From NCBI RefSeq assembly GCF_003004785.1, contig NZ_PVZS01000014.1, forward strand, positions 1 to 64,000: 64,000 nucleotides of DNA, given 5' to 3'. The position numbers were made by a program, and so were the translations under genes. The notes beneath the pieces were generated by a model. It made no database searches. It worked only from the letters and a program-made list of their open reading frames with translations, and was not told the DNA's origin. Source of the DNA: Alsobacter soli (GTDB taxonomy: Bacteria > Pseudomonadota > Alphaproteobacteria > Rhizobiales > Beijerinckiaceae). Every line of letters starts with the position of its first letter. Positions within the stretch are counted from its first letter, which is position 1. Shown here one piece after another: positions 1-64,000 of the stretch.

Positions 1-746
1 GCGGGCCGGGGCGGGGGCGGCGGGGCTGCGCGCTCGGGCTGGACCGGCCTGGCGACAGGCTCGGGACGCGCCGGACGGGCCGGCTCGGGCCGCGCTTCGG
101 CGCGCAGCACGGGCTCGGGCCGCATCGCGGGCTCGGGACGGAGGACCGGATCGGCGCGCAGGTCCGGCTCCGGGCGAATCACGTCGGGACGCCGCGGCGG
201 GGGAGGCGGCGGATTGCGCTGAGGCTCGGGCGCAGGCCGCGGCGGCATGGCGGCGACGGGCGGCACGGGCGCGTTCGCGGCGACGGGCTGCGGCTCTGGC
301 CGGGGCTCCGGACGGTGCTCCGGACGCTGGGGCTCGGGCCGGTGCGTCTCAGGGCGCGGCAGGTCCGGGCGAATCGTCTCGGGCCGCGGCAGATCGGGCC
401 GCGTCGGCTCCGGCCGGGCCGGCTCGGGGAACATGTCGCGCGCCGCATGCCCGGCGCGCACAATGGTCGGCTCGATCACGAGGTCGTTCGGACCTCCGAT
501 CATCAGGAGGTGTTCCACGTTGTCCCGCCGGATGATCACCAACTGGCGCTGCCGGTCGAGATCATAGGCGTCAACCACGCCCAGGCGCGGCTGCCGGTTG
601 CGGGCCACGCCGCCAGGCAGGTTCAGCCGGGCGCCTGCGACGCGCCGCAGCAGCAGCGCGAAGAGCGCCAGCAGGATGAAGATCACGACGAACGCCACGG
701 CCCACACCGCCGGCGTCGGCAAGTTCATTCCGAATATCGATTGCAA
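1..746 (-). CDS. fliO: FliO-like flagellar biosynthesis protein, 3' end outside window
   Basis: The protein reads from the minus strand and runs off the left window edge. It has an N-terminal membrane segment (about residues 12-30, VWAVAFVVIFILLALFALLL) followed by a short basic domain with RRDNVEHLLMIGGPNDLVIE, the hallmark of rhizobial FliO-like proteins. These help assemble the flagellar type III export gate FliPQR. The rest (about 150 residues visible) is a low-complexity tail of repeated RPEP/RPDLPRPET units. I chose a TTG start at 746 because GGAG lies 11 bases upstream and the resulting LQSIFG start resembles the family; an ATG at 728 is the alternative and lacks a ribosome site. The gene is divergent from flgB, which fits a flagellar role. 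The length of the Pro-rich tail cannot be judged. Confidence 0.8.
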   Translation of the reverse strand, partial: MQSIFGMNLPTPAVWAVAFVVIFILLALFALLLRRVAGARLNLPGGVARNRQPRLGVVDAYDLDRQRQLVIIRRDNVEHLLMIGGPNDLVIEPTIVRAGHAARDMFPEPARPEPTRPDLPRPETIRPDLPRPETHRPEPQRPEHRPEPRPEPQPVAANAPVPPVAAMPPRPAPEPQRNPPPPPPRRPDVIRPEPDLRADPVLRPEPAMRPEPVLRAEARPEPARPARPEPVARPVQPERAAPPPPPRP

Positions 747-862
747 CGCTGAAACACTCCCAACACGCGCGCCTGCGGGGCCCCACCCGCAGCCTGAACA
801 TAACACGCATTTTTTCGCTTGCGTGCGTCAAGCCCCCAACACCCGCGCTCCACCGGAACTCG

Positions 863-879
863 TTTACCGCCCATTAACC
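863..879 (+). promoter_or_regulatory. Candidate CtrA-binding site upstream of flgB
   Basis: TTTA-N7-TTAACC lies 42-58 bases upstream of the flgB start, in the divergent fliO-flgB gap (747-920). The alphaproteobacterial CtrA consensus is TTAA-N7-TTAAC, so this differs at one base of the first half-site. CtrA is a known activator of flagellar genes in several alphaproteobacteria. The rest of the gap shows nothing else recognisable. Confidence 0.45.
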
Positions 880-920
880 ATGCGGGCGGCATTTTTTGCC
901 CACCTGCCTCGGAGACCGCC

Positions 921-1310
921 ATGAGCGGAATGGGACTGTCCCTCGTCGACCAGCTGAAAACGCGCATGCAGTGGCTGCAGACGCGGCAGAAAGTGCTGGC
1001 CGAAAACGTCGCGAATGCGGACACGCCGAATTTTCGTCCGAAGGACCTCAAACCGTTCGAGCTTTCCGCCGGGGGCGGCGGCGTCCGCCTGGAGGCGACC
1101 AGCCCGGGGCACCTCGGCGGCGCTGCGGGCGGCTCGGCGCCCGGCTCCCGCGGGGCGGCCAAGTTCGAGACCCGGCCTTCCGGCAACGCGGTCTCGCTCG
1201 AGGACGAGATGACCCGGCTCGCCGACACGCAGATGGACTACCAGACGGTGGCGAGCCTCTATTCGAAGAGCCTCGGCATGATCAAGATCGCCATCGGCAA
1301 GAAGGCCTGA
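921..1310 (+). CDS. flgB: Flagellar basal-body rod protein FlgB
   Basis: This 129-residue proximal rod component is exported by the flagellar type III system and assembled in the periplasm. The N-terminal half carries the conserved rod signature QKVLAENVANADTPNFRPKDL (about residues 24-44), and the C-terminal amphipathic helix is MDYQTVASLYSKSLGMIK. The length is normal for FlgB. The ATG at 921 is the first that keeps the conserved N-terminus (MSGMGLSLVDQLK). It is 7 bases from flgC and starts the flgB-flgC-fliE operon, the usual alphaproteobacterial order. A candidate CtrA site lies just upstream. Confidence 0.95.
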   Translation: MSGMGLSLVDQLKTRMQWLQTRQKVLAENVANADTPNFRPKDLKPFELSAGGGGVRLEATSPGHLGGAAGGSAPGSRGAAKFETRPSGNAVSLEDEMTRLADTQMDYQTVASLYSKSLGMIKIAIGKKA

Positions 1311-1316
1311 CGCATC

Positions 1317-1727
1317 ATGGACTTCCTGCGCTCGCTCTCGATCGCCGCCTCCGGCCTCAAGGCCCAGGCCGGCCGCATCCGAATCATCTCCGAGAACATC
1401 GCCAACGCCGATTCGACGGCGCTGAAGCCCGGCGGCGAGCCCTACCGGCGCAAGATCCCCACCTTCGACCATCGCTTCGAGCGCGAGCTCGACGCGCAGA
1501 CGGTCGCGATGGGGCGCGTCCGGCGCGACCCGAAGCCGTTCGAGGTGAAGCACGAGCCCGGGCACCCCGCGGCGGACCGCAATGGCGACGTGAAATACCC
1601 GAACGTCAACCCGCTGATCGAGCAGATGGACATGCGCGAGGCGCAGCGGAGCTACGAAGCCAACCTGAACGTCATCAGCAGTACGCGCCGCATGCTGGCG
1701 AAGACGCTCGAGATCCTGCGGGCGTAA
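1317..1727 (+). CDS. flgC: Flagellar basal-body rod protein FlgC
   Basis: This 136-residue proximal rod protein has the N-terminal flagellar rod motif SGLKAQAGRIRIISENIANA with PYRRK shortly after (residues about 12-46). The C-terminal helix NLNVISSTRRMLAKTLEI ends the protein, as in the family. KYPNVNPLIEQMDMREAQRSYEAN is the conserved FlgC C-terminal region. The gene follows flgB by 6 bases and precedes fliE by 27, so the three are surely co-transcribed. FlgC packs on FlgB, FliE and FlgF in the rod. The length is typical. Confidence 0.96.
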   Translation: MDFLRSLSIAASGLKAQAGRIRIISENIANADSTALKPGGEPYRRKIPTFDHRFERELDAQTVAMGRVRRDPKPFEVKHEPGHPAADRNGDVKYPNVNPLIEQMDMREAQRSYEANLNVISSTRRMLAKTLEILRA

Positions 1728-1754
1728 GCGCCCGCGACCTGACGGAGACCCGCC

Positions 1755-2063
1755 ATGGCCAGCCCCACCTTCGCGGCCGGCGCCTACGCCGCCACGCAGC
1801 GACTCGCGACCCCCACGGCCGGCAAGGCCGTCGCCGGCGCCCAGGGCGGAAGCTTCGCGGACGCGCTCACCAACGTGCTGCAGACGGTGGCCGACGCCGG
1901 GAAACAGGCCGACCAGCAGGCCGCCAAGGCCGCGGCGGGCAAGGCCGACATGGTGGACGTCGTCACCGCGGTGGCCGAATCGGAGACCGCTCTCGAGACG
2001 CTGGTGGCCGTGCGCGACCGCGTGATCTCCGCCTACGAGGAGATCATGCGGATGCAGATCTAA
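1755..2063 (+). CDS. fliE: Flagellar hook-basal body complex protein FliE
   Basis: This 102-residue adaptor joins the MS ring to the rod and is the first axial substrate of the export gate. The C-terminal half has the family pattern: VDVVTAVAESETALETLVAVRD followed by RVISAYEEIMRMQI, ending in the typical MxMxI-like terminus. The N-terminal half is Ala/Gly-rich and poorly conserved, as usual. The ATG at 1755 follows GACGGAGACC, an acceptable ribosome site. The gene is last in the flgBC-fliE block; a strong hairpin and a repeat cluster separate it from fliQ. Confidence 0.94.
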   Translation: MASPTFAAGAYAATQRLATPTAGKAVAGAQGGSFADALTNVLQTVADAGKQADQQAAKAAAGKADMVDVVTAVAESETALETLVAVRDRVISAYEEIMRMQI

Positions 2064-2073
2064 GGGGCTCGAG

Positions 2074-2095
2074 CCTCTCCCCGGGCGGGGAGAGG
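2074..2095. terminator. Hairpin just after fliE
   Basis: CCTCTCCCC and GGGGAGAGG form a perfect 9-bp stem around a GGGC loop, starting 11 bases after the fliE stop. There is no U-run, so it may be a 3'-end stabiliser rather than an intrinsic terminator. Confidence 0.4.
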
Positions 2096-2113
2096 AAGAC
2101 GCAGACGCCTCGC

Positions 2114-2595
2114 CGTCATCCCCGGGACTTTCCCGCGGATTGACGCGGGCGGCGGGGCGTGGATGGCCGGGACAAGCCCGGCCATGACGGGAGAGGTTCT
2201 TCGCCGTGTTCGTCGTCCCTGCGATTGTCGAGGGATCCACGCGGTCGGCGCGGGCGCGGATGGCCGGGACAAGCCCGGCCATGACGGAGAGAGGTTCTTC
2301 GCCGTGTTCGTCATCCCCAGGCTTGTCCCGGGGATCCACGCGGTCGGCGTGGGCGTGGATGGCCGGGACGAGCCGGCCATGACGGAGAGAGATCGAGTGC
2401 GGTTTGCGCCGTCATCCCCGGCCGGAGCCGCGGAGCGGCGGAGGGGAAGGGGATCCAGGGGCAACCTGGCGCCCCCTCTTCGGTGACGAGAGCCCGGCAG
2501 GCCCCCGCGCTGTCCTGCAAGGGCGGAACCGGGCAAGCCCGGCGCGGGCGGCCCTGGATCCCCTTCCCGGCGCTTCGCGCCGCCGGGGATGACGG
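2114..2595. repeat. Intergenic palindromic repeats: three type A units plus one type B pair
   Basis: The 600-base gap between fliE and fliQ contains no gene. Type A units sit at 2114-2190, 2211-2287 and 2309-2385. Each has a left half (CGTCATCCCCGGGCTTGTCC-like) and a right half (GGCCGGGACAAGCCCGGCC, then ATGACGG) that pair with each other and also fold individually as 7-bp-stem hairpins. 2410-2595 is a type B pair: CCCCGGCCGGAGCCGCGGAG at one end, and CCCTTCCCGGCGCTTCGCGC at the other end, closed by CGGGGATGACGG. Short open frames inside are spurious. Confidence 0.9.
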
Positions 2596-2662
2596 GGAGA
2601 GGGCTGAGAGGCGTGTGCGAGAAGACGAAGCGGGTCTTGGGGCCCAAGAGAGCGGGGGCGCA

Positions 2663-2929
2663 GTGACGGGACCGGAAGTTCTGGATGTCGCGCGGGACGG
2701 CATCTTCACGTTTCTCAAGGTGGCGAGCCCGCTGATGCTCGTGGCGTTGGCCGTGGGCGTGGTGATCTCGCTCGTGCAGGCGCTGACGCAGATCCAGGAG
2801 CAGACGCTTGTCGCGGTGCCGAAGATCATCGTGCTGGGGCTCGCGATGCTGCTGCTTCTTCCGTTCATGGGCGACGCGCTGGCGGGATACATGACGCGGG
2901 TCGCGGCGCGAATCGCAACAGGCGGTTAA
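2663..2929 (+). CDS. fliQ: Flagellar export gate protein FliQ
   Basis: This 88-residue inner-membrane protein of the FliPQR export gate has two hydrophobic helices (about residues 14-37 and 49-71) around the conserved loop LTQIQEQTLVAVPKI. The length matches FliQ (about 88-90). The start is GTG at 2663, preceded by a G-rich ribosome site (GGGGGCGCA); no in-frame ATG fits. One base separates its stop from a possible upstream GTG of fliR, so the genes are an operon. fliP is not here; in this group it is commonly beside fliO or elsewhere. Confidence 0.95.
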   Translation: MTGPEVLDVARDGIFTFLKVASPLMLVALAVGVVISLVQALTQIQEQTLVAVPKIIVLGLAMLLLLPFMGDALAGYMTRVAARIATGG

Positions 2930-2999
2930 GGTGACCGCCGTCGCGCAGGCGGGATGGGGCCCGCCGCTCCCAGCCGGGACTGCGCGGGGCGGGGCTTGG

Positions 3000-3764
3000 A
3001 TGTCGTTCACCTTCGGGCCGGGGATCGCGGCCCTGTTCATGATCGTGTTCGCGCGCGTCGGCGTCCTCGTGATGCTGATGCCGGCGCTGGGCGAGCGCAT
3101 GGCCCCGGCGCGGGTGCGGCTGGCGCTGGCGATCTTCCTGTCGCTCGCCATGACGCCGACGGTGCGCGCCGCCCTGCCGCCGCAGGCGACGCAGGGCAAT
3201 GCGGTGTTCACGACGCTTTTCCTGGAGCTCGCCATCGGGCTGATGATCGGGCTGTGCGCCCGCATCGTGGTGGCGAGCCTGCAGACGGCGGGCAACTTCG
3301 TGTCCCAGGCGCTCGGGCTCGGCTTCGCCGAAACGGTGGACCCGTCCCAGGGCGGCCAGGCGGCGGCGCTCGGCAACCTGCTCACCATGCTGGGCGTCAC
3401 GCTGCTGTTCGCCACGGACGGGCACCACGTGGTGATCGCCGCCATCGGGGGCAGCTACGCGGCGCTGCCGCCCGGCGCGCCGCCGCCTCCCGGGGACGCG
3501 GCCATGCTGGCGCTCTCCACCATGGGCAAGGGCTTCGCCATCGCCGTGCAGGTGGCGGCGCCGTTCATCGTGTTCGGGGTGATCATCAACCTGGGGCTGG
3601 GCGTGCTGTCCCGGCTCATGCCGGCGCTGCAGGTGTTCTTCCTGGGCATGCCGGCGACGATCCTGATCGGCTTCGTCATCCTGCTCGCGTCCATCGGGCT
3701 GATGATGGGCATCTTCCTGCGGGAGGTCTCCGACTTCCTGGTCCCGTTCGCGACGCCGGGGTGA
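3000..3764 (+). CDS. fliR: Flagellar export gate protein FliR
   Basis: This 254-residue, six-helix membrane protein forms the core of the export gate with FliP and FliQ. Conserved features are FARVGVLVMLMPALGE near the N-terminus, the ELAIGLMIGL segment, and GNFVSQALGLGFAETVDP. The family is usually 250-260 residues, so I prefer the ATG at 3000. A GTG at 2931, two bases after fliQ, would add 23 unconserved residues. The gene is followed 3 bases later by flhB. Confidence 0.94.
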   Translation: MSFTFGPGIAALFMIVFARVGVLVMLMPALGERMAPARVRLALAIFLSLAMTPTVRAALPPQATQGNAVFTTLFLELAIGLMIGLCARIVVASLQTAGNFVSQALGLGFAETVDPSQGGQAAALGNLLTMLGVTLLFATDGHHVVIAAIGGSYAALPPGAPPPPGDAAMLALSTMGKGFAIAVQVAAPFIVFGVIINLGLGVLSRLMPALQVFFLGMPATILIGFVILLASIGLMMGIFLREVSDFLVPFATPG

Positions 3765-3767
3765 CGC

Positions 3768-4832
3768 ATGGCGGACACCGACCAGGAAGACCGCACAGAA
3801 GAGCCGTCCCTCCGGCGCCTGCAACAGGCGATCGAGCGCGGCGACGTCGCCAAGAGCCAGGAGATCAACACCTGGTTCGTGCTGGCCGGCGGCACGCTGG
3901 CGCTCGCCGCCGTGGGGGACACGGCGGCCGGGTCGCTCAAGGGCATGCTGCAGGGGCTGCTCTCCCAGGCGGGGAACGTGCCGGCGGAGCCGGGGGCGCT
4001 CAAGGCCTACGGGACATACGCCCTGTGGGCCGGGCTGTCGGCGCTGGCGCTGCCGCTGGGCGTGATCCTCTTCGCCGGGCTCGCGGGCGCCATGGCGCAG
4101 CACCGGCCGATGATCACCACGGAGCCGCTGGCGCCGCAGCTGTCGCGCATCTCGCCCATGGCGGGGTTCAAGCGCGTCTTCGGCAAGGAGGCCTTCGTCC
4201 AGTTCCTGAAGGGGCTGCTGAAGATCGGCGTGGTGGGGGCGGCGATCTACATGGCGGTGTGGCCGGAGATCGCCCGCATGGAGAGCTTCGCCACCCTGGA
4301 CGTGGCGCTGCTGCTGCCGGCCGTGAAGGCCGAGGCGCTCACGCTGATGAAGGCGGTGCTGATCATCTACGCGGTGATCGCCGGGGGCGACTACGTCTAC
4401 CAGCGCATCAGCTGGTACAACCGCCAGCGGATGACCAAGCAGGAGCTCAAGGAAGAGCACAAGGAGACGGAGGGCAATCCCGAGGTGAAGGCCAAGCTGC
4501 GGGCGCTGCGCGCCAAGCAGGCGCGCCAGCGCATGATGGCCAAGGTGCCCCAGGCCACGGTGGTCGTCATGAACCCGACCCACTTCGCGGTGGCGCTGCA
4601 ATACGAACCCGGGATGCAGGCGCCGCAGTGCGTGGCCAAGGGCCTCGACGCGGTCGCGCTGCGCATCCGCGCGCTGGCGGAGGAGAACGGAGTGCCCGTC
4701 GTTGAAAATCCGCCGCTCGCCCGCGCGCTTTACAAGGCGGTTGAACTCGATCAGGACATCCCGGTCGAACACTACAAGGCCGTGGCCGAAGTGATCGGCT
4801 ACGTGATGCGCCTGCGCCGGAGGCGCGCATGA
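3768..4832 (+). CDS. flhB: Flagellar export switch protein FlhB
   Basis: This 354-residue protein controls the substrate-specificity switch from rod/hook to filament export. It has an N-terminal basic cytoplasmic stretch (DQEDRTEEPSLRRLQQA), four membrane segments and a cytoplasmic C-terminal domain. The autocleavage motif NPTH is at residues 269-272, cutting between Asn269 and Pro270 as in enteric FlhB. The end, PVEHYKAVAEVIGYVMRLR, is typical. It follows fliR by 3 bases, and its stop overlaps the cckA start (ATGA at 4829-4832), which predicts translational coupling. Confidence 0.97.
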   Translation: MADTDQEDRTEEPSLRRLQQAIERGDVAKSQEINTWFVLAGGTLALAAVGDTAAGSLKGMLQGLLSQAGNVPAEPGALKAYGTYALWAGLSALALPLGVILFAGLAGAMAQHRPMITTEPLAPQLSRISPMAGFKRVFGKEAFVQFLKGLLKIGVVGAAIYMAVWPEIARMESFATLDVALLLPAVKAEALTLMKAVLIIYAVIAGGDYVYQRISWYNRQRMTKQELKEEHKETEGNPEVKAKLRALRAKQARQRMMAKVPQATVVVMNPTHFAVALQYEPGMQAPQCVAKGLDAVALRIRALAEENGVPVVENPPLARALYKAVELDQDIPVEHYKAVAEVIGYVMRLRRRRA

Positions 4833-7444
4833 CGGCGGCGGACGGATGGACCATGGCTTCACGTGACCGGGCAGGACAGGACGCGATGATCGCAGGCGCG
4901 CCCGCCGCCGGGGCGGACCGGCCGCAGCGCTCCGGCAGCGCCGTGATGCTGCTGGCGCTCGCCGGCGTGCTGGTGGGCGCGGCCATCGCGCTGTCGCTGG
5001 TGGCGAGCGAGAAGGCGCAGCCGCTGATCATGGGGCTGCTCGCGTTGCTCGCCGTGGTGGGCGTCTTCGCCCTCTTCGCCGGGGCGGTCGGCATCGTGGA
5101 GTTCGCCGGCAAGACCAGCCGCAACGACCTGACCAAGTCGGTCGCCGACAGCGCCGCCGAGGGCCTGCTGGTGGTGGAGGCGGACGGGCGCGTCGCCTAC
5201 GCCAACGGCGCCTACCTGCGCTTCGCCGGGGCGCGCAGCGCCGACGCGGCGCTCACCGCGGAGCGGCTGTTCACCGGCTCCGCGGACGTGTCGGAGGCCA
5301 TTTACCGCCTGGCCCAGGCGGCGCGGGAGAGCAAGAGCGCCTCCGAAGAGATCCGCCTCTCGCCCCCGCTCGGCGCCCTGGAGGGCGTGGCCTGGTACCG
5401 CGTTCGCGTGCGCCCCGTGGACCGCCCCACTGGCCGGCGCGCCACGCTGTGGACCATCGCGGACGTGACCCGCGAGCGCGAGCGGCAGGAGAACGTCTTC
5501 CAGGAACTCCAGCACGCCATCGACTACCTGGACCACGCGCCGGCGGGCTTCCTGTCCGTCGACGCCGCCGGCGACGTCATCTACATGAACGCCACACTGG
5601 CGGGGTGGCTGGACTACGACCTCGCCCAGTTCGGCTCCGGCGGGCTGAAGCTGTCGGACCTGGTCCCCGGCGACGGCGGCGCGCTGCTCACCGGCGTGAT
5701 GGGCGGCGCCGGCGAGGTGCGCACGGAGATCCACGACCTCGACCTGCGGCGCCGGGGCGGCCAGTCCCTGCCGGTGCGGCTGTTCCACAGCGTGGCCTAC
5801 GCGTATGACGGCACGCCCGGCCCCTCGCGCACGCTGGTGCTCAACCGCTCCGCCGGCGAGGACGTGGCCGAGGGCCAGCGCGCCGCCGAGGTGCGCTTCG
5901 CGCGCTTCTTCAACAACACGCCGCTCGCCATCGCGACCATCGACCGGCACGGCCGCATCGCGCGCACCAACGGGCCCTTCGCCAAGCTGTTCGGCGGCGC
6001 CTTCAAGGGCCACGACGCCGCGGAGGCGCGCACCATCCAGGCCGTGGTGGCGGACCGCGACCGCGAACAGCTCACGGCCGCCATCGCGTCCGCCGCCCAG
6101 GGCCGTGGCGACATCGCGCCCATCGACCTGTCGCTCGCCGGGGAGGGCACCCGCTCGGCCCGCTTCTTCGTCACCGCGGTGGAGCACGAGGCCGAGGACG
6201 GCGAGGCGGGGATCGTCTACGCGCTCGACACCACCGAGCAGCGGGCGCTGGAAGCGCAGTTCGCCCAGGCGCAGAAGATGCAAGCGGTGGGCGAGCTCGC
6301 CGGCGGCGTGGCGCACGACTTCAACAACGTGCTGCAGGGCATCATGGGCTACGCCGACCTGCTGCTCGTGAACCACCGGCCGACCGACCCGTCCTTCCAG
6401 GACATCATGCAGATCAAGCAGAACGCCAACCGGGCGGCCGGCCTCGTGCGCCAGCTGCTGGCGTTCTCGCGCCGCCAGACCCTGCGGCCGCAGGTGATGC
6501 ATTTCGGCGAGGTGCTCTCCGACCTGGGCATGCTGCTGAAGCGCCTCCTTGGGGAGCGTGTGGAGCTCGACGTGCGCCACGGCCGCGACCTGTGGCCGGT
6601 GCGGGCCGACCTCACCCAGTTCGAGCAGGTGATCGTCAACCTGGCCGTGAACGCGCGCGACGCGATGCCCGAGGGCGGGCGCCTCGCCATCCGCACCAGC
6701 AACGTGCACGCCACCGAGCCGGTGGCGGCGGGCGAGCAGGTGATGCCGGCGGCGGACTACGTGCTGATCGAGATCCAGGACAGCGGCACCGGCATCCCGC
6801 AGGAGATCATCGAGAAGATCTTCCAGCCGTTCTTCACCACCAAGGAGGTGGGCAAGGGCACGGGCCTGGGGCTCTCCATGGTGTACGGCTTCGTCAAGCA
6901 GTCGGGCGGCTACATCTTCTGCGACAGCGAGGTCGGGCGCGGCACCACGTTCCGCATCTACCTGCCCCGCCACAGCGGCGAGGAGCACGCCGAGGAGGCC
7001 CCGGCCGCCGCGGCCGGCGCCAAGGGCGACGCCAAGGCGGTCGCCCCGGCCAAGCCGAAGCCCAACGCCGACCTCACCGGCAACGGCACCGTGCTGCTGG
7101 TGGAGGACGAGGAGGCCGTGCGCGCCTTCGGAGCCCGCGCGTTGGCCCAGCGCGGCTACACCGTGCTGGAGGCCGCCTCCGGCGTGGAGGCTCTGCAGGT
7201 CTTCGACGAGCAGGGCGGCGCGATCGACCTCGTGGTCTCGGACGTGGTCATGCCCGAGATGGACGGCCCCTCGCTGCTCCGCGAGCTGCGCAAGCGCGAC
7301 GGCAAGGCCAAGGTGATCTTCGTGTCCGGCTACGCCGAGGAGGCCTTCAACAAGAACCTGCCGGACGGGGAGGATTTCTCCTTCCTGCCCAAGCCCTTCA
7401 CGCTGAAGCAGCTGATCGAGGCGGTGAAGACGGCGCTGGGGTGA
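4829..7444 (+). CDS. cckA: Hybrid sensor histidine kinase CckA
   Basis: This 871-residue kinase-phosphatase is the head of the CckA-ChpT-CtrA phosphorelay that controls cell cycle and flagellar genes in alphaproteobacteria. It has two membrane helices (about residues 33-53 and 58-84), then PAS-like domains up to about 480. The HisKA box [11 protein letters not shown] has phospho-acceptor His496. The HATPase region contains [21 protein letters not shown] and [13 protein letters not shown]-terminal receiver domain (about 753-871) has Asp805 in [12 protein letters not shown]. The 4-base overlap with flhB ties the kinase to the flagellar operon. There is a possible second Met at residue 9 (4853), so the exact start is open. 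Assignment to CckA rather than another hybrid kinase rests on domain order and the characteristic HDFNN box. Confidence 0.93.
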
Positions 7445-7528
7445 GGCGGCGCACGCCCTCCCCGCGCGGGGCGAAGGTGGCGCGAACTCCCGGGCCGCGC
7501 CCGTAACGCTTTCATGCTTCCCCTCCAC

Positions 7529-8728
7529 CGTCATCCCCGGGCTCGTCCCGGGGATCCACGCCTTCGGGCAGGACATGGATGGCCGGGACGAGCCCGGGGA
7601 TGACGGCGGCGGCAGGTCCATGCGAGATCCGCGCCGAAGTTCCGTGCGAGTTTCATGCAATCCCGCCACCGTCATCCCCGGGCTCGTCCCGGGGATTTAC
7701 GCCCTGGGGGCAGGGCGTGGATGGCCGGGACAAGCCCGGCCATGACGGCGGCGGCAGGTCTATACGAGATCCGCGCCGAAGTTCCGTGCGAGTTTCATGC
7801 AATCCCGCCACCGTCATCCCCGGGCCCGTCCCGGGGATTTACGCCCTGTGGGCAGGGCGTGGATGGCCGGGACAAGCCCGGCCATGACGGCGGCGGCAGG
7901 TCGATACGAGATCCGCGCCGAAGTTCCGTGCCGGCTCCATGCAATTCCCCCGTCATCCCTGGGCTCGTCCCGGGGATCCACGCCCTCGGGCAGTGCGTGG
8001 GTGGCCGGGACAAGCCCGGCCATGACGGCGGCGGCAGGTCGATACGAGATCCGCGCCGAAGTTCCGTGCGAGTTTCATGCAATCCCGCCACCGTCATCCC
8101 CGGGCTCGTCCCGGGGATTTACGCCCTGTGGGCAGGGCGTGGATGGCCGGGACAAGCCCGGCCATGACGGCGGCGGCAGGTCTATACGAGATCCGCGCCG
8201 AAGTTCCGTGCCGGCTCCATGCAATTCCCCCGTCATCCCTGGGCTCGTCCCGGGGATCCACGCCCTCGGGCAGTGCGTGGGTGGCCGGGACAAGCCCGGC
8301 CATGACGGCGGCGGCAGGTCGATACGAGATCCGCGCCGAAGTTCCGTGCCGGCTCCATGCAATTCCCCCGTCATCCCTGGGCTCGTCCCGGGGATCCACG
8401 CCCTCGGGCAGTGCGTGGGTGGCCGGGACAAGCCCGGCCATGACGGCGGCGGCAGGTCGATACGAGATCCGCGCCGAAGTTCCGTGCCGGCTCCATGCAA
8501 TTCCCCCGTCATCCCTGGGCTCGTCCCGGGGATCCACGCCCTCGGGCAGTGCGTGGGTGGCCGGGACAAGCCCGGCCATGACGGCGGCGGCAGGTCGATA
8601 CGAGATCCGCGCCGAAGTTCCGTGCGGGCTTCATGCAATCCCGCCACCGTCATCCCCGGGCTTGTCCCGGGGATCCACGCCCTGGGGCAGTGCGTGGATC
8701 CCCGGGACAAGCCCGGCCATGACGGGCT
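7529..8728. repeat. Tandem array of nine type A palindromic units between cckA and recA
   Basis: Units begin with CGTCATCC at 7529, 7670, 7812, 7951, 8092, 8231, 8369, 8507 and 8648, giving periods of 138-142 bases. Each holds the A palindrome (two hairpin halves) and a conserved spacer that includes GAGATCCGCGCCGAAGTTCC. Two subtypes are interleaved: units 2, 3 and 5 have GGGGATTTACGCC and TTTCATGCAATCCC at their edges; units 4, 6, 7 and 8 have CATCCCTGGG and CTCCATGCAATTCC. The first and last units carry hybrid halves. No gene lies in 7445-8911. Confidence 0.95.
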
Positions 8729-8813
8729 AGAGCAGCGAGGATCCTGGTCAGCGACGCCAGCGTGGCGCGGGTTCCGCAGCATCGGGCGGGTGGAGTCATG
8801 GTTGTAGTGGGTA

Positions 8814-8828
8814 GAACAAAAAAAGAAC
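8814..8828 (-). promoter_or_regulatory. LexA (SOS) box upstream of recA
   Basis: GAAC-N7-GAAC, with seven A as spacer, is an exact match to the alphaproteobacterial SOS box (GTTC-N7-GTTC on the other strand). It lies 84-98 bases upstream of the recA start. A third GAAC at 8839-8842 is off register. LexA repression relieved by DNA damage is the expected control. Confidence 0.88.
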
Positions 8829-8911
8829 TTGCGAGCGAGAACAAAGCGTGATCAGATCGGCTTGTCTCGGTTGAGACTCGTTTCTCGCTCGTGCCATAAG
8901 GATCGCCTGCA

Positions 8912-9997
<1,086 letters not shown>

Positions 9998-10035
9998 GAA
10001 ACCGCCGTCCGGGCGATCCGCCCGCCCGAGCCCGC

Positions 10036-10070
10036 ACGGCGCCGCTTCCCCCGAGCGGCGCCGGTTTTCG
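10036..10070 (+). terminator. Intrinsic terminator of recA
   Basis: GGCGCCGCT (10036-10044) pairs with AGCGGCGCC (10052-10060) in a 9-bp stem with a 7-base loop, followed by GGTTTTCGTTT. It starts 38 bases after the recA stop. Confidence 0.8.
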
Positions 10071-10092
10071 TTTGGAGAACACGCCTTTCCAC

Positions 10093-10383
10093 CGTCATTG
10101 CGAGGAGCGCAGCGACGAAGCAATCCAGGCGCCGGATCCGATGAGCGACATAGCAGAGCGTTCAGGAGAAGTTCTGGATTGCTTCGCTTCGCTCGCAATA
10201 ACGGTGAAGAGCGGCGCCGAGGCTCACCCTCCCCTTAAGGGGGAGGGTCGGCCCGCAGGGCCGGGGTGGGGTGAGGCAGGGCGTGGAGAGCAACGCTGCA
10301 GGTCCGGTCGCGCTCGCCAGGCGCAGGCCACCCCACCCCGCCGGACTGGGCCCGACGACCCTCCCCTCGAGGGGAGGGTGGGC
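10093..10383. repeat. Type C and type D palindromic repeats between recA and alaS
   Basis: 10093-10204 is a type C pair: CATTGCGAGGAGCGCAGCGA at one end, and GATTGCTTCGCTTCGCTCGC followed by AATAACGG at the other. 10229-10383 is a type D pair built on CCTCCCCTTAAGGGGGAGGG and CCCTCCCCTCGAGGGGAGGG, with GGCCCGCAGGGCC-like inner hairpins. The gap 10384-10536 has no gene and presumably contains the alaS promoter. Confidence 0.85.
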
Positions 10384-10536
10384 ACACGGCCCGTCCGGGC
10401 AGGAGCGTCCTCACCGAAAACCCTTGATCTTTCCGGCATTGCGGCCACGAAACCGGTTTCCATTGTGGCGGCGCATGCACTACAAACGCGGCGAGATCAG
10501 TCCAGCGGCCCGACGGCCGCCCACTTCGAGCGACAC

Positions 10537-13184
<2,648 letters not shown>

Positions 13185-13188
<4 letters not shown>

Positions 13189-14414
13189 GGGCGCTTCGGC
13201 GTCATTCCCCCAAGGCCCGCCTCGCGCGGGCGCGCCACCGCGCCTACGAGATCCTGGAGCAGGCGGTCCCCGGCGACCGCCTCGCTTCCGCGGCGCACGC
13301 CTTCATCATCGCCTGGATCGTGGCGAGCGTCGCCTCCGTGGTGCTCGAGTCCGTGCCGCGCCTGCGGGCGGGCTACGAGCCGATCTTCGTAGCCGTCGAG
13401 TTCTGCTCGGCGCTCGTGTTCACCGTGGAATACGCCCTGCGGCTCTGGGCCTCGGCGGAGCATCCCGCCCTGCGGCACCTGCCTCACTGGCGGGCGCGCC
13501 TCCGGCATGCGCTGACGCCGGCTGGGGTGATCGACCTCCTGGCGATCCTGCCGTTCTACCTGGCCTATTTCGTCGCCGCGGATTTCCGCGTGCTAGTGGT
13601 GTTCAGGCTGCTGCGCTTCCTCAAGCTGATGCGCTACTCGCCGGGCATGCGCTCGCTGACGGAGGCGATCTACGCCGAGCGGCGGGCGCTGGCGGCGTGC
13701 CTGGTGATCCTGGGCAGCCTGGTGATCACCACGGCCGCGGTGATGCATCTCGCCGAGGCGGACGCGCAGCCGGACAAGTTCGGCACCATCCCTGACGCGA
13801 TGTGGTGGGCGGTGATCACCCTGGCCACGGTGGGTTATGGCGACGTGGTGCCGATCACGCCGCTCGGCAAGCTCATCGCGGCGGTGACCGCTCTCATGGG
13901 CCTCGTGATGCTGGCGCTGCCGGTGGGCATCGTGGCGACCGCCTTCGCGGAGGTGATCCACAGGCGCGAATTCGTGGTGACGTGGGGCATGATCGCCCGG
14001 GTGCCGCTGTTCTCGGACCTGTCGGCCGAGGAGGTGGCGGCCGTGATGCGGCTGCTGCGCTCCAAGACGGCGCAGCCGGGCGAGGTCATCGTGAGCCGGG
14101 GCGAGGTCGGCCACAGCATGTACTTTATCGCCGGCGGGCAGGTGGAGATCGAGACCCAGCACGGCAAGCGGCACCTGCTGGGGGAGGGGCAGTTCTTCGG
14201 CGAGATCGCCATCCTGCGCAACGCGCGCCGCACGGCCACCATCCGGGCCGTGGTGCGCTCGCAGTTGCTGGTGCTGGACGCCGCCGATCTGCGCAAGCTC
14301 ATGGACAATCGACCCGATATCGCTGCGCGCATCCGCCAGATCGCCAGCGATCGCGCCGCACAGGCCGAGGCCGCCCCGGGCAACCTGTCGGAGCATCCGT
14401 TCCACGACGTTTAG
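13185..14414 (+). CDS. Voltage-sensor type K+ channel with cyclic-nucleotide-binding domain
   Basis: This 409-residue integral membrane protein has six predicted membrane helices and an S4-like segment carrying Arg135, Arg141, Arg144, Lys147 and Arg150. The pore loop has the selectivity filter TVGYGD at residues 215-220. A cytoplasmic cyclic-nucleotide-binding domain (about 275-395) contains [20 protein letters not shown] and the phosphate cassette [17 protein letters not shown]. The layout resembles Mesorhizobium MlotiK1, a cAMP-gated K+ channel. The start is TTG at 13185, overlapping the alaS stop as TTGA. No Met occurs before the membrane region, so this start is well supported despite the rare codon. 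The ligand is not known. Confidence 0.9.
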
Positions 14415-14460
14415 GCGTCGCTGCCCCGGACGATCCGCTCGCGATGATGGAGCTTCGCCC

Positions 14461-14490
14461 AGAAAAAAGGGAGCGCGTCGCCGCGCTCCC
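14461..14490 (-). terminator. Intrinsic terminator of icd
   Basis: On the minus strand GGGAGCGCG and CGCGCTCCC form a 9-bp stem with a 4-base loop, followed by TTTTTTCT. It lies 26 bases after the icd stop, in the convergent gap with the K+ channel gene. Confidence 0.85.
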
Positions 14491-14515
14491 TTCGGATTCG
14501 GCCTGGACCTGAGGG

Positions 14516-15730
14516 TCAGGCGGCCATGGCCTTCTGGAGGTTCTCGTCGATCTTGTCCAGGAAGCCCGTGGTGGATAGCCACTTCTGGTCGGCGCCGACC
14601 AGCAGGGCGAGGTCCTTGGTCATGAAGCCGGCCTCGACGGTGTCGACGCAGACCTTCTCGAGCGTGCTGGCGAAGCGGGCCAGCTCGGCGTTGTCGTCGA
14701 GCTTGGCGCGGTGCGCCAGGCCGCGGGTCCAGGCGAAAATGGAGGCGATCGAGTTGGTCGAGGTCTCCTTGCCCTTCTGGTGCTCGCGGTAGTGGCGGGT
14801 CACGGTGCCGTGGGCGGCCTCGGCCTCCACGGTCTGTCCGTCCGGCGTCATCAGCACGGAGGTCATCAGGCCGAGCGAGCCGAAGCCCTGGGCCACGATG
14901 TCGGACTGCACGTCGCCGTCGTAGTTCTTGCAGGCCCAGACATAGCCGCCGGACCACTTGAGGGCCGAGGCCACCATGTCGTCGATCAGGCGGTGCTCGT
15001 AGGTGAGGCCGAGCGCGTCGAACTTCGCCTTGAACTCGTTCTGATAGATCTCCTCGAAGATGTCCTTGAAGCGGCCGTCATAGGCCTTGAGGATCGTGTT
15101 CTTCGTGGAGAGGTAGACCGGATACTTGCGCATCAGGCCGTAGTTCAGCGAGGCGCGGGCGAAGTCGCGGATCGAGTCGTCGAGGTTGTACATCGACAGC
15201 GCGACGCCGGCGCCCGGGAACTTGAAGACCTCCTTCTCGATCACCTGGCCGTCGTCGCCCTCGAACTTGATCGTGAGGCGGCCCTTGCCGGGGACCTTGA
15301 AATCGGTGGCGCGGTACTGGTCGCCGAAGGCGTGGCGGCCGACGACGATCGGCTGGGTCCAGCCCGGCACCAGGCGCGGCACGTTCTTGCAGATGATCGG
15401 CTCGCGGAAGATCACGCCGCCCAGGATGTTGCGGATGGTGCCGTTGGGCGACTTCCACATCTCCTTGAGGTTGAACTCCTTCACGCGCGCCTCGTCCGGC
15501 GTGATGGTGGCGCACTTCACGCCCACGCCGACCTTCTTGATGGCGTTCGCGGCGTCGACCGTCACCTGGTCGTTGGTGGCGTCGCGGTTCTCGACCGAGA
15601 GATCGTAATACTGGAGGTCGATGTCCAGGTAGGGGTGGATCAGCTTGTCCTTGATGTACTGCCAGATGATCCGGGTCATCTCGTCGCCGTCGAGTTCGAC
15701 GACCGGGTTCGCCACCTTGATCTTCGCCAT
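14516..15730 (-). CDS. icd: NADP-dependent isocitrate dehydrogenase
   Basis: This 404-residue TCA-cycle enzyme oxidatively decarboxylates isocitrate to 2-oxoglutarate with NADP+. It is the homodimeric eukaryote-like type common in alphaproteobacteria: N-terminus [19 protein letters not shown], substrate region [20 protein letters not shown], and [33 protein letters not shown] is the conserved cofactor-side segment. The ATG at 15730 is preceded by GGAAAG on the minus strand. It is monocistronic, with a terminator downstream. The 257-base gap to folK (15731-15987) holds only a type D-like CCTCCCC...GGGGAGG hairpin near 15930. Confidence 0.98.
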
Positions 15731-15987
15731 CGTGGAAAGCCTTTCCTCAACCTAGGGCGTGCGCGGAAAACGGCGGCCCGCCCGCAGGGGCCGGCCGGGT
15801 CGGCGCACCTCATAGCACCGCGACCCGGGGCGGCAAAGCGCGCCTTTGGTGGGGAATGGGCGCTGTTTGCAACTGGGCCGTGCGCCTGTGAGCCTGGGGG
15901 AAAAGGCCGGTTCAGGCTGGCCCTGCCTCCCTCCCCACAGGGGGAGGGGGAAGTCGCGGCGAGCGGCCTCGACTTGTTCTCGATTGT

Positions 15988-16473
15988 TTAAGGTAGGCGC
16001 TCGATGCCGGTTCGGTCGAGGCTGGCCAGGGCCTCCGCCACGCGCACGCCATCCACGGTCAGGTCCGGTGCGATCTCGGCCAGGGGGACCAGCACGAAGG
16101 CCCGCTCCAGCATGCGCGGGTGGGGCAGGGTGAGGTCCGGGCCGTCCTGCCGCACGCCCTCGTAGGCCAGCACGTCCACGTCGATGAGCCTCGGCCCCCA
16201 GCGCTCGGCGCGGATGCGGCCCATGTCGCGCTCCACCGCGAGGGCCAGGGCGAGCAGGTCGGCGGGGGCGAGATCGGTCTCAACCTCCGCGCACGCGTTC
16301 ACGAACCAGTCCTGCGCCACCGGGCCCCAGGGCGGGGTGCGATAGTCCGACGAGCGGGCGACCAACCGGGCGCCGCGCGCCTCCAGGCGCCCCAGCGCCT
16401 CCGCGACCGCGGCGCGCTTAGCGGCGGCGTCCGGCCCGATATTGGCGCCGAGGCTGAGCCAGGCCCTAGCCAC
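15988..16473 (-). CDS. folK: 2-amino-4-hydroxy-6-hydroxymethyldihydropteridine pyrophosphokinase
   Basis: This 161-residue HPPK transfers pyrophosphate from ATP to 6-hydroxymethyl-dihydropterin, the step before dihydropteroate synthase. The N-terminus ARAWLSLGANIGP and the signature RWGPRLIDVDVLAYEGV (about residues 90-107) are diagnostic, as is LPHPRMLERAFVLVPLAEIAP. The length is normal. Its start overlaps the folB stop by 8 bases, and folP lies just upstream on the same strand, forming a folP-folB-folK operon. Confidence 0.97.
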   Translation of the reverse strand: MARAWLSLGANIGPDAAAKRAAVAEALGRLEARGARLVARSSDYRTPPWGPVAQDWFVNACAEVETDLAPADLLALALAVERDMGRIRAERWGPRLIDVDVLAYEGVRQDGPDLTLPHPRMLERAFVLVPLAEIAPDLTVDGVRVAEALASLDRTGIERLP

Positions 16474-16831
16474 GGCGGCGCTCGATCTCGACCGACACGG
16501 TGTCGAGGATGTGCTGCACGGGCGCCTCGGGCTTCTCGACCTTCACGGTCACAGCCTGGACGCGGGGTTGGGCGGCCAGCACCTCGGCGGCGATGGCCTC
16601 CGCCAGGCCCTCGATGATGCGGAAGCGGCGCTGGGTGGCGATGCCGACCACGAGGTCCGCCAAGGCGCCGTAGCAGACCGCCAGGCTGTAGTCGTCCGCT
16701 TCGCCGGCCGCACGCAGGTCGAGCTCGCACACGAGCGTGATGAAGAAGCGCTGCCCCAGCCGCTCCTCCTCGGGCAGCACGCCGTGGCGGGCGTAAACCG
16801 CGAGGCGGGACAGGGTGATGCGGTCGGTCAT
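16466..16831 (-). CDS. folB: Dihydroneopterin aldolase
   Basis: This 121-residue enzyme cleaves 7,8-dihydroneopterin to 6-hydroxymethyl-dihydropterin and glycolaldehyde. Conserved features are the start DRITLSRLAVYARHGVLPEE, the YGALADLV segment and TVKVEKPEAPV near the C-terminus. I chose the ATG at 16831; the upstream frame runs through a type C repeat and is not coding. It overlaps folK by 8 bases. A repeat separates it from folP (150-base gap), but the strand and pathway are shared. Confidence 0.95.
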   Translation of the reverse strand: MTDRITLSRLAVYARHGVLPEEERLGQRFFITLVCELDLRAAGEADDYSLAVCYGALADLVVGIATQRRFRIIEGLAEAIAAEVLAAQPRVQAVTVKVEKPEAPVQHILDTVSVEIERRRG

Positions 16832-16871
16832 CGGTCGGTTCCTCGAGAGCGGTCCGGGCTGTTGGCCTTTT

Positions 16872-16957
16872 TCGTCCTTGCGAGGAGCGGAGCGACGAAG
16901 CCATCCAGGGAGCCTAGCGGCCAACCCTGGATTGCTTCGCTGCGCTCGCAATGACGG
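16872..16957. repeat. Type C palindromic repeat between folP and folB
   Basis: The left end TTGCGAGGAGCGGAGCGACG and the right end GATTGCTTCGCTGCGCTCGC, followed by AATGACGG, are inverted copies. The element sits within a probable operon. Confidence 0.85.
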
Positions 16958-16981
16958 TGGAGAGACATGGCGCGGTCTGTT

Positions 16982-17803
16982 TCACGCCGACGCGCGCCAG
17001 AGCGCGTCCAGGGTGCGGATGGCGTCCACGTGGGCCTTCACGTCGTGGGCGCGGATGATGTCCGCGCCGCCCGCCACGGCGGCGGCGTGGGCGGCGAGGG
17101 TGCCGAAGAGGCGGTCCTTGGGGGCGATGTCCTCACCGAGGACGCGGCGCAGGAACGATTTGCGCGAGGCGCCGACGAGCACGCGGAAGCCGAAGGCCTT
17201 CAGCTCCGCGACCCGGCGCAGGGCGTCCATGTTCTGCTCCCAGCTTTTGCCGAAGCCGATGCCGGGATCCAGCACCAGACGGTCCTCGCGCAGGCCGGCC
17301 GCCTGGGCGAGGGCGATCGTGCGATCGAAGAAGCGGCGGAACTCGTCGATGATGTCCAGGGAGGCGTCGATCGACTCGCGGTTGTGCATGGCCACCACGT
17401 CACAGTCGTGGTCCGCGGCCACGCGGGCCATCTCGGGGTCGCGCTGCAGGCCCCAGACGTCGTTGATGATCCGGGCGCCCGCGGCGAGAGCCTTGCGGGC
17501 CGTGTCTGCCCGGTAGCTGTCGATGGAGATCGGGACGGGCAGGGACGGGGCCAGCGCCTCGATCACGGGCAGCACGCGGCGCTGCTCCTCCTCCGGGCCG
17601 ACGGGCTGGTGGCCGGGGCGGGTGGATTCGCCCCCGAGGTCGACGATGTCGGCGCCCTCGGCCGCCAGCTGCTGGGCGTGGCGGATCGCGACGGCGGGAT
17701 CGAAGAAGTCGCCGCCGTCCGAGAAGGAGTCCGGCGTGACGTTGACGATGCCCATGATGAGGGTGCGGCCGGGGCGTCGGGCCGGGGCGGCGGGGGTCGG
17801 CAT
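16982..17803 (-). CDS. folP: Dihydropteroate synthase
   Basis: This 273-residue enzyme condenses p-aminobenzoate with 6-hydroxymethyl-dihydropterin pyrophosphate; it is the sulfonamide target. The pterin-binding motif MGIVNVTPDSFSDGG lies at about residues 17-31. DLGGESTRPGHQPV is the second signature loop, followed by ISIDSYRADTARKAL. LDPGIGFGKSWEQN and GASRKSFLRR complete the TIM-barrel motifs. It is divergent from trmJ across a 140-base gap and starts the folate gene group. Confidence 0.97.
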   Translation of the reverse strand: MPTPAAPARRPGRTLIMGIVNVTPDSFSDGGDFFDPAVAIRHAQQLAAEGADIVDLGGESTRPGHQPVGPEEEQRRVLPVIEALAPSLPVPISIDSYRADTARKALAAGARIINDVWGLQRDPEMARVAADHDCDVVAMHNRESIDASLDIIDEFRRFFDRTIALAQAAGLREDRLVLDPGIGFGKSWEQNMDALRRVAELKAFGFRVLVGASRKSFLRRVLGEDIAPKDRLFGTLAAHAAAVAGGADIIRAHDVKAHVDAIRTLDALWRASA

Positions 17804-17943
17804 GGCTGTCCCAAGTGGCGTTCGGGCGGCTGCTTATCGGCTCAATCGGCGTTCCTGTCGAGAAGGACGCGCAAAACGGGCTCCCCTGAGGGCGTCCTCA
17901 TCCTGTAAAGGCTTGCCTCGCCTGCCGCTGACGAGACCCCGAC

Positions 17944-18786
17944 ATGCCCGGAGCCGGAACCGACCACACCCGCCAAGCCCTCTCGGGCGGGCCCGCCATC
18001 ATCCTGGTGGAGCCGCAGCTCGGCGAGAACATCGGCATGGCGGCCCGCGCCATGGCGAATTTCGGCCTGTCCGAGATGCGCATCGTCCGGCCGCGCGAGC
18101 GCTGGCTGAACCAGAAGACCCGCGCGGCGGCCGCGGGGGCGGAGTTCCTGCTGGACCAGGCGCAGGTGTTCGGGTCCCTGCAGGAGGCCGTCGCCGACCT
18201 CCATTTCACCTACGCCACCACGGCCCGCGAGCGCGGGCAGGGCAAGGAGGTGGTGGGACCGGCGCAGGCCGGGCCGGTCCTGCGCGGGCGCGTGGCGGAC
18301 GGGCAAAAGGTCGGAATCATCTTTGGGCGGGAGCGCACCGGTCTCGAGAACGACGACATCGCGCTCGCGGACGCGATCCTCACTTATCCGGTGAACCCGG
18401 GCTACGCGTCTCTCAACCTGGCCCAGGCCGTGCTGCTGGCGGGCTACGCCTGGATGGCGGGCGCGGAGGCGCCGCTGCCGTTCGAGCGCAAGGAGAAGTG
18501 GGGTCCGGCCTCGCGCGACATGCTGCTCAGCTTCTTCGAGTACCTGGAGGACCAGCTCGAGGAGCGCGGCTTCTTCCGCCCCGCCCACAAGCGGCCGGTG
18601 ATGAGCCGCAACCTGCGCAACATCTTCCACCGCATGCAGCTCTCCGAGCAGGACGTCCGGACGCTCCGCGGCATGGTAGTGCGCCTGGTGGAAGGCCCGC
18701 GCGAGCCGCAGACGAAAAAGCGCCGCGGCCCGAAGCAGACGCCGAAGGGGACGAAGCCGGGCACACCCGAGGCGCGGGGGGAATAG
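17944..18786 (+). CDS. trmJ: TrmJ-family (SpoU class) tRNA/rRNA 2'-O-methyltransferase
   Basis: This 280-residue SPOUT methyltransferase uses AdoMet and most likely methylates the 2'-OH of tRNA position 32. The three SPOUT motifs are PQLGENIGMAARAMANFGL (about residues 22-40), IIFGRERTGLENDDI (about 122-136) and NPGYASLNLAQAVLL (about 150-164). The C-terminal 30 residues are Lys/Arg/Pro-rich, which would suit RNA contact. The length and order fit TrmJ; another SpoU specificity cannot be excluded. It is divergent from folP and followed by repeats. Confidence 0.88.
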   Translation: MPGAGTDHTRQALSGGPAIILVEPQLGENIGMAARAMANFGLSEMRIVRPRERWLNQKTRAAAAGAEFLLDQAQVFGSLQEAVADLHFTYATTARERGQGKEVVGPAQAGPVLRGRVADGQKVGIIFGRERTGLENDDIALADAILTYPVNPGYASLNLAQAVLLAGYAWMAGAEAPLPFERKEKWGPASRDMLLSFFEYLEDQLEERGFFRPAHKRPVMSRNLRNIFHRMQLSEQDVRTLRGMVVRLVEGPREPQTKKRRGPKQTPKGTKPGTPEARGE

Positions 18787-18848
18787 GGCGGCGCGGACGC
18801 AGGTCCCGGACCCCGGGAAAGTTCATGCTTCGGCATTCCGCTCTCAGC

Positions 18849-19032
18849 CGTCATCCCCGGCCGGAGCGCCGAAGGCGCGGAGGGTGAAGGGGATCCAGGG
18901 CGGCGCGCGGCGTGCTCCCCCGCTGCTACCTTCAAACGCTCGCGTCGGGGTGACCCGGTTCACGGCCGAATTTTTGGATCAGCCCCCTGGATCCCCTTCC
19001 CGGCCTGCTGCGCAGGCCGCCGGGGATGACGG
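18849..19032. repeat. Type B palindromic repeat after trmJ
   Basis: The left end is TCATCCCCGGCCGGAGCGCC and the right end is CCCCTTCCCGGCCTGCTGCG, closed by CGGGGATGACGG. They are inverted relative to each other around about 90 unconserved bases. Confidence 0.85.
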
Positions 19033-19070
19033 TGGAGAGGTGGCAGGCTGGCGTCTGAAAGGCTTTCGCC

Positions 19071-19517
19071 CGTCATCCCCGGGCTTGTCCCGGGGATCCA
19101 CGCGGAGCGGCCGGGCGCGGACGGCCGGGACCAGCCCGGCCATGACGGAGAGATTCGGCGCCGGACATTTTGGGGCGCCGGGAGGCTTTCGCCCGTCATC
19201 CCCGGGCTTGTCCCGGGGATCCACGCGGGACGGCCGGGCGTGGATGGCCGGGACAAGCCCGGCCATGACGGAGAGAATCGGCGCCGGACATTTTGGGGCG
19301 CCCGGAGGCTTTCGCCCGTCATCCCCGGGCTTGTGCCGGGGATCCACGCGGGACGGCCGGGCGTGGATGGCCGGGACAAGCCCGGCCATGACGGAGAGAA
19401 TCGGCGCCGGACATTTTGGGGCGCCCGGAGGCTTTCGCCCGTCATCCCCGGGCTTGTCCCGGGGATCCACGCGGAGCGGCCGGGCGCGGATGGCCGGGAC
19501 CAGCCCGGCCATGACGG
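19071..19517. repeat. Exact 123-bp tandem array of four type A units upstream of murI
   Basis: CGTCATCCCCGGGCTTGT begins at 19071, 19194, 19317 and 19440, a period of exactly 123 bases each time. The spacers share GCGCCGGACATTTTGGGGCG and GGAGGCTTTCGCC. The third unit has one change in the hairpin loop (TTGTGCC for TTGTCCC). The spacer differs from that of the array at 7529-8728, so the two arrays arose independently from the same palindrome. There is no gene between 18787 and 19588. Confidence 0.95.
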
Positions 19518-19642
19518 AGAGGGGCACGCTGGAGGGTCTCGTTACCGCCCGTTAACGCGCGCCGGTTGTACTGGCTTCACCAACGAGCGTGGGCGCCATG
19601 CGGGTCGATCTTTGGGCGGGAATTCAGTATCACGGCGTCGCC

Positions 19643-20470
19643 ATGTCCCCGCCGCGCGCGCCCACCATCCTCATCTTCGATTCTGGCCTCGGCGGACTCA
19701 CGGTTTTCCGGGAAGTGCTGAAGGCGCGTCCTGACGCGCGGTTCGTCTACGCGGCGGATGACGCGGGCTTTCCGTATGGCCGGCTGGACGAGGCGACGCT
19801 GGTGGCGCGCGTGGTCGCCGTGATCGAGCGCCTTCTGGCGACCCACCAGCCGGACCTGGTCGTGATCGCCTGCAACACGGCGTCCACCCTGGTCCTGCCG
19901 GCGCTGCGGGCCCGGTTCCCGATCCCGTTCGTCGGGACCGTGCCGGCCATCAAGCCCGCAGCGGAGCGATCGCGGACGCGGCACATCGCCGTGCTGGCCA
20001 CGCCCGGCACGGTGAAGCGGGACTACACCCAGGCGCTGATCGACGAGTTCGCCGGGACCTGCCGGGTGACGCTGGTGGGGTCTGTCGCGCTTGCGGCGCT
20101 GTGCGAGGCCGTCCTGAAGGGCGAGGACGTGCCTGACGCGGCGCTCGCGGCGGAGCTGGCGCCGTGCTTCCCGGAAGGCGATCCGCGCACCGACGTGGTC
20201 GTGCTGGGCTGCACCCATTATCCGCTGGTCCGGGATCGCCTGGAGCGCCTGGCGCCATGGCCGGTCACCTGGATCGACCCGGCGCCCGCCATCGCGCGGC
20301 GCGTCGTGCAGCTCATCGGCGCCCCGCTGCTCGCCCACGAGAGCGAGGACGACGCCACCATGGTTCTGACCGGCGGACACGGCGTGACCGCCGCGCTGCG
20401 GCAGGCGCTCGAGGCGTTCGGGCTGCCGCGCGTCGAGGTGGAGCCGATGCCGCTGGCCGGGGTGGCGTGA
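19643..20470 (+). CDS. murI: Glutamate racemase
   Basis: This 275-residue cofactor-independent racemase makes D-glutamate for peptidoglycan. The start motif is ILIFDSGLGGLTVFRE, the first catalytic Cys is in VIACNTASTL, and the second is in VLGCTHYPLV; both are present. I start at the ATG 19643 because homologues begin a few residues before ILIFDSG. GTG 19589 and ATG 19598 would add 15-18 unconserved residues, and none has a strong ribosome site. It is preceded by the 123-bp tandem array and followed by a type C repeat. Confidence 0.95.
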   Translation: MSPPRAPTILIFDSGLGGLTVFREVLKARPDARFVYAADDAGFPYGRLDEATLVARVVAVIERLLATHQPDLVVIACNTASTLVLPALRARFPIPFVGTVPAIKPAAERSRTRHIAVLATPGTVKRDYTQALIDEFAGTCRVTLVGSVALAALCEAVLKGEDVPDAALAAELAPCFPEGDPRTDVVVLGCTHYPLVRDRLERLAPWPVTWIDPAPAIARRVVQLIGAPLLAHESEDDATMVLTGGHGVTAALRQALEAFGLPRVEVEPMPLAGVA

Positions 20471-20522
20471 GGCTTCGGGCCAGCCACGGTAAAGCTGGAG
20501 GCGCGCAGGCACGCCTGAAATC

Positions 20523-20605
20523 CGTCATTGCGAGCGGAGCGAAGCAATCCAGAGCGGCGCCAAGCCCCCTGGATTGCTTCGTCGCTTCGCTCCTCGCAAG
20601 GACGA
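20523..20605. repeat. Type C palindromic repeat after murI
   Basis: CGTCATTGCGAGCGGAGCGA and CTTCGCTCCTCGCAAGGACG are the outer inverted arms. The element lies in the 324-base murI-rpsD gap, which also holds a hairpin at 20653-20680. Confidence 0.85.
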
Positions 20606-20652
20606 GGCGGGTTTGACTCGGCCAGCAGCTTTCTGTATCAGCACCCCCGTGA

Positions 20653-20680
20653 CGCGGGCCGGGTTTGGCCCGCGTTGCTT
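20653..20680 (+). terminator. Hairpin with T-rich tail upstream of rpsD
   Basis: CGCGGGCC and GGCCCGCG form an 8-bp stem with a 6-base loop, followed by TTGCTTTT. It could terminate transcription from murI or act as a leader attenuator of rpsD; the rpsD start is 115 bases downstream. Confidence 0.55.
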
Positions 20681-20794
20681 TTGACGCACCCGTGGTCCTG
20701 CGCGAACGCTCGCAAGGGGCCTGTCGGCCGAGCCGCAAGGCGAGGCAGAGGAGGGCGCGTTCCTCATCCAACACCAACACCAAGAGGAACCGCG

Positions 20795-21412
20795 ATGACG
20801 AAGCGCGTTCAGGCCAAGTACAAGATCGACCGCCGCCTCGGCCAGAACATCTGGGGCCGTCCGAAGAGCCCCGTGAACCGCCGCGAGTACGGCCCCGGCC
20901 AGCACGGCCAGCGCCGCAAGGGCAAGCTCTCCGACTTCGGCACGCAGCTGCGCGCCAAGCAGAAGCTGAAGGGCTACTACGGCAACATCTCCGAGAAGCA
21001 GTTCCGCAAGTACTACGAGGAGGCGCTTCGCCTGAAGGGCGACTCCGGCGAGAACCTGATCGGCCTGCTCGAGCGCCGCCTCGACGCGGTGGTGTTCCGC
21101 TCCAAGTTCGTCGCCACCCCGTTCGCGGCTCGCCAGTTCGTCAACCACGGCCATGTGCGCGTGAACGGTCGCCGCGTCAACATCGCCAGCTACCAGGTCA
21201 AGGTCGGCGACGTGATCGAGGTGAAGGAAGCTTCGAAGCAGCTCGCGATCGTGCTGGAAGCCAGCCAGCTCGCCGAGCGCGACGTGCCGGACTACATCGA
21301 GGTCGACCACTCCAAGATGACCGCCAAGCTCTCCCGCATCCCGGGCCTCGCCGAGGTTCCGTACGCGGTGCAGATGGAGCCGAACCTGGTCATCGAGTTC
21401 TACTCGCGCTGA
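20795..21412 (+). CDS. rpsD: 30S ribosomal protein S4
   Basis: This 205-residue primary 16S rRNA-binding protein nucleates 30S assembly. The N-terminus [20 protein letters not shown] and the [13 protein letters not shown] segment are the alphaproteobacterial type without the zinc Cys set. The S4 RNA-binding domain is [20 protein letters not shown]...[19 protein letters not shown] (about 95-130). The ATG at 20795 follows AAGAGGAACCGCG, a strong ribosome site. It is single, as in relatives, with a terminator after the stop. Confidence 0.99.
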
Positions 21413-21432
21413 TCTCCGATCCATCCGGATCA

Positions 21433-21464
21433 GGAAGGGCCGCCGCTTGGCGGCCCTTTTTGTT
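21433..21464 (+). terminator. Intrinsic terminator of rpsD
   Basis: GGGCCGCC and GGCGGCCC form an 8-bp stem with a short loop, followed by TTTTTGTTTT. It starts about 20 bases after the rpsD stop. Confidence 0.9.
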
Positions 21465-21551
21465 TTGATGCGCGCAATTTGAGGGGATGTGCAAACGGGG
21501 GTTTCAAGGCCTCTGGTTATGCAAGCTTAGATTGTATTTCGGAGCTGGATC

Positions 21552-21986
21552 ATGCCCCCCCGTTCCCCCAGGCTCGCCCTTGCCGCGCTGATCGCCACGC
21601 TGGCGATTCCCTTCGGCGCCATGTCGGCGCGGGCCGAAACCGCGTGCCCCGAGCTCACCGCCGACCTGCGCGGGATGACGCTGAAGTACCAGCGCATCAT
21701 GACCGACATGCAGGACGCCCGGCGCGCGCTCGCCTACCTGCCCCGCGGCGAGGAGGCCGTCATCCGGGCCGTGGGGCGCTTCGCCTCGCTGACGTCGGCG
21801 GCCCGGGCCGAGCGGGAGCGGATCCTGGCGCTGTATCGCACGGCCGTGAGCCAGGAGTGCTGGCAGTTCGAGCAGGCCAGCCTGGAGCAGACGCAGGAGA
21901 CCTTCGCGCGCGCCACGGCCGGCGAGGAGGAGACCCTCACAGGCACCCGGCGCGTCCTGTCCGGGGTGGCGAACGTCATCAAGTAG
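21552..21986 (+). CDS. Small secreted two-cysteine protein, paralogue of the next gene
   Basis: This 144-residue protein has a signal peptide (about residues 1-28, ending MSARAET). The mature part is mostly helical, with one Cys near its start (TACPEL) and one in SQECWQF. It shares a pattern with the protein at 22123-22545: an Arg/Glu-rich helix, then ILALY, then xxEC, then a helix with the form LEQTQETF. That marks the two as tandem paralogues. The start is ATG 21552; an overlapping upstream region has no better site. I do not recognise the family. A periplasmic location is predicted, with a possible disulfide. There is no obvious promoter motif in 21465-21551. Confidence 0.7.
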   Translation: MPPRSPRLALAALIATLAIPFGAMSARAETACPELTADLRGMTLKYQRIMTDMQDARRALAYLPRGEEAVIRAVGRFASLTSAARAERERILALYRTAVSQECWQFEQASLEQTQETFARATAGEEETLTGTRRVLSGVANVIK

Positions 21987-22122
21987 GACGACCGCTCGCC
22001 ACCGAAGATTACACGGCAGGCGCTGCGCCCGCGAAACGTTTGTCGAATGCGACCGGCTTCGAAGGCGTTTCCGCAACGGGCGGCGCGGTATGACACGGCG
22101 TATCCAGAACGGAGCCGGCGTC

Positions 22123-22545
22123 ATGAAGTGGTTGGTTGTCGCATCTCTCCTCGTCGCAGGGACAGGCGTCGCGCGGGCGGAGGATTGCGTGTCCCATGGC
22201 GGGGCCATCCGGCGGGAAACGCTCGAATACCTGGCCAGGATGGGCGACCTGCGCAGCCAGGGCCTGGCTGCGGCGCCCGGCGACGCCGGCAAGGCGATGC
22301 GGGGGATCGCCCGGTTCGGGGCGGCGCACATCGACGTGGAATTGCGCCGCAGGCGCATCCTGGCGCTCTACGAGCGCATGGTCGCGCTGGAGTGCCCGCG
22401 TCACACCGAGGCGGGGCTGGAGCTCACGCGCAAGCATTTCGAGGAGCTCAGGGCGCAGGAGCGCGCCGCGCTCACGCCGTTGCTCCCCGAAGCTCAGAAC
22501 CGCTGGACCTCCGGCGCGCCGGCGCCCTCGAACTCCAGGCTGTAG
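22123..22545 (+). CDS. Small secreted two-cysteine protein, second paralogue
   Basis: This 140-residue protein has a signal peptide (MKWLVVASLLVAGTGVARA, then EDC). The mature protein has Cys in AEDCVSH and ALECPRH, at spacing similar to the protein at 21552-21986, and shares ILALY and L-x-x-T-x-x-x-F patterns. I chose ATG 22123, with GGAG 9 bases upstream, over an upstream ATG at 22090 that would hide the signal peptide. The last 17 codons overlap the 3' end of the convergent gene at 22494-22985, and the final residues (RWTSGAPAPSNSRL) look unconserved, so the true stop may be a recent extension. The function is unknown. Confidence 0.65.
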   Translation: MKWLVVASLLVAGTGVARAEDCVSHGGAIRRETLEYLARMGDLRSQGLAAAPGDAGKAMRGIARFGAAHIDVELRRRRILALYERMVALECPRHTEAGLELTRKHFEELRAQERAALTPLLPEAQNRWTSGAPAPSNSRL

Positions 22546-22985
22546 CGCGCGCCCGCGGCGTCCGTCGCCTGGCAGTCCAGGGTGCGCTTGCCGCCGGCCT
22601 CGCCCGCCAGCTTGCAGGAGCCCTTGGCCTCGATGTGGGGCGCGTTGGGATCCGAGCCGACATACACGCGCGACACGCGCAGGTTGGCCAGGGGCTCCGC
22701 ATCGCCCTTCGGGCCTTCGCCCACGAAGGTGAGGGCCGACTTGCCGTCGGCCATGCCGATCATCACCAGCGTGCGGTTGTTCTTGAGCCGAGTCACGAGG
22801 ACGCCGCCCTTGGGGTTGCAGGCGCCGGGCTTGCCGGCGATCGTCAGGGCCGTGCAGCGGCCCTGCAACGCGGCGATGAGGTCAAGCTTGACGTCGTCCG
22901 AGCCCCGGGCGGGCTGCCAGGCCGCGAGGCTCGCCGATCCCATGGCCAGCATCGCGGCCGCGGTGGAGGCGAGGGTCTTCATCAT
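22494..22985 (-). CDS. Secreted protein of unknown function with four cysteines
   Basis: This 163-residue protein begins with a signal peptide (MMKTLASTAAAMLAMGSASLAA). The mature part has four Cys (GRCTAL, GACNPK, GSCKLA, LDCQAT), suggesting two disulfides in the periplasm, and a beta-rich C-terminal region (ARYSLEFEGAG). The start at 22985 has GGAAGGA upstream; the frame continues further upstream without a better start. It overlaps the convergent gene ending at 22545 by 52 bases. I do not recognise the family. The gap 22986-23236 to the response regulator gene is divergent and shows no clear motif. Confidence 0.65.
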   Translation of the reverse strand: MMKTLASTAAAMLAMGSASLAAWQPARGSDDVKLDLIAALQGRCTALTIAGKPGACNPKGGVLVTRLKNNRTLVMIGMADGKSALTFVGEGPKGDAEPLANLRVSRVYVGSDPNAPHIEAKGSCKLAGEAGGKRTLDCQATDAAGARYSLEFEGAGAPEVQRF

Positions 22986-23236
22986 CGTTGTCCTTCCGGC
23001 GCGGATTGCGTGCGCCATCCTGTGGACCGATTCCCCCTGAAACTGCATAGTCAAGGTTGTGCTCCGGCGGTTTGTCCCCCGCTATGCGTCTGCGGCCGTG
23101 TCGTGGCGACCACATCCGCCCGCGGGGACCAAATGGCGCCGACCGCGGTGCGGTTCGGTGCGCCTTCGCACAAGCCGGCTGAACGAGGCGCCAGCTTCGT
23201 GCTAGACAACGCGCAAGGGTTCCGGGAGTGGCGCCG

Positions 23237-23900
<664 letters not shown>

Positions 23901-23914
<14 letters not shown>

Positions 23915-25262
23915 GTTCACGCGAACCGCGGCGTTCCGGCTCGCGCTGCTCTATGCGGCGATCTTCAGCGTCTCGACGATCGCGCTGTTCGCGTTCACCT
24001 ATTGGCGCGTGCAGGCCTTCGGCGCCGAGCAGATGCGATCCTCGCTGGCGACCGAGATGGCGGCGCTGGCCGAGGAGCACAGGCGCGCGGGCCTCGACAG
24101 GTTGCGCCAGGAGGTGGACGCCCGCGGCAACGCTGCAGAATCGCGGTCGAGCTACTACCTCCTGCAGGGCGCGGACGGCAGCCGGATCGCCGGAAACACC
24201 CAGCCCGGCCCGGCGCTGGAGGGGCTCTACGAACGCAAGGTGGCGCCCCTGCACCGGCGCGAGGCGAGCGGCGAGCCGCAGGAGCTCGCCCTGTTTCGGG
24301 GCGCCGTCCTGCCGACGGGCGAATACCTGGCGATTGGGCGCGTCCTCACGGACCTGCAGGACCTCGACACCCTGGTGCTGCGCGCGTTCCTGGGCTCCCT
24401 GGCGGTGACCGTGGTGCTGGCGCTCGCCGGCGGCCTGCTGCTCGGCGCGGGTTTTCTGCGCCGGATCGAGGCGATCAACCGGACGGCCCGGACCATCGTC
24501 AGCGGACGGCTGTCGGAGCGCATTCCGCTCCAGGGATCCGACGACGAGCTCGACCAGCTGTCCGGCAACCTCAACGTCATGCTGGACCGCATTCAGGACC
24601 TGATGGAGAGCATGCGGCAGGTCTCCAACGACGTGGCGCACGACCTGCGGACGCCCCTGGCCCACCTGCGCCGCCGGCTCGAGCGGCTCAACCGCATGGT
24701 GAAGGACCCCGCGCACCAGGACGAGGTGGAAGCGGCGCTGGCCGACATCGACAACATCCTGGGCACCTTCCAGGCCCTGCTGCGGATCGCGCAGATCGAG
24801 ACGGGATCGCGCCGGGCCGGCTTCCGCACCTTCGACCTGTCCGCGGTGTTCGAAACAATCGGCGACGCCTACGGCCCCGTGGCCGAGGACCGCTCGCAGC
24901 GGCTGGTGACCCGGATCGCGCCGCGCCTGTCCTATGCGGGAGACCGCGAGCTCACGACGCAGATGCTGGCCAACCTCGTGGAGAACGCCATGCGGCACGC
25001 TCCCCCGGGCTCGACGATCGGGGTGGAGTTGTCACCCGGGGCGGACGGCAGGCCTGTGGGCGTCATCTTCGACGACGGCCCCGGCATTCCGGCGGATGAA
25101 CGGGACAAGGTGTTCAGGCGGTTCTACCGCCTCGAGCGCAATCGCACCACGCCCGGAAGCGGGCTTGGACTCAGCCTTGTGGCGGCAGTCGCCGAACTGC
25201 ATGGCATCCGGGTGACGCTGGAGGACAACCGGCCGGGGCTGCGGGTGATGCTGCGCTTCTGA
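23901..25262 (+). CDS. Sensor histidine kinase, partner of the preceding regulator
   Basis: This 453-residue membrane kinase has a membrane helix at about residues 12-34, a periplasmic domain of about 125 residues, and a second helix at about 162-184. A HAMP linker follows (RRIEAINRTARTIVSGRLSERI). HisKA has DVAHDLRTPLAHLRRRLE with phospho-acceptor His247. The ATPase region has LVENAMRHAPPGS, FDDGPGIP and GSGLGLSLVAAVAELHG. The start is GTG 23901, inside the end of the regulator gene, a typical coupled arrangement. The signal is unknown; there is no metal-binding His/Met cluster in the sensor domain. Confidence 0.9.
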
Positions 25263-25265
25263 CGC

Positions 25266-25745
25266 TCACGCCGGCCGAGCCGCCCTTTGGCCGACGGCCA
25301 ACTCCAGCGCCTCCGCCAAAGCGAGAGCCGTGGCGTTCTGGCTCTCGTTCGGACCGGAGCGGATGATGGACGCTATCGCCTGGCCGTGACCTTGCGCCAG
25401 CCCGCCCGCTCCCGGACCCGAGAAGCCTCCGTCCAGCAAGCGCGCGAGGCTTGCGGCGATGCGGCTCGCGATCGGATACCCCAACTGGATGGCGTTGGCC
25501 TCGAAGTCTCGGGCGGCGCGACGCAGCGCGGCCAGCGTGCCCTGCTCTGGCCGGTCGACGAAGGTGTCCAAAGCCTGCAGGAGCTTGGCCAACTCATCCA
25601 TGATCCAGCCGTGGAAATTTTCCTGGAGATCATCGAAGCGGTTTTGAGCCCGCGCCAGCGCGGCCTCGTCTGAACCTGGCTTCAGCGCGCGCAAGCGACG
25701 CGGGGCGAAAACCTGGTGAGTGGGTTTGGAGCGGTGGTCAGACAT
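25266..25745 (-). CDS. Helical protein resembling an Hpt/CheE-like domain without the histidine
   Basis: This 159-residue, all-alpha protein's central part (FDDLQENFHGWIMDELAKLL...LRRAARDFEANAIQLGYPIASRIAASLARLLD) recalls Hpt-like proteins of alphaproteobacteria, in which the corresponding segment reads HDIKGQGATFGYPL. Here the position of the phospho-acceptor His is Arg79, so phosphotransfer would be lost. The comparison is from memory and the assignment tentative. I chose ATG 25745 (MSDHRSKPTH) over further upstream Mets because conserved-looking sequence begins there. It is convergent with the histidine kinase gene (3 bases between stops). A perfect inverted repeat lies 22-37 bases upstream. 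Confidence 0.55.
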   Translation of the reverse strand: MSDHRSKPTHQVFAPRRLRALKPGSDEAALARAQNRFDDLQENFHGWIMDELAKLLQALDTFVDRPEQGTLAALRRAARDFEANAIQLGYPIASRIAASLARLLDGGFSGPGAGGLAQGHGQAIASIIRSGPNESQNATALALAEALELAVGQRAARPA

Positions 25746-25766
25746 CGCCGGACAAGCTTCAATCAC

Positions 25767-25782
25767 ATTGACTGTTGTCAAT
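25767..25782. promoter_or_regulatory. Inverted repeat upstream of the Hpt-like gene
   Basis: ATTGAC-TGTT-GTCAAT is a perfect 6+6 inverted repeat in an A/T-rich stretch unlike the rest of the window. It is positioned like an operator 22-37 bases before the start at 25745. Confidence 0.45.
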
Positions 25783-25894
25783 TCAAATCCATAACATCTG
25801 GTGAATTTGTCAGATTTTGCTCTGCCCGTAGCCGCTTTCAACCAACAGTCTCGATAACGATACTTTCAGGTGTGAAATGATTGCAGTCTTTCTG

Positions 25895-25923
25895 AGGACA
25901 GGCGCGTACGCGCGTCTTGTCCT
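25895..25923. other. Long inverted repeat in the divergent gap before 26002
   Basis: AGGACA and TGTCCT enclose GGCGCGTACGCGCGTCT, whose core GCGCGTACGCGC is itself palindromic. It may form a hairpin in the leader of the gene at 26002, or be a protein-binding site. There is no T-run. Confidence 0.4.
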
Positions 25924-26001
25924 GACTCACTTGCCGATTCGGAGACTAAAAACCCTGGTGCGAGGCAGCGCCTCCTGCTTCTTGGCCGGCGGGAGGGTCT
26001 C

Positions 26002-26337
26002 GTGAACGAGCCGACGCGGGCCGCCGCGGCCGCGGCGGCGCTGAGCCTCGCGCTGAAGACGCCCGTGCTTCGCGTCTTTTCCCTGGATCAGCTCGTCTAC
26101 GTGTCGCTAGAGCTTCGCCCGGCGAACCTGGCGCCGTGCGCCCGCATGCTGACGCCGGGACGCCCGTCCGGATGGTTCGAAGGTCCCGACGTGCTTATCG
26201 AGATCCAGGTGGCCGGCCGCGGCGAGTTCGTGGGCTTCGACCACCTCACGGGGCAACGCTTCGAGGTGGCGGTCGGGGGAGGATCGGCCGAAGTCTATGA
26301 CGGCGCGTCGGGCCTAAGCTACGCCTTCACACGGTAG
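26002..26337 (+). CDS. Hypothetical protein, 111 residues
   Basis: This 111-residue soluble protein has no signal peptide or membrane segment. The N-terminal helix is Ala-rich (TRAAAAAAALSLALK). The rest looks beta-rich (LRVFSLDQLVYVSLEL, DVLIEIQVAGRGEFVGFDHL) and ends in YAFTR. The start is GTG 26002 with GGGAGGG 5 bases before it, a strong ribosome site that supports translation. It is convergent with phoU, 6 bases between stops. I do not recognise the family. Confidence 0.55.
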   Translation: MNEPTRAAAAAAALSLALKTPVLRVFSLDQLVYVSLELRPANLAPCARMLTPGRPSGWFEGPDVLIEIQVAGRGEFVGFDHLTGQRFEVAVGGGSAEVYDGASGLSYAFTR

Positions 26338-26343
26338 CAAGTC

Positions 26344-27054
26344 TCACTCCCCCGCCTGGGCCGACAGCTCGTTCTCGTCGCCGCGCGGGCGATCGACGGC
26401 GAGGCTTTCGCCGGTGACGAGGTAGTACACCGTCTCGGCGATATTTGTGGCGTGGTCGCCGATCCGCTCGACGTTCTTGGCTGCGAAGAGCAGGTGCGTG
26501 CAGAAGCTGATGTTGCGCGGGTCCTCCATCATGTAGGTGAGGAGCTCCCGGAACAGGGACGTGTAGAGGTTGTCGATGTCGCCGTCCCGCTGCCACACGG
26601 CCAGGGCCGCCTGGGGGTCGCGCTGGGTGTAGGCGTCGATCACGCTCTTGAACTGGTTGAGCGCCATCAGGCTCATGCGACCGATGCTGGCCAGCAGGGT
26701 GGGGGGCGGGAACTGCCCGTCCATGGCCAGGATGCGCTTGGCGATGTTCTTCACCAGGTCGCCGACGCGCTCTAGGTCGTTGGCGATGCGGATGGTCGCG
26801 ATCACATCCCGCAGGTCCACGGCCATGGGCTGGCGGCGCGCGATGGTGAGGATGGCCTTTTCCTCCACGTCGCGCTGCAGGCGGTCGAGCTCCGGGTCGG
26901 CCGCGATGATCTTCTGGGCCAGGCGCACGTCCTGCTTCGCCAGGGCGTCGATGGCGTCCGACTGCATGGTCTCGGCGATGCCGCCCATGGCGGCGATCGT
27001 GCGCTGCAATTCCTTCAGTTCGAGATCGAAGGCGGCGACGGTGTGGTTGGCCAT
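26344..27054 (-). CDS. phoU: Phosphate transport regulator PhoU
   Basis: This 236-residue, two-repeat helical bundle links the PstSCAB transporter to the PhoR kinase and damps the Pho response at high phosphate. Conserved are HTVAAFDLELKELQRTI at the start, the first-repeat metal-site region (RRQPMAVDLRDVIATIRIANDLERVGDLV) and the second-repeat copy (VERIGDHATNIAETVYYLVTGE). The length is typical. It is the last gene of the pst cluster. phoB, usual next to phoU in relatives, is absent here. Confidence 0.97.
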   Translation of the reverse strand: MANHTVAAFDLELKELQRTIAAMGGIAETMQSDAIDALAKQDVRLAQKIIAADPELDRLQRDVEEKAILTIARRQPMAVDLRDVIATIRIANDLERVGDLVKNIAKRILAMDGQFPPPTLLASIGRMSLMALNQFKSVIDAYTQRDPQAALAVWQRDGDIDNLYTSLFRELLTYMMEDPRNISFCTHLLFAAKNVERIGDHATNIAETVYYLVTGESLAVDRPRGDENELSAQAGE

Positions 27055-27116
27055 GGTGGTCCTCGTAGTGTCTTCCCGGCCGAAGCTTGTGAGAACCCGC
27101 CGGGCTGTGTGCGTTT

Positions 27117-27162
27117 GCCCCTGGATCCCCTTCCCGGCGCTTCGCGCCGCCGGGGATGACGG
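27117..27162. repeat. Half type B repeat between pstB and phoU
   Basis: This is a single arm (CCCCTTCCCGGCGCTTCGCG..., then CGGGGATGACGG) with a CGGCGCTTCGCGCCG hairpin. It lies in the 114-base gap within the pst operon. Confidence 0.8.
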
Positions 27163-27168
27163 CGTGGT

Positions 27169-27936
27169 TCAGCCAAAGCGGCCGGTGATGTAGTCCTGGG
27201 TCGCCCTCTGTTTCGGGGCGGTGAAGATGCGGTCCGTCTCGTCGAATTCGATCAGCTCGCCCAGATACATGAAGGCGGTGTAGTCCGACACGCGCGCCGC
27301 CTGCTGCATGTTGTGGGTGACGATGGCGATGGTGTAGTGCGCCTTCAGCTCGTCGATCAACTCCTCGATCTTGGCCGTCGAGATGGGGTCGAGCGCCGAG
27401 CAGGGCTCGTCGAAGAGGATGACGTCAGGCTTCACCGCCACGGAGCGGGCGATGCAGAGGCGCTGCTGTTGGCCGCCCGAGAGGCTGAGGCCCGAGGCGC
27501 CGAGCTTGTTCTTCACTTCGTCCCACAGCGCCGCGCCGCGCAGGGCGGCTTCCACCCGGTCGTCCATCTCGCTCCTGGGCAGGTTCTCGTAGAGCCGGAT
27601 GCCGAAGGCGATGTTCTCGTAGATGGACATGGGGAAGGGCGTTGGCTTCTGGAACACCATTCCGATGCGGGCGCGCAGGAGATTGAGGTCCTGCTCCGGG
27701 CCCAGGATGTTCTCGCCGTCGAGCAGCACCTCGCCCTCCGCCCGCTGCTTCGGGTAGAGGTCGTACATGCGGTTCAGCACGCGCAGCAGGGTGGACTTGC
27801 CGCAGCCCGACGGGCCGATGAATGCGGTGACCTTCCTGTCATAAAGCGGGAGATTGATGCCCTTGAGGGCGAGGTTCTGGCCGTAGAAGAACCGGAGGTT
27901 CTTCACGGAGACCTTTTCGGCGGGCGTCGCGGACAT
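27169..27936 (-). CDS. pstB: Phosphate ABC transporter ATP-binding protein PstB
   Basis: This 255-residue cytoplasmic ATPase of the high-affinity phosphate importer has Walker A GPSGCGKS, the Q-loop in [17 protein letters not shown], signature LSGGQQQR, Walker [14 protein letters not shown] and switch His in [15 protein letters not shown]. The ATG at 27936 overlaps the pstA stop by one base (TGATG). The frame is open far upstream through pstA, but only this start gives PstB. Confidence 0.98.
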
Positions 27937-28781
27937 CAGGAATTCCTCGATCCGGACAGGCTGCGGGCGGTCACGCTCAGCGCAAGCACGGTCATGGTGA
28001 TGATGATGGCCCCGGCCCAGGCGAGGCTCTGGGCGTCCTTGTAGGGGCTGGAGGCGAACTGGAAGATCACGTAGGGCAGGTTGGCCACGGGCCGGGTCAT
28101 GTCCCACGAGAAGAACTGGTTGTTCAGCGCCGTGAAGAGCAGCGGCGCGGTCTCGCCGCTGATGCGGGCGACCGCCAACAGCACGCCGGTGACGATGCCG
28201 GACTTCGCGGCGGAGTAGATCACCTTCCGGATCACCAACGACCGCGGCATGCCGAGGGCGTAGGCCGCCTCGCGAAGGGCGGTCGGCACGAGGCGGAGCA
28301 TGTCCTCCGTGGTGCGCAGAGTGACCGGGATGACGATGACGGCGAGCGCCAGGGCGCCGGCGATACCCGAGAAGCGCCCGATCGGGGCGACCGCGACCGT
28401 GTAGATGAAGAGCCCAATCACGATGGAGGGCGCGCTGAGCAGGATGTCGTTGATGAAGCGCACCACGCTCGCGAGCCGGGAGCCGGCGCTGTACTCGGCG
28501 AGCCATGTTCCGGCCATGATGCCGAGCGGCGCGCCGACCAGGACGCCGAGCGCGGTCATCATCAGGGAACCCACGATGGCGTTCAGCAGGCCGCCGGCGC
28601 TGCCGGGCGGGGGCGTCATCTCGGTGAAAACGCGCGGGGAGAGGCTGGTGAAGCCGTTCCAGAAGAGCGAGCCGAGGATCAGCGCCAGCATGCCGAGGCC
28701 GAGCGCGGTGGCGGCGACGGAGAGCGCCATCCAGATGGAGCTGGAGCGGGCGCGGACGCGGTACTTGGAGACGTCCTTCAT
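27936..28781 (-). CDS. pstA: Phosphate ABC transporter permease PstA
   Basis: This 281-residue inner-membrane permease has six predicted helices. The binding-protein-dependent transport (EAA-like) loop is [31 protein letters not shown]. It pairs with PstC around the phosphate path. The start at 28781 ([13 protein letters not shown]) is 3 bases after the pstC stop, and it overlaps pstB by 1 base. The length is typical. Confidence 0.97.
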
Positions 28782-28784
28782 GGG

Positions 28785-29717
28785 TCAGGCTCCCGCGCGG
28801 CGCTCGAGCCGCATCAGCATGAGGCGGGCGCCGGCCAGCACCACGAAGGTCACGAGGAAGAGCAGCAGGCCCAGCGTCATGAGCGACGAGGTGTAGAGGC
28901 CGGGCTCGGCCTCTCCGAACTGGTTGGCGATGGTGGCGGAGATGGTCGTGCCCGGGTCCAGCCAGTTGGGCGAGATGCGGTTGGCGTTGCCGACCACGAA
29001 GGTCACCGCCATGGTCTCGCCGAGGGCGCGGCCGAGGGCGAGCATGACGCCGCCGATGATCCCGACGCGCGTGTAGGGGATGACCACGCTGCGGATCACC
29101 TCCCAGCGGGTGCAGCCCAGGCCGTAGGCCGATTCCTTCAGCATGGGCGGGACGGTCTCGAAGACGTCGCGCGTGATCGACGAGATGAAGGGCAGCACCA
29201 TGATGGCGAGCACCACGCCCGCGGTGAACAGCGAGAGCCCGGAGCCCAGAACGCCCTGCAGGAAGGGGTTCAGGACGAAGAAGCCCCACATGCCGTAGAT
29301 GATGGAAGGGATGCCGGCGAGGAGCTCGATGGCGATGCCGACCGGGCGGCGCAGGGCCGGCGGGCAGAGCTCCGTGAGGAAGATGGCGACGCCGACGCCG
29401 ACCGGGACGGCGATGAGCATCGCGATCACGGAGGTGACCAGCGTGCCGTAGATGGACGGCGCGGCGCCGAACTTCTCCAGCGGCGGGTTCCACGACTGCG
29501 ACGTCAGGAAGCCCAGGCCATAGGCCTGGATTGTCGGCATGGCGCCGATGAAGAGCGACAGGATGACGCCGCTCAGGATAAGGAGAACCGTCAGGGCGCT
29601 GAGGCGCGTGACCCAGCCGAACACCGCGTCCGACAGCTTGAAGCGCGCGAGCGCCCGGGCGCGGCTGTCAGCCGCCTGGCTCTGCGCGGGGTTGGCCTGC
29701 ATGGCGAAATCGACCAT
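28785..29717 (-). CDS. pstC: Phosphate ABC transporter permease PstC
   Basis: This 310-residue permease has an N-terminal cytoplasmic extension of about 30 residues, then six helices starting near [16 protein letters not shown]. The EAA-like loop is [60 protein letters not shown] closes the protein. It is 3 bases from pstA. It is separated from pstS by a 206-base gap that holds a type B repeat and an inverted repeat. Confidence 0.97.
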
Positions 29718-29756
29718 CGGTACGCCTCATGGGGCGGCAAAGAAATGTGCTCAGCG

Positions 29757-29865
29757 GTCATCCCCGGCCGGAGCGGCGAAGCCGCGGAGGGGAAGGGGGA
29801 TCCAGGAGGAGCGTTCCTTGCCCTGGATCCCCTTCCCGGCGCTTCGCGCCGCCGGGGATGACGGC
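29757..29865. repeat. Type B palindromic repeat between pstS and pstC
   Basis: TCATCCCCGGCCGGAGCGGC and CCCTTCCCGGCGCTTCGCGC, closed by CGGGGATGACGG, are the inverted arms. In an operon this could stabilise the upstream pstS message. Confidence 0.85.
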
Positions 29866-29881
29866 GCTCGAACCTAAGAGG

Positions 29882-29916
29882 TTCGCGCCTTTGCAGCCTT
29901 AGCCACGAGGCGCGAA
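29882..29916 (-). other. Inverted repeat after the pstS stop
   Basis: TTCGCGCCT (29882-29890) and AGGCGCGAA (29908-29916) form a 9-bp stem with a 17-base loop immediately downstream of pstS on the minus strand. There is no T-run. It is a possible partial terminator that lowers pstCAB relative to pstS. Confidence 0.45.
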
Positions 29917-29923
29917 GCCTTCG

Positions 29924-30985
29924 TCAGTGCCCGGCGGCGAAGACGGGCTTGCCGCCGGAGTCCTTGATGTTGTCCGCCCAGGTCTTCTCGACCATGCCGA
30001 CGACGTTCTGCGGCATCGGGATGTAGTCAAGCTCCTCGGCCAGCTTGTCGCCCTTCTTGTAGGCCCAGTCGAAGAACTTCAGGGCGTCAGCGGCGGCGGC
30101 CGGGTCCTGGGGCTGCTTGTGGATCAGGATGAAGGTGGCGGCCGTCATGGGCCAGCTGTCGGCGCCCTTCTGGTTGGACAGGATCACGCCGTAGCCGGGC
30201 TGGCTCGACCAGTCGGCGTTGGCGGCGGCGGCCGAGAAGGTCTTCGTCTCGGGGGCGACCGTCTTGCCGTCGGCGTTGATCATCCGGGCGTGCGAGAGCT
30301 TGTTCTGCTTGGCGTAGGCGTATTCGACGTAGCCGATGGCGCCCTTGGACTGCATCACGTTGTTGGCGACGCCGTCATTGCCCTTGGCGCCCACGCCCAC
30401 CGGCCACTCCACCGCGGTGGCGACGCCCACCTTGGACTTCCAGTCGGCGCTGACCTTGGCGAGGTAGTCGGTGAAATTGAAGGTCGTGCCCGAGCCGTCG
30501 GCGCGGCGGACGACGAGGATGTTGGAGGCCGGCAGCTTGACGTCCGGGTTCAGCTTGGCGATGGCCGGGTCGTTCCAGGTCTTGATCTCGCCGAGGTAGA
30601 TCCTGGCGAGGGTCGCGCCGTCCAGCACCAGCTGGCCGGGGGCGACGCCCTCGAGGTTCACGACCGGCACGATGCCGCCCATGACCATGGGGAACTGCAC
30701 GAGCCCGTTCTTCTCCAGGTCCGCGCCCTTGAGGGGGGCGTCGCTGGCGCCGAAGGTGACGGTCTTGGCCTGGATCTGCTTGATGCCGCCGCCGGAGCCG
30801 ATGGCCTGGTAGTTCAGGCCGACGCCGGTCTCCTTTTTGTAGGCGTCGGCCCACTTGGCGTAGACGGGGTAGGGGAAGGTGGCGCCCGCGCCGGTGATGT
30901 CGGCGGCCAGCGCCGGGGCGGCCGCGGCCACGAAGGCGAGGCCGGCGGCGGCGAAGAGGGTCCTGGTCCTGGTCGCGAAAGTCAT
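29924..30985 (-). CDS. pstS: Periplasmic phosphate-binding protein PstS
   Basis: This 353-residue binding protein has a signal peptide (about residues 1-27, ending AAPALAAD) and the start of the mature domain [22 protein letters not shown]. Phosphate-site regions include [19 protein letters not shown] and [15 protein letters not shown]. The ATG at 30985 has AGGAG 8 bases upstream; a longer open frame upstream is not coding. A Pho box about 92 bases upstream makes this the phosphate-starvation-induced first gene of pstSCAB-phoU. Confidence 0.97.
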
Positions 30986-31076
30986 GGCGACGCTCCTGTC
31001 ATGCCTGGGAGGGGCGACGCGTCCTGCGCCGCCGCGCCTCCGTCGCGCAGCCCGGGGCCGGCGACGGCCCTGAGCT

Positions 31077-31105
31077 ATGACGCTTGCATGACAGGCGGAT
31101 GACAG
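31077..31105 (-). promoter_or_regulatory. Pho box upstream of pstS
   Basis: On the minus strand CTGTCAT-N4-CTGTCAT-N4-GCGTCAT gives three direct repeats with 11-base spacing. The first two match the PhoB consensus exactly and the third differs at its first two bases. It ends about 92 bases before the pstS start. This is strong evidence for PhoB control of the pst operon. Confidence 0.92.
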
Positions 31106-31141
31106 TGGGCGCGGGAACGTTTCGGAGGGTGACGTCCTCTC

Positions 31142-31224
31142 CGTCATGACGAGCGAAGCGAAGCAATCCAGCGCTGTCGGGCCGATCCTGGATTGCTTCG
31201 TCGCTTCGCTCCTCGCAAGGACGA
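31142..31224. repeat. Type C palindromic repeat between purB and pstS
   Basis: GACGAGCGAAGCGAAGCAAT and ATTGCTTCGTCGCTTCGCTC are the inverted arms. It lies between the purB 3' end and the pstS promoter. Confidence 0.85.
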
Positions 31225-31230
31225 CGAGGC

Positions 31231-32538
31231 TTACGCCTCGCCGAAGACGCGGCGGAAGATCGTGTCGACGTGCTTCAGGTGGTAGCCGAGGTCGAACTTC
31301 TCCTCGAGCTCCTGGGCCGTGAGGGCCTTGGAGACGTCCGGGTCGGCCTTCAGGAGGGTGAGGAAGTCGCCCTCGCCGCGCCAGACGGGCATGGCGTTGC
31401 GCTGCACCAGCCGGTACGCGTCCTCGCGGGAGACGCCCTTCTGGGTCAGCGCGAGCAGCACGCGCTGGGAGTGGACCAGGCCCCCGAGGCGGTCGAGGTT
31501 CTTCCGCATGTTCTCAGGATACACCAGCAGCTTGTCGATCACGCCGGTGAGGCGGGCCAGCGCGAAGTCGAGGGTCACGGTGGCGTCCGGCCCGATCATG
31601 CGCTCCACGGAGGAGTGCGAGATGTCGCGCTCGTGCCAGAGGGCCACGTTCTCCATGGCGGGCAGCGCGTAGGCGCGCACCATGCGGGCGAGGCCGGTGA
31701 GGTTCTCGGTGAGCACCGGGTTGCGCTTGTGCGGCATGGCCGAGGAGCCCTTCTGGCCCTCGGAGAAGTATTCCTCCGCCTCGTAGACCTCGGAGCGCTG
31801 CAGGTGGCGGATCTCCACGGCGAGGCGCTCGATGGAGGAGGCGACGACGCCGAGCGTGGCGAAGAACATGGCGTGGCGGTCGCGGGGGATCACCTGCGTG
31901 GAGACGGGCTCCACGGCGAGGCCCATGGCCTCCGCGACATGCTCCTCCACGCGCGGGTCGATGTTGGCGAACGTGCCGACCGCGCCCGAGATGGCGCAGG
32001 TGGCGATCTCCCGGCGGGCCGCCACGAGGCGCTCGCGGCAGCGGCTGAACTCGGCGTAGGCCTCGGCCATCTTGAGGCCGAAGGTCACCGGCTCGGCGTG
32101 GATGCCGTGCGAGCGGCCGATGGTCGGCGTCATCTTGTGCTCGAAGGCCCGCCGCTTCAGCGCGGCCAGGAGGGCGTCCACGTCCGCGATCAGCAGGTCC
32201 GCGGCGCGCGACAGCTGCACGGCGAGGCAGGTGTCGAGCACGTCGGAGGAGGTCATGCCCTGGTGGATGAAGCGCGCGTCAGGGCCGACGAACTCGCCGA
32301 GGTGGGTGAGGAAGGCGATGACGTCGTGCTTCACCTCGCGCTCGATGGCGTCGATGCGCTCCACGTCGAATTGGGCGGCGCCGCCCTTCTCCCAAATGGT
32401 CTTCGCCGCCTCCTTCGGGATCACGCCGAGCTCGGCCAGCGCGTCGCAGGCGTGCGCCTCGATCTCGAACCAGATGCGGAAGCGGGTCTCGGGCGACCAG
32501 ATGGCCACCATCTCGGGGCGGCTGTAGCGCGGGATCAT
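31231..32538 (-). CDS. purB: Adenylosuccinate lyase
   Basis: This 435-residue fumarase-superfamily enzyme acts twice in purine synthesis (SAICAR to AICAR, adenylosuccinate to AMP). The N-terminus is [20 protein letters not shown]. Active-site regions are [28 protein letters not shown] (catalytic His) and the signature [16 protein letters not shown] with the mobile-loop Ser. The ATG at 32538 has a ribosome site (AAGGACCC); the upstream extension is not conserved. It is 85 bases after rpe on the same strand. Confidence 0.98.
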
Positions 32539-32623
32539 GGGCGGGTCCTTTCCGTGTCGCCGCGCGCGTAACACGGGGAGGGGGCGCGGGCAATGCGGGC
32601 GGACCCGAAGCGGGCCCGGAGGC

Positions 32624-33301
32624 TCAGCCCCGCGCCTTCTCTCCCGCCGCGCGGATCGCCGCGATATTGGCCGCGTACGCTTCCGGCGAGCCGCCCTTGA
32701 ACACGGCGGAGCCGGCCACCAGCACGTCCGCGCCGGCCTCGACCACGAGGGGCGCAGTGTCCGGGGTGATCCCGCCGTCGATCTCGATGTGGATCGGGCG
32801 GTCGCCGACCATCTTCGCCACCCGCCGGACCTTCTCGACGACCTCGGGGATGAAGGCCTGGCCGCCGAAGCCGGGGTTCACCGTCATCAGCAGAATCAGG
32901 TCGAGGTGCGGCAGCACGTATTCCAGCACGCTCTCGGGCGTGGCCGGGTTGATCGAGACGCCCGCCTTCTTGCCGTGGTTGCGGATGGCCTGCAGCGAGC
33001 GGTGCAGGTGCGGGCCAGCCTCGGCGTGGACCGTGACGATGTCGCAGCCGGCCTTGCAGAAGGCCTCGATGTAGGGGTCGGCCGGCGCGATCATGAGGTG
33101 CGCGTCGAACACCTTGTCCGAGTAGCGCCGGAGCGAGCGGATCACGTCCGGGCCGAAGGTGATGTTGGGCACGAAGTGTCCGTCCATCACGTCCAGGTGG
33201 ATCCAGTCGGCGCCGGCGGCGGCCACGTCGCGGACCTCCTCGCCGAGCCTGGAGAAATCGGAGGCGAGGATCGAGGGAGCGATCAGGAGCGGCTTGGTCA
33301 T
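32624..33301 (-). CDS. rpe: Ribulose-phosphate 3-epimerase
   Basis: This 225-residue TIM-barrel enzyme interconverts ribulose 5-phosphate and xylulose 5-phosphate. Signatures are [36 protein letters not shown] (metal-binding His and Asp), [21 protein letters not shown] and [13 protein letters not shown]. The start at 33301 ([12 protein letters not shown]) is standard. It probably shares a transcript with purB. A type B repeat precedes it. Confidence 0.98.
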
Positions 33302-33395
33302 GGGCCGCGCGTAGCATCGCGCGCGGCGGGTGGCAATGGGCGTGCGTTCTGGCGTCTGGAACCCTTCTGCCCTGATGCTGTGGGCCGATCTCCTC

Positions 33396-33543
33396 CGTCA
33401 TCCCCGGCCGGAGCTGCGAAGCCGCTGAGGCGAAGGGGATCGGGGAGACTTGGCGCAAGGCTTCGAGCGGCGCGGACCGGGGAATCCGGCGCGCGCTGCG
33501 CCTGGATCCCCTTCCCGCGCCTTCGGCGCGCCGGGGATGACGG
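33396..33543. repeat. Type B palindromic repeat between the EF-hand gene and rpe
   Basis: TCATCCCCGGCCGGAGCTGC and CCCTTCCCGCGCCTTCGGCG, closed by CGGGGATGACGG, are inverted arms around about 60 unconserved bases. Nothing else is seen in 33302-33594. Confidence 0.85.
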
Positions 33544-33594
33544 CTGAACGAGAGCCGATCTCGTCGGGAGTCACCCGTGCGCCGGTTCAGTTCG

Positions 33595-34287
33595 TTACGC
33601 CGCCGTGGACGAGCTCGCGCTCAGGGTGCGGCTGTAGGCCTGGATGGCGCGGGCGGCGAGGGCTTCCAGGTTGGGCTGGTGGGAGCGGACCAGGGACGAG
33701 CCGCGGCTGTCGCCGTTGCGGGTGGCGTCCAGGGCGGCCGTGATCTCGTCCTTGCTGATGGAGCCGTCGCCGTTGCCGTCGAAGCTCGCCATGAGCTGGT
33801 CGGTCAGCGATTTGCCGGAGCCGGCCTGGGCCTGCGAGGCCGCGTCGGCGTCGCCCGCCCGGGCGTGGCGGTGATTGCCGTGGCCCTTGCCGAGGGCGGA
33901 CAACTCGTCGGACGAGAGCGAGCCGTCGCCGTTGGAGTCGAGCTTGCTGAAGAGCGTGGAGGCGACCTGGTCGGTCGAGGTCCCGGAGGCCTGGGCCTGG
34001 ACGGCGAGCAGGCCGCCGTTCTGCTGGTCGAGGGACTGGAGGAAGCTGCCGAACTCCCCCTTCGAGACGCCGCCGCTCTTGTCCGAATCCATCTTGGCCA
34101 GGAGCGCCGCCGGGTCGAAACCGGCCTGGCCGGAATTGCCGGTCGGCACATTCTGCCCGGTCGAATCGGCGCCCGACGTCGCGCCGCTTTGCGAGCCGGA
34201 ATGATGCTTCTTGTGGGGTTTGAACGCGTCCAGCAGGCTTGTGAGCCCGGATGCGGCCGCGGAAGCGGCGAGAATCGGTAGCGCCAT
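33595..34287 (-). CDS. EF-hand calcium-binding protein
   Basis: This 230-residue protein has three canonical 12-residue EF-hand loops: DSDKSGGVSKGE (residues 67-78), DSNGDGSLSSDE (117-128) and DGNGDGSISKDE (170-181). Between the first two is a degenerate fourth region. The N-terminus (MALPILAASAAASGLTSLLDAFK) is hydrophobic but not a convincing signal peptide. A Ser/Gly/Thr-rich linker (31-57) and a His-rich stretch (HGNHRHAR) are notable. The start ATG 34287 has GAGGCGAAG upstream. Family members are common in Rhizobiales with unknown function; calcium buffering or sensing is an inference from the loops. Confidence 0.85.
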   Translation of the reverse strand: MALPILAASAAASGLTSLLDAFKPHKKHHSGSQSGATSGADSTGQNVPTGNSGQAGFDPAALLAKMDSDKSGGVSKGEFGSFLQSLDQQNGGLLAVQAQASGTSTDQVASTLFSKLDSNGDGSLSSDELSALGKGHGNHRHARAGDADAASQAQAGSGKSLTDQLMASFDGNGDGSISKDEITAALDATRNGDSRGSSLVRSHQPNLEALAARAIQAYSRTLSASSSTAA

Positions 34288-34359
34288 GGCTTCGCCTCGT
34301 GGTCGCCGCCCCGGCTGGAGCGGCCTGTCGGGCGACAACCACGCAAAGGCGGCGCCAGA

Positions 34360-35319
34360 TCACGCCGGCCGGCGCACCAGCCGGGCGAGGGGCGCCACGG
34401 CGAGCGGCGCGCAGTAGATCGGGAACTGCAGGAGCGAGAAGAATAGGAACGTGTCAGGCGGGCAGGCCGCCCCCATGGCGACGATCAGCAGGCCCGTGTT
34501 GCGCATGCCGGTGCCGAGCCCGAGCACGAAGGCCTCCGGCTTCCCGAGGGGGCGCAGCACCGCCATGGCGGCGGCCAACCCGACCACGCAACTCGCCGTG
34601 GCCACCGCGAGATAGAGCGCGACCTTCCCGGGCGCCGCCACTGCCGCGCCGATCACGCCGTCCATCGCCGCGATGGCGAAGACGAGGTAGAGGATCACGA
34701 AGATCCCGTCGAACTCGTGCTTCAGGGCGGCGATCCGCGCGGGCCCGAGCAGACGCCGCAGGACGAAGGCCCCCAGGAAGGCGCCGCCGAGCATCCACGA
34801 CAGCCGAAGGCTGATCAGCACCGGATCGATCGGCACGACCGCGCCCGCGACGACGCTCGCCAGAGTCGGCGAGACCAGCGGCGTCACCACCATGGTGAGC
34901 ACCAGAAGGGCCACGGGGACGCTGTTGTCCATGCCGAGCAGCGCCGTGTAGGCGGCGAAGCCCATCAGGGGCGGCGAGGCCGCCACCAGCGCCAGGCCCA
35001 GCAGCAGCCCGGGCTCGACGGAGGAGCGTCCCACAAGCGCAAGGCCCAGCAGCACCATCAGCGGCATGGCCGCCGTGATCCACAGCCAGGACAGCCCCAG
35101 GCGGCCCGGCTGGGCCAGGGCCTTCCGAACGCCGGCCAGATCGGCGCGAGCGAAGGTCAGCGTTACGAAGGCGAAGATCGAGATGGGCAGGATGGGACGC
35201 ATGGTGGCGGCGAGGCCGGGCAGCGCCAGCCCGATGAAGATCGAAGCGGCGAAGCCGATCGTGCCGTAGCGGCCCATGAAGGCCAGGGCGCGGGACAAGG
35301 CGGCGAGGGCGGGGGACAT
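34360..35319 (-). CDS. Bile acid:sodium symporter (BASS) family transporter
   Basis: This 319-residue membrane protein has about nine or ten hydrophobic helices. The pattern AASPPLMGFAAYTALLGMDNSVPVALLVLTMVVTPLVSP, with Gly/Pro-broken helices, and the C-terminal GLGTGMRNTGLLIVAMG suit the BASS fold, whose two broken helices carry the Na+ and substrate sites. I take ATG 35319 (MSPALAAL); a TTG at 35343 adds eight residues. The substrate cannot be deduced; organic acids are typical for the family. Confidence 0.75.
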   Translation of the reverse strand: MSPALAALSRALAFMGRYGTIGFAASIFIGLALPGLAATMRPILPISIFAFVTLTFARADLAGVRKALAQPGRLGLSWLWITAAMPLMVLLGLALVGRSSVEPGLLLGLALVAASPPLMGFAAYTALLGMDNSVPVALLVLTMVVTPLVSPTLASVVAGAVVPIDPVLISLRLSWMLGGAFLGAFVLRRLLGPARIAALKHEFDGIFVILYLVFAIAAMDGVIGAAVAAPGKVALYLAVATASCVVGLAAAMAVLRPLGKPEAFVLGLGTGMRNTGLLIVAMGAACPPDTFLFFSLLQFPIYCAPLAVAPLARLVRRPA

Positions 35320-35564
35320 GGGGGCGAGGCGGCTCTGGAACAAAGGTGAAGAATGTGCGGCGCGGTATTTGGTCGGCGCTGCAAAATTGCGCTACATGCG
35401 CGTGATCGGGTCCAAAGATGCAGCACCTTCGCGCAATCGGGCTCTAATTCTGTCGTGGGGCGGGCGGCGCGATCCTTGATGGGACGTCGTTCAACGCGGG
35501 GAGTGACGGGCCGGCTCGCGACCCTAACTCTCCATCAATCGAGCATGGGGCGTCAGAAAGAGCA

Positions 35565-36806
35565 ATGCAGCGCGACGTGGTTGTGTTGGGCGCGGGGATC
35601 GTGGGTCTTGCCGCCGCCCTGAAGCTTCAGGAGAAGGGCCGCTCGGTGGCCGTCATCGACCGCGCCGGCGCGGGCGAGGGCACGAGCTTCGGCAACGCCG
35701 GCATCATCGAGCGGGCGTCGATCTTCCCCTACGCCTTTCCGCGCAAGCTGACGGACCTGATCCGCTACGGACTCAACTATACGCCCGAGGCCTATTACCA
35801 CCTGTCTTTCCTGCCCAAGATGGCGCCCTGGCTAGCCCGCTACTGGTGGAACTCCTCGCCCGCCGGTCACATGCGGGCGATGCGCGGCGCGCTGCCGCTG
35901 ATCGAGCGCTGCGTCGCCGAGCACGAGCCGCTGGTGGAGGCCGCCGGGGCGGAGCACCTGCTGCGTCGGACCGGCTGGATCAAGATGTTCCGCGGCGAGG
36001 CCAAGTACAAGGCGGCCGCCGAGGACGCCAAGAAGCTCGCGCCTTTCGGACTCTCGGTGGAGTTCCTGGACGAGGCGGGCCTGAAGGCGAAGGAGCCGCA
36101 CCTGCAGGAGCGGGCCTATGGGGGCATTCACTTCAAGGACCCGGTTTGCATTTCCGATCCGGCCACCCTGTCCCGGTCCTACCTGCACCTTCTGGAGAAG
36201 CGCGGCGGGGCGCTGATGACGGGCGACGCCCGCACCCTTCAGCAGAATGGCGCCGGCTGGACGGTGAAGACCGAGGCCGGGGCCGTGCATGCGCGCGACG
36301 TGGTCGTGGCCCTGGGGCCGTGGTCGGACCTCGTCTTCAAGCCGCTGGGCTACAGCCTGCCGCTCGCGGTGAAGCGCGGCTACCACATGCACTACAAGCC
36401 CGCCGGCAACGCCGTGCTGAACCACACCCTGCTGGACGCCGACAACGGTTACGTGCTCGCGCCCATGGACCGCGGCATCCGGCTGACGACCGGGGCGGAG
36501 TTCGCCGACCGAGACGCGCCGCCCTCGCCGGTGCAGATCGGCCGCACCGAGCCGCGGGCGCGGCGCCTGTTCCCGCTGGGCGAACCGGTGGACGCGCATC
36601 CCTGGATGGGCTCGCGGCCCTGCACGCCGGACATGCTGCCCATCGTCGGCCCGGCGCCGCGTCACCAGGGGCTGTGGTTCGATTTCGGCCATGCCCACCA
36701 CGGGCTGACGCTGTCGGCCGTCTCCGGCCGGTTGCTCAGCGAGATGATCACGGGCGAAACGCCGTTCACCAACCCGGAGCCCTACCGGGCCGAGCGGTTC
36801 CACTGA
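35565..36806 (+). CDS. FAD-dependent D-amino-acid dehydrogenase (DadA-like)
   Basis: This 413-residue DAO-family flavoprotein binds FAD at the N-terminal VVVLGAGIVGLAAALKLQEKG (residues about 4-24), followed by GTSFGNAGIIE as in DadA. The C-terminal part has YVLAPMDRGIRLTTGAEFAD and DMLPIVGPAPRHQGLWFDFGHAHHGLTLS, the DAO FAD-closing motif. It probably oxidises D-amino acids to 2-oxo acids, passing electrons to the respiratory chain. ATG 35565 follows AAAGAG. Its convergent neighbour is a P1-family aminopeptidase gene, 3 bases between stops. An inverted repeat TTGATGG/CCATCAA (35476-35538) lies upstream. Substrate not determined. Confidence 0.85.
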   Translation: MQRDVVVLGAGIVGLAAALKLQEKGRSVAVIDRAGAGEGTSFGNAGIIERASIFPYAFPRKLTDLIRYGLNYTPEAYYHLSFLPKMAPWLARYWWNSSPAGHMRAMRGALPLIERCVAEHEPLVEAAGAEHLLRRTGWIKMFRGEAKYKAAAEDAKKLAPFGLSVEFLDEAGLKAKEPHLQERAYGGIHFKDPVCISDPATLSRSYLHLLEKRGGALMTGDARTLQQNGAGWTVKTEAGAVHARDVVVALGPWSDLVFKPLGYSLPLAVKRGYHMHYKPAGNAVLNHTLLDADNGYVLAPMDRGIRLTTGAEFADRDAPPSPVQIGRTEPRARRLFPLGEPVDAHPWMGSRPCTPDMLPIVGPAPRHQGLWFDFGHAHHGLTLSAVSGRLLSEMITGETPFTNPEPYRAERFH

Positions 36807-36809
36807 GCC

Positions 36810-37814
36810 TCAGGGTGTCACCATGATGCGCCCGAACCGGTCCTTCCAGGCCGGAAGGGCGCCGGGGAAGGGCAGGGCGCGGGCCTCGTAGACGCCGCGC
36901 GCCACGGCCCGGGCCAGGCAGTCCGCCGCCGCCACGGCGATCTCGTTCAGGGCGTAGACGGGCTCCGGCAACGGCCTGCGGCCGGTCGCAGCGGCGAAGA
37001 CGAGGTCGCCGTCGAGCGGCGTGTGCGAAGGCCGGATGCTGCGGGCCAGGCCATCATGGGCGGCGTTGGCGATGCGCCTGCACTGCGCCTTCGTCAGCGC
37101 CGCGTCGCAGGCGACCACGGCGATCGTCGTGTTCTCGCCGACGCCGCCCTTCAGGCGCGGCCGGAGCGCTTCCTTCGGCACACGCACAGGCTGGCCAAGG
37201 CCGCCATACTCGCCCTCCTGCTCGTAGGGCGCGGCCCAGAACTGCGGTCCGTCGCCGATCGTGACGCTCCCCACCGCGTTGACGGCCACCACAGCGCCGA
37301 CCGTGAACCCCGAAGGCGTCACCGTGCTGGCCGAGCCTAGCCCGCCCTTGAGCGTGGCCGTGGTGGCCCCGAAGCCGGCGCCTGCCGTTCCGAGCGCGAA
37401 ATCGGGAGCTGCGGCTTCGACGGCCGCCATGCCCAGGTCGAAATAGGGCGGCTTGCGGCCCCAATGCTTGTCGCCCCCGTTGGCGAGGTCGAACAGGATC
37501 GCCTGGGGGACGATCGGGACCGTCAGGTCGCGGATGCGGAAGCCGCGGCCACGTTCGACCAGGACCGCCTGCACGCCGCCGGCCGCGTCGAGGCCGAAGG
37601 CGGATCCGCCCGACAGCACCAGGGCGTCCACGGCCTCCACGGTCATCTCGGGGTCGAGCAGCGCGGTGTCGCGCACGCCCGGGCCGCCGCCGAGAATGGA
37701 CACGCTCGCGGCGGCGGGCGTGTTGAACAGCACGACGGTGACGCCGGTGGCGTGCGCGGCGGAATCGGCGTTGCCGACCAGGACGCCCGGCACGTCGGTG
37801 ATCAGGTTCTTCAT
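36810..37814 (-). CDS. P1 family peptidase (DmpA/NylC-type N-terminal nucleophile hydrolase)
   Basis: This 334-residue autoprocessing hydrolase belongs to the DmpA/NylC family of aminopeptidases and amidases. Diagnostic segments are ITDVPGVLVGNADS, LSGGSAFGLDAAGG and the VAVNAVGSV motif. GENTTIAVVACDA contains the likely self-cleavage site Asn228-Thr229, making Thr229 the catalytic nucleophile of the beta chain. The whole-protein length fits NylC-like members. It is convergent with the D-amino-acid dehydrogenase gene and upstream of LysR on the same strand. Substrates could be D-amino-acid amides or small peptides; that is inference from the neighbour. Confidence 0.85.
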   Translation of the reverse strand: MKNLITDVPGVLVGNADSAAHATGVTVVLFNTPAAASVSILGGGPGVRDTALLDPEMTVEAVDALVLSGGSAFGLDAAGGVQAVLVERGRGFRIRDLTVPIVPQAILFDLANGGDKHWGRKPPYFDLGMAAVEAAAPDFALGTAGAGFGATTATLKGGLGSASTVTPSGFTVGAVVAVNAVGSVTIGDGPQFWAAPYEQEGEYGGLGQPVRVPKEALRPRLKGGVGENTTIAVVACDAALTKAQCRRIANAAHDGLARSIRPSHTPLDGDLVFAAATGRRPLPEPVYALNEIAVAAADCLARAVARGVYEARALPFPGALPAWKDRFGRIMVTP

Positions 37815-37862
37815 GGGCCGATCATGGGAGCGGGGCGAAGGGCGCGCAAGCGCGGCTTCGGC

Positions 37863-38876
37863 TCAGCTCCAGAGCTCGGCCTCGTGGGGATGCGCCAGGG
37901 CGCCGTCGAAGGGCGGCACGGCCCGCTCAGGACGGCTCAGGGACCAGCTGCGCAGGTCGTTGGGATGGATGAAGTCGTCCGAGAACCAGGGAAAGCGCGC
38001 CGGATCGAAGATGGACCGCAGCCAATCGATGAACAGGCGCACGCGCGGGACGTGCTGGATGTCGGGGTGAAAGGTGAGCCAGATGTCGACCGGCTCGCAG
38101 ACGCCCACGTCGAGTGGCACGATGCGGGCGCCGAGCGGGATCGCGTAGGTCGGCAGGAAGCCGATGCCCACCCCCGACTCGACCGCGTAGAAGTGCGACG
38201 AGCTCAGGTTCGTGCGCAGCGCCACGATGCCCTCGATGCTGCGCAGGCCCAGGAGGCTGGCGAGCAGCCCTTCCGGCACCTGCGGGCTGACCTGGTCCAC
38301 GAGGCGATGCTGGGCCAGTTCCTCCCGGGTTCGGGGGGCGCCGTAGATGTCCAGGTAGCTCTGGGCGGCGAACGGATAGGCGTGCAGGCGCCCGAGCTTG
38401 ATCACCTTGAGGTCCGGCGCCTGCGGCCGGACCAGTTGCACGGCCACGTCCGACTCCAGCCTGAGCACGTCGCTGGGGTTCATGGTGCAGCGCAGGTCCA
38501 CCAGCGTGTAGGGGTTGGTGCGCGCGAACTCGCTGAGCCTGGGCATCATCCAGAAGGTGCCGAGGCCCTCCGTGACCGCGCAGCGCACGATGCCTCGCAC
38601 GGTGGGGCTGCGGTCGATGTGCCGGCGCAGGCCGATGGTCGCCTGCTCCATGCGGTTCGCCACGTCGAGCACGCCGGCCCCTTCGCGCGTGAGGCGCACC
38701 CCCTCCGGCAGCCGGTCGAACAGGCTGACGCCAAGGCGACGTTCGAGCCGCTCAATATGGCGAATGACCGTGGAGGAGCTCGTCTTCACCGCAGCGGCGG
38801 CCTTTCTGAAGCTCTGCGACCGTGCCGCGACCACGAAAATGCGGAGGTCGTCCCAGGAGACGTTTTCCAGGCCCAT
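37863..38876 (-). CDS. LysR family transcriptional regulator
   Basis: This 337-residue regulator has an N-terminal winged helix-turn-helix (SWDDLRIFVVAARSQSFRKAAAAVKTSSSTVIRHIERLERRLGVSLFDR, about residues 7-56) and a LysR-type effector domain to the C-terminus. The end (residues 290-337) is longer than usual and rich in Pro/Trp. I start at ATG 38876 (MGLENVSW); an in-frame ATG at about 38930 is possible. It is divergent from the GNAT gene at 39124 across a 247-base, comparatively A/T-rich gap, so it may control that gene set and itself. Confidence 0.9.
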   Translation of the reverse strand: MGLENVSWDDLRIFVVAARSQSFRKAAAAVKTSSSTVIRHIERLERRLGVSLFDRLPEGVRLTREGAGVLDVANRMEQATIGLRRHIDRSPTVRGIVRCAVTEGLGTFWMMPRLSEFARTNPYTLVDLRCTMNPSDVLRLESDVAVQLVRPQAPDLKVIKLGRLHAYPFAAQSYLDIYGAPRTREELAQHRLVDQVSPQVPEGLLASLLGLRSIEGIVALRTNLSSSHFYAVESGVGIGFLPTYAIPLGARIVPLDVGVCEPVDIWLTFHPDIQHVPRVRLFIDWLRSIFDPARFPWFSDDFIHPNDLRSWSLSRPERAVPPFDGALAHPHEAELWS

Positions 38877-39123
38877 GACTGTGGGGCGATCCGTTTTTGG
38901 ATCGCCCCGATGCGTGATTGGTTGCATACGCCGCGCCCCGGGAGTCCCTAATCTTGCGCCTGACCAGCGGATCTCGAGACGATAAAGCAACGTCGCCGGA
39001 AAAGCCCACAATCCTGAGTTGCTTTGCGTTCTGATTTTGGGGCGACCTGCGCTGTTGCTTCACCGTGGTCACCCGGCCGGGCGCCGCCCGGGCGGTGTCG
39101 GTCCAGGAGAAGGTGAACTCACG

Positions 39124-39768
39124 ATGTCAGCACTTGGCCTTCGCGGGCGCAGCGAGCGGGAGGCCGGCGGGCGCCGGCCCGGTGGCAATGCGCCCGAGAC
39201 CTCCATCCGCATCGCCCGCACCATGGCGGACATGATGCATGTCGTGTCCATCCGGTCCTCGGTCTACATGGCCGAGCAGGATTGCCCCTATGACGAGGAG
39301 TTCGACGGCAACGACCTGTGCGGCGCCCACCTGATCGCGTCCCTGGACGGGGAGCCCATCGCCTGCCTGCGGGCGCGCTTCTTCGCCGACTTCGCCAAGC
39401 TGGAGCGCCTGGCGGTGCGGGCCCAATACCGCAAGTCCACCGTGGCCTTCGAGCTGGTGCGGGCGGGGATCGAGCTATGCCGGCGCAAGGGCTACCGCCG
39501 GATCTACGGCCACGCGCAGGACCGGCTGGTGCCGTTCTGGAAGCGCTTCGGCGCCCGGCCGCTGCCGCGCTCGCGGCCGCTCTCGTTCAGCGACTTCAGC
39601 TACACCGAGATGCTGCTCGAGACGGAGGTCCATCCGAGCGCCGTGACGCTCGAGACGGATCCCTACGTGATCATCCGCCCGGAGGGCGAATGGGACCTGC
39701 CGGGCGTCCTCGACCGGTCGAGCGTCAGGGGCGTGACGAGCCCCCTGCACGATGTCCGCGCGGCTTGA
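39124..39768 (+). CDS. GNAT family N-acetyltransferase
   Basis: This 214-residue protein has the acetyl-CoA fold: strand YMAEQDCPYDEEFDGNDL, strand GAHLIASLDGEPIACLRARFF, then the acceptor-CoA segment KLERLAVRAQYRKSTVAFELVRAGIELCRRKGYRRIYGHA. The motif A loop (Q/R-x-x-G-x-G/A) is degenerate (RAQYRKSTVA). An N-terminal 30-residue extension is Arg/Gly-rich. ATG 39124 follows AGGAGAAGG. Its stop overlaps the next gene by 17 bases. It is first of three overlapping genes, divergent from the LysR gene. The acceptor is unknown. Confidence 0.8.
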   Translation: MSALGLRGRSEREAGGRRPGGNAPETSIRIARTMADMMHVVSIRSSVYMAEQDCPYDEEFDGNDLCGAHLIASLDGEPIACLRARFFADFAKLERLAVRAQYRKSTVAFELVRAGIELCRRKGYRRIYGHAQDRLVPFWKRFGARPLPRSRPLSFSDFSYTEMLLETEVHPSAVTLETDPYVIIRPEGEWDLPGVLDRSSVRGVTSPLHDVRAA

Positions 39769-40312
39769 GGAGCAGGCCCGGTCCGAGGGGCGCGCCCTGC
39801 TGGCGCGCTTCGCGGGGCGCACGCCCATCCTGGCGCTGGCCAGCGCCGACATGGGGCTGCTGCCGCAGCCGTGGGAGCCCGGCCCAAGCCGGGACCGGCT
39901 CGCGGCCCTCTTGCGCTGGGCGCGTTCCGAACCGCTGACCGTGGCCCATATGCGCCACAGGGCGGGGCCGGGGCGGGCCGCCTTCTGCGCGGATGCGCTC
40001 CGGCCACGGATCGACGAGCTGGTCTGCGAATACGCGGAGCCCTCGTTCTACGCCTGCGAGGCTTTCGGGCGCTTCCTCGCGGCCGTCGCCGCCCCGGTGC
40101 TGCTGGTGGTCGGCATGGGGCCGGTGGGGTGCCTTGCGCACACCATCCGGGAGGGCGCGCGGCGCGGGCACATCGTGATCGGGATCGCGGGGAGCTGGCT
40201 GGCGGTCCCGCCCCGCGCAGGCCGGAACCGGGACGAGGCCGCCCCTGCGGACGCCACGGGCGGCGGCGCGGGCAATTCCGCTCTGAAGGGAACTTGGAAT
40301 GTCGAGCTTTGA
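39752..40312 (+). CDS. Isochorismatase-like (cysteine hydrolase fold) protein with an altered active site
   Basis: This 186-residue protein is not obviously from a standard family, but the pattern fits isochorismatase-like hydrolases: a strand ILALASADMGLL, then CEYAEPSFYACEAFGRFLAAVAAPVLLVVGMGPVGCLAHTIREGARRGHIVIGIAG. In that family the triad is Asp, Lys and Cys. Asp33 and Cys127 are at plausible positions, but the KxxSAF-type Lys is replaced (YAEPSF, Glu96). Activity is therefore doubtful. The C-terminal 40 residues are low complexity. It overlaps the GNAT gene by 17 bases and the next gene by 14, implying coupling. Confidence 0.5.
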   Translation: MSARLEEQARSEGRALLARFAGRTPILALASADMGLLPQPWEPGPSRDRLAALLRWARSEPLTVAHMRHRAGPGRAAFCADALRPRIDELVCEYAEPSFYACEAFGRFLAAVAAPVLLVVGMGPVGCLAHTIREGARRGHIVIGIAGSWLAVPPRAGRNRDEAAPADATGGGAGNSALKGTWNVEL

Positions 40313-40574
40313 AGACCTGAAGGAATCCGATGCGCTGCGGCGGATCGCACATCACTGCGTCGAGGCCCAGAAGATCGCCTGGGCCTGGGGCGAAGAGCCG
40401 ATCCAGGCGCTGCTGATCGAGGCGCTGATCGCCGTTTCAGAGCGGCTGGGAGAGCTGACGCCCCTGCAGGAGCGCACCGCTCCGCCCAGGGCCGGCATGG
40501 GCCCGGACCTCGCGCTGCCCAGCGGCCTCGAGCCGCTGGTCTGCGCTGAAGGCGGGGATGGCGGCCCGGTCTAG
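40299..40574 (+). CDS. Small hypothetical protein, third gene of the overlapping trio
   Basis: This 91-residue protein has a strongly helical first half (FEDLKESDALRRIAHHCVEAQKIAWAWGEEPIQALLIEALIAVSERLGEL) and an unstructured Pro/Gly-rich tail. ATG 40299 follows GAAGGGAACTTG, a good ribosome site, and lies inside the end of the previous gene. No family recognised. It is convergent with the small secreted protein gene at 40583, 8 bases between stops. Confidence 0.55.
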   Translation: MSSFEDLKESDALRRIAHHCVEAQKIAWAWGEEPIQALLIEALIAVSERLGELTPLQERTAPPRAGMGPDLALPSGLEPLVCAEGGDGGPV

Positions 40575-40582
40575 GGGCTGGT

Positions 40583-40825
40583 TCAGCCCTGGGGCTGGCC
40601 GGACGGGGCCTGCTGCTGCTGGCGCTGCTGCTGCTTCTCCTTCTTGGCCTTGTGGTGGCCCACGGCGCAGCCTGCTGCGGCCCCGAGCTTGCCGTGGCCG
40701 GCCATGTGGCCGGCGATGCCGCCGACCACGGCGCCGGAGATGCACCCGGCCTGGGCGGCGCCGGCGGAGGCGCCGGCGACCGCGAGGCCGAGGGCGACGG
40801 CGAGAACCGGAACGGAGAGGCGCAT
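40583..40825 (-). CDS. Small secreted glycine-rich protein with Gln-rich tail
   Basis: This 80-residue protein has a signal peptide (MRLSVPVLAVALGLAVAGAS to about AQA, residue 26) and a mature glycine-zipper-like stretch (GAVVGGIAGHMAGHGKLGAAAG) flanked by two Cys (GCISG, GCAVG). A tail has Lys and Gln runs (KAKKEKQQQRQQQQ). The upstream AGAAGGGA is a good ribosome site. Glycine-zipper proteins of this size usually associate with the outer membrane; the function is unknown. It is divergent from ccdA. Confidence 0.7.
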   Translation of the reverse strand: MRLSVPVLAVALGLAVAGASAGAAQAGCISGAVVGGIAGHMAGHGKLGAAAGCAVGHHKAKKEKQQQRQQQQAPSGQPQG

Positions 40826-40965
40826 GGAATTTCCCTTCTGAGGATGGCGAAGTCCCTGACATAACGGCGGCGGACCCGCCCGGTTGCCTCGGCGCGGCCC
40901 ACTCCTCCCGACATCGGGAACAGCCCTCGTCTTGGCCGCGGCGGCGGATGGGGGTACGAGAGCGC

Positions 40966-41694
40966 ATGACCGACGTCTCGCTTCCGGCCGCCGTCTTCGC
41001 CGGCCTGCTCAGCTTCCTCAGCCCCTGCGTGCTGCCGCTGGTCCCGCCCTATCTCTGCTTCCTGGCCGGCACGACCATCGAGGAGCTGGCGGAGGAGGGC
41101 GAGCGAGCGGCCCGTCGGGACGTGATGCTGGCGGCCTCGCTCTTCGTGCTGGGCTTCGCGACCGTGTTCGTGCTGATGGGCGCGACCGCGTCGGTGCTGG
41201 GCCAGGTCATCCGGCAATACGCCCAGGCGCTGTCGATCGTGGCGGGCGTCGCCATCATCTTGATGGGACTGCACTTCGTCGGCGTGTTCCGCTTCGCGAT
41301 GTTGTACCGCGAGGCGCGGCTCAAGGTGGAGAAGCCCATCGGGCTCTGGGGCGCCTACGTGATGGGGCTCGCCTTCGCGTTCGGCTGGACGCCCTGCATC
41401 GGGCCGATCCTGGCGTCCATCCTGGCCGTGGCGGGTTCGGAGGACACGGCGGCGCGCGGGGCGACGCTGCTGGCCTTCTACTCGGCCGGGCTCGGCATCC
41501 CGTTCCTGCTCGCGGCGTTCGGACTGGAGCAGTTCACCGGATTCATGCGCCGCTTTCGCAAGCGCATGGGCCTGGTGGAGAAGGCCATGGGCGCGCTGCT
41601 GATCGTGACCGGCCTCGCCTTCCTGACGGGCTCGTTCACGGAGATCTCGTTCTGGCTGCTCGAGACCTTCCCGGCCCTGGGTCGGCTGGGCTAG
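40966..41694 (+). CDS. ccdA: Cytochrome c biogenesis/thiol-disulfide transporter CcdA
   Basis: This 242-residue, six-helix inner-membrane protein moves reducing equivalents from cytoplasmic thioredoxin to periplasmic thiol proteins used in cytochrome c maturation. It has the two conserved Cys in helices 1 and 4: SFLSPCVLPLVPPYLCFLAG and FAFGWTPCIGPILASIL. Length and helix pattern are those of CcdA, without the DsbD periplasmic domains. ATG 40966 is taken; an in-frame ATG at 40948 is possible. The gene stands apart from other ccm genes. Confidence 0.92.
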   Translation: MTDVSLPAAVFAGLLSFLSPCVLPLVPPYLCFLAGTTIEELAEEGERAARRDVMLAASLFVLGFATVFVLMGATASVLGQVIRQYAQALSIVAGVAIILMGLHFVGVFRFAMLYREARLKVEKPIGLWGAYVMGLAFAFGWTPCIGPILASILAVAGSEDTAARGATLLAFYSAGLGIPFLLAAFGLEQFTGFMRRFRKRMGLVEKAMGALLIVTGLAFLTGSFTEISFWLLETFPALGRLG

Positions 41695-41695
41695 C

Positions 41696-42163
41696 TCAAA
41701 GCTCCAGCTTCAGGCCTTCGTGGCTCGCCTTGAAGCCGAGCTGCGCGTAAAAGCGGAGCGCGTCCGCGCGCGTCTTGTCGGAGGTGAGCTGCACGAGGCC
41801 GCAGCCGCGTGCGCGGCACTGGTCGACCGCCCATTCGATCATCCGCCGGCCAAGCCCGCCGCCACGGTGCGAGGCGGCGATGCGGACGCTCTCGATCTGC
41901 CCCCGCCAGAGCCCGAGACGGGACAGGCCGGGGATGAAGCTGATCTGCAGGCAGCCGACGACCTGATCCCCATCCGTCACCACCGCAAGCAACTGGTTGT
42001 GGTCGCGCTGGATCGCCGCGAAAGCGTCGTCGTAGCGCCGGTCGAGGGGCAGTCCCGGCTTCTCGCGCGAGGCCCCGAGCGGGTCGCGCGCCAGCAGGGC
42101 GACGATGGCCGGCAGATCGGACGCCTCCGCGGGGCGGAAGGCGATCGAGGCCCCTTCGCTCAC
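41696..42163 (-). CDS. GNAT family N-acetyltransferase, coupled to bmt
   Basis: This 155-residue acetyltransferase has a clear motif A: QIESVRIAASHRGGGLGRRMIEWAVDQCRARGCGLVQLT (about residues 88-126), including the RGGGLG acetyl-CoA pyrophosphate loop. FYAQLGFKASHEGLKLEL ends it as in small-molecule GNATs. The start is GTG 42163, overlapping the bmt stop as GTGA, so it is translationally coupled to bmt. The substrate is unknown; convergent with ccdA. Confidence 0.85.
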   Translation of the reverse strand: MSEGASIAFRPAEASDLPAIVALLARDPLGASREKPGLPLDRRYDDAFAAIQRDHNQLLAVVTDGDQVVGCLQISFIPGLSRLGLWRGQIESVRIAASHRGGGLGRRMIEWAVDQCRARGCGLVQLTSDKTRADALRFYAQLGFKASHEGLKLEL

Positions 42164-43176
42164 GCGCCCGTCGCTTCCGCGTCGCGGCCGCGCCTGCCTG
42201 AGCGGGCCCGGCCCGCCGCGGCCTTGGGCCGGGTGATGGGGCCGAGCGTCGCCTCGACGGCGTCCAGGCTCGGACGCTCGGCCGGGCTCAGGCTGTCCAG
42301 GGCCTGCCGCATGGCGGCGATGTGGGCCGGGGAGGTGCCGCAACAGCCGCCGACGATGCGGGCGCCCGAGGCCACCGCGAGGCGGGCGTATTCGGCCATC
42401 AACTCAGGCGTGCCGCCGTAATGCACATGGTCGCCGTGCAGCACCGGGATGCCGCAATTGCCCTTGGCGACGAGCACGTCGCCGGGCGCGGCGCCGCTCA
42501 TGGCAAGCACCGAGGCGACGAGGTCGCCGGGGCCGACGCCGCAGTTCGCCCCGTAGGCGATCGGCTTGCGCGGCAAAGTCTGGGCCAGGGCTGCCAGGCT
42601 CTCGGGCGTCATGCCCATCATGGTGCGGCCGGCCGTGTCGAAGCTCGCCGTGAACACGTAGGGGAGGTCGGCCTCGATGGCGCCGCGGGCGGCGGCCTCG
42701 AGCTCCTCGGGCGCCGACATGGTCTCGATCCAGGCCACGTCCGCTCCGCCCGCCTTCAGGCCGCGGGCCTGCTCGGCGAAGGCCGCCACGGCGCTGGCCA
42801 TGGTGAGCGCGCCAAGCGGCTCGAACAACTCGCCGGTCGGGCCCATGGAGCCGGCGACGACGACCGGGCGCCCGGCCCCATCGGCGACTTCCCTGGCGAT
42901 GGCGGCTGCGATCCGGTTGAGCTCGGCGGCCTGATTCTCCAGGCCGTGCAGCTTCAGGCGGAAGCGGTTCGCGCCGAAGCTGTTGGTGAGGATGATGTCC
43001 GAGCCCGCCTCGACGAAGCGTCGGTGCAGGTCGGCCACCTTCCCGGGGCTCTCGGTGAGCCAGCTCTCGGGAGCCTCGCCCGACATCAGCCCCATCTCGA
43101 AATAGTTCGTGCCGGTGGCGCCGTCGGCCAGGAGCGTGCGGCGTTCGGCGAGGAGGCTGGACAGCAGGTCGGACAT
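42160..43176 (-). CDS. bmt: Betaine-homocysteine S-methyltransferase
   Basis: This 338-residue zinc-dependent homocysteine methyltransferase uses glycine betaine to make methionine and dimethylglycine, like the rhizobial Bmt enzyme. The TIM-barrel start is LLADGATGTNYFEMGL and the central part VAGSMGPTGELFEPLGALT. FTASFDTAGRTMMG is characteristic of the rhizobial enzymes. Zinc Cys ligands are in YGANCGVGPGD and GARIVGGCCGTS. The ATG at 43176 is preceded by repeats; the open frame upstream is not coding. Its last residues are low-complexity (AAAGRARSGRRGRDAEATGA). The overlap with the GNAT gene suggests a two-gene operon. Confidence 0.88.
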   Translation of the reverse strand: MSDLLSSLLAERRTLLADGATGTNYFEMGLMSGEAPESWLTESPGKVADLHRRFVEAGSDIILTNSFGANRFRLKLHGLENQAAELNRIAAAIAREVADGAGRPVVVAGSMGPTGELFEPLGALTMASAVAAFAEQARGLKAGGADVAWIETMSAPEELEAAARGAIEADLPYVFTASFDTAGRTMMGMTPESLAALAQTLPRKPIAYGANCGVGPGDLVASVLAMSGAAPGDVLVAKGNCGIPVLHGDHVHYGGTPELMAEYARLAVASGARIVGGCCGTSPAHIAAMRQALDSLSPAERPSLDAVEATLGPITRPKAAAGRARSGRRGRDAEATGA

Positions 43177-43345
43177 GGACGGGCCTTCATGGTTGCTGCG
43201 CTGCACGCGCGGCCAGCCACCCATAGCACCGGACCGACGTTTTACAAACCGGACAATTCGGGTGATTTGAGGAACGCTCGGCAGGGCCAGCCCCTGTCCG
43301 GGCGGCCGATGGCCCTCCCCTTGGTTCAGGGACGTGCCGCCGCGA

Positions 43346-43485
43346 CCCTGGATTGCTTCGCTTCGCTCGCAATGACGGAGGGCGCAGTCCGCCATGTCGC
43401 CGTCATTGCGAGGAGCGAAGCGACGAAGCAATCCAGCGCGCTTGCGGCGCAGCTCTGGATTGCTTCGCTTCGCTCGCAAAGACGG
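43346..43485. repeat. Type C repeats between livK and bmt
   Basis: One arm lies at 43346-43379 and a full pair at 43401-43485 (CGTCATTGCGAGGAGCGAAG and TTGCTTCGCTTCGCTCGCAA). The arm at 43346 and the pair together give three copies in the 384-base gap. A terminator at 43511-43539 is also present; nothing else was recognised in 43177-43560. Confidence 0.85.
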
Positions 43486-43510
43486 CTGGGTATTCGGGGC
43501 TCCGCCCAAC

Positions 43511-43539
43511 GAAAAGGGCGCCCGCGAGGGGCGCCCTTC
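43511..43539 (-). terminator. Intrinsic terminator of livK
   Basis: On the minus strand AAGGGCGCC and GGGCGCCCTT form a strong stem, followed by TTC. It lies about 20 bases after the livK stop. Confidence 0.75.
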
Positions 43540-43560
43540 CGGTCAGCTTGGAGGCCGATC

Positions 43561-44679
43561 TTACTTCATCTCGACGTAGCTGATCTTGCCGTCGCCCTGC
43601 TTTTTCCAGACATACATGGTGTAGTCCGGACGGGTGATGTCACCCTTCTTGTCGTAGGCGATGTCGCCGATCACGGTCTTGAACGGCTTGCCGGAGTGCA
43701 TCACCTCGGCGACCTTCTTGGGGTCGAGAGACTTCGCCTGCTCGGCGGCCTGGGCCATGATCTGCACCGCGGCGTAGCTGTAGAGCGTGTACGCCTCGGG
43801 GTTGAACTTCTTCGCCTCGAACTTCTTGACGACGTCCTTGGCCTCCGGGCGGTTGCGCGGGTCCGGCGGGAAGGTCATCAGGGTGCCCTCGACGCCCGGG
43901 CCGCCGATCGTGGCGAACTCGTCGGAGGTGATGCCGTCGCCCGACATCAGGACCGCGTTCACGCCCTGGTCGCGCATCTGGCGCACGATGAGGCCACCCT
44001 CGGTGTGCAGGCCGCCCCAGTAGACCACCTCGGCGCCCGAGGACTTGATCTTGGAGACGAGGGCCGAGTAGTCCTTCTCGCCCGTGTTGACGCCCTCGTA
44101 GAGGACTTCCTTCACGCCGGCCTTGTTCATGGCCTTCTTGGTTTCGTCGGCGAGACCCTGGCCGTAGGTCGTCTTGTCGTGGACGACGGCGACCTTCTTG
44201 CCCTTCAGGTTCTTGACGATGTACTCGGCGGCCACCGCGCCCTGCTGGTCGTCACGGCCGCAGGTGCGGAAGACGTTCCAGAGGCCCTTCTCGGTGATCT
44301 TCGGGTTGGTGGCGGCCGGGGTGACCATCAACATGCCGTTCTCGGCGTAGACGTCCGAGGCCGGGTTGGTCACGCCGGAGTTGAAGTGGCCGACCACGAA
44401 CTTGACGCCGTCGCCGACGAACTTGTTCGCCACGGAGACGCCCTGCTTGGGGTCGGACACGTCGTCGCCCGTCGACAGAACCAGCTTCTGACCCAACACG
44501 CCGCCCTTGGCGTTGATGTCCTCGACAGCCTGCTCGGCGCCGTTCTTCAGCTGGGCGCCGAAGGCGGCGTTCGGGCCGGTGATCGGACCGGCGACGCCGA
44601 TCTTCATGTCGGCGTTCGCGACGCCCGACAGAGCCAGCATCGCGCCGAAAGCGATGCCGGTCATCAGCAGTTTCTTCAT
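43561..44679 (-). CDS. livK: Branched-chain amino acid ABC transporter substrate-binding protein
   Basis: This 372-residue periplasmic binding protein has a signal peptide (MKKLLMTGIAFGAMLALSGVANA, then D). The mature start is MKIGVAGPITGPNAAFGAQLKNGAEQAVEDINAKGGVLG, typical of the LivJ/LivK fold. VGHFNSGVTNPASDVYAENG and FRTCGRDDQQGAVAAEYIV are ligand-contact regions. It lies 137 bases downstream of the small membrane protein gene and is transcribed with livHMGF or from its own promoter in 44680-44816; a terminator follows. True substrates may be wider than Leu/Ile/Val. Confidence 0.94.
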   Translation of the reverse strand: MKKLLMTGIAFGAMLALSGVANADMKIGVAGPITGPNAAFGAQLKNGAEQAVEDINAKGGVLGQKLVLSTGDDVSDPKQGVSVANKFVGDGVKFVVGHFNSGVTNPASDVYAENGMLMVTPAATNPKITEKGLWNVFRTCGRDDQQGAVAAEYIVKNLKGKKVAVVHDKTTYGQGLADETKKAMNKAGVKEVLYEGVNTGEKDYSALVSKIKSSGAEVVYWGGLHTEGGLIVRQMRDQGVNAVLMSGDGITSDEFATIGGPGVEGTLMTFPPDPRNRPEAKDVVKKFEAKKFNPEAYTLYSYAAVQIMAQAAEQAKSLDPKKVAEVMHSGKPFKTVIGDIAYDKKGDITRPDYTMYVWKKQGDGKISYVEMK

Positions 44680-44816
44680 TGAACTTCCCCTCTGGTCGAT
44701 GGTCCCGTGGGACCCGGTTTCCCGGACAGCTCCTCACTGGATCGCGCGATCATTGCGCCTTTTCCGGAAGGAGTCATCCGAAAAGCAAAGGTTGAGGCGG
44801 GCTTTAGGCTGCGACT

Positions 44817-45176
44817 TCAGACGGTTGCGCCGGAGCGCTCGCGCCATGAGAAAGGTCCGGTCTTCTCGTAAAGCCAGCGGTACTGGGTGGTCATCTGCTG
44901 GGCGCGCTTGTAGCGGTAGCCCAGCCCGCCAGCGACGAGCAGGATCACGATGTCGACGAGATAGTAGTAGGGCGAGAGCAGCGTGCCCTCGAACAGCGCG
45001 AAGTGAATGAAGCGGACCCCGAAGCCCAGGACGAGCATCGCAGGGATCAGCATCCAGGCCGGGCGCCAGGTCTGGGCGAGGGACTTGCCCGACGCCCAGG
45101 CGGCGGCGCCGCCCATCACGATCGACACGAGAATGAAGACGCCGATCGAGGATTCTTCGTGGAGGAGGCCTTGCAT
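44817..45176 (-). CDS. Small membrane protein, DUF6867-like, in the liv cluster
   Basis: This 119-residue protein has three predicted membrane helices: GVFILVSIVMGGAAAWASG, WMLIPAMLVLGFGVRFIHFALF and YYYLVDIVILLVAGGLGYRY. The tail is cytoplasmic (RAQQMTTQYRWLYEKTGPFSWRERS). Proteins of this type occur beside livF in many Rhizobiales (I recall the DUF6867 name but cannot check it). The gene lies 29 bases after livF, before livK. A role as accessory subunit of the Liv transporter is inference from position. Confidence 0.65.
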   Translation of the reverse strand: MQGLLHEESSIGVFILVSIVMGGAAAWASGKSLAQTWRPAWMLIPAMLVLGFGVRFIHFALFEGTLLSPYYYLVDIVILLVAGGLGYRYKRAQQMTTQYRWLYEKTGPFSWRERSGATV

Positions 45177-45205
45177 GGGTATCCTCGAAACTGGGTGCGC
45201 GGCGG

Positions 45206-45969
<764 letters not shown>

Positions 45970-45973
<4 letters not shown>

Positions 45974-46868
45974 GGGTTCTGCTCCGCCTCGACCTGTTCA
46001 ACCACGGTCTCGACCTCGGCCTCGACCTCCTCGACCTCCTCGTCCTCGACGCCCAGGTAAGCGGCGATGACCTTGGGATCGCTCTGGACCTCCTTGGGGG
46101 TGCCGTCCGCGATCTTCGTGCCATAGTCGAGCACCACGACGTGGTCGGAGATCTGCATCACCACGGACATGTCGTGCTCGATGAGCAGCACGGCGGCCCC
46201 GTGGTCCTTGCGGATGGACTGCAGCAGCGCGTTCAGCTCGAGGCTCTCGCGCGGGTTCAGGCCCGCGGCGGGCTCGTCCAGGCACAGCAGGACAGGGTCC
46301 GTGCACATGGCGCGGGCGATCTCCAGCCGGCGCTGGTCGCCATAGGGCAGTTCGCCGGCGGCGTCGTCTGCGCGGTCGGTGAGGTCGATCTTGTCGAGCC
46401 AATACTTGGCGCGTTCGATCGCCTCCCTTTCCTTCGCCTTGTAGCCGCCGATGCCGAGCACCCCGAGCACGGTCATGCCGGAGGCCAGCATGAGCGGGTT
46501 GTGCTGCGCCACCAGGAGGTTCTCCAGCACCGTCATGCCCTGGAACAGCCGGATGTTCTGGAAGGTGCGGGCGACCTTGGCCTTCCAGTTGATCCGGAAG
46601 TCGGCCAGGCGCTCCAGCAGGAAGCTGGACCCATCCGGGTGGGTGAGGGTGATCATGCCCTCGGTCGGCTTGTAGAACCCCGTGATGCAGTTGAACACGG
46701 TGGTCTTGCCGGCCCCGTTGGGGCCGATCAGGGCGGTGATCTCGGCGCGGCGGGCCTCGAAGCTGAGGTCGTTGATCGCCACCAGGCCGCCGAAGCGCAT
46801 GGTGAGGTGGTCGACCTTCAGCAGGGGCGCCTGCGCGACCGCCGGGGTGGAGGAAGCCATGGAGGACA

Positions 46869-46869
<1 letters not shown>
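45970..46869 (-). CDS. livG: Branched-chain amino acid ABC transporter ATP-binding protein LivG, with acidic tail
   Basis: This 299-residue ATPase has Walker A GPNGAGKT, RTFQNIRLFQGMTVLENLLV, the ABC signature region LPYGDQRRLEIAR, Walker B LLCLDEPAAGLNP and the LIEHDMSVVMQISDHVVVLDYG switch. Typical LivG is about 255 residues. The extra length is a 15-residue N-terminal lead and a C-terminal Glu-rich tail (12 Asp/Glu in the last 27 residues). The ATG at 46869 overlaps the livM stop by one base (TGATG). The tail may be a spacer or a protein-interaction element; no known function. Confidence 0.95.
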
Positions 46870-48434
<1,565 letters not shown>

Positions 48435-48437
48435 GGC

Positions 48438-49352
48438 TCACACCTTCTCGACTTCGGGACGGCCGAGGATGCCCGTGGGCAGGAAGATGAGCGTGATGGC
48501 GAGGATGGAGAACGCCGCCACGTCCTTGTAGTCGATGGTGAAGTAGGCCGACCACATGGTCTCGATGAGGCCGATGAGCAGGCCGCCGATCACCGCGCCG
48601 GGGAGGGAGCCGATGCCGCCGAGCACGGCGGCCGTGAAGGCCTTCACGCCCGGGACGAAGCCGTCGGCGAAGTTCACCACGCCATAGTACATCAGGTACA
48701 TGACGCCCGCGACGGCCGCGAGGGCGGCGCCGATCACGAAGGTGATGGAGATGGTGCGGTCCACGTCGATGCCGAGGAGGGCGGCCATCTTGCGGTCTTG
48801 CTCGCAGGCGCGCTGGGCGCGGCCGAGCGGCGTCTTCTGCACCAGCCACCAGAACACGGCCAGCAGCAGCGCCGTCACCACCATGATGACGATCTGCTTG
48901 TAGGCCAGCACCACGGTGTTGGAGCCCTCGCCCATGACCGTGATGGTGCCCTGGATCATCGGCGGCAGCGGCTTGTTGCGCGGGCCCTGGATCACCTGCA
49001 CGAGGTTGGACAGGAAGATCGACATGCCGATGGCGGAGATCAGCGGCGCGAGGCGGAAGGAGCCGCGCAGCGGGCGGTAGGCGACCCGCTCGATGGTCCA
49101 GTTCCAGAGGCCCGTCAGCGCCATGCCGCAGACCAGGACCAGGATCAGCGCCGGGATTACGGCGACGCCGAGCCAGGCGGTAATGAGCATGAAGAGGATG
49201 AGGGCGATGAAGCCGCCCACCATGAAGACGTCGCCATGGGCGAAGTTGACCATGCCGATGATGCCGAAGACCATCGTGTAGCCGATCGCAATCAGGCCAT
49301 AGATGGACCCCAGCGTCAGCCCGTTGATGAGCTGCTGGAGAAACACTTCCAT
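48438..49352 (-). CDS. livH: Branched-chain amino acid ABC transporter permease LivH
   Basis: This 304-residue permease has eight or so helices. The N-terminus is LQQLINGLTLGSIYGLIAIGYTMVFGIIGMVNFAHGDVFMVG, the diagnostic LivH segment. The EAA-like loop is RACEQDRKMAALLGIDVDRTISITFVIGAALAAVAGVMY. I chose ATG 49352 (MEVFLQQL); the frame is open further upstream but the family starts here. It is the first gene of livHMGF. The 289-base gap to the racemase gene (49353-49641) is unique sequence with the candidate promoter region around 49440-49520, which is A/T-richer. Confidence 0.95.
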   Translation of the reverse strand: MEVFLQQLINGLTLGSIYGLIAIGYTMVFGIIGMVNFAHGDVFMVGGFIALILFMLITAWLGVAVIPALILVLVCGMALTGLWNWTIERVAYRPLRGSFRLAPLISAIGMSIFLSNLVQVIQGPRNKPLPPMIQGTITVMGEGSNTVVLAYKQIVIMVVTALLLAVFWWLVQKTPLGRAQRACEQDRKMAALLGIDVDRTISITFVIGAALAAVAGVMYLMYYGVVNFADGFVPGVKAFTAAVLGGIGSLPGAVIGGLLIGLIETMWSAYFTIDYKDVAAFSILAITLIFLPTGILGRPEVEKV

Positions 49353-49641
49353 GTAAAACGCCACTCCCCTCTGTCGCCCCATTCGCTCTGTCGGCGCTGT
49401 CGGGGCGGCTCGGACCGGCAAGCAAGGCGCATGCCCGGGCCCGGTCTTATCGTGACCAAACTCTTAGCAAGACCCCCGCACGCCGACAATGATCGGCGGT
49501 CACAATCCCGACAAAAAGCAGAAAGCGCTAAAACAAGCGCCGCCTGCAGCGGATTTTGCCGTCGGCAGCCTCTCGCGGCGGAATTGACGCAAGAGACTGC
49601 GAGTCGCCGCTCCCTCATGCGCCGGGCGCCGGGCTGCCATG

Positions 49642-50652
49642 TCAGCTGCGGTCCTTCACCTGGAACCCGTGCGCCAACGGGTCGCGGTCGTCGATGAAGA
49701 TCGTGTTGTAGCCCGTCATGCGCGCCCAGCCCTCGATGGAGGGCACGATGGCGTCGTAGTCGCCCAGTTTCACGGCCTTCTCGACCCGCCCCTTGAACAG
49801 CGTGCCGATGATCGACTCGTGGACGAAGTCGTCGCCCACCTTGAGGCGCCCGAGCGCCGCCCACTGGGCCATGCGGGCCGAAGTGCCGGTGCCGCACGGC
49901 GAGCGGTCGATGGCCTTGTCGCCGTAGAACACCGCGTTCCTGGCGTGAGCCTCGGGGTTGGTCGGGGTTCCGGTCCATTGCACGTGGGATAGGCCGTTGA
50001 TGGCCGGGTTCTCGGGGTGGACGAAGTCGTACTTGGCCCGGAACGCCGCGCGCACCTTCGGGCTCCAGCGCAGGATGTCGGACGGATTCACGTGCTCCAG
50101 GCCGGGGAAGTTCTTCTGCGGCTCGATGATGGCGTAGAAGTTGCCGCCATAGGCCACGTCCGCCACGATCTCGCCGAGGCCCTCCACGTCCGCGGTAAGC
50201 TCGCGCGAGTGGAGGAAGGACGGCACGTTGGTGATGCGGACGCTGTCCACATACTGCCCATTCTGCACAAAGCGCGCCTCCACGAGCCCGGCGGGCGTGT
50301 CGATGCGCAGCACGCCCGGCTCCCGCGGGGTCACCAGCCCGCGCTCCAGCGCCATGGTGACCGTGCCGATCGTGCCGTGCCCGCACATGGGCAGGCAGCC
50401 GGAGGTCTCGATGAACAGGAAAGCGATGTCGCAGTCCTCGCGCGTCGGCGGATAAAGGATCGCGCCCGACATCATGTCGTGGCCGCGCGGCTCGAACATC
50501 AGGCCGGTGCGGATCCAGTCGTATTCGGCCAGGAAGTGGGCGCGCTTCTCCACCATGGTGCGCCCCTCCAGCCGCGGCCCGCCGCCCGCGACCAGACGCA
50601 CCGGATTGCCGCAGGTGTGGCCGTCGACGCAAAAGAAGGTGTGAGTGGCCAT
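49642..50652 (-). CDS. 4-hydroxyproline 2-epimerase (proline racemase family)
   Basis: This 336-residue enzyme of the proline racemase family catalyses trans-4-hydroxy-L-proline to cis-4-hydroxy-D-proline. Both catalytic Cys are present, Cys90 in CLPMCGHGTIG and Cys253 in DRSPCGTGTSAR. That separates it from the trans-3-hydroxy-L-proline dehydratase subgroup, in which the second Cys is Thr. The start FFCVDGHTCGNPVRLV is typical. It lies 193 bases from the dehydrogenase gene, with a type B repeat between, and is the last gene of a probable three-gene hydroxyproline operon. Confidence 0.92.
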   Translation of the reverse strand: MATHTFFCVDGHTCGNPVRLVAGGGPRLEGRTMVEKRAHFLAEYDWIRTGLMFEPRGHDMMSGAILYPPTREDCDIAFLFIETSGCLPMCGHGTIGTVTMALERGLVTPREPGVLRIDTPAGLVEARFVQNGQYVDSVRITNVPSFLHSRELTADVEGLGEIVADVAYGGNFYAIIEPQKNFPGLEHVNPSDILRWSPKVRAAFRAKYDFVHPENPAINGLSHVQWTGTPTNPEAHARNAVFYGDKAIDRSPCGTGTSARMAQWAALGRLKVGDDFVHESIIGTLFKGRVEKAVKLGDYDAIVPSIEGWARMTGYNTIFIDDRDPLAHGFQVKDRS

Positions 50653-50717
50653 AGGGTTAGTCCTGAGCTTTGAGCTTGTGATTCAGGTTTAGGAAGCGCT
50701 GTCGCCGACGTTCGCCG

Positions 50718-50820
50718 TCATCCCCGGCGACCCGCGAAGCGGGTCGCGAAGGGGATCCAGGGGTGAGCGCGGCCGCCCTGGATCCCCTTCCCGGCGCTGC
50801 GCGCCGCCGGGGATGACGGC
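50718..50820. repeat. Type B palindromic repeat within the hydroxyproline gene set
   Basis: CGTCATCCCCGGCGACCCGC and CTTCCCGGCGCTGCGCGCCG, closed by CGGGGATGACGG, are the arms, separating the epimerase and dehydrogenase genes. Confidence 0.85.
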
Positions 50821-50845
50821 GCAAACTGGACGTCTCTGGTCGACA

Positions 50846-52078
50846 TCAAAACCGCTGGGGGCTGAAGCGCGCAAGGTCTATGGCGGGGGCGCGGCCGGCG
50901 ATCAGGGCCGCGACGAGATCGGCGGTGGCGGCGGACTGGGTGAGGCCGTAGTGCCCGTGGCCGAAGGCGTAGAGCACGTCCGGCGTCGCACGCGAGCGGC
51001 CGATTACGGGCAGTGAATCCGGGATGGAGGGGCGGAAGCCCATCCAGAGCGTGCCTGAGTCGAAGGCCGGGAGGTCGCGCAGGTAGCGGGTCGCCTTGGC
51101 GTAGAGGGCGCGGGTGCGGGCGTGGTTGGGCGGCAATTCGAGCCCGCCGAGCTCCACGGCGCCGCCGATGCGCAGGCCGCTGTCCAGCGGCGTCGCCACG
51201 AAGCCCTGGCCGTCGAAGGACACCGGCCGGTTGAGCAGGCCGGTGACGCCAGGGAAGCTGACATTGTAGCCGCGCTCGGTGTCGAGCGGCACGACGTCGC
51301 CCAGGGCGGCCGCGAGCGGCTTCGACCAGGCGCCTGCGGCCAGCACCACCTTGTCGGCGGTGCGCGATCCGCCGCCCGCGAGGCCGATGCGCACGGGGGA
51401 GCCCGGTTCGATGCGGGAGACCGCCGCCTTCTGGAACCGCACGCCGCGCTCCAGGGCCGCGTCGAACAGCGCCTGCGTGACTTCGCGCGGGTCTGTGACG
51501 TGGGCGGCGTCGGGGAAAAAGGCTGCGGCCACGATCCGGTCGGAGAGCGCCGGCTCCATCTGGCGCACCTCGACGGCGTCCAGGAGGTCGCAGGCGACGC
51601 CGAAGGCGCGCTGCTTCTGGAAATGTCCCTTGGCGCGCGCGAAGGCGTCCGCGTCATCGAAGACGAACAGGCCGCCGCGGCGGTGGATGAGGCGAGCGAG
51701 GCCGAGCTCGCCCGAGAGCTTCGTCCAGGCCGGCATGGCGAGGCGCTGCAGGGAGACGAGCGCCTCCACGGAGCGCGCCAGGTTGTCGGGGCGGGAGGCC
51801 CAGATGAGGCGCGTCAGCCAGGGCAGGATGGGGAGGAGGTAGCTCGGTCGGATCGCCAGGGGCCCCAGCGGGTCCAGCAGGAACCGCGGCACGCGCCGCA
51901 GCATCTTGGGCGAGGCGATGGGGTCGATGTCGGTGTGGGCGAGCCAGCCGGCGTTGCCCTGCGAGGCGCCCGCCGCCGGCCCTTCACGGTCCAGAACCGT
52001 GACGTCATGCCCTTCCGCGGCCAGCGCATGGGCGCTGGCGAGGCCGACGAGCCCGGCTCCGATGACGGTGATCTTCAT
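50846..52078 (-). CDS. D-hydroxyproline dehydrogenase (DadA-type FAD oxidoreductase)
   Basis: This 410-residue FAD protein of the DAO family binds FAD at ITVIGAGLVGLASAHALAAEGHDVTVLDRE (residues about 3-32), with GASQGNAGWLAHTDIDPIASP following. The C-terminus has FGHGHYGLTQSAATADLVAALIAGR. It likely oxidises cis-4-hydroxy-D-proline to delta-1-pyrroline-4-hydroxy-2-carboxylate. The specificity is inferred from its position between the epimerase gene (downstream) and the deaminase gene (upstream); alone it could only be called a D-amino-acid dehydrogenase. The start is ATG 52078; the frame upstream belongs to repeats. Confidence 0.85.
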   Translation of the reverse strand: MKITVIGAGLVGLASAHALAAEGHDVTVLDREGPAAGASQGNAGWLAHTDIDPIASPKMLRRVPRFLLDPLGPLAIRPSYLLPILPWLTRLIWASRPDNLARSVEALVSLQRLAMPAWTKLSGELGLARLIHRRGGLFVFDDADAFARAKGHFQKQRAFGVACDLLDAVEVRQMEPALSDRIVAAAFFPDAAHVTDPREVTQALFDAALERGVRFQKAAVSRIEPGSPVRIGLAGGGSRTADKVVLAAGAWSKPLAAALGDVVPLDTERGYNVSFPGVTGLLNRPVSFDGQGFVATPLDSGLRIGGAVELGGLELPPNHARTRALYAKATRYLRDLPAFDSGTLWMGFRPSIPDSLPVIGRSRATPDVLYAFGHGHYGLTQSAATADLVAALIAGRAPAIDLARFSPQRF

Positions 52079-52103
52079 GGTGTTTTCCCAGGCCGATGCC
52101 GCC

Positions 52104-52237
52104 GGCGACCCCTCATCCGGCGCTTCGCGCCACCCTCGGGTCAAGCCCGAGGGCAGGCTCTTCTCCCCGCGCCGGGGAGAAGGAAAGGTCGGCGCCGTCG
52201 CGCCCCCTCTCCCCGGCACGGGAGAGGGCTGGGGTGA
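52104..52237. repeat. Type D repeat between the dehydrogenase and deaminase genes
   Basis: Inverted segments CCTCATCCGGCGCTTCGCGC and TCTCCCCGGCACGGGAGAGG, with CTTCTCCCCGCGCCGGGGAG between, make up three hairpins. Position: in the same operon. Confidence 0.7.
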
Positions 52238-52247
52238 GGCGAGCGCC

Positions 52248-53174
52248 TTACTCCGCGGCGAGCTTTGCGGCAGGCAGCTTCGGGCGATTGGCCATGGCCT
52301 TCTCCACGATGGCCTCCACGCGGGCGCGATCCTCGCCGACGAGCGGCAGGCGCGGGGCGCGGCAGCGGTCGTTGGAGTTGGTGACCAGCGCCTCGACCAG
52401 CTTGATGTTCTGGACGAGCCTGGACGACACGTCGAGGTCGAGCAGCGGCTGGAACCAGCGGTAGATCGCCAGCGCCTCGGCCATGCGGCCCTGGCGCGCC
52501 AGCTCGTAGATCGCGACCGTCTCGGCCGGGAAGGCGCAGACGAGGCCGGCGACCCAGCCCACGGCGCCCACCGCGAGGCTCTCCAGGGCGAGATTGTCGA
52601 CGCCGGTGAAAACCTGGAAGCGGTCGCCCACGGCGTTGAAGATCTGGGTGACGCGGCGCACGTCGTCGGACGACTCCTTAATCGCCACAAACAGCGGATC
52701 GGCCGCAAGCTCGCCCAGCATCGTGGGCGTGATGTCGACGCCGTAGCTCACAGGGTTGTTGTAGATCATCACCGGCAGGCCACCGGCCTTCGCGACGGCG
52801 CGGTAGTGCGCCATGGTCTCGCTGGAATCCGACTTATAGGGCACGCCGGGCAGGACCATGAAGCCCTCGGCCCCCGCCTTGGCGCCGGCCTCGGCGAGCG
52901 CCTGGGCGCGGCGGGTCGAGCCCTCGACCACGGTGAGCAGCACCGGGACCTTGCCGCCGGCGACGCGCAGGGCGGTCTTGAGCACCTCGATCTTCTCGTC
53001 CGGCTCCAGCGTGGACGCCTCGCCCAGCGAACCGCAGACGATGAGGCCGTGCACGCCCGCGTCGAGCTGCAGGGCGAAGCAGCGCTCCATCTCGGCGACG
53101 TCGAGCCGGTCGTCCGCCGTGAACTTGGTGGTGACCGCGGGGAAGATCCCACTCCAGTTGGCGCCCTTGCTCAT
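52248..53174 (-). CDS. Delta-1-pyrroline-4-hydroxy-2-carboxylate deaminase (DHDPS family)
   Basis: This 308-residue dihydrodipicolinate-synthase-family TIM barrel has the Schiff-base Lys166 in LFVAIKESSDD, Tyr138 in VMIYNNPVSYG and the substrate-binding loop VCGSLGEASTLEPDEK. In the hydroxyproline pathway this family member converts delta-1-pyrroline-4-hydroxy-2-carboxylate to 2-oxoglutarate semialdehyde. The specificity follows from the adjacent epimerase and dehydrogenase genes. The start ATG 53174 has AAGGGAG upstream, and a candidate GntR operator lies 27-41 bases before it. It is the first gene of the set. The semialdehyde dehydrogenase needed to finish the pathway is not in this window. 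Confidence 0.88.
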   Translation of the reverse strand: MSKGANWSGIFPAVTTKFTADDRLDVAEMERCFALQLDAGVHGLIVCGSLGEASTLEPDEKIEVLKTALRVAGGKVPVLLTVVEGSTRRAQALAEAGAKAGAEGFMVLPGVPYKSDSSETMAHYRAVAKAGGLPVMIYNNPVSYGVDITPTMLGELAADPLFVAIKESSDDVRRVTQIFNAVGDRFQVFTGVDNLALESLAVGAVGWVAGLVCAFPAETVAIYELARQGRMAEALAIYRWFQPLLDLDVSSRLVQNIKLVEALVTNSNDRCRAPRLPLVGEDRARVEAIVEKAMANRPKLPAAKLAAE

Positions 53175-53200
53175 GGCCGTCTCCCTTGTGCTGCCGTTTG

Positions 53201-53215
53201 TATATCTGTAATATA
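53201..53215. promoter_or_regulatory. Candidate GntR operator upstream of the hydroxyproline genes
   Basis: TATAT-N5-ATATA, a perfect inverted repeat in an otherwise GC-rich region, lies 27-41 bases before the deaminase start. FadR/FCD-type GntR proteins bind such A/T-rich palindromes. The divergent GntR gene at 53740 is the obvious candidate. Confidence 0.55.
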
Positions 53216-53283
53216 TCACAGCTGAAGGGGCGTCAACCGCCGTTGGAGAGTTCGGAGACAGCCTGCGCCAGCGCCTTGCCTCT

Positions 53284-53659
53284 GTCATCCCCGGGCTTGT
53301 CCCGGGGATCCACGCGGGCGGCGGAGGCGTGGATGGCCGGGACACGCCCGGTCATGACGGGGAGGTCAGTGTGTAGGGAGCGGCCATGGCTTGCGACTTC
53401 CGCCGTCATCCCCGGGCTTATCCCGGGGATCCACGCGGGCGGCGGAGGCGTGGATGGCCGGGACGAGCCCGGCCATGACGAGAGGGAGGGCGCAGACATT
53501 ACTGGCGTCGCTCCGCCGTCATCCCCGGCCGGAGCCGCGCAGCGGCGGAGGGGAAGGGGATCCAGGGGCGACCTGCGCCGCTCCCAGAGCGGGCCGGTGA
53601 GATCGGCGCGCGCCGTCCTGGATCCCCTTCCCGGCGCTGCGCGCCGCCGGGGATGACGG
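53284..53659. repeat. Two type A units and one type B pair before the GntR gene
   Basis: Type A units are at 53284-53360 and 53404-53480, with the first starting TGTCATCC instead of CGTCATCC. Type B lies at 53517-53659. These fill most of the 565-base gap between the deaminase and GntR genes, so the two starts are divergent yet about 565 bases apart. Confidence 0.9.
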
Positions 53660-53739
53660 CCGTGGGACGACAGACGGGGGCGGTCGCCGGGGGTGACGGC
53701 GGAGCGCGGGCCGGGTGAAACGAAGGACGCGGAGCGGAC

Positions 53740-54417
53740 ATGGACGCGGTTGAGGTTGAGACGCCAAGCGCGCCGGCGATCGGCGAGACCCTGGCCGATG
53801 CGGCCTATCGGCTGATCGAGGACGCCATCGTGCGGCTGGCGCTTGCGCCGGGGATGCGGCTGACCGAGCAGGAACTCGCCGCCCGCACGGGCCTGGGCCG
53901 CACGCCGGTGCGGGAAGCGGTGCAGCGACTCGTGGCCGACGGGCTGCTCGTGGTGTTCCCGCGCAAGGGCATGGCGGTGCCCGCCATCAACCCCATGGAC
54001 GTGCTGCTGGCGCTCGACGTTCGCGCCGCGCTGGAGCGGGTCGCGGCGACAGCGGCCGCCCGGCGGGCGTCCGCGGCGCAAAGGTCCGAGCTGACGCGCC
54101 TTGCGGACGACATGCTGGCGGCGGCCGAGCGCGGCGACCCGGCCGGCTACATGCAGGCCGACCAGCGGTTCGACCACCTGCTGGGGGAGGCCTCGGGCAA
54201 CCCCTTCGCGGCGCGCGCGCTCGCGCCGCTGCAGTCCATGGCGCGGCGGGCCTGGTACTACTTCCGGCGCGAGCAGGACCTGGCGTCGTCGTCGCGGCTG
54301 CATGTCGCAGTGGCCCAGGCGATCGCGGCCGGAGACCAAGCTCGGGCCGGCGAGGCCTCGGACGCGCTGATCGCCCATGTTCGGGACGGCCTGAAGCAGG
54401 GACTGGCCGAACTTTGA
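53740..54417 (+). CDS. GntR family transcriptional regulator (FCD subfamily)
   Basis: This 225-residue regulator has an N-terminal winged helix-turn-helix (LADAAYRLIEDAIVRLALAPGMRLTEQELAARTGLGRTPVREAVQRLVADGLL, about residues 18-71) and a C-terminal FCD effector domain with ARAPLQSMARRAWYYFRRE-like helices. The length is typical of FCD members. It lies between the hydroxyproline genes and a flavin reductase. A role as repressor of hydroxyproline catabolism is inferred from gene context; the effector might be a hydroxyproline-derived intermediate. Confidence 0.88.
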   Translation: MDAVEVETPSAPAIGETLADAAYRLIEDAIVRLALAPGMRLTEQELAARTGLGRTPVREAVQRLVADGLLVVFPRKGMAVPAINPMDVLLALDVRAALERVAATAAARRASAAQRSELTRLADDMLAAAERGDPAGYMQADQRFDHLLGEASGNPFAARALAPLQSMARRAWYYFRREQDLASSSRLHVAVAQAIAAGDQARAGEASDALIAHVRDGLKQGLAEL

Positions 54418-54542
54418 CGCTTGTCAGGGCGAGTGACCCAAACTGGCGCCCCGGGGAGGCCCTGCGCGGGCGGCCCGCTGGCCCTCGCATTGCCTGTTAA
54501 GGACCGGGGCCCTATCTTGGGTCCTTGCGGAGCGCCGAGTTC

Positions 54543-55109
54543 ATGACCCTTCCCCTGCGCGTCAATCCCGCTGGCGGCCCGGTCTCGACCGGGATCGACG
54601 CCAGCCTGGGCGCGGCTCCCCCGGGCTGCGACGAGCAATCGCTGATCTATCGCGAGGGCATGAGCCGGCTCGCGGCGGCGGTGAACATCGTGACCACGGA
54701 CGGCCCCGCGGGCCTCGCCGGGTTCACGGCGACGGCCGTGGCGTCCATCTCGGACCGGCCGCCCTCCCTGCTCGTGTGCCTCAACCGGACCAGCGGCTCC
54801 GCGGCGCGGCTGATCGCCAACGGCGTGTTCTGCGTCAACACGCTCGCGGCCGAGCACAGGGCGCTCGCGGATGACTTCGCCGGCCGCACGGGCCTGCATG
54901 GCGAGGCCCGCTTCGCGCGCGGCGCCTGGGGCGCCCTGGAGACGGGCGCGCCCGTGCTCGAAGACTCCCTGACCTCCTTCGATTGCCGGCTCATGGAGGT
55001 GAAGGACGTCGCCACCCACCACGTGCTGGTGGGGGAGGTGGTCGCGGTCCGGCTGGGGGGCGAAAAACCCAGCCTCGTCTACGTGCACCGGCGCTATCAC
55101 GCCGTGTGA
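54543..55109 (+). CDS. Flavin reductase (RutF/HpaC-like) domain protein
   Basis: This 188-residue protein fits the FMN-reductase-like split-barrel family: SRLAAAVNIVTTDGPAGLAGFTATAVASISDRPPSLLVCLNRTSG, then FCVNTLAAEHRALADDFAG, then HHVLVGEVVAVRLG near the end. These proteins supply reduced flavin to partner monooxygenases. No partner monooxygenase is nearby, so its client is unknown. The N-terminal 35 residues are extra. ATG 54543 is the start; GGAG lies 13 bases upstream. Its stop overlaps the convergent membrane protein gene by 13 bases. Confidence 0.85.
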   Translation: MTLPLRVNPAGGPVSTGIDASLGAAPPGCDEQSLIYREGMSRLAAAVNIVTTDGPAGLAGFTATAVASISDRPPSLLVCLNRTSGSAARLIANGVFCVNTLAAEHRALADDFAGRTGLHGEARFARGAWGALETGAPVLEDSLTSFDCRLMEVKDVATHHVLVGEVVAVRLGGEKPSLVYVHRRYHAV

Positions 55110-55393
55110 GCGCGCGTGAGCCGCAACAGGGCGCGCAGGCTGCGCCCGAGCGCGTAGGGCGCGAGCGCCGCGGCCAAGGCTCCCGCCAGGATCCCCGCCA
55201 GCGCGCCGGTGAAGCCATCTGAAAACAGCAGGAACAGCGCCGGCCCGAGCAGCGCCACGGGCGCCATCAGGAACCAGCGCGTGCGGGCCAGGCCCAGCGC
55301 GAAGCACAGCAGCAGGTAGGCCCAGCCGACCGGGGTCATGAAGACGACCATGAGCACCGGGGCGAGCATGTCCAGGTTGGGATCGCCGCTCAC
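55097..55393 (-). CDS. Small membrane protein coupled to the aconitase-X genes
   Basis: This 98-residue protein has hydrophobic stretches (LAPVLMVVFMTPVGWAYLLLCFALGLA, then FLMAPVALLGPALFLLFSDGFTGALAGILAGALAAALAPYALG), giving three or four membrane helices. The start GTG 55393 overlaps the aconitase-X small-subunit stop as GTGA. No family recognised. Translational coupling to a catabolic enzyme suggests a membrane accessory role, but that is inference. Confidence 0.6.
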   Translation of the reverse strand: MSGDPNLDMLAPVLMVVFMTPVGWAYLLLCFALGLARTRWFLMAPVALLGPALFLLFSDGFTGALAGILAGALAAALAPYALGRSLRALLRLTRAHTA

Positions 55394-55821
55394 GGTCGCG
55401 CTCCGGCCTCGCCCAGCACGAAGATCCGGTCGCCCTCCAGGGCGACGCGGCGGCCCGCCAGGGGCGCCTGGTCGGCCGCGGCCAGCCGAAGAGCGGGCGG
55501 CGTCGCCCAGCCCATCTCGCGCGCCACCACGACGCCGAGCAGCAGGATGGCGTCCGGCTCGGCCATGAGGATGGCCGCCGGCGCCTTGCCGGCGTGGATC
55601 AACTCCAGCAGCACCGCGGAGGCGGAGGACGAGCCGATCGTGCCCGGCAGGGCCAGGACCCGCCCCGCGACGCACTCGCCGCGCTCCGGGTGACGGGCGT
55701 CGATGATGATCCCGGTCTTCGGGTCGACCCCGCCCCAGAAGCTGATAGGCGCCGAGAGCGCCAGCACCTCGCCTTCAGCGGGGTCTTCGGATGGAATCAG
55801 GATCTCGGCGGTCAGCTCCAC
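55390..55821 (-). CDS. Aconitase X small subunit (swivel domain, DUF126)
   Basis: This 143-residue swivel domain of aconitase X contains LALSAPISFWGGVDPKTGIIIDARHPERGECVAGRVLALPGTIGSSSASAVLLELI, the diagnostic DUF126 pattern. It forms the small subunit with the 420-residue catalytic subunit. The start is GTG 55821, overlapping the large subunit gene by 10 bases. In bacteria, two-subunit aconitase-X enzymes of this kind have been characterised as cis-3-hydroxy-L-proline dehydratases; in archaea the relatives are phosphomevalonate dehydratases. The hydroxyproline genes nearby favour the former. Confidence 0.85.
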   Translation of the reverse strand: MELTAEILIPSEDPAEGEVLALSAPISFWGGVDPKTGIIIDARHPERGECVAGRVLALPGTIGSSSASAVLLELIHAGKAPAAILMAEPDAILLLGVVVAREMGWATPPALRLAAADQAPLAGRRVALEGDRIFVLGEAGARP

Positions 55822-57074
55822 AGGCGGTCCTCCCGGACGAGACGGCCGGCCACGGCGCTTTCGACGCAGTCGGCGAGGGCGCCGTATTGCACGGCCAGCC
55901 CGGTGTTGCCGGGCGCGTAGTGGGCGAACTTGCCGGAATTAGTCATCAGGACGCCGTCGGTGCGCTCCAGGATCGGGGTCACCACCACGCAGGTGTCGGC
56001 CACGAAGGTGATTCCCTGCGCTTCGAGCCGGGCCCGGCGGCCGTCGGCGTCGAGGGCGCTGATGACGTGGCGGCCGGTGCAGGCGTAGAACGGAATCCGC
56101 GCGGTGCGGCCGGCCAGCAGGCGGTCGAGCTCGACGACCTCGTCCAGCGACAGATGCGGGCTGCCGATGGCGACGGCGTCCACGGCGTCCCCTTCGGCGG
56201 TGGAGAGCCGCGCCGCGGCTGCGCGCAGGGCGGGGCCGTCTACGTGGATGACGTGGGCCGCCGCGAGGCCGTCCGGGCCGCCGCAGGCCGTCGCGAGGTC
56301 GGGCGCCTCGGGCGTGACGCCCGCGACGTGGAACAGGCCGACGCCGCCGGACGAGGCCGCGGCTGCGCCGAGCGCCTTGAGGCGGTCCTCCGTGGCGAAG
56401 CCCTGGAGGCCCGCCACGACGCCGATGGCGGATCCCAGGGCCAGGCCGTACCAGGTTCCGAAGACGGGCCAGAACGCCTCCGAGCCGCGCAGCCCTGGCG
56501 AGAGGCCGGACGCGTCCACCACCACGGTCGCGCGGCGGTTCTCGGGCCGGTGGAGGCCGTAGTCGGGCGCGCGCCCGGCGATCGCGCAGGCGATGTCCAG
56601 GAAGTCGCCGTAGCGGTTCGTGCGCGCGCCCAGCACGGAGTTGCAGAACGCGACCGCGTTGGATTCGCCCCAGGCGACGTCGGCGCCCGCGGGCGGACGG
56701 TGGCCCGCCTGGTAGGGCGCGCAGGTCCAGGTGGGCGCGCAGCCCATGCGCTCGTAGGCGCGCATCATGCGGCGCGCCATCTCGCGCGCGCGCGCGCCCA
56801 GGCGCACGCGCGAGCACCCGACCAGGTCGAGCGCGCCCACGTTGAGCGTGGCGGGCACGCTCACGCGCGCGCCGCCGTCCACGAGCGCCTCCGCGAACAG
56901 CGTGCCCGAGTCCCCGTGGTAGAGCGCGCCGTCGATGTGCGCGGACGCGATCGGCAGCAGGCGCGGCGCGCCCATCAGGCGCGCGGCCTCCGCGACCACG
57001 CGCATGGCGACCGCGGCTCCGCGCCCCTGCTCGCCGGCGGCGAGCGCGCGTTCCTCCTGCGTAAGCGCGAGCAT
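55812..57074 (-). CDS. Aconitase X catalytic subunit, probable cis-3-hydroxy-L-proline dehydratase
   Basis: This 420-residue aconitase-X (DUF521) catalytic subunit contains LLPIASAHIDGALYHGDSGTLFAEALVDGG, VPATLNVGALDLVGCSRVRLG, WGESNAVAFCNSVLGARTNRYGD and TNSGKFAHYAPGNTGLAVQYG, matching the family. Cys residues in the GCSR, FCNS and DTCVVV regions are candidate Fe-S ligands. The reaction would dehydrate cis-3-hydroxy-L-proline to delta-1-pyrroline-2-carboxylate. ATG 57074 is the start; further upstream frame lacks a site. The promoter lies in the 145-base gap divergent from coxG. Confidence 0.85.
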   Translation of the reverse strand: MLALTQEERALAAGEQGRGAAVAMRVVAEAARLMGAPRLLPIASAHIDGALYHGDSGTLFAEALVDGGARVSVPATLNVGALDLVGCSRVRLGARAREMARRMMRAYERMGCAPTWTCAPYQAGHRPPAGADVAWGESNAVAFCNSVLGARTNRYGDFLDIACAIAGRAPDYGLHRPENRRATVVVDASGLSPGLRGSEAFWPVFGTWYGLALGSAIGVVAGLQGFATEDRLKALGAAAASSGGVGLFHVAGVTPEAPDLATACGGPDGLAAAHVIHVDGPALRAAAARLSTAEGDAVDAVAIGSPHLSLDEVVELDRLLAGRTARIPFYACTGRHVISALDADGRRARLEAQGITFVADTCVVVTPILERTDGVLMTNSGKFAHYAPGNTGLAVQYGALADCVESAVAGRLVREDRLWS

Positions 57075-57219
57075 GGTAGACCTTCGTTTTCCGCCCAGCC
57101 TGACGCGTTGCGGAGCCGCGCGCGACATGGTCTGATCCGGCCGACTTTAGCAGGACGGGCCGAGCGGGGCGCAAGCCCCGGCCGAGCGGCCCGCGCATAC
57201 ACCTTTGGAGGAACGACCC

Positions 57220-57675
57220 ATGGCCATGACGATGTCGGGCGAATTCACGCTTCCCGCCGACAAGGCGACCGTCTGGGCCAAGCTGAACGACCCCGACGTG
57301 CTGCGCGCCTGCATCCCGGGCTGCCAGAGCCTGGAGCGGACCGGCGACAACGGCTTCGCGGCCGTGGCCAAGGTGAAGGTCGGGCCGGTGAGCGCCACCT
57401 TCAAGGGCAAGGTCACCCTGTCGGACATCGACCCGCCGAACGGCTACCGCATCACGGGCGAGGGCGAGGGCGGCGTGGCCGGCTTCGCCAAGGGCGGCGC
57501 CGCCGTGAAGCTCGAGGACGCGGAGGGGGGCACGAAGCTCACCTACGATGTCGAGGCTCAGATCGGCGGCAAGCTCGCCCAACTCGGCGGGCGGCTGATC
57601 AACGGCGTCGCCAAGAAGATGGCCGACGAGTTCTTCGCCAACTTCGCGAAGGCCGTGGAGCCGCAGGCGGCCTGA
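57220..57675 (+). CDS. coxG: CoxG-like SRPBCC protein of carbon monoxide dehydrogenase type
   Basis: This 151-residue SRPBCC/Bet v1-like protein is of the CoxG type, present in form I and form II cox clusters. The pattern is SGEFTLPADKATVWAKLNDPDVLRACIPGCQSLERTGDNGFAA then VKVGPVSATFKGKV. CoxG is thought to help recruit the enzyme to the membrane. ATG 57220 follows GGAGGAAC. It is 522 bases before coxS on the same strand. Confidence 0.88.
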   Translation: MAMTMSGEFTLPADKATVWAKLNDPDVLRACIPGCQSLERTGDNGFAAVAKVKVGPVSATFKGKVTLSDIDPPNGYRITGEGEGGVAGFAKGGAAVKLEDAEGGTKLTYDVEAQIGGKLAQLGGRLINGVAKKMADEFFANFAKAVEPQAA

Positions 57676-57786
57676 GGGGCGTTCCGGGGGAGTCGATCCG
57701 CCGAACAGGGCAGGTCCGGGCCGCGACGTGTCGCCGGCGCCAAGCAGCGGCCCAGGGCGGGGGCCTCTGTCTATCGCCCGTTCGCC

Positions 57787-57829
57787 CTTGGATCCCCTTC
57801 CCGCGCCTGCGGCGCGCCGGGGATGATGG
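57787..57829. repeat. Half type B repeat in the coxG-coxS gap
   Basis: A single arm, CCCCTTCCCGCGCCTGCGGC and CGGGGATGATGG. It is the only repeat in the 522-base gap. The rest of 57676-58197 is unique, A/T-richer sequence at 57900-58035, and a 22-base perfect palindrome at 58046-58067. No gene was seen. Confidence 0.8.
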
Positions 57830-58045
57830 CGCACTCACGTCGGGGTCGTCGCTCTGCGGGCCCACGCCCCACGGCCAAGCTCACGCTGCGGCGCGGCGCC
57901 CTCGTTATTGCAGAGCGGCGCCCGCTCGCGTCGGCGAATTTGCTTCAAAAGCGGCCAAATCGGGCCTCTTTCTCATTCGTCAATCCGCTTGACCGCGTTT
58001 TCAGCCCGTACCAAACTCGAATTCTTCCAAGTTGGATGACAGGCC

Positions 58046-58067
58046 GCCCGGGCTGGCCAGCCCGGGC
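58046..58067. promoter_or_regulatory. Perfect 22-base palindrome upstream of coxS
   Basis: The sequence reads the same on both strands, with GCCCGGGCTGG as half. It lies 131-152 bases upstream of the coxS start and just downstream of a TTGACC hexamer (57989-57994). It could be an operator or a short hairpin in the coxS leader. Confidence 0.4.
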
Positions 58068-58197
58068 TCCCATTGTCCGACGAGCAGTCAGTTTTCGCGT
58101 TCGCGGGCCTCAAGCGAGTTCGCCGCGCCAGCGGCCAAGAATCGAGTCGCCTGCCCCGGGCAGCCGGGCGCTCGGCGGCGCACCAGTGGAGGAAGGT

Positions 58198-58692
58198 ATG
58201 ACCACCATTTCGATGACGGTGAACGGCAAGGCCGTGACCGGGAACGTGGAGCCGCGCACGCTCCTCGTGCAGTTCCTGCGCGAGAACCTGCGGCTCACCG
58301 GGACGCATGTCGGGTGCGACACCAGCCAGTGCGGCGCCTGCGTGGTGCATGTCGACGGCGCGGCCGTGAAGAGCTGCACCATGCTGGCCGTGAGCTGCGA
58401 CGGCTCGAACGTCACCACCATCGAGGGCCTGGCGAACGGCGCCGAGCTGCATCCCATGCAGGCCGCCTTCCGCGAGCACCACGGCCTTCAGTGCGGATTC
58501 TGCACGCCGGGCATGATCATGAGCGCGGTGGACATGGTGAACCGGCTCGGCCCGGACCTCGACGAGAAGACCATCCGCGAGGAGCTCGAGGGCAACATCT
58601 GCCGTTGCACGGGCTATCACAACATCGTCAAGGCGGTGGAGGCCGGCGCCCAGGCCATGGGCGCGACAGGGCAGCGCGTCGCGGCGGAGTGA
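58198..58692 (+). CDS. coxS: CO dehydrogenase-type iron-sulfur subunit
   Basis: This 164-residue small subunit carries two [2Fe-2S] clusters. The plant-type cluster Cys pattern is [16 protein letters not shown]...KSC (about residues 41-61), and the helical one is CGFCTPGMI with [15 protein letters not shown]. The length is typical. ATG 58198 follows GGAGGAAGG. It is followed by coxL 242 bases on, with a half type B repeat between. Confidence 0.95.
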
Positions 58693-58737
58693 CGGCGGCG
58701 GCCGGATCTGAGCGGCGGCTGGGCATGGCGCCAAGTC

Positions 58738-58781
58738 TCCTGGATCCCCTTCTCGGCGCTTCGCGCCGCCGGGGATAACGG
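58738..58781. repeat. Half type B repeat between coxS and coxL
   Basis: A single arm, CCCCTTCTCGGCGCTTCGCG and CGGGGATAACGG, inside the cox operon. Confidence 0.8.
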
Positions 58782-58934
58782 GGAGGGGAGGCGCCCGAGC
58801 CGCCTCCCGGCAGCCGGGCCGCGACCTCAAGCCGACCACCCATCACCTTCGACACCAACCCATTTCTTCGCGCCGAAGCCGACCGGACCCGATCCAAGCA
58901 ACAAAACGGCCGGCGCGTCCCGAGGAGGAACACC

Positions 58935-61298
<2,364 letters not shown>

Positions 61299-61325
61299 AT
61301 TCCACGGCGGCGGTTTTCCGCCGCC

Positions 61326-61427
61326 GTCATTCCCGGCCCGCCGAAGACGCGGGAAGGGGATCCACCGGTTGGGCGCCAGGTCGCCCCAGGATCCTCTTTC
61401 CGGCGCTTCGCGCCGCCGGGGATGACA
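61326..61427. repeat. Type B repeat between coxL and coxM
   Basis: CGTCATTCCCGGCCCGCCGA and CTTTCCGGCGCTTCGCGCCG, closed by CGGGGATGAC, lie within the cox operon gap. Confidence 0.8.
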
Positions 61428-61482
61428 CGACGAGACATCGGGCCCGGTCTGCCGGGCCAGCCATCCAGGGGAGACCCAACGC

Positions 61483-62286
61483 ATGTACGCCTTCTCGTAT
61501 CACCAGCCCAAGACGGTCCGGCAGGCCGCCTCGCTTCTCGCCAAGAACGAGGACGGGAAGATCCTGGCCGGCGGCCAGACCCTTCTGCCGACGATGAAGC
61601 AGCGCCTCGCGGCGCCGCCGGCGCTCATCGACCTCGGCAAGGTCGAGGGCCTGTCCGGCATCGAGCTCAAGGGCCGCTCGCTCGTGATTGGCGCGACCAC
61701 CAAGCACGTGCAGGTGGCGACCTCCGAGATCGTGAAGCAGGCCATCCCGGGCCTCGCCGAGATGGCGGGCATGATCGGCGACCCGGCGGTGCGCAACCGC
61801 GGCACCATCGGGGGCTCCGTGGCCAACAACGACCCCGCGGCGGACTACCCGGCCGCCTGCCTGGCGTTGGGCGCGACCATCATCACCAACACGCGCAAGA
61901 TCCCGGCCGAGCAGTTCTTCACCGGCCTGTTCGAGACGGCGCTGGAGCCCGGCGAGGTGATCGTGAAGATCTCATTCCCGATCGTCTCGAAGGCGGCCTA
62001 CGCCAAGTTCCGCAACCCGGCCTCGCGCTACGCCATGGTGGGCGTGTTCGTGGCCAAGCGCGGCTCGGACATCCGCGTGGCCGTGACGGGCGCCGGCTCC
62101 AACGGCGTGTTCCGCGCCACGGCGCTGGAAGAGGCCTTGAAGAAGCGCTTCTCGCCGAAGTCGCTCGAGGGCGTCTCCGTCTCGGCGGACGGCCTCAACG
62201 GCGACATCCACGCCTCGCCGGAATACCGCGCCCACCTGATCGGCGTCATGGCCAAGCGCGCGGTGACGGCGGCCATCGGGAAGTGA
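61483..62286 (+). CDS. coxM: CO dehydrogenase-type FAD-binding subunit
   Basis: This 267-residue FAD subunit belongs to the molybdenum hydroxylase family. The FAD loops [16 protein letters not shown] (about residues 27-42) and [27 protein letters not shown] are diagnostic. FMN/FAD-binding C-terminal domain follows. The length is typical (about 270). The start is ATG 61483, [12 protein letters not shown]. It completes the S-L-M catalytic trio and precedes a repeat cluster before coxD. Confidence 0.94.
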
Positions 62287-62328
62287 CCCGTTCTCCCTGG
62301 CAAGGGGATGAGGTAGCCGGTCGCGTCG

Positions 62329-62779
62329 TCGCCGTCCTGGCGAGGAGCGCAGCGACGAAGCAATCCAGGACGACGGCGCAGACTCCAGCGACGTCATGGC
62401 CGGGCTTGTCCCGGCCATCCACGGGGGCCAGCCGCGTGGATCCCCGGGACTAGCCCGGGGATGACGGAAAGGGTAGCCGTGGCGTATGCCGCCAAAGGCC
62501 TGGATTGCTTCGCTTCGCTCGCAATGACGGGGAGAACCGCGATCTGTCATCGCGAGGAGCGGAGCGACGCGGCGATCCAGGGGCGCGTTGGCGCTGGATT
62601 GCTTCGCTGCGCTCGCAATGACGGTGGAGGGGCCTGCTCCGGCGCCGCCGGGCTCGTCCCGGCCATCCGCGGGGTCCAGCCGCGTGGATCCCCGGGACTA
62701 GCCCGGGGATGACGGACATATTGGTCGTGGCGTGCGCCGCCAGAGGCCTGGATTGCTTCGCTTCGCTCGCAATGACGGT
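62329..62779. repeat. Mosaic of type C and type A repeats between coxM and coxD
   Basis: Type C arms and pairs are at 62329-62373, 62500-62529, 62546-62625 and 62746-62779. Type A units in opposite orientation (GGCCGGGCTTGTCCCGGCC first, GATCCCCGGGACTAGCCCGG second) are at 62392-62467 and about 62646-62715. The 620-base gap contains no gene; nothing else is seen until the coxD start. Confidence 0.88.
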
Positions 62780-62907
62780 GGAGGGGCCTGCTCCGCTTCC
62801 GCCATGCGCTCCGGGCAAGCGGCTTCCCTCTTTGCGACAGTGGCGCTTCGCGCGAGGCGCGCTACCTTTCGGGGGCGCCCCGATGCGCGCCGGAGATCAG
62901 GACCCGC

Positions 62908-63822
62908 ATGGCCCCACTGCCCACATCCATCGACGACACCCTCAAGCTGCTTTCGGCCGGCTCCTATGTGGCCGACCGGTCGCTTGCGACAGTGGTGTTT
63001 CTGGCCCTGCGGATGGGACGGCCCATCCTGCTGGAGGGCGAGGCGGGCGTCGGCAAGACGGAGATCGCCAAGGTTCTTTCCAAGGTGCTTGGCCGCACGC
63101 TGATCCGCCTGCAGTGCTACGAGGGGCTGGACGTCTCCTCGGCCGTCTACGAGTGGAACTACGCCGGCCAGATGATGGCGATCCGCCTCGCGGAGGCCGA
63201 GGGCGCGGTGGACCGGGCGCGGCTGGAGGACGACGTGTTCTCCGAGCATTACCTCGTGAAGCGGCCGTTGCTGCAGGCGCTGGCGCCGGACGTGGCCGGC
63301 CCGCCGGTGCTGCTGATTGACGAGCTCGACCGGACGGACGAGGCGTTCGAGGCCTTCCTGCTGGAGGTGCTGAGCGACTTTCAGGTGACGATCCCGGAAC
63401 TCGGCGTGATCAAGGCGGAGCATCCGCCCATCGTGATCGTGACCTCCAACCGCACGCGCGAGATCCACGACGCGCTGAAGCGGCGCTGCCTCTACCACTG
63501 GGTGGGCTACCCGAACGCCGAGCGCGAGCTGCAGATCCTGAAGGCCAAGGCCCCCAGGGCGCCGGCGCGGCTGTCGCGCGAGATCGTCGGCTTCGTGCAG
63601 GCGATCCGCTCCCAGGACCTGTTCAAGGCGCCGGGCGTGGCCGAGACGCTGGACTGGGCCTCCGCCCTCGTCGAGCTCGACGCGGTGGCGCTCGACCCGG
63701 CCATCGTGTCCGACACGCTGGGCGTGCTGCTGAAGTACCAGGACGACATCCAGCGCATGCAGGGCTCGCGGGTGAAGGCCATCCTGGACGAGGTGAAGGC
63801 CGGGGCGACCGCCAAGGCGTGA
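62908..63822 (+). CDS. coxD: MoxR-family AAA+ ATPase CoxD
   Basis: This 304-residue AAA+ ATPase of the MoxR family helps mature the molybdenum or copper site of CO dehydrogenase-type enzymes. Walker A is GEAGVGKTE; Walker B is VLLIDELDRTDEAFEAFLLEVLSDF. Sensor 1 is in IVIVTSNRTREIHDALKRRCLYHWVGYP, a MoxR hallmark. It works with the VWA protein encoded immediately downstream. ATG 62908 is chosen; earlier frame passes through repeats. Confidence 0.92.
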   Translation: MAPLPTSIDDTLKLLSAGSYVADRSLATVVFLALRMGRPILLEGEAGVGKTEIAKVLSKVLGRTLIRLQCYEGLDVSSAVYEWNYAGQMMAIRLAEAEGAVDRARLEDDVFSEHYLVKRPLLQALAPDVAGPPVLLIDELDRTDEAFEAFLLEVLSDFQVTIPELGVIKAEHPPIVIVTSNRTREIHDALKRRCLYHWVGYPNAERELQILKAKAPRAPARLSREIVGFVQAIRSQDLFKAPGVAETLDWASALVELDAVALDPAIVSDTLGVLLKYQDDIQRMQGSRVKAILDEVKAGATAKA

Positions 63823-63884
63823 GGCGGGAACCCGTCCCGCGCAGCGGGGGGCAGTTGCGCGTCTTTATGGCGCCAGGAGTGACG

Positions 63885-64000
63885 ATGGACGCACCATCTC
63901 CGACGGCGAACGACGGCGGCAAGCTCGCCGAGAACATCGCCTATTTCGCCCGGGCGCTGCGCGAGGCGGGGCTGCCGGTGGGGCCGGGCTCGGTGCTCGA
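63885..64000 (+). CDS. coxE: CoxE-like VWA domain protein, 5' end only
   Basis: Only the first 38 codons are in the window; the gene runs off the right edge. The visible start, SPTANDGGKLAENIAYFARALREAGLPVGPGSVL, matches the N-terminal region of CoxE-type VWA proteins, which pair with the MoxR ATPase CoxD. It begins 62 bases after the coxD stop. An in-frame GTG at 63879 is an alternative start. Confidence 0.8.
   Translation, partial: MDAPSPTANDGGKLAENIAYFARALREAGLPVGPGSVL

Follow-up and report, generated by a model that had tools for sequence, protein, structure and literature searches.

The 1.2-kb repetitive stretch between cckA and recA of Alsobacter soli is, with a probability that we put at about 75%, a locally amplified heterodimer of CGTC-3-like palindromes that most likely has no role and persists as tolerated repetitive DNA, the recA promoter block being intact. 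Nine head-to-head dimers follow one another at this site, joined by a linker that occurs nowhere else in the host genome. The stretch analyzed, referred to as the window, comprises positions 1 to 64,000 of contig NZ_PVZS01000014.1. The host genome (G000) is a 5.19-Mb draft in 96 contigs, and the copy number of nine is a count from this draft assembly.

Organization of the Array

TRF called the array at 7525–8725 with a period of 138 bp, 8.6 copies, and 92% matches, and made a second call at 7510–8725 with a period of 280 bp and 4.3 copies. An arm scan resolved 18 arms that pair into nine head-to-head dimers, u1 to u9 (Table 1). This confirmed the nine units of 138–142 bp described in the earlier note, which had set the end of the array 4 bp too far, at 8728, and which had correctly named the flanking genes and described each unit as a two-hairpin palindrome with a conserved spacer. 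The dimers measure 77–78 bp, the conserved linkers 61 or 64 bp, and the successive unit periods are 141, 142, 139, 141, 139, 138, 138, and 141 bp.

Comparison of units cut inside the linker bore out the two interleaved subtypes that had been proposed (2, 3, 5 versus 4, 6, 7, 8); u4, u6, u7, and u8 show 0 differences over 138 bp, and u2, u3, and u5 differ by 1–3 positions in 142 bp. The subtype of a unit tracks the linker half preceding its dimer, and the order from u2 to u8 is a-a-b-a-b-b-b. The edge dimers u1 and u9 have diverged from the other units. The array linkers are 84–97% identical to the first one, unlike the unrelated spacers of a CRISPR array.

Table 1. Positions of the array, its units, the flanking genes, and related clusters in the window.
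Feature	Position	Strand	Basis or remark
cckA, 5' of the array	4829–7444	+	ORF; NF046020, 1246 bits (cut-off 1000)
Array (nine CGTC-type REP dimers, 61–64 bp linkers)	7529–8724		TRF, arm scan
Dimer u1	7529–7605		edge unit; right arm hybrid, stem non-complementary
Dimer u2	7670–7747		subtype a
Dimer u3	7812–7889		subtype a
Dimer u4	7951–8027		subtype b
Linker copy used as query	8027–8091		8 matches, all inside the cckA-recA array
Dimer u5	8092–8169		subtype a
Dimer u6	8231–8307		subtype b, identical to u4
Dimer u7	8369–8445		subtype b, identical to u4
Dimer u8	8507–8583		subtype b, identical to u4
Dimer u9	8648–8724		edge unit; right arm hybrid
GAAC-N7-GAAC in conserved block upstream of recA	8814–8828	+	motif match
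recA, 3' of the array	8912–9997	+	ORF; TIGR02012, 577 bits (cut-off 325)
Degenerate three-copy array	2114–2391		
Four-dimer array	19071–19516		
Dimer pair	53283–53480		
Dimer pair	62392–62714		

Both edge units carry reciprocal hybrid arms (7574–7605 and 8693–8724), in which the stem halves come from two different types and self-pairing is lost; other hybrids lie at positions 899–975 of locus L149 and 2939–3015 of locus L135. They could have arisen by template switching inside the hairpin or by gene conversion. The hybrids were dropped as proof of template switching, since with two arm types any hybrid will agree with the partner arm in one of its halves. Separately, open reading frames of up to 336 codons cross the array in several frames (7579–8807) and could get annotated as hypothetical proteins.

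Identity of the Palindromic Element

The arm consensus is ATCCCCGGG-CTTGT-CCCGGGGAT-CCA. Arm 1 of the dimer reads CGTCAT(CC)CCGGG-CTTGT-CCCGG(GG)ATCCACG, and arm 2 is inverted and of another stem type. A scan of 185,103 bases of the host genome, chosen partly for clusters, yielded 169 arms combining into 78 dimers, of which 76 were typed (one composite and one with N were left out). Both arms were self-complementary in 67 of the 76, and all 67 were heterodimers; the other nine had at least one non-complementary arm. The spacer between arms is 13 nt in 53 of the typed dimers. Variable stem positions were complementary in 93 of 99 arms, with repeated array units counted, by way of CC/GG, GG/CC, and GC/GC. 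The dimer ends are sharp (CGTC...GACG), mostly with C before and G after, and the flanks differ at the 38 sites typed.

In the available portion of the paper by Di Nocera et al. (2013; PMC3733652), CGTC-tagged REPs are described as having a CGTC end, stems of 8–9 bp almost always starting with AT, loops of 4–5 nt, and mostly CCA tails, and as occurring mainly as head-to-head dimers in hosts that are mostly alphaproteobacteria, with heterodimers predominating in CGTC-2 and CGTC-3 and no dedicated transposase. The element of A. soli has a terminal CGTC outside the stem (with occasional TGTC, CATC, GGTC, and other variants among the dimers), a 9-bp stem beginning with AT, a 5-nt loop, and a CCA tail, and it forms head-to-head heterodimers as CGTC-3 does, likewise in an alphaproteobacterial host. 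Of the transposase classes, the one searched for, PF01797, gave 0 matches in the host genome. As end, stem, loop, tail, and dimer traits all match the published ones, we file it under the CGTC REPs, where it fits nearest to CGTC-3.

No Rfam family matched the window at or above its gathering score. A REPIN/RAYT system was rejected, as the end is CGTC rather than of the GTAG type and a match to PF01797 (Y1 transposases, the RAYT domain) is absent from the host genome. For a target-site duplication, a trait of MITEs, the related genome G002 offered no clean empty site for alignment, the intergenic DNA being too diverged.

Distribution in the Host Genome and Its Relatives

The host genome contains 106 strict arms versus 0 for the pattern read backwards; the arms of the array are therefore not due to chance. 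With a slightly shorter pattern, arms were present in 92 of 199 family genomes, most of all in the host (122), followed by 73, 62, 56, and 54. Same-strand arms in tandem, 98–158 bp apart, were detected in 7 of the 199 family genomes (18 pairs in the host, 8 in genome G131, 2 in G002, and one each in four) and in 6 of the 397 genomes sampled from the order (the host again and five others with one). The two samples hold one genome per species and overlap by 20 genomes, giving 12 of 576 with tandem arms. Against the 18 pairs of the host stand 575 other genomes, one with 8, one with 2, nine with 1, and the rest with 0; some of the single cases may be just two arms close together, and exact patterns miss diverged arms. 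The same-strand pattern replaced a strict tandem-dimer pattern (20 in the host, 1 in G002, 0 in 197 others) that overstated the contrast by missing dimers with a differing second arm, and the replacement brought G131 to light.

Long-period tandem repeats (period at least 60 bp, TRF score at least 100) occupied four loci in 84 kb of the host taken regardless of clusters, three in the window and one in locus L140; none appeared in 123 loci of other genomes totaling ~1.6 Mb, some regions being counted twice. Two or more dimers were present at 16 of 38 sampled host sites, in a sample chosen partly for clusters. Clusters are thus common in this genome, one of them with nine dimers, whereas they are rare in the CGTC families, Neisseria and Wolbachia excepted, according to the part of PMC3733652 that treats them. 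As the earlier note had seen, the palindrome also recurs in the window as single units and short clusters (Table 1).

Other repeats accompany these dimers. The window also contains dispersed copies of a second CGTC-type palindrome, CGTCATTGCGAGC...GAAGCAATCCAG (10174–10203, 16927–16956, 20523–20552, 31142–31171, 43348–43484, and 62500–62777), which forms the L140 array (93 bp × 8.9, or 187 × 4.4; positions 4742–5575), ~4.7 kb past the window end. By eye, a third pair of palindromes (CCGTCATCCCCGGCCGGAGC... / ...GCCGGGGATGACGG), which has CGTC ends and long loops, was recognized at ~18848–19030, 2410–2560, and 53514–53690.

Genome G131, which may belong to Chelatococcus, has arrays at three separate loci (L147, L148, L151), each with five to six dimers. 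By eye, their linkers are related to one another, unlike those of the host arrays, so that more than local duplication was at work there; the dimer may have been mobile together with its linker.

The cckA-recA Gap in Relatives

Both genes could be placed in 48 of 121 sequences, the other 73 lacking one of the two in reach. Besides the two rows of the host genome, no arm at up to 8 mismatches was found in the gap in any of the 46 rows, three congeners included; these gaps span 101 to 7573 bp, the genes are not always neighbors, and some rows represent one genome twice. The gap measures 310–346 bp in the three congeners. In G002, the syntenic region lies within 80 kb of sequence in which two arms of another type and no CCGGG-type arm at up to 7 mismatches were found. 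The absence of CCGGG-type arms from this sequence and of arms from the congener gaps means that the array is younger than the G002 split or was lost in the congeners. On these comparisons, the array looks recent. The idea of a fast-evolving locus fits its absence from the three congeners, a comparison of one genome per species.

Probable Local Duplication and Alternative Origins

A 65-bp linker copy matched the host genome eight times, always in the cckA-recA array, and had 0 matches elsewhere in that genome and 0 in 24 relatives. A linker private to the array argues that the units share one local origin and are not separate insertions. The other clusters of the host have their own periods, and their first linkers are at most 62% identical end to end; by BLAST, several between-array linkers contain other repeat families in common. 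The same array is thus not found at many unrelated loci at a fixed length, an observation that the earlier note had named as one that would speak against it. Together, the private linker and the differing periods and linkers of the other clusters make local tandem duplication the most likely origin, rather than repeated insertion. Along its length the left flank resembles the array linker, a match equaled by 8 of 1000 shuffles (19 of 1000 with the b linker). The right flank shows no such resemblance, 233 and 620 of 1000 shuffles matching equally well, so a simple first duplication was not reconstructed.

In the order of events that we infer, a dimer would have arrived in the cckA-recA gap in the A. 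soli lineage and would then have been duplicated in tandem together with ~61–64 bp of neighboring DNA. Through hairpin slippage, or through unequal sister exchange with the direct repeats as partners, the array may have gained further units and been homogenized in its middle, leaving the edges to diverge. An a-b pair that was first duplicated, with b units multiplying afterwards, would fit both the a-a-b-a-b-b-b order and the 280-bp period. The unequal exchange or gene conversion suggested beforehand is supported by the private shared linker, the near-identical middle versus diverged edge units, and the 280-bp period.

In an alternative view, a RAYT-type transposase mobilized the dimer and each unit inserted on its own. 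The sharp dimer ends, the differing flanks at the 38 typed sites, and the lack of the CCGGG-type arm in syntenic DNA of G002 speak for this. PF01797 matched 40 of 199 family genomes, and the Y1 transposase is commoner among genomes with ten or more arms (12 of 32 versus 28 of 167 others, with no correction for kinship). There is some association between the two, but 20 of the 32 arm-rich genomes have no such gene. Separate insertions would not yield near-identical linkers, and with PF01797 giving no match in the host genome, we rejected a RAYT as the current driver and regard this origin as very improbable. Loss of SbcCD as a cause of array growth was likewise not supported, in that SbcD, the one subunit looked at (TIGR00619, cut-off 77.65), scored 215 bits in the host genome and 219 in G002.

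An array that is real but owes its unit number and order to draft assembly we consider unlikely. The assembly consists of 96 contigs, the array repeats at least 300 bp of its own sequence exactly and has three identical b units in succession (u6–u8), three other clusters stop 61–144 bp from a contig end, and N occurs in or near some clusters. On the other side, the window is free of N, and sequence differences set apart the subtypes, the two edge units, and the a/b joints, so several units must exist. The three clusters at contig ends (L127, L132, L134) suggest that such arrays break the assembly of this genome.

Relation of the Array to recA

A block upstream of recA, conserved in the congeners, begins downstream of the array. 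It contains a GAAC-N7-GAAC motif, which we take to be the alphaproteobacterial SOS/LexA box; the motif has three matches in the window (both strands) and alone is weak evidence. With the promoter block outside the array, an influence on recA expression, although possible, lacks support, and nothing in the sequence that we found points to an array serving recA. The effect on topology, replication, or recA expression that had been proposed earlier finds no support, given this position of the block and the finding that 0 of 46 other cckA-recA rows have such an arm.

A single b unit is predicted to fold as RNA into a rod of −69.9 kcal/mol (z −1.6; 13 of 200 shuffles did equally well) and as DNA into a branched structure of −37 kcal/mol (z −1.9, 9 of 200 as good), a predicted excess over GC-rich shuffles that is only modest. 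Binding of gyrase or nucleoid proteins has been reported for REPs of E. coli, and an array selected as a transcriptional, topological, or mRNA 3'-end barrier between cckA and recA could act through such proteins. Its position between two same-strand genes and the folding capacity of its units agree with this, as does the accessible text of Di Nocera et al. (PMC3733652), which places REPs mostly behind genes and considers that many of them may function as RNA. Selection is nevertheless improbable, slightly more so than an assembly product, because the gap has no arm in any of the 46 other rows, the conserved promoter block lies outside the array, similar clusters occupy other loci of the host genome, and folding exceeds shuffles just modestly.

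Discussion

Clusters of other palindromic repeats are known. The BIMEs of E. coli consist of palindromic REPs of the GTAG superfamily clustered between genes. The cckA-recA array resembles them in its intergenic clustering and differs in having CGTC in place of GTAG; BIMEs are also mentioned in PMC3733652. In P. fluorescens SBW25, 16 ordered REPIN clusters that include flanking sequences have been described, the largest with four REPINs over more than 700 bp (Bertels and Rainey 2011; PMC3116915, available portion). These are likewise tandem, near-identical palindromic pairs with flanking DNA, but they belong to another REP superfamily whose host carries RAYT genes, whereas here nine dimers span 1.2 kb and no Y1 transposase was detected. 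CGTC repeats were not found in the parts of PMC6006769 and PMC5082802 available to us, the latter describing two other Bradyrhizobium REPs. Our literature search turned up no account of CGTC arrays this large, although one may exist. Tandem REP or REPIN arrays with flanking DNA are already known, and nine CGTC dimers at one site are a large example; the array stands out by its degree, being unusually long.

A broader reading, which we hold tentatively and find rather doubtful, is that the lineage is undergoing genome-wide tandem amplification, in which dispersed CGTC dimers of at least two sequence types would give rise to local arrays with their own periods, with no detected Y1 transposase and with sbcD present.

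The array also carries a warning, since the unit number of such intergenic arrays is difficult to establish from draft assemblies and they yield long spurious reading frames (here up to 336 codons). How CGTC repeats spread is left open in the portion of the defining paper at hand (PMC3733652), and a genome in which many arrays differ in their linkers makes it easier to tell the arrival of a dimer from its local tandem growth. If amplification is indeed genome-wide, the palindromic dimers of this lineage would seed tandem duplication by a host mechanism that has yet to be described for CGTC repeats.

Follow-up and report, generated by a model that had tools for sequence, protein, structure and literature searches.

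Tandem arrays of REPIN-like CGTC dimers in Alsobacter soli and their probable growth by local copying and unequal recombination

We analysed a window of 64,000 nucleotides of Alsobacter soli (assembly GCF_003004785.1, contig NZ_PVZS01000014.1, positions 1 to 64,000), and found at 19071 an array of four units which, judged by sequence, are REPIN-like dimers of CGTC-tagged REP elements. The array as a whole is probably a tandem cluster of such dimers that arose by local copying and then by unequal recombination or slippage. A census of the surroundings of these elements in the same genome showed that the tie between tandem arrays and this palindrome class is real, strong and specific.

Anatomy of the array and its surroundings

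The half-A palindrome CGTCATCCCCGGGCTTGTCCCGGGGATCCACGC is present in four copies, exact or with one mismatch, whose starts are always 123 bp apart (Table 1). TRF placed the array at 19060-19521 (period 123, 3.8 copies, 96% match, 0 indels, score 840), and thus pattern matches and TRF both agree with the exact spacing given in the initial annotation. A different, inverted palindrome (half B), which is absent from that description, lies 13 bp after each half A. One unit, CCGTCAT...ATGACGG, is a 79-bp head-to-head heterodimer of CGTC-tagged REP elements, and its computed fold as single-strand DNA is one long hairpin (-38.5 kcal/mol, z = -7.8). The spacers are 96-100% identical to one another, and their 25-base core was found three times genome-wide at up to 3 mismatches, always in this array, which confirmed that the spacer is unlike that of the array before recA; no match to the core was found in three sister species at the same threshold. 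There is no N within the array. The match itself and the genome census rule out an origin by chance, and a CRISPR array was rejected on the ground that the spacers are copies of one another.

Half A has the layout ATCCCCGGG-CTTGT-CCCGGGGAT-CCA, that is, a 9-bp stem, a 5-nt loop and a CCA tail. The CGTC tetranucleotide at one end and the AT-initiated stem define it as a CGTC-tagged REP, and by its layout, rather than by published consensus, it fits CGTC-REP families 3 and 4. CGTC-tagged REPs are an alphaproteobacterial REP superfamily that forms head-to-head heterodimers (Di Nocera et al. 2013, PMC3733652). As in REPINs, an inverted REP pair is here the dispersed unit and is able to fold into one hairpin. 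A search for PF01797 (Y1_Tnp, RAYT family) gave no match in the genome itself or in three sister species, with control genomes positive; we therefore name the unit REPIN-like and not REPIN, and RAYT-driven amplification was rejected.

Upstream, the array is preceded by the end of a plus-strand ORF (17944-18786) whose translation looks like an RNA methyltransferase; the Pfam search near this ORF used an overlapping frame and says nothing on that reading. The ORF on the other side belongs to the Asp/Glu racemase family and is probably murI. At the position of the array the site is empty in sister genome G002, and the G002 regions syntenic with the other dimer loci of the window contained no short CGTC REP. 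Rfam gave zero matches in the window, and the closest RecA relatives are Hyphomicrobiales. Multiple open frames run through the array between 18884 and 19734; their translations are of the usual spurious kind, with motifs like VIPGLVPGIHA and AGTSPAMTE.

Table 1 Features of the array at 19071, other dimer loci of the window, and scaffold joins of the assembly
Feature	Position	Strand	Remarks
REP half A copy 1	19071..19102	+	stem ATCCCCGGG, loop CTTGT
REP half B copy 1, inverted dimer partner	19116..19147	-	stem ATGGCCGGG
Spacer 1, 46 bp	19148..19193	.	core unique to the array
REP half A copy 2	19194..19225	+	
REP half B copy 2	19239..19270	-	
Spacer 2	19271..19316	.	identical to spacer 3
REP half A copy 3	19317..19348	+	one base changed
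REP half B copy 3	19362..19393	-	
Spacer 3	19394..19439	.	
REP half A copy 4	19440..19471	+	
REP half B copy 4	19485..19516	-	variants in common with copy 1
Head-to-head pair of long-loop CGTC elements, just before the array	18847..19034	.	about 18847-18900 and 18985-19034
Segment missing at the syntenic site of sister genome G002	18796..19538	.	743 bp here vs 14 bp in G002
Three-copy array, same dimer	2114..2391	.	
Nine-copy array, same dimer, before recA	7510..8725	.	138-142 bp units, 280-bp higher-order period
Two dimers, same orientation	53283..53480	.	44 bp apart, without shared flank
Two dimers	62392..62714	.	248 bp apart, second partly decayed
Scaffold joins	C33:14545, C33:17439, C34:173233, C12:302234, C28:48551		loci L095, L101, L119, L129

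Association of tandem arrays with CGTC elements

At up to 3 mismatches the whole genome contained 90 matches to half A and 126 to half B, and the reversed patterns gave none. Dimers and arrays were counted in 788 kb of this genome fetched around the matches, a sample picked for presence of the elements and not of arrays, so that contrasts inside it are fair and its totals are not whole-genome counts. It held 205 CGTC monomers (reversed control, 0) and 81 head-to-head dimers, 80 of which were heterodimers, at 49 loci; the gap was 13 bp in 52 of the 81, and the census gave neither TT nor HT pairs at distances up to 40 bp.

The initial annotation had asked for tandem arrays to be counted against singletons, and had made its claim depend on an excess over expectation. 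In the 788 kb, 15 loci carried 2 to 8 detected dimers and 34 carried one, and 32 adjacent dimer pairs were seen against about 4.5-8.8 expected from random placement in an assumed 0.4-0.8 Mb of intergenic space; the excess is thus present. All 32 adjacent pairs had the same orientation and none the opposite, compared with 13 same and 10 opposite among distant neighbours, and orientation agreed within each of the multi-dimer loci (15/15, p = 6e-5). This uniform orientation indicates that most pairs are local duplications rather than independent insertions.

TRF reported 24 arrays with a period of 50 or more in the 788 kb, and 19 remained after five two-copy arrays had been dropped as scaffold joins. 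CGTC elements were found in 18 of these 19; they belong to the short type or to two types related to it (long-loop, and CGTCmTTGCGAG...GCAATCCAG). Among intergenic segments, which were delimited by a rough codon-usage gene caller, 17 of the 129 with CGTC elements held arrays vs none of the 294 without (p = 8e-10). The mean length of element-bearing segments is greater (80 kb in 129 vs 96 kb in 294), but this difference does not explain 18 arrays vs none. The assembly is a draft of 96 contigs and copy numbers may be off; with contigs ending at palindromes, arrays are probably undercounted. Contig ends within or beside palindromes were seen at the ends of C59, C42 and C14 and at the starts of C32 and C62.

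Where the initial annotation had named two array sites, the window proved to contain more (Table 1). In sister genome G002, with 41 half-A matches, clusters are fewer and smaller than here (4 close pairs, none above two), and the close pairs examined again had the same orientation. Loss of SbcCD as the cause of the arrays was rejected, as no correlation was seen across genomes; SbcD is present in the genome itself and in G002, which has the small clusters, and was weakly matched in G001.

Growth of the array and competing explanations

Self-alignment at the period showed that 11 bp of left flank (f1) and 5 bp of right flank (f2) are common to the four units, and that the other 30 spacer bases occur in neither outer flank, which is the makeup of an ordered tandem REPIN cluster (PMC3116915, Figure S7 legend). 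The array starts and ends with a palindrome and has no spare spacer. Spacer included, copies 2 and 3 have 1 difference in 123, and copies 1 and 4 have in common four variants that are missing in copies 2 and 3. From the array ends and the near-identity of copies 2 and 3, recombination among the palindrome copies explains growth past two copies well, and unequal exchange between direct copies with a trapped spacer fits better than flank duplication around one palindrome. The claim that the palindrome promotes duplication of whatever flanks it therefore held in part: the tie of arrays to this palindrome class and the 32 to 0 orientation are supported, but the spacer of this array is found solely between palindromes, against "whatever flanks".

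We infer that the process began with local copying of a dimer without change of orientation, probably as the DNA replicated and through slippage of a strand or a switch of template at the hairpin, which would leave two direct copies around a trapped 46-bp spacer; literature searches found nothing direct on REP template switching. Unequal recombination or slippage between the near-identical copies would then have multiplied the dimer together with its spacer until there were four copies, presumably ending with duplication of the inner unit, now copies 2 and 3. The sequence supports the later multiplication well, and the first duplication and its trigger may have been as described. Arrival of the first dimer at the locus would have needed some mobilising activity. 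Two observations on the array complicate this scheme, and so does the coding sequence carried in the C11 unit (see below). The 11 + 5 flank bases in all copies speak against copying of the dimer only and mean that the copied piece was somewhat larger, and the four variants common to outer copies 1 and 4 are not produced by simple stepwise expansion; the outer-alike, inner-alike pattern would need an extra gene-conversion step. Two other arrays bear the marks of unequal exchange or of slippage among their copies in the form of higher-order repeats. The array on C24 has 8 copies of 181/182 bp in which units 3, 5 and 7 are identical, as are units 2 and 6, giving a 363-bp higher-order repeat, and the recA array has identical units 6 and 7, with unit 3 resembling 5 and unit 4 resembling 8. 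Either palindromic shape or plain sequence homology may be the driver.

A possible but rather doubtful alternative is that tandem duplication of neighbouring DNA is set off by the palindrome as such, the hairpin stalling the fork and the nascent strand jumping back to copy the hairpin and its flanks. Confinement of arrays to CGTC-bearing segments and the constant orientation of neighbours agree with it, as do the units on C22, C13 and C50, which have long flanks with other CGTC elements, and the C11 array (L098, C11:84013-84382), in which 2.2 copies of a 167-bp unit include 36 bp of gene start and whose counterpart in a sister species is a single dimer upstream of the same gene. The C11 case means that flanking DNA, coding DNA included, can be copied. 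However, at 19071 and in several other arrays the spacer is missing beyond the outer copies, the ends of long units elsewhere lie mostly within other CGTC elements, as repeat recombination would also give, and the two cleanest perfect cases, on C33 (293 bp) and C34 (114 bp), which first seemed to be flank-including duplications, were rejected as scaffold-overlap joins. Such joins, where 53-292 bases on the two sides of a single N overlap exactly, mimic perfect two-copy tandem duplications, and they call for caution wherever duplications of REP dimers are sought. That the assembler duplicated a repeat at 19071 as well is very improbable; five other two-copy repeats in this assembly are joins of this kind and the ends of several contigs lie in or next to arrays, but the 19071 array contains no N and its copies carry distinguishing variants.

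Independent side-by-side insertion of dimers, with little later divergence, is very improbable as a general account. The pairs at 53283 and on C32 have almost no common flank past the dimer, and unordered clusters of such a kind were described by Bertels and Rainey, so that insertion is possible for pairs without shared flanks; at 19071 it is refuted by the repeated unique spacer (96-100% identical), and the same orientation in 32/32 pairs and 15/15 loci argues against it elsewhere. It is equally hard to believe that the array is a coding or regulatory repeat kept for function, for example to terminate transcription or stabilise RNA between the racemase gene and its upstream neighbour. A position downstream of genes is common for REPs (PMC3733652), and frames are open throughout the array, the latter since its period, 123, is divisible by 3; yet several frames are open on both strands, most other array periods are not multiples of 3, the whole segment is absent in the sister species, no promoter-like site was found, and the one terminator-like match, about the chance number, lies outside the array. 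Local copying of the dimer followed by unequal recombination or slippage remains the probable history.

Relation to known REP clusters and other arrays

Alternating REP pairs in tandem, of a different REP family, make up BIME-2 of Escherichia coli. In GTAG families, REP clusters are tandemly reiterated together with flanking DNA segments (Di Nocera et al., PMC3733652), and Pseudomonas fluorescens SBW25 has 16 tandem REPIN clusters, from which a second mechanism beside transposition was inferred (Bertels and Rainey 2011, PMC3116915). The ordered SBW25 clusters resemble the present array in having near-identical inverted REP pairs in tandem, short common flanks and intervening DNA that is not repeated outside. 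The REPINs of SBW25 are of GTAG type and linked to RAYT genes, whereas the elements here are CGTC-type with Y1_Tnp not detected; a further difference is that arrays of the present genome reach 8-9 copies. With the CGTC-tagged REPs surveyed in PMC3733652 our elements share the CGTC end, the AT-initiated 9-bp stem, the 5-nt loop, the CCA tail, head-to-head heterodimers, an alphaproteobacterial host and the lack of a dedicated transposase; in that survey, however, grouped elements are rare, with Neisseria and Wolbachia as exceptions, whereas here about one third of the dimer loci hold more than one dimer. REP recombination at the joins of large tandem duplications is presented as an old finding in the citing passage of PMC11708052 (Shyamala et al. 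1990, as cited there). Tandem REP clustering itself is thus already known, and what is new is the REP class and a genome without detectable RAYT. The many clusters without a detectable RAYT gene point to a host process. We tentatively suggest that REP-dimer hairpins may be hot spots at which transposase-free host replication or repair duplicates neighbouring DNA in tandem, with the same architecture arising independently in Pseudomonas GTAG and alphaproteobacterial CGTC elements. Arrays with readable histories, such as those with higher-order repeats or an empty sister site, offer material for testing the mechanism.

Several further loci were recorded. The C11 array contains repeated 5'-end pieces of a minus-strand gene, and the copy that keeps the ribosome-binding-site-like sequence is now apart from the gene body. 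A triple on C43 of G001, spaced at 2.1-2.2 kb, was rejected as a tandem duplication, its match being confined to the dimers. Dimers of the TTGCGAG and long-loop CGTC types also form arrays (L109, C6:68742-69575; L131, C32:16369-17117 and 17489-18352; L097, C22:6037-6765), with units of 93-119 bp in up to about 9 copies for the former and of 196 bp for the latter, and both behave as the short type does. The prevailing loop and tail variant differs among species (CTTGT here, CTTGA in G002, CTTGG with ACCCACG in G001), as would be seen if every lineage had spread a palindrome version of its own.
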